A stretch of DNA of 14,640 nucleotides from Candidatus Aminicenantota bacterium. Its GTDB lineage: Bacteria > Acidobacteriota > Aminicenantia > JAMOAD01. A program made the position numbers and the translations under genes. The notes under the pieces were generated by a model. The model was not told the DNA's origin and searched no databases. It saw only the letters and a list, made by a program, of their open reading frames with translations. Each line of letters begins with the position of its first letter. Position 1 is the stretch's first letter. Shown piece by piece: positions 1-14,640 of the stretch. Location: the NCBI GenBank assembly GCA_027061995.1, contig JAMOUT010000013.1, positions 1 through 14,640 on the forward strand. Direction: 5' to 3'.

Positions 1-123
1 ATGATGTTGAGTAGAGATTTAAAATATATAACAGTGGAAGAATACGAAGAATTAAATAAAAGAGATGAAGAGATAAGAAGAATGTTATATTCTTTGATAG
101 AAAAGACGAAAAACAAAGATTGA
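1..123 (+). CDS. Four helix bundle protein (S23 / 23S rRNA IVS type), C-terminal fragment
   Basis: The first 40 codons read through from the window edge and end at TGA 121-123. The visible end, with SRDLKYITVEEYEEL followed by a charged helix ending LIEKTKNKD, matches the usual C-terminus of the four helix bundle family (SKDLGYIs-eEYeEL ... mLngLI). That family is typically about 115-130 residues, so roughly two thirds of the gene lies upstream and the ATG at position 1 is probably internal. The family includes proteins encoded in 23S rRNA intervening sequences and resembles the Avd accessory protein of diversity-generating retroelements; its molecular role is generally unknown. The gene runs straight into a cluster of GC-rich repeats. 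Confidence 0.6.
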   Translation: MMLSRDLKYITVEEYEELNKRDEEIRRMLYSLIEKTKNKD

Positions 124-178
124 AAAAAGCTTTGAGGCTCCGAGGCTTTGAAGCTCCGAGGCTTTGATGCTTTTTTTT
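123..178 (+). terminator. Stem-loop with T tract after the four helix bundle gene
   Basis: AAAAAAGC at 123-130 pairs with GCTTTTTT at 169-176, enclosing two repeat units, and an eight-T run covers 171-178. It starts immediately after the TGA. The structure is roughly symmetrical, so it may also stop transcripts arriving from the opposite strand. Confidence 0.55.
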
Positions 179-243
179 AATCTCTTGCAAAAGCCTGCAC
201 GGTTTTAAAAAGCTCCGAGGCTTTGATGCTCCGAGGCTCTTGG
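129..243. repeat. Four copies of a 15-bp GC-rich repeat (GCTCCGAGGCTTTGA)
   Basis: Exact copies of GCTCCGAGGCTTTGA start at 137, 153 and 212, and a variant (GCTCCGAGGCTCTTG) starts at 228. The copies form two tandem pairs with a 16-bp period, and the pairs are 75 bp apart. A partial GCTTTGA lies at 129-135. The core CTCCGAG is an odd-length palindrome, and neighbouring units can fold on one another. The GC content contrasts strongly with the surrounding AT-rich DNA. Degenerate pieces (GGCTTTATGC, GCTTTAGGCTT) continue into the last codons of the rhodanese gene. Confidence 0.85.
207..224 (-). terminator. Possible weak terminator of the sulfur operon
   Basis: Read on the minus strand, AAAGC-CTCGGA-GCTTT (224 to 209) forms a 5-bp stem with a 6-nt loop followed by five T's. 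It lies about 20 bases past the rhodanese stop codon and is built from one repeat unit. The stem is short, so termination efficiency is uncertain. Confidence 0.35.
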
Positions 244-245
244 CT

Positions 246-698
246 TTATGCTTTAGGCTTCTTTTTATCTTCCGGCATAATGACAGGTAGTTTTGCGTTT
301 TTCCAAGCGGTTATTCCACCCTCAATATTTAAAACATTCTTATATCCGGCTTTCATAAGCTTGTATGCCGCCATGGTTCCTCTACCGCCTTTGTAGCAGA
401 AAACTATAATCTTTTGCTTTTTATCCTTAACATATTTTGTTATCTCTTCAACTATTACAGACCAAGGTATGTTAATGGCACTATTTATTGTTCCCAACAG
501 GTATTCTTTTTCCGATCTGACATCAAAAAGAGAGATTCCCCCTTCATCCAACATCTTTTTTGCATTTTCGGGAGAAATTTGGACAACATTTTTTTTCGCT
601 TCCTCATAAAATGCTTTTTGTGAAAACAGGGTTATCGCAGAAACCGATAAAATTAATATAAATATTAATAATCTTGTATTTTTCTTCAATCTATTCAT
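246..698 (-). CDS. Exported rhodanese-domain sulfurtransferase
   Basis: A 150-residue protein with an N-terminal hydrophobic segment (about residues 9-26), read as a signal peptide or anchor with no clear lipobox, followed by one rhodanese domain (about 38-140). The domain shows the substrate loop C101-YKGG-R106-G with the persulfide-forming Cys, the LFDVRSEKEY segment (57-66) and the closing GGITAWKNAKLPV. Single-domain exported rhodaneses carry sulfane sulfur; in Wolinella the comparable protein Sud feeds polysulfide to its reductase. The start ATG overlaps the stop of the preceding yeeE-like gene by 8 bases and has only AAGG next to it, so translation probably depends on reinitiation. It is the last gene of the operon. 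The Lys-rich tail runs into the repeat cluster. Substrate and partner are inferred. Confidence 0.9.
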   Translation of the reverse strand: MNRLKKNTRLLIFILILSVSAITLFSQKAFYEEAKKNVVQISPENAKKMLDEGGISLFDVRSEKEYLLGTINSAINIPWSVIVEEITKYVKDKKQKIIVFCYKGGRGTMAAYKLMKAGYKNVLNIEGGITAWKNAKLPVIMPEDKKKPKA

Positions 699-1281
699 CC
701 TTGAATTTTTTTTCTACCTTCATAACTATCGGGAATGTTACAACAACAATTACAAAAGCAATTATAATCAAAACGATATAGGGGATATTCCATAATTCCA
801 TTAGAGTTTTCTCCTTGATTTTACCAAGATGATTAAGACCTTTGAAAAGCCATGAATACCCTATATCCCATATTCCTATTCCCACATAGATTCCCAATAT
901 AAAAGCCATTGCATCAAAACTTCCGGTTACCGCACTTACTAATGATGTTCCCGGACAGAATCCGCCGAAAACAAATCCTATTCCGAATAGGAATCCGCCG
1001 ATAAGGGATGATAAAAGATAAGAGGGATGAAATGTAAGCATATCGAATTTTAAAAGCCCTATGGTCGAGGAAAGCCAAATAAGTAATCCCGCGGATACAA
1101 TTCCTCCGAAGATAACTTTATAGACCGCAAAATCATATAGATAAAAAACACCTGCAAGTTTTTTAGAGCTGTAAAAACCGGATCTGTAAAGAGCATAACC
1201 GAAAAAGAAACCTATGATGAGTGCTAAAAGCATCAAAGTTCCGTGACTCCAACCTAATATTTTATATAATGGTCCTATCAT
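691..1281 (-). CDS. YeeE/YedE-family membrane protein (half-transporter)
   Basis: A 196-residue integral membrane protein with about five hydrophobic segments. The family signature GGFCPGTS has its conserved Cys at residue 109, followed by a Gly-rich helix (GIYVGIGIW). YeeE/YedE (TsuA-like) proteins move thiosulfate or related sulfur species through paired Cys-containing halves; this protein is the size of one half and carries the CPG-type motif normally seen in the second half. I chose the ATG at 1281 rather than the TTG at 1287: AGGAGG sits 8 bases upstream of the ATG, and this ATG overlaps the upstream TGA as ATGA, whereas the TTG would be only 2 bases from the SD. Its likely partner is the YeeE half fused to the cytochrome b just upstream. 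Confidence 0.88.
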   Translation of the reverse strand: MIGPLYKILGWSHGTLMLLALIIGFFFGYALYRSGFYSSKKLAGVFYLYDFAVYKVIFGGIVSAGLLIWLSSTIGLLKFDMLTFHPSYLLSSLIGGFLFGIGFVFGGFCPGTSLVSAVTGSFDAMAFILGIYVGIGIWDIGYSWLFKGLNHLGKIKEKTLMELWNIPYIVLIIIAFVIVVVTFPIVMKVEKKFKDE

Positions 1282-2534
1282 TTCCAAAACCTCCTAAAAA
1301 TAAATGCGGCAAGATAGCCTCCGGCAAAAAGGGCGAGCATGAAAATCCAGCCTGAAGGGGAGAAAACAGCACCTCCCGAAAGAGCCTGAGAAGAAGTGCA
1401 ACCTCCCGCTATTCTTGTTGCAAATCCTACTATTATCCCTCCGATGACAGATAGAACAAGTCTTTGAATATCGGTTATATTTTTACCCCTTTCTATTCTG
1501 AATCTGAATTTATGATGGGCGAAAAACATTGCCGCAAGAGTGCCTCCCACTAATCCGAATCCCATAAATACAAGGAAATTCCAAAGAGGATAAACTCCCC
1601 AATAATGTCCCATATACGGGTGAGCTTTTACAGCTTCAGGTGCAAAAGCACCGAGAACGGCAATAAGTGTTCTTTGAAAAAAACCGGAAGCTCCGAGTCC
1701 GAAACCTGTTAAATAATAAGAGAAAAATAGAACGACTCCGAGAAAGATTCCAGCAAAAATGGGGCCCCAATCTTTTTTCGGCTCTAATTCCGGAGGTGCG
1801 TCTAACCCTTTTTTCTTTTTTCTCCAGAATTTATAGTGATGATGATAAGCAAAATATTCAGAAATATAGCCTGTAATCATGCCGAAAAATCCCTCCTGTT
1901 CGGGGGGATAAAGAAGAGCCATATATATATGAACCGAAAGTCCCATGACAACAAGTCCTACGGCTCCGAAATGAATTATTATAGCCCATCTTATAAGAGC
2001 GGGGGGTAAAAGATGAAAAGCCATGATAAAGCCGGTAACAATTATTACCGGAACCATGATAGCAACCACCTGAGCGAAGAGTTTCTGTCCTCCGTTATAT
2101 GAATCTTGAGGCGGGTAATGAACTTTTTTATTTAGGGCAACCTCTTCGAATTTAGTTTTAAGCCAATCAATATCATCTTTTGTTATAAAGAATATCTGTT
2201 TTAGAGTGGGTTTAAGGTATCTTCTCCATCCGAAAAGAGCGTAAAGAATCAGGACGAAAGCCCAAATCACTCCGACAAATATATGGGTTTTAATAATATT
2301 CGCCCTTGTTCCATATACCCCGTCAACAATATCGGTAAGAAATTTGGGAATAAACCTGTAATTGATTGATACAATAAGAGCGGCTCCCGTAATTAATTCG
2401 GTAATCCATACGAAAAGATTGAACCAATGGAGAAAAACCGTTGCAACATGATGCTTTTTTATCTTTTTATTTTTTAACTCCTCTTTTTCTTCGGGCGTAA
2501 GAGGTAAGTATTGTTCTAAAATCTCATTCCTCAT
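1278..2534 (-). CDS. Cytochrome b (FdnI-like) fused to a YeeE/YedE half
   Basis: A 418-residue membrane protein of two parts. Residues about 28-235 resemble the formate dehydrogenase gamma subunit / diheme cytochrome b family: candidate heme ligands are H36, H84, H188 and H202, and the 14-residue spacing of the last pair equals that of E. coli FdnI (H155/H169). Residues about 255-418 are a YeeE/YedE unit with GHYWGVYPLWNF and GGCTSSQALSGG, its conserved Cys at 379. A charged linker (HHHYKFWRKKKKG, about 231-243) joins them. The reading frame is uninterrupted, so this is a real fusion in this sequence. The cytochrome part would pass electrons between the quinone pool and the iron-sulfur subunit; the YeeE part would handle a sulfur species. 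The SD GGAGGAAG precedes the ATG, and the gene overlaps the ferredoxin gene by 11 bases. Confidence 0.9.
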   Translation of the reverse strand: MRNEILEQYLPLTPEEKEELKNKKIKKHHVATVFLHWFNLFVWITELITGAALIVSINYRFIPKFLTDIVDGVYGTRANIIKTHIFVGVIWAFVLILYALFGWRRYLKPTLKQIFFITKDDIDWLKTKFEEVALNKKVHYPPQDSYNGGQKLFAQVVAIMVPVIIVTGFIMAFHLLPPALIRWAIIIHFGAVGLVVMGLSVHIYMALLYPPEQEGFFGMITGYISEYFAYHHHYKFWRKKKKGLDAPPELEPKKDWGPIFAGIFLGVVLFFSYYLTGFGLGASGFFQRTLIAVLGAFAPEAVKAHPYMGHYWGVYPLWNFLVFMGFGLVGGTLAAMFFAHHKFRFRIERGKNITDIQRLVLSVIGGIIVGFATRIAGGCTSSQALSGGAVFSPSGWIFMLALFAGGYLAAFIFRRFWK

Positions 2535-3258
2535 TTTCTTCCTCCTTTTCCCCCTGATTTATCTGGAACATATAAGCAATCAAACTTCCTACAAAAGTTG
2601 CTCCGGCTCCGAGTATAACAAAAGGTCTGAGAACATTAGACCAGATTTTTGCGGGAAGCGTGTCTTTTTTCTTCGGGGGGTAGGTTTTAATAATAGCTTC
2701 AACATTTTTTCTTCTCCCTTTATAATAAACATTAGGTCCGGGATTAACCTTTTTTGTTGCGATAACAAAGGTATTTCCCGTTTTAAGTTTTTTACTGATA
2801 TCAGAATTAGAGTCTTCAAGATCTCCGAAAATTTTTGCGGAGACTATACATGTTTTAACACAAGCCGGTTCTTCCCGACCTAATCGGGGAAAACAAAAAT
2901 CACATTTATCAACTTTTTGTGTTACCGGATTAATGAATCTCGCATCATAAGGGCATGCCTCAACACAATAACCGCAACCAATACATAATTCCTGATTTAC
3001 AAGAACAATACCCGTGTCAGTATCCTTGAAAGTAGCTTGAGTGGGGCAAGCGGGAACACACGGAGGATTATCACAATGATTACATTGCCCTACGAATGAT
3101 GTTAGAACAAGTTCATCATTATGCTGAATGGGACCTATATGTTTAACCCATGTTCTGAAATAATCTTCGGGGGTTTGCCATTGAGCTTTACATGCAAGCA
3201 TACACGCCTGACATCCTACACATCGGTCAAGATCTATGACCATTCCATATTTTGCCAT
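2524..3258 (-). CDS. Four-[4Fe-4S] ferredoxin subunit with membrane anchor (PsrB/FdnH-like)
   Basis: A 244-residue electron-transfer subunit. Four Cys clusters are visible: C13/16/19/23, C59/62/67/71, C92/95/98/102 and C119/122/133/137, the layout of the DmsB/PsrB/FdnH/TtrB family. A hydrophobic segment at about 211-231 and an acidic tail follow, so like FdnH it is probably anchored in the membrane on the side of the catalytic subunit. I chose the ATG at 3258, not the TTG at 3264: GGAGG lies 6 bases before this ATG, and the codon overlaps the upstream stop as TAATG. The subunit would link the molybdoenzyme to the cytochrome b fusion encoded next. The acidic C-terminus (KEEENEE) is encoded by the polypurine stretch that also serves as SD for the next gene. 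Confidence 0.93.
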   Translation of the reverse strand: MAKYGMVIDLDRCVGCQACMLACKAQWQTPEDYFRTWVKHIGPIQHNDELVLTSFVGQCNHCDNPPCVPACPTQATFKDTDTGIVLVNQELCIGCGYCVEACPYDARFINPVTQKVDKCDFCFPRLGREEPACVKTCIVSAKIFGDLEDSNSDISKKLKTGNTFVIATKKVNPGPNVYYKGRRKNVEAIIKTYPPKKKDTLPAKIWSNVLRPFVILGAGATFVGSLIAYMFQINQGEKEEENEE

Positions 3259-5579
3259 TAGCAACCTCCTTCTTCCTCTTCTTCCTGACTACCCGCAGGA
3301 ATGGGAGCCGTTAATTTAATACTGATTGTTTTTTCAGGTTTTTTCTTAAAACCCGAAGGTTTTTGTTTTATAAACGGAAAATCTATCTCTTTTCCGTTTT
3401 TAATTATTTTAACAAAATTTATCCTTTTTGCCATTCCTCCCATTATGGGATCCAAAACAATTTTAGTGATAAGATCATTATCAGACATCCCTTTGTTATA
3501 TGCAAGTTTTAAAAACGGTGATTTTGAACCGAATCCGTGATAGGTATGAACCATATCCGGTCTGATTCCCGGTGTGATTTTCAGTTTTACCGGATCCGAA
3601 ATAACTCCATCCTGATTTTTCAGTTTTACATATTCCCCGTCTTTCAAACCCATCTTTGCCGCTGCTTCCGAATTAATCCATAAATCATTTTCAGGTAATA
3701 AAGCATGGAGCCATTTATTGTTTTCGGTTCTTGAAAATGTGTGAACAGGAGATCTTCCATAGCTTAATCTCGCCCATCCTTTGGGAACATCCTCGACAGG
3801 TTCGTATTTCGGAATAGGATCTTTATTCGCTTCTTTTAATTTTGTTGAAAAAAGTTCTATTTTACCTGTTGGTGTGGGAAATTTATAATTTCCTCCGAAA
3901 TCATCAAGGAAAGGTTTTCCTTCAAGTCTGAATATTCCCCCCTGTCTTTCAACTTTATCAAGAGTTATATTTACCGCAGATAATGCAAGGTTAAGATAAT
4001 CTTCCATTGAATTGCACGGGAAACACTCTTTTAGTCCGAGTCTTTTTCCTAATTCGGATACAATATAAAAAGCATCCTTTGATTCGTATAAAGGTTGAAC
4101 AACCGGCCTTCTTATTTGAATAAAAGGGGTCCTCGAATCCTGAATGGCAAAAGGGATGTCATATCTTTCAAGATATGTTGCTTCGGGAAGAATAATATCA
4201 GCATAAAGTGATGGCTCGGTCGGTTTTATATCAACAACAACCATAAAATCAAGTTTATTTATCGCATCTATGGTTTTTTGAGGTCTCGGTGTATTATGAA
4301 TTACATTTGAGCCATAGACAATCCACATCTTAATATCCCCTTTTAGTGTGGCTTCTCTTATACATTCTGTTGTTGTTTTCATAAATGGATATCCGCTTGT
4401 ATCACAGAGATAATCCTCTTTTTTCTTAGCATTGTTCGGGCATGGACAACCTTTTAACTTTATCTTCGTAGGAAAGAAGTATCCCCCTTTTCTTCCCACA
4501 CTGCCCAATATAGCCGATAGAATCGCCATTGCTCTGATTCTTTGCGTATCATTTCCATACCAAGTTGATTGTCTTCCGGGGAATATATTTACCGCGGGAC
4601 TGCTTTTTCCCATAAGTTCCGCAATCTCAATAATCATCTCTTTTTTTATCTCGGTTATTTTTTCAGCCCATTCGGGAGTGTATTTTGAAACCTCTTTTTT
4701 TAGCTCATCAAAACCGTATGTATATTTAGCCACGAATTCTTTATCATACAGATTATGTTGAATAATATAATTGATTATTGTCAGAATAAGTGCTGTATCT
4801 GTTCCCGGTTTTATAGGGAGCCAATAATCAGCTTTACTTGCCGCAACAGAATATCTCGGGTCAGCAACTATAAGTTTTGCTTTTTTCCCTTCTACCGCTT
4901 CAATGAATTCTCTAACTATTGAAGTATGCGCATTTTCTCCGAAATGGGAACCTGTCAGATAAATCACTTTGGAATTAATAAAATCAGCTCTTTCCGGTGA
5001 ACCGGCTCCAACTCCGAAAGTTAACTCATATGCAACATCACGATTACCTCTGCATTGATCAAAAGAAGCGTGAGCTATCCTGTCTGTTCCGAAATTTTTA
5101 AGAAGTTTTCTCATAGGTATGGAGGATGAGCCGTGAGAAAGATTGGCAACACTCTCTGCTCCATGTTTTTCCTTTAGTTCCAGCATCTTTTTTGCGATTC
5201 GATCAAGAGCATCTTTCCAACTGATTCTTTTCCACTTGGGTTTTCCTCTTGTTCCGATGTTTAGAAGAGGATATTTTAGTCTGTCGGGATCATAAAGCTG
5301 CATAATTCCGGCATTTCCTCTCCCGCAGATTTTTTCCCCATTGTGAGGGTTAAGAGGATTTCCTTCGATTTTCAAAAGTCTTCCGTCTTTTACTTTTCCG
5401 ATAATTCCGCATTTCCAGAAACACATTTCACAGACGGAAGGGATAAGTTCAACTTTTTCCTTACCCGCTTTTCCGGGAGGAAATTTTTTGAAAACGAAAC
5501 TATAATCCGCCGCTGCAATCGCTCCCGCACCCATAAACGATTGCTTTAAAAAATCACGACGGGAAATTTGTTTTCCCAT
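3258..5579 (-). CDS. Tat-exported molybdopterin oxidoreductase, catalytic subunit (polysulfide/thiosulfate reductase type)
   Basis: A 773-residue member of the DMSO-reductase superfamily. The N-terminus carries the twin-arginine signal SRRDFLK (6-12) and a hydrophobic stretch, so the enzyme should act outside the cytoplasmic membrane. The [4Fe-4S] motif uses C50, C53, C57 and C85. The likely Mo ligand is C176 in SFDQCRGNRDVAYELTFG, close to Cys173 of PsrA. A pterin-binding stretch DPRYSVAASKADYWLP lies at about 240-255, and HTYHGFG occurs near the C-terminus as in Psr/Phs enzymes. Extra cysteines occur in GCPCPNN (378, 380) and at 392. The C-terminus ends EEEEEGGC, encoded by a purine tract holding the next gene's SD. 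AAAGGAG precedes the ATG, which overlaps the regulator-chaperone gene by 26 bases. The YeeE and rhodanese neighbours favour an inorganic sulfur substrate (polysulfide, thiosulfate or tetrathionate), but the substrate is inferred and arsenate-type relatives also use Cys. Confidence 0.9.
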   Translation of the reverse strand: MGKQISRRDFLKQSFMGAGAIAAADYSFVFKKFPPGKAGKEKVELIPSVCEMCFWKCGIIGKVKDGRLLKIEGNPLNPHNGEKICGRGNAGIMQLYDPDRLKYPLLNIGTRGKPKWKRISWKDALDRIAKKMLELKEKHGAESVANLSHGSSSIPMRKLLKNFGTDRIAHASFDQCRGNRDVAYELTFGVGAGSPERADFINSKVIYLTGSHFGENAHTSIVREFIEAVEGKKAKLIVADPRYSVAASKADYWLPIKPGTDTALILTIINYIIQHNLYDKEFVAKYTYGFDELKKEVSKYTPEWAEKITEIKKEMIIEIAELMGKSSPAVNIFPGRQSTWYGNDTQRIRAMAILSAILGSVGRKGGYFFPTKIKLKGCPCPNNAKKKEDYLCDTSGYPFMKTTTECIREATLKGDIKMWIVYGSNVIHNTPRPQKTIDAINKLDFMVVVDIKPTEPSLYADIILPEATYLERYDIPFAIQDSRTPFIQIRRPVVQPLYESKDAFYIVSELGKRLGLKECFPCNSMEDYLNLALSAVNITLDKVERQGGIFRLEGKPFLDDFGGNYKFPTPTGKIELFSTKLKEANKDPIPKYEPVEDVPKGWARLSYGRSPVHTFSRTENNKWLHALLPENDLWINSEAAAKMGLKDGEYVKLKNQDGVISDPVKLKITPGIRPDMVHTYHGFGSKSPFLKLAYNKGMSDNDLITKIVLDPIMGGMAKRINFVKIIKNGKEIDFPFIKQKPSGFKKKPEKTISIKLTAPIPAGSQEEEEEGGC

Positions 5580-6408
5580 GTTTTAACTCCTTTAATCTAT
5601 TTTTTATAAAATTTAATGTTTGCTTTGCAATATATGAGTAGAAACCATTTTTTCCGCTATTTATAATTTTATCCGTAAATTTTTCAAACCATAAAAGGAA
5701 ATGTTCTTCAAGAAATTTCCACTCTAATAATATATTATTATCATTGAATAAATTCGATAAAAAAATAAGCTCGAATATGAGATAATCGGGGGGTTGGTTT
5801 CTGTTTTCTATCAGATATCCACCGAGTTTATAATAGTTTTCAATATGCTCGTAGAGATCAGGTCTTAAAATATACGATGATGCATAAGGGGGAGCCGGGA
5901 CAGAGGGGTAATTATTTATGAATAATGAAGTATGGGATAGTTCGAGGTTATCAATATTAGGGATATCAAAATTATCGGATATATTTAATATCTTTAAAAA
6001 ATTTTCAAAGTATTCTTTTGTTTTATTATTGGGATAATCAAATAATAATGCAAAAACAATATAGATATTATCGGAAAAATTTCCCTGTTGTTTTAATAAA
6101 TTACTTCCTTCGAGGGCTATAAGTTCCACCACTTTTTTCATGTTTTTTATGGCATCTATAATCTCTTTGTGTTTTAGCGAGTAATATATGAAGCTCCCTT
6201 TTTTTTGTTTATCAAGAACACCTATTTTATATAAAATGCTAAGATTATTTGAAAGACGACTAATAGGTATATCCAATTTTTTTTGAATCTGGGAAACATT
6301 CAGATTTTCTTTTTCCCATATTGTTTCTATTATTCTTATTCTAATGGGTGTGCTTATGGATTTGCATATTGATGTATAATAATCATAAAACTTTTCATCA
6401 TGCTCCAT
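5554..6408 (-). CDS. ArsR-type winged helix fused to a TorD/DmsD-like chaperone
   Basis: Residues are numbered from an upstream in-frame ATG at 6429. About residues 18-95 form an ArsR-type winged helix: TPIRIRIIETI, then NVSQIQKKLDIPISRLSNNLSIL as helix-turn-helix, then LDKQKKGSFIYYSL as wing. About 105-285 match the TorD/NarJ/DmsD maturation chaperones: PAPPYASSY (178-186, the family's PP-y-ESvY motif), PPDYLIFEL (213-221, family PDHiaiELeF), EEHFLLWFEKF (241-251) and FYSYIA (263-268). TorD-type chaperones bind Tat signal peptides and fit molybdenum cofactor. The gene is first in the operon and overlaps the molybdoenzyme gene, its expected client. I prefer the ATG at 6408 (284 aa), because the 6429 ATG lies inside the spacer of a strong promoter. 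Only one Cys remains with that start, so a dithiol sulfur switch is unlikely. The two-domain reading is firm; the sensing role is inference. Confidence 0.85.
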   Translation of the reverse strand: MEHDEKFYDYYTSICKSISTPIRIRIIETIWEKENLNVSQIQKKLDIPISRLSNNLSILYKIGVLDKQKKGSFIYYSLKHKEIIDAIKNMKKVVELIALEGSNLLKQQGNFSDNIYIVFALLFDYPNNKTKEYFENFLKILNISDNFDIPNIDNLELSHTSLFINNYPSVPAPPYASSYILRPDLYEHIENYYKLGGYLIENRNQPPDYLIFELIFLSNLFNDNNILLEWKFLEEHFLLWFEKFTDKIINSGKNGFYSYIAKQTLNFIKNRLKELKHGKTNFPS

Positions 6409-6413
6409 ATTAC

Positions 6414-6442
6414 AATATAATAAAAACATATATTATTGTCAA
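6414..6442 (-). promoter_or_regulatory. Sigma-70-type promoter of the sulfur operon
   Basis: On the minus strand TTGACA (6442-6437) and TATATT (6419-6414) are separated by exactly 17 bases. The -10 box ends 5 bases before the ATG at 6408, so the transcript should begin at or beside that codon. No Shine-Dalgarno sequence precedes the ATG, which suggests a leaderless mRNA. The next gene carries a normal SD. Confidence 0.7.
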
Positions 6443-6460
6443 GTATTTTAAGAAATATAG

Positions 6461-6480
6461 ATTTCATGAATTGTTGAAAT
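6461..6480. promoter_or_regulatory. Inverted repeat, possible operator between divergent genes
   Basis: ATTTCA (6461-6466) and TGAAAT (6475-6480) form a perfect 6-bp inverted repeat with an 8-base spacer, and TTCATGAA at 6463-6470 is itself palindromic. It lies just upstream of the ArsR-TorD promoter in the divergent region, where an ArsR-type protein could bind. AT richness makes chance repeats likely, so the call is tentative. Confidence 0.3.
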
Positions 6481-6495
6481 GTTTAATTATAAAAT

Positions 6496-6523
6496 ATTAC
6501 CATAAATCCTGAAAAATGGTAAT
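6496..6523 (+). promoter_or_regulatory. Hairpin in the leader of the glycosidase gene
   Basis: ATTACCAT (6496-6503) and ATGGTAAT (6516-6523) are perfect 8-bp inverted arms around a 12-base loop. T's at 6523-6528 follow on the plus strand, and GGGAGGA lies shortly downstream. It could be an operator, an attenuator-like element or an RNA structure near the ribosome site; the loop contains TCCT, which could pair with the AGGA of the SD. Confidence 0.4.
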
Positions 6524-6543
6524 TTTTTATTTGGGAGGAAGAT

Positions 6544-8628
6544 ATGAAGAGAATATTAGTAATTATTTTTATCTTTACACTCGCCATCTTGATTTTTGCA
6601 GATGACAAATATTCGGGCGAAACTCCATTGTTTTCATCTTACATAGCTCCGTATGAAAGAAGTTCATATTTTGTTGACGAAGGTTATCACCTGACATATT
6701 ATGATGATTGTTCTCCCGTAAAACTTGAAAATAGTGTGTCAGGAAATATATTGTTGGGCTATAAGTTAGGTAAAATGTTTGCATATAAAGTGGATGATTA
6801 TTATGTTAAGCCTTACATTACAAAGTCTTATCCCGACTCTTTTGTTTTGGAAGCCGAACCATTTGTCGGTGTGAAAATAAAAATTGAATTTGCGGTTTAT
6901 TCCTCCGATAGTTTTATAATGAATATAGAGTTCGAAAAATCGAATTCATCTGAATTGGATATTTTCATTATATATGAAAATACGGGACAAGATGTAAATG
7001 CAAAATTATCGGGAAATAATTCTTTTCAAATATCCTATAAACAGAAAGGGAAAGGAAAATATTTTCAACAAAAAACATTAAAAGGGTTTCAAAATAAAAG
7101 GTATGGTTTGTTTGTAGCTGATAAGAGCATTTATTCATACGGAGGATATCAAAATTTGATAAATGATATAAGCACTGTTGTCGCAACGGATGAAAATATT
7201 TTAAATGGTTCTCTCAATAATCCGTTAAAAACGGTTGTTGTTGATTTTGTTTTTAAGAAAAGTAAAGATGAATTGAAAATTTACAAAAAAACCGTTCAAG
7301 AGAAAGATGAAAAGAGTTTGTCTTCGGGTATAAATCATCTTAAAAAAATTAAGTTTGACAGTATCATAAATTTTAATGAAAAAATTTTGAAGAACATTCC
7401 CGAAATCAGGTTTAAAAACAGGTTTGAGAGGTTATTATATTATGGAGGCATATATTTGGGCAGGCAACAATTTTTACCTGCAGCAGGGCAGTTTGATTAT
7501 CCTTATTATGTTTTTTCCCGAGAACCTAAGTGGGGTTGGGGGCATGAGGGACAGGTTTTTCATGAAAGTTTATCCATGCATACCATTGCTCTTTTTGATC
7601 CTATACTTGCGATAGGTTCTCAAAGAAATTTTTTCAAAGTCCAGGAAAAAGATGGTTATCTTCCATACAGGGTGGGTGGTTTTTTTACGAGAACTTTTCC
7701 TGTTAACGGAGAAAAAACAACATCCGCTCCCTATTTTTCATGGACAAATCTTGAGATATATAAAACAGCGAGAAAATCAGGTATTGTATCAAACAAAGAG
7801 TTGATAAAATATCTTCGGCAATCTTATGAGGCGGGAGTCAAATTTACAAATTATATTTTAAAAACAAGAGATAAAAATCATAATGGTTTGTTGGAGTGGG
7901 GAGGACATACTCTTCTTGAATGTGTTCGGGATTATCTTAATGCTGTTTTTGATCTATTGGGTAAAAAACCGGATACATTAAATCAACTTGAAGCTCTTGA
8001 TTTAAGTTCAATGGTTGTAAAGGAGATGAAATCCCTTTCAGAAATGGCAAAGATTTTAGGCAAAAAAGAAGAGTCTCTTAAATGGAAAAGGAAAGCTGAT
8101 AAAATGGCTTCCCTTATTAACAGATATATGTGGGATGAAAAAACAGGCTTTTACTATCACATTCATAAAAGGACAATGAATTTTAAAACTCCGACGGGTA
8201 TATTATTAAAAAGAAGAGAGATTATAGGATTTTTACCTTTATGGGCGGGAATAGCTTCAAAAAGGCAGGCTGAAATTCTTATAAAACATCTTACCGATGA
8301 AAAAGAGTTTTGGAGGAGATTCGGGATACCCACATTATCGGCGGATGATTATTATTATGATTCTCAGGTTTTATCATGTTGCAGATGGAATGGACCCGTA
8401 TGGATAACATGGGTGTATCCCGTGTTTAAAGGTGTTATGGATTACGGATATAAGGATATAGCGGAAGAAATATTATCGAAGATGGAAAAGGCAATGATAT
8501 TTCAATTAAGAAAAAATCATCGGTTTTGGGAGAGTTATTCGCCGGATTATACAAAAATTAATTCACCGAAAAATTATATTTGGGACACGCTAATTTCAAG
8601 AATGATATATGATATGCGGATTGAATAA
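6544..8628 (+). CDS. Exported GH63-like (alpha/alpha)6 glycosidase
   Basis: A 694-residue protein with a signal peptide (about residues 1-19, MKRILVIIFIFTLAILIFA), then a beta-rich region (about 25-285) and a C-terminal helical barrel. Stretches typical of the GH63/GH37 toroid fold are visible: GWGHEGQVFHESLSMH, NHNGLLEWGG, YMWDEKTGFYY, GFLPLWAGIA, RFGIPTLSADD and RWNGPVWI. The late FWESYSP (E663) fits the general-base Glu of this clan; the acid is less clear, with D463 and D470 in RDYLNAVFD as candidates. Relatives include YgjK-type glucosidases and mannosylglycerate/glucosylglycerate hydrolases, and the sugar substrate cannot be told from sequence. GGGAGGA lies 4 bases before the ATG. The gene is transcribed alone, divergently from the sulfur operon, and ends 15 bases from the convergent flippase gene. 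No sugar transporter is nearby. Confidence 0.78.
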   Translation: MKRILVIIFIFTLAILIFADDKYSGETPLFSSYIAPYERSSYFVDEGYHLTYYDDCSPVKLENSVSGNILLGYKLGKMFAYKVDDYYVKPYITKSYPDSFVLEAEPFVGVKIKIEFAVYSSDSFIMNIEFEKSNSSELDIFIIYENTGQDVNAKLSGNNSFQISYKQKGKGKYFQQKTLKGFQNKRYGLFVADKSIYSYGGYQNLINDISTVVATDENILNGSLNNPLKTVVVDFVFKKSKDELKIYKKTVQEKDEKSLSSGINHLKKIKFDSIINFNEKILKNIPEIRFKNRFERLLYYGGIYLGRQQFLPAAGQFDYPYYVFSREPKWGWGHEGQVFHESLSMHTIALFDPILAIGSQRNFFKVQEKDGYLPYRVGGFFTRTFPVNGEKTTSAPYFSWTNLEIYKTARKSGIVSNKELIKYLRQSYEAGVKFTNYILKTRDKNHNGLLEWGGHTLLECVRDYLNAVFDLLGKKPDTLNQLEALDLSSMVVKEMKSLSEMAKILGKKEESLKWKRKADKMASLINRYMWDEKTGFYYHIHKRTMNFKTPTGILLKRREIIGFLPLWAGIASKRQAEILIKHLTDEKEFWRRFGIPTLSADDYYYDSQVLSCCRWNGPVWITWVYPVFKGVMDYGYKDIAEEILSKMEKAMIFQLRKNHRFWESYSPDYTKINSPKNYIWDTLISRMIYDMRIE

Positions 8629-8643
8629 TGTTAAATATGGCAG

Positions 8644-9609
8644 TTAGTTTGTCTTATCTCTTTTCTTATAAAATATAATAAAAAAAGAGATAAGACCAAT
8701 TAAATATTCCCAGATTTGTGTGGTTGTATGAATTATGAACCCTATTAAAAAAGGATCTTTGATTCCTGTTTTCAGGAAATCAAAAATATATTTGAAAGAC
8801 AGTTCCCAAGTTCCGAAACCGGCTATCCCTTGAATAGGGATAATTGATGATAGCTCTGTCGCTGAAAGTCCGAAACTAAAAATGGAAAGGTTCTTTATAC
8901 TTAAAACCGTTTTTGTAAGCTCTTTAAAAAGAATAAAAAGAGAGATATATTTTAAAAATCTTATTATTAAACTTAAACACAGTATATTAACCCTCTCTTT
9001 ATTTGAGTTGTGTTTAATAAAATATGTTTTTACATTATTAATAATCAGTTTGATCTTTTTTGATTTATTTATAAAACCGAGTTTTTCAACTTGATTAATT
9101 ATCGGAATTGTCAGATAAAGAATTATGATTGCACTTGCGAAAATACCTAATAATAGAGAGTAAAACATTAAAATATTGTTGTTTGTATTAAAATATAGAA
9201 AAGCTATTGAAAGGAGTAATGTTAGGGAGAGCACATCATATATCATTGATATGATAAAACTGATTCCGGCTTCTTCTATTTTTATCCCTTCATTATTTGT
9301 AAAGTATGTGTAAAAAAAAAATGAAGCGGTTCTTGCGGGTAGAAGGTCCACTGAAAAATTGCGAACAAGAGTGATAAGAAAGAGTTTGGTGAATCCGATT
9401 TTATTGGAGAGTAATATTTTATACCTTAAAGTTCTAAAGATAGTTCCCGCAAGAGAAAAAAATATATATAAGATAATTCCGTTTAAAGTCAAATAGGATA
9501 TTGTTTCTTTTATTTTTGTAAGAGGAATTTTTCTAAAGAAAACATATATTATTATAGCGGATAAGATGATTGAAAAGATGATTTTAAGCGACCCCTTTTT
9601 ATCCGTCAT
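8644..9609 (-). CDS. UPF0104 / LPG-synthase transmembrane-family (flippase-like) membrane protein
   Basis: A 321-residue polytopic protein with about seven to eight membrane segments. Signatures of the lysylphosphatidylglycerol-synthase TM / UPF0104 family are present: an Arg pair near the second helix (IFRTLRYKILL), DLLPARTASFF, and LSSIIPIQGIAGFGTWELS near the C-terminus. Family members lacking the aminoacyl-transferase domain, as here, are mostly uncharacterised and are thought to move or flip lipid-linked substrates in envelope biogenesis. I chose the ATG at 9609, which overlaps the upstream TGA as ATGA and has GGGGA just before it; starting at 9660 would put 17 extra residues inside the preceding gene. 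Its C-terminal codons (RDKTN) form one arm of a long inverted repeat. Confidence 0.85.
   Translation of the reverse strand: MTDKKGSLKIIFSIILSAIIIYVFFRKIPLTKIKETISYLTLNGIILYIFFSLAGTIFRTLRYKILLSNKIGFTKLFLITLVRNFSVDLLPARTASFFFYTYFTNNEGIKIEEAGISFIISMIYDVLSLTLLLSIAFLYFNTNNNILMFYSLLLGIFASAIIILYLTIPIINQVEKLGFINKSKKIKLIINNVKTYFIKHNSNKERVNILCLSLIIRFLKYISLFILFKELTKTVLSIKNLSIFSFGLSATELSSIIPIQGIAGFGTWELSFKYIFDFLKTGIKDPFLIGFIIHTTTQIWEYLIGLISFFIIFYKKRDKTN
8651..8696. repeat. Perfect 14-bp inverted repeat at the convergent gene ends
   Basis: GTCTTATCTCTTTT (8651-8664) is the exact reverse complement of 8683-8696, with an 18-base AT-rich loop. Both arms are inside the last codons of the flippase-like gene and just past the glycosidase stop. 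There is no T run after either arm, so it is not a classical intrinsic terminator, but it could protect or punctuate both converging mRNAs. Confidence 0.75.
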
Positions 9610-11126
9610 TTTCCCCAATAGGGCATCATATCTTTTGCCGGCGAAGATGTTATATGCCAAATTTTGCCGGTTGAAATCTCTATTATTTTAATATCATAGT
9701 TACCGGATTTTAATTTGGGACCACTTGCATAAACAATATATTTATCGTCTGGAGAAAAAGATGGAAAATAATCATGTCTATCGCTATCGAGTGTCAATCT
9801 AACGGGTTTGAATATGTTGGAAGGGGTTATAATTATATCACCTTTATGATCAAATTTATGAGAGACCCAAGCTATGAATTTGCCCGAATGGGAAAACCTT
9901 CCTCTGCAACCACCGTAACCTTCCGATAATTTTTGAATTTTATTGGTTTTTAAATCCATTTTATAAATATTCCATCCGATAAATCTATTTGATGTTATTA
10001 AAAGATATCTATTATCGGGAGAAACAGCCGGAAGAGCATTTCTCCCTTTTAAAAATGTCAATCTATTAATTTTACCGGTTGAAAAATCATATCTGAATAT
10101 CTGTTCTCTACCTGAAATGAGTCTTGAGAAAAAAATGTATCTTCCGTCATAACTCCAAAACGGATACCTATCTTCCGAAGGAGAAGTAAAAAGTTTATTT
10201 ATTAACTTTTTTTTGAAATCATAAATATATATCTCAAATTTACCACTTCTGTTTGACTCAAAGACCATGGTTTTTCCGTCAGGTGATAAAACAGGATAGC
10301 CGTCAAAGCTTTTGTTCTTTGTTATCTGTTTTAATCCGCTGTTGTTTATTAAAAAGATATCTTCATTTCCTTTTCTATCGGATTGAAATACTATCTTTCC
10401 TTTAAATATCTCGGGAAGTTTTTCCGATTTTGAAGATGGAAAACCTATTATATACGGGAGCAGTTTTTTATATATAAATTTGGACATTTTGTAAAAACCT
10501 TTTTGTGATGGATGTATTCCGGGAAGAAGAGCGGGTTTATTAATAAAATAGTTGTATATATCAATAAGTTGTAAATTATTTTTTTCTGCGAGTTTTCTTA
10601 CGGTGGGTGCTATCTCTTTTTTCAATCTTATTTGTGATTTTTTATTAAAAGTGTTTATGTCAATATTAAAAATGGGCGGTGGTGTCAAAAGAAAAATGAT
10701 AATGTTTTTACCGCTTTTCCTCTCGTATTTTTTTATTATTCCGATTATATTTTTCATGTTTTCAATATATTTTATTTTGGGAGTTTTGTCGGAATCAATC
10801 CTCACATCATTTGTTCCGAGCATAATAAGAATAATTGAAGGGTTTGTCTTTTCTAAAATCGAGGATTGTTTTAAAAAACCGAGATATTCACCGGAATTAT
10901 TCCCCGGTCTTCCGGCTGAGACAACTTCTATCGATATTCCGTTTTCAGAAAACAAAGATTGGAGAATTTTAGGGTAATTGCCATAATCACTTTCTGTTAT
11001 ACTATCCCCGATACAAAGAATTTTAATTTGATTTGAGTTATGTTTTGAAAATTTCATCCCTATTAAAATTATAAGGAGAATAAGTGGAATGATAATCAAT
11101 GTAATCAACGATTTTTTATTTTTCAT
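9606..11126 (-). CDS. Membrane-anchored SGNH (GDSL) hydrolase fused to a TolB-like beta-propeller
   Basis: With the ATG at 11126 the protein has 506 residues: an uncleaved-looking N-terminal membrane segment (about 6-24), an SGNH domain (about 33-225) and a propeller (about 240-506). SGNH blocks are clear: GDSIT (40-44, Ser42), SAGRPGN (70-76), GTND (104-107) and GIHPS (203-207, His205). The catalytic Asp normally three residues before the His (DGIHPS) is replaced by Pro (LLPGIHPS). The propeller has about six PD40-type blades, with repeated SPDGKT, SYDGRY, SPDNRY, SHSGKF and SPDDKY turns each after a Phe/Tyr-Pro, closing with PYWGK. SGNH enzymes are esterases or O-acetylesterases; the propeller may bind glycan or protein. 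An alternative GTG start exists at 11141; neither has an SD, but the promoter position favours 11126. The gene overlaps the flippase-like gene by 4 bases. Confidence 0.82.
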   Translation of the reverse strand: MKNKKSLITLIIIPLILLIILIGMKFSKHNSNQIKILCIGDSITESDYGNYPKILQSLFSENGISIEVVSAGRPGNNSGEYLGFLKQSSILEKTNPSIILIMLGTNDVRIDSDKTPKIKYIENMKNIIGIIKKYERKSGKNIIIFLLTPPPIFNIDINTFNKKSQIRLKKEIAPTVRKLAEKNNLQLIDIYNYFINKPALLPGIHPSQKGFYKMSKFIYKKLLPYIIGFPSSKSEKLPEIFKGKIVFQSDRKGNEDIFLINNSGLKQITKNKSFDGYPVLSPDGKTMVFESNRSGKFEIYIYDFKKKLINKLFTSPSEDRYPFWSYDGRYIFFSRLISGREQIFRYDFSTGKINRLTFLKGRNALPAVSPDNRYLLITSNRFIGWNIYKMDLKTNKIQKLSEGYGGCRGRFSHSGKFIAWVSHKFDHKGDIIITPSNIFKPVRLTLDSDRHDYFPSFSPDDKYIVYASGPKLKSGNYDIKIIEISTGKIWHITSSPAKDMMPYWGK

Positions 11127-11131
11127 ATTAT

Positions 11132-11160
11132 TTAATAACACAGAAAAGAATTAATTACAA
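11132..11160 (-). promoter_or_regulatory. Possible extended -10 promoter of the SGNH gene
   Basis: On the minus strand TTGTAA (11160-11155) and TATTAA (11137-11132) are 17 bases apart, with TG one base before the -10 box. The -10 ends 5 bases before the ATG at 11126, which again predicts a leaderless transcript. AT-rich DNA raises the chance of a fortuitous match. Confidence 0.45.
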
Positions 11161-11270
11161 TTATGGTTTATTAATATTTCATTAATATCGTATTAATCCT
11201 ATTTATCAATTTTGTAGAATACATCAATAAAAAGCTTGAAAAAAATAATGAAAATTCAGTGCAATAAATA

Positions 11271-11285
11271 GGAGGTGTCACCCCC
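11271..11285. promoter_or_regulatory. GC-rich tight inverted repeat
   Basis: GGAGGTG (11271-11277), a central T, then CACCCCC form a near-perfect inverted repeat with one A/C mismatch and no loop, so it is better as a DNA protein-binding site than an RNA hairpin. It is an island of G and C in very AT-rich intergenic DNA. It looks like a ribosome site but no start codon follows at the right distance. Confidence 0.35.
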
Positions 11286-11417
11286 CGATAATCAAATTAA
11301 TAGCTCACCTTTCTTTAATGAAATATATCATCAATTTATATGCCATTGAATTAATTCTATTAATACATTGAAAATAGGGGGTTTTAGAAACCAATATTAT
11401 GCATAGTGTCCACAATG

Positions 11418-11433
11418 TGAACAAAAATGTTCA
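11418..11433. promoter_or_regulatory. Palindrome TGAACA-N4-TGTTCA, possible operator
   Basis: A perfect 6-bp inverted repeat with a 4-base A spacer lies about 18 bases upstream of the -35 box of the FHA regulator gene. The size and symmetry fit a dimeric repressor or activator site, possibly for autoregulation. The binding protein is unknown. Confidence 0.4.
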
Positions 11434-11450
11434 AAAATAAAACAAAGCTA

Positions 11451-11479
11451 TTGTTTTTTAATCTTATTAGGTTTATAAT
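11451..11479 (+). promoter_or_regulatory. Sigma-70-type promoter of the FHA regulator operon
   Basis: TTGTTT (11451-11456) and a perfect TATAAT (11474-11479) are 17 bases apart. The -10 ends 8 bases before the ATG at 11488, giving a leader of about zero to two bases, and no SD is present. The -35 box is in the second arm of AAAACAA-agcta-TTGTTTT (11439-11457), so a protein bound there would block it. Confidence 0.65.
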
Positions 11480-11487
11480 AGTTTATT

Positions 11488-13203
11488 ATGTTTATACTTA
11501 AAATTCTGTATCCTGATAAAAAGCGGGAAACTTATTATCTGAATTACGGTAAATTTGATATAGGTTCAAACAATTCAAATGATATTGAGATAATTGATAA
11601 AACAGTATCAAGAAAACATTGTAAATTGATGGTTGAAAAAGGGGAACCTCTTTATATTGTTGACAGTGGTAGTAAAAACGGGATTACTATTAACGGTGAA
11701 AAAGTTGACAGGGGTGAGTTACATGATGGTGATACTATACTGCTCGGAAGAATCAAATTATTGATTGAAGAGATTGCAGATAATGATGGGGTAAAATTTA
11801 AGAAAGGGGAAAAATTTAAAAAGATTTCCAACAAAGACAGCGGAGAAACTCGGGATATTTTTATAAGCACGGGAATATCTCTTATCTCCGTGATTAAAGC
11901 GATAGAGGAAAAAAATTCATCCAAATATTTTGATATAATTAATAAATATCTTTTATCAGCGGAGGATATTTTAATCGGAAAGAGAAGTAAAAAAGGGATA
12001 AAGATTCTCTATTTGGAGGGGGATAAAGAGTTTTTATTGGATTCTGTTGGTATGATTGATGGTGACAAAGATGAAACTATGAAAGATGGGGTTTATTATG
12101 CTGATTATAAGGATTTTTTTATCTTATGCAGAAAGAATGATACTTTTCCCATAACTCTTTTCAATAGTATAATTAATGTATATGATTATATTTTTGATTG
12201 CTCTTATTCCTCAAAAGTCTCGGGAATAGTTAAAAGGGATAGTGATGAATATATAATTAATCCCAATTTTATATTCAGATCTAAAATCATGAAAAACCTT
12301 GTTACAAGAGCGAAAAAATTGGCAAAATCAAATATTAACATTATGTTGAGGGGGGAATCAGGTGTGGGGAAAGAGCTTCTCGCCTCTTTTATTCATTACC
12401 ATAGTAAGAGAAAAAACAATCCCTTTGTAACTCTAAATTGTGCCGCAATTCCCGAGAATCTTCTTGAATCTGAGCTTTTCGGACATGAAAAAGGGGCTTT
12501 TACAGGTGCTATTAAATTGAAGATAGGAAAATTTGAGATGGCTGATAAAGGAACCCTTTTCCTCGATGAGGTAACCTCCACTTCCACTTATTTTCAGGCA
12601 AAATTATTGAGAGCAATTCAATTCGGTGAATTTTACCGATTAGGTGGAGATGAACCTGTAAAAGTCGATGTTCGGGTTATTTCCGCAACGAACAGTGATA
12701 TTGAACAGATGATAGAAGAGGGAAAATTCAGAGATGATCTCTATTTCAGATTGGTTGCAGAGGATATGTATATTCCGCCTCTGAGAGAAAGAAAAGATGA
12801 TATTCTTGAATTGGTAAAATTTTTCATTGAAAAATATTCTAAGGAAAATAAAAAAAATATAACGGGTATCAGTGATAAAGCTTTAAAAATACTGATATCT
12901 TATGATTTCCCCGGAAATATTCGGGAACTTGAGCATGAGATAGCGAAAATGGTTGTTTTGGCTGATGACGGAGATATATTAAGGGAGAAATATATTTCGG
13001 AAAAATTGAAGAATAAATCAAGAGTGATTAAAAGTAAAAATAAAACATGGGATTTGAATAAAAATGTGGAAGATTTGGAGAAAGAGATAATTATAAGGGC
13101 AATCGAAAATTTTAAAAATAAATCAAAGATTGCAAAGGAGTTGAATATCTCAAGAACGACTCTTGATATAAAGTTAAAAAAATATAATATAGAGGTGAAT
13201 TAA
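11488..13203 (+). CDS. FHA-domain sigma-54-dependent transcriptional activator
   Basis: A 571-residue regulator. The N-terminal FHA domain (about 18-96) has GS at 26-27, S41-R42 with H44, and N64-G65, the phosphothreonine-binding residues. Residues about 105-255 form a region I cannot name with confidence, possibly a degenerate GAF-like sensor. The AAA+ domain (about 265-490) has Walker A GESGVGKE (289-296), the sigma-54-contacting GAFTGA loop (336-341) and Walker B GTLFLDE (355-361). A Fis-type helix-turn-helix lies at the end (SKIAKELNISRTTLDIKLKKY). It should bind enhancer-like DNA and open sigma-54 promoters, with input from Ser/Thr phosphorylation through the FHA domain instead of a response-regulator receiver. 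The ATG has no SD and sits 8 bases after a -10 box. Its targets are not evident here. The editing-domain gene follows directly. Confidence 0.93.
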   Translation: MFILKILYPDKKRETYYLNYGKFDIGSNNSNDIEIIDKTVSRKHCKLMVEKGEPLYIVDSGSKNGITINGEKVDRGELHDGDTILLGRIKLLIEEIADNDGVKFKKGEKFKKISNKDSGETRDIFISTGISLISVIKAIEEKNSSKYFDIINKYLLSAEDILIGKRSKKGIKILYLEGDKEFLLDSVGMIDGDKDETMKDGVYYADYKDFFILCRKNDTFPITLFNSIINVYDYIFDCSYSSKVSGIVKRDSDEYIINPNFIFRSKIMKNLVTRAKKLAKSNINIMLRGESGVGKELLASFIHYHSKRKNNPFVTLNCAAIPENLLESELFGHEKGAFTGAIKLKIGKFEMADKGTLFLDEVTSTSTYFQAKLLRAIQFGEFYRLGGDEPVKVDVRVISATNSDIEQMIEEGKFRDDLYFRLVAEDMYIPPLRERKDDILELVKFFIEKYSKENKKNITGISDKALKILISYDFPGNIRELEHEIAKMVVLADDGDILREKYISEKLKNKSRVIKSKNKTWDLNKNVEDLEKEIIIRAIENFKNKSKIAKELNISRTTLDIKLKKYNIEVN

Positions 13204-13620
13204 TTGAGGGTTTTATTATGGAAAATGCAAAAGGTTAAATATAAAAAAGCGAAGAAAACTCTTGAAAAAGATTATTCTAATTCTGATGATAGTATGGAGA
13301 TAGACGGGGATATTATTATGGTTTTTATAAATGTGGAAAAAGAGGATGAGGAAACAGTGGATTCAAAAATAACAAAACTTGTAAAAAATATAAAGTGGTT
13401 TGGTAATAAGAACGGGTGTAATAATGTTTTGCTTCACTCGTTTGCTCATCTCTCTTCGAGCAAATCTGAGCCTGACACTGCTAAGTATGTTCTTGATAAA
13501 GCCGAGGAAAGACTTAAAAATGTGGATTATCAGGTTTCTCAGACCCCTTTCGGTTATCTTCTTGATATTGAATTATCTTCGAAAGGAGAGGCACTAACAA
13601 GATTTTTTAAAGAATTCTGA
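13204..13620 (+). CDS. Free-standing archaeal-type threonyl-tRNA synthetase editing domain
   Basis: A 138-residue protein resembling the N-terminal editing domain of archaeal ThrRS (tRNA-Thr_ED, a DTD-like fold that removes serine wrongly attached to tRNA-Thr). Shared landmarks are the MRVLL start, VFINVEKEDEE, HSFAHLSSSKSEP with H82 matching the catalytic-site His, TPFGYLLDIELSSKGEA with K127 matching the active-site Lys, and the overall length. The TTG at 13204 is chosen: AGAGGTG at 13191-13197 lies 6 bases upstream, and MRVLL aligns with the family N-terminus. It starts directly after the TAA of the FHA gene. The synthetase catalytic core is not in the window, so the protein probably acts in trans, although a different aminoacyl-tRNA target is possible. 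KGEA replaces the usual KGHP. Confidence 0.85.
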   Translation: MRVLLWKMQKVKYKKAKKTLEKDYSNSDDSMEIDGDIIMVFINVEKEDEETVDSKITKLVKNIKWFGNKNGCNNVLLHSFAHLSSSKSEPDTAKYVLDKAEERLKNVDYQVSQTPFGYLLDIELSSKGEALTRFFKEF

Positions 13621-13660
13621 TAATCATTGAGCTTTTGTATTAAATAAATAAAAGTTAAAG

Positions 13661-14062
13661 ATGGGAAAACAAAATCTGACGGAAAAACTATTAATTAAAG
13701 AAAACCGGAAAATCATATTTATAAATCAACCGGATTATTTTTATGATGAACTCTTATTATCTGAAAACATAAAAATTCATGATAATATCTCTCCTGACAT
13801 GGATTTGATAATCTTGTTTATTAATAATCTTATGGAATTTGATGGATATATCCCAATTGCCGTTGAAAATATTAAAAATGATGGTATTCTGTGGGTTTGT
13901 TATCCGAAAAAACATTCACCTGCGGAAAAAGATATTTCAAGAGATATGATACGGAAGAAAATGTTTAAAAAAGGTTATAAACAGGTTACGCAAATATCCA
14001 TTGATGAGATTTGGACAGGAATAAGATTCAGGAGAATTGAGTTGGTTCATAAAACTCGTTAA
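13661..14062 (+). CDS. Small DUF3052-like protein of unknown function
   Basis: A 133-residue soluble protein with no signal peptide or membrane segment. The pattern IIFINQPDYFYDELL, then ILWVCYPKKHS, then DISRDMIRKK and finally SIDEIWTGIRFRRIE matches a widespread family of small bacterial proteins (LWvsYPKk ... tDltRd ... siDdtWsalRFR) often labelled DUF3052. The function is unknown. A basic-looking YPKK segment followed by invariant Trp and Arg residues suggests a binding surface, but no enzyme motif is visible. It lies 40 bases after the editing-domain gene and is probably in the same transcript. The ATG has at best a weak AAAG-type SD. Confidence 0.65.
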   Translation: MGKQNLTEKLLIKENRKIIFINQPDYFYDELLLSENIKIHDNISPDMDLIILFINNLMEFDGYIPIAVENIKNDGILWVCYPKKHSPAEKDISRDMIRKKMFKKGYKQVTQISIDEIWTGIRFRRIELVHKTR

Positions 14063-14074
14063 TAATTAAGTGGA

Positions 14075-14431
14075 TTATCTGACTCTGCCGAAATCATCCT
14101 CTATTCTGACAACATCATCAAGTTCTGGAGTTGAAACTTCAAGGATATAACTATCTTCAAGAGCTTCCACTCTATGTTTTGTAAAAGGGGGAAAGTGAAT
14201 ACTATCTCCCTCTTTAAATACCACTATCTTTTTTTCTCCGTTTTTTTCAAGAGTCATTTCAACTTTACCTTTGTAAATAAACATTGTTTCATCTTTTTTT
14301 TCATGATATTGGTAACTGAGTCTTTTTCCTTTTTTTACAAATAATATTTTACCGGCATATTTGTCTGTTAGGGCATAGAGTAATTCGTATCCCCAAGGTT
14401 TTTCAATCTTTTTTGTCTGATTTTCATTCAT
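14075..14431 (-). CDS. Mannose-6-phosphate isomerase-like cupin
   Basis: A 118-residue single cupin resembling the C-terminal domain of type II phosphomannose isomerase/GDP-mannose pyrophosphorylase (ManC). Visible family features are KPWGYELL (11-18), SYQYHEKKDETMFIYKG (metal-binding His/Glu motif 1), GDSIHFPPFTKHRVEA (motif 2) and the closing STPELDDVVRIEDDFGR. Stand-alone members are commonly annotated as phosphomannose isomerases or phosphoheptose-type sugar epimerases; the substrate is not defined by sequence. AAAGGTG lies about 6 bases before the ATG. The gene starts 11 bases after the PtsI-like stop and is probably co-transcribed with it, and it converges on the DUF3052-like gene with a 12-base gap and no clear terminator. 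Confidence 0.85.
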   Translation of the reverse strand: MNENQTKKIEKPWGYELLYALTDKYAGKILFVKKGKRLSYQYHEKKDETMFIYKGKVEMTLEKNGEKKIVVFKEGDSIHFPPFTKHRVEALEDSYILEVSTPELDDVVRIEDDFGRVR

Positions 14432-14442
14432 AGTATCACCTT

Positions 14443-14640
14443 TTATATTTTTACGGGTAGTATGTTTTTAAACAATGATGATGGGCATTTTCTAAGAAGA
14501 TTTTCAACAATAAATTCATTGATTTCATCAGCGGACGAGAGCTTAACTGCATCTTTCATTATTTGTCTTGTTCTATTAACAGAGATGGACCTGAGAATCC
14601 TCTTTATTATGGGAATTGTCTGACTTGCCATACTTATGCT
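14443..14640 (-). CDS. PtsI-like PEP-utilising enzyme, C-terminal fragment
   Basis: The frame is open to the window edge and shows the last 65 residues. SISMASQTIPIIKRILRSIS followed by RQIMKDAVKLSSADEINEFI matches the C-terminal end of PEP-protein phosphotransferase Enzyme I (family: lSMsp-sIP-vKr-IRsis ... A--l-ta-EI---). The Met at 14631 is internal, because three more codons of the same motif (S-I-S) precede it. The PEP-binding barrel, phosphohistidine domain and true start lie beyond the window. PEP synthase relatives are less likely given the length after the motif. The gene is followed 11 bases later by the cupin gene, suggesting a shared operon in sugar-phosphate metabolism. Confidence 0.72.
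   Translation of the reverse strand, partial: SISMASQTIPIIKRILRSISVNRTRQIMKDAVKLSSADEINEFIVENLLRKCPSSLFKNILPVKI

Follow-up and report, generated by a model that had tools for sequence, protein, structure and literature searches.

The stretch of DNA analysed here (the window, 14,640 nucleotides) carries on its minus strand a frame of 291 codons, open throughout from 5554 to 6429, in which an ArsR winged helix is followed by a TorD-family chaperone. The question raised by this locus is whether the two domains really form one protein and, if so, which of them would act as the sensor. The first-pass annotation favoured the chaperone domain. The analysis described below points instead to an ArsR regulator that would sense sulfur through a single cysteine, Cys15, and to which the operon's private chaperone has been attached by a recent and true fusion; we put the probability of this reading at roughly two in three.

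Table 1. Coordinates of the fusion gene, its predicted control region and the genes downstream, as positions of the window
Feature	Position (strand)	Basis or remark
arsR-torD fusion gene	5554..6408 (-)	284 aa with corrected start; open frame; N-terminus agrees with 18 aligned relatives; 6429 start lies within the promoter
ArsR winged-helix part, residues 1-106 of the corrected protein, invariant Cys15	6091..6408 (-)	NF033788; alignment; Foldseek
TorD chaperone part, PAPPYAS and PPDYLIFEL	5557..6075 (-)	PF02613; alignment; PDB profile match
Fusion junction (approximate)	6076..6096 (-)	DNA alignment: 16 nt including the torD start missing; no ATG/GTG/TTG in the torD half
Putative ArsR operator CATTTCAACAATTCATGAAATC	6460..6481 (-)	18/21 consensus positions; 1 of 301 with shuffles; exact pattern match in own genome
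-35-like box TTGACA	6437..6442 (-)	aligned at the same place in relatives
-10-like box TATATT, ends 5 nt before the start codon	6414..6419 (-)	recurs at the same place in relatives
Presumed client: Tat-signal molybdopterin enzyme, PsrA/PhsA-like, nearest solved Thermus 2vpw	3258..5579 (-)	
4Fe-4S electron-transfer subunit, PsrB-like	2524..3264 (-)	
Cytochrome b561-type membrane subunit with half of a YeeE/YedE sulfur transporter	1278..2534 (-)	PF01292 at 29-222, PF04143 at 250-407
Second YeeE/YedE half	691..1287 (-)	PF04143
Rhodanese with hydrophobic N-terminal segment	246..698 (-)	PF00581

The identity of the two domains is well defined. The N-terminal part matches the ArsR model NF033788 of NCBIfam over residues 20-92 with 55.6 bits (cut-off 55 bits), which places it in the ArsR/SmtB family; the HTH_5 match is slightly below the Pfam cut-off, and the best Foldseek matches are all winged helices of the ArsR type (NolR, PagR, HlyU, CadC). 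The C-terminal part matches PF02613 over residues 158-252 with 38.3 bits (cut-off 22.2 bits), the only match to this family in the whole genome, while the NCBIfam models for TorD and DmsD give matches below their cut-offs. A profile built from four TorDs retrieves the solved structures of AF0173, TorD and DmsD (2o9x, 1n1c, 1s9u and 3u41), in agreement with membership of the TorD/DmsD (Nitrate_red_del) family. With both NF033788 and PF02613 above cut-off in 291 open codons, the earlier claim of an uninterrupted ArsR-TorD frame stands. The sequence hallmarks that had been named for the chaperone survive only in part: PAPPYAS is kept, but PPDYLIFEL is not canonical, the histidine of the PxDH motif being replaced by tyrosine. 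The fusion and its three relatives all read PPDY, with the acidic position and the rest of the motif retained. In E. coli DmsD this histidine is part of the signal-peptide-binding region, and leader binding by the TorD half is therefore not to be assumed.

The start of the gene almost surely lies at codon 8 of the longer frame, at 6408. The ATG found there yields an N-terminus, MEHDEKFYDYY..., that is common to all relatives (M, then FY..YY..C in most), whereas the ATG at 6429, from which the gene had originally been drawn, falls in the spacer between the -35-like and the -10-like boxes and was rejected for this reason. The corrected start leaves the protein with one cysteine, Cys15, so that of the "one or two" counted earlier the first number is the right one.

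The history of the frame can be read from a small family. Four other genomes were assigned to it, and the same operon is present in three of them, all of a sister genus (records labelled Candidatus Aminicenantes). In each of these three genomes arsR and torD stand as two genes, each in its own frame, with an overlap between them. In the DNA alignment (columns 600-625) 16 nt, a number equal to 1 modulo 3, are absent from the window at the arsR/torD overlap; in the relatives these nucleotides contain the torD ATG, and without them the arsR stop codon TAA falls out of frame. Past codon 94 of the fusion, in the torD half, there is no ATG, GTG or TTG, and TorD can therefore be produced only as part of the fusion. 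That arsR and torD might be separate in the real genome and joined by an assembly or sequencing artefact is suggested by the split genes of the relatives and by the origin of the locus in a single metagenome-assembled contig. We consider this very unlikely, since the gap comprises 16 nt and not a single base, and restoring the frame leaves torD without a start codon; a frameshift scar, which would have undone the first-pass view of the gene, was rejected on the same grounds. As the split state is found in the three relatives and the other members of the ArsR subfamily described below have no TorD domain, the fused state is the derived one. By comparison of these sequences, then, this is a real, young and lineage-specific gene fusion formed by a small deletion. 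In the ancestral operon torD came after arsR, with an overlap in another frame and probably with translational coupling; as the comparison shows, a deletion of about 16 nt across the overlap removed the torD start and shifted the arsR frame into torD, and the result would be a single bifunctional protein.

The fusion is known from one metagenome-assembled genome, the only one of its genus that turned up. A second ArsR-TorD fusion did not occur among 90 TorD loci (the 30 strongest and 60 picked mostly for long frames) from 396 sampled genomes, all of Acidobacteriota. Contig searches with the whole fused protein gave no further fusion and those with the TorD alignment retrieved only the three sister-genus loci, while a plasmid search returned stand-alone ArsRs and no fusion. 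Literature searches yielded neither an ArsR-TorD nor any other HTH-TorD fusion, in keeping with the earlier remark that no characterised protein of this type is known.

The operon consists of six co-directional genes on the minus strand, in the order fusion, molybdopterin enzyme, 4Fe-4S subunit, cytochrome b-YeeE, second YeeE half and rhodanese. The enzyme has an SRRDFLK twin-arginine leader and molybdopterin domains, and the gene order is kept in the relatives. The fusion gene comes first and overlaps the enzyme gene, as had been noticed from the outset; the overlap measures 26 nt, and the same torD/enzyme overlap exists in two of the three relatives. The linkage to a Tat-exported molybdoenzyme is that expected of a TorD/DmsD chaperone. 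A molybdoenzyme, an iron-sulfur protein and a membrane quinol subunit together make up the set of a Psr/Phs operon, an assignment made from sequence that implies no substrate. The fusion is thus placed at the head of an operon predicted to encode a polysulfide/thiosulfate-reductase-like molybdoenzyme.

Some other features of the window may be recorded here. The cytochrome b561-type subunit is fused in frame with half of a YeeE/YedE transporter, the other half being encoded by the next gene, and the same arrangement is present in the three relatives; quinol oxidation and sulfur transport may be coupled in this one membrane protein. The divergent gene at 6544-8628 (+) encodes a glycoside hydrolase of the MGH1/trehalase type, which is not kept beside the operon in the relatives and is therefore probably unrelated to it. 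Farther away, at 11488-13203 (+), there is a sigma-54 activator in which an FHA domain takes the place of the receiver domain at the N-terminus.

The ArsR half belongs to a distinct subfamily, the members of which score at least 128 bits against at most 80 for other ArsRs of this class of bacteria; one member truncated at a contig end scores 97 bits. Cys15 is kept in all 19 aligned members and lies in helix a1, just before a conserved P.RL.I segment; its invariance speaks for a sensor within the ArsR domain itself. A second cysteine in the C-terminal tail of ArsR is confined to the three sister genomes and lost in the fusion, which excludes a cysteine pair involving the tail. The BigR, SqrR and SoxR sensors require two conserved cysteines that can form a sulfur bridge (PMC10451225) where the present protein has Cys15 alone; dithiol sensing of the BigR/SqrR type, already judged unlikely in the first-pass annotation, was rejected for lack of such a pair.

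In its wider range this subfamily consists of regulators that stand alone, at sulfur operons and at operons for multihaem cytochromes, without a visible TorD gene. Their neighbours, named by reading the sequences, include DsrE, TusA and Hdr-like genes (the paralogue locus L045 in the same genome, and L120), tetrathionate-reductase-like multihaem cytochromes with YeeE halves (L121, L123), a rhodanese (L047) and, elsewhere, other multihaem cytochromes. The paralogue (L045:8948-9286, contig C87) is a stand-alone ArsR, 55% identical, that heads a DsrE-TusA-Hdr-like cluster and has a similar promoter and operator-like repeat. A replacement of the operon's ArsR by this paralogue was considered, but in the ArsR tree the fused ArsR groups clearly with neither the paralogue nor the sister ArsRs. 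At another locus two arsR genes of the subfamily (L122:130-555 and 781-1098) stand in tandem ahead of a multihaem cytochrome operon.

The possibility should be considered that the ArsR half has been decaying since the fusion and that the protein now works mainly as a TorD chaperone, its DNA-binding head being vestigial. In the ArsR tree the end branch of the fused ArsR is the longest of the subfamily (0.8), so that its function may have drifted; identity to the sister-genus ArsRs is 39-46%, as compared with 50-55% between the TorD half and its free counterparts in the relatives, while the enzyme subunits of the operon reach 83-86%. Nevertheless, the ArsR half contains no stop or frameshift, it keeps the columns invariant in the other seven aligned sequences as well as Cys15 and the S.LSN.L recognition helix, and a putative operator is retained in front of it. 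The rhodanese of the same operon has diverged as fast as the ArsR half. Decay of the regulator therefore appears improbable to us.

A putative operator of the TATTTCAT-N6-ATGAAATA type was found at about half of the subfamily promoters, the other half having no good match by consensus. The consensus was taken from four promoters of a different family within the class (four genomes), which have in common the near-identical inverted repeat TATTTCATNAATTCATGAAATA; the window was excluded from it. Out of 21 positions the window site scores 18, the sites of the sister genomes 18-19, that of genome G272 19 and that of the paralogue 16. When a pattern was derived from the sites of the window and the paralogue, it matched exactly at three places in the whole genome: these two sites and one inside a protease-like gene (contig C83), which was taken as a chance occurrence. 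The only two matches located in promoters thus stand ahead of members of the subfamily. The operator is centred 12-28 nt upstream of the -35 box, a position that an activator could have as well, so that the direction of regulation is one that we infer. The transcript from the fusion promoter is probably leaderless, to judge by the position of the -10-like box. In most subfamily arsR genes the distance from the -10 box to the start codon is 5-7 nt (e.g. window 6408-6442), suggesting that leaderless transcripts are conserved. Upstream of the fusion no RNA regulator was detected by Rfam match.

We suggest that the inverted repeat at 6460-6481 is the binding site from which the ArsR half regulates its own operon, and that sulfane sulfur, polysulfide or thiosulfate-derived species modify Cys15, most likely relieving repression; a Cys15-Cys15 bridge within the dimer or simple persulfidation is possible. 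The TorD half, the divergence of which is not unusually fast beside its operon neighbours, would be the private maturation chaperone of the adjacent Tat-exported molybdoenzyme, and the fusion would fix the ratio of the two activities and tether the chaperone to the ArsR dimer.

The sensor envisaged at first was the TorD domain itself, with the unmatured client or its Tat signal peptide altering DNA binding, so that the enzyme would be made in step with the insertion of its cofactor. The physical link is direct: the structure model has the end of ArsR helix a5 near residue 106 and the beginning of the first TorD helix near 111, and with about four residues between them the domains could influence each other. 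The model, however, has a mean pLDDT of 65 and is low in the TorD half, too weak there for fold claims. The tail cysteine of the sister-genus ArsRs is also gone from the fusion, and expression of torCAD in E. coli needs bis-MGD by an unexplained mechanism (PMC10845959), which means that cofactor supply and transcription are coupled in at least one molybdoenzyme operon. Against this, a free ArsR and a free TorD serve the same operon in the relatives, where the promoter layout is unchanged and the operator similar, members of the subfamily control operons without a visible TorD gene, and Cys15 is invariant. ArsR sensing therefore needs no TorD domain, and a link between chaperone and sensor, if present, was added by the fusion. 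We regard the TorD domain as an unlikely primary sensor. It is similarly doubtful that TorD provides a second input, the client-free or client-loaded chaperone switching the ArsR dimer so that transcription tracks both enzyme maturation and sulfur supply. If the sulfur-sensing ArsR with an attached chaperone is the correct reading, client binding would affect DNA binding, if at all, as a secondary trait acquired later.

The locus offers a clean case in which a neighbouring, probably translationally coupled regulator and chaperone have been merged by one small deletion while the split state persists in close relatives, and these relatives make an added regulation by maturation state directly testable. 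It also outlines a single-cysteine ArsR subfamily with a predicted operator at operons for sulfur respiration in Aminicenantes, the regulators of which seem to have received little study.

Comparison with known systems puts each part of the locus in its place. The presumed client resembles the catalytic subunit of Thermus thermophilus PsrABC (2vpw), with which residues 6-727 align, including a cysteine at the apparent molybdenum-ligand position; the membrane subunit differs, being here of the cytochrome b type with a YeeE half. With the TorD/DmsD chaperones (DmsD 3u41, TorD 1n1c, the Archaeoglobus-type 2o9x) the fusion shares the family profile, the adjacent client gene and the PAPPY-type motif, but those proteins have no fused DNA-binding domain, and their PxDH reads PPDY here. 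The SoxR protein of Hyphomicrobium is an ArsR-type repressor that answers sulfane sulfur via Cys50 and Cys116, with the YeeE-like SoxT1B as the signal unit that it depends on (PMC10451225, PMC11582611). SoxR, sHdrR, SqrR and BigR are like the fusion in their ArsR fold and their place in sulfur-metabolism operons, in Hyphomicrobium with a YeeE-type transporter alongside. They need two cysteines, however, whereas the single one of the present subfamily is found elsewhere in the protein, in helix a1; the TorD domain of the fusion is a further difference. With its one conserved cysteine the subfamily therefore does not belong to the SoxR-type group. The sister-genus operons (JALVQI010000189, JALXDT010000295, JAMOVU010000016) have the same gene order and promoter layout and a similar operator, and differ from the window in their separate arsR and torD in different frames and in the second cysteine of the ArsR tail.
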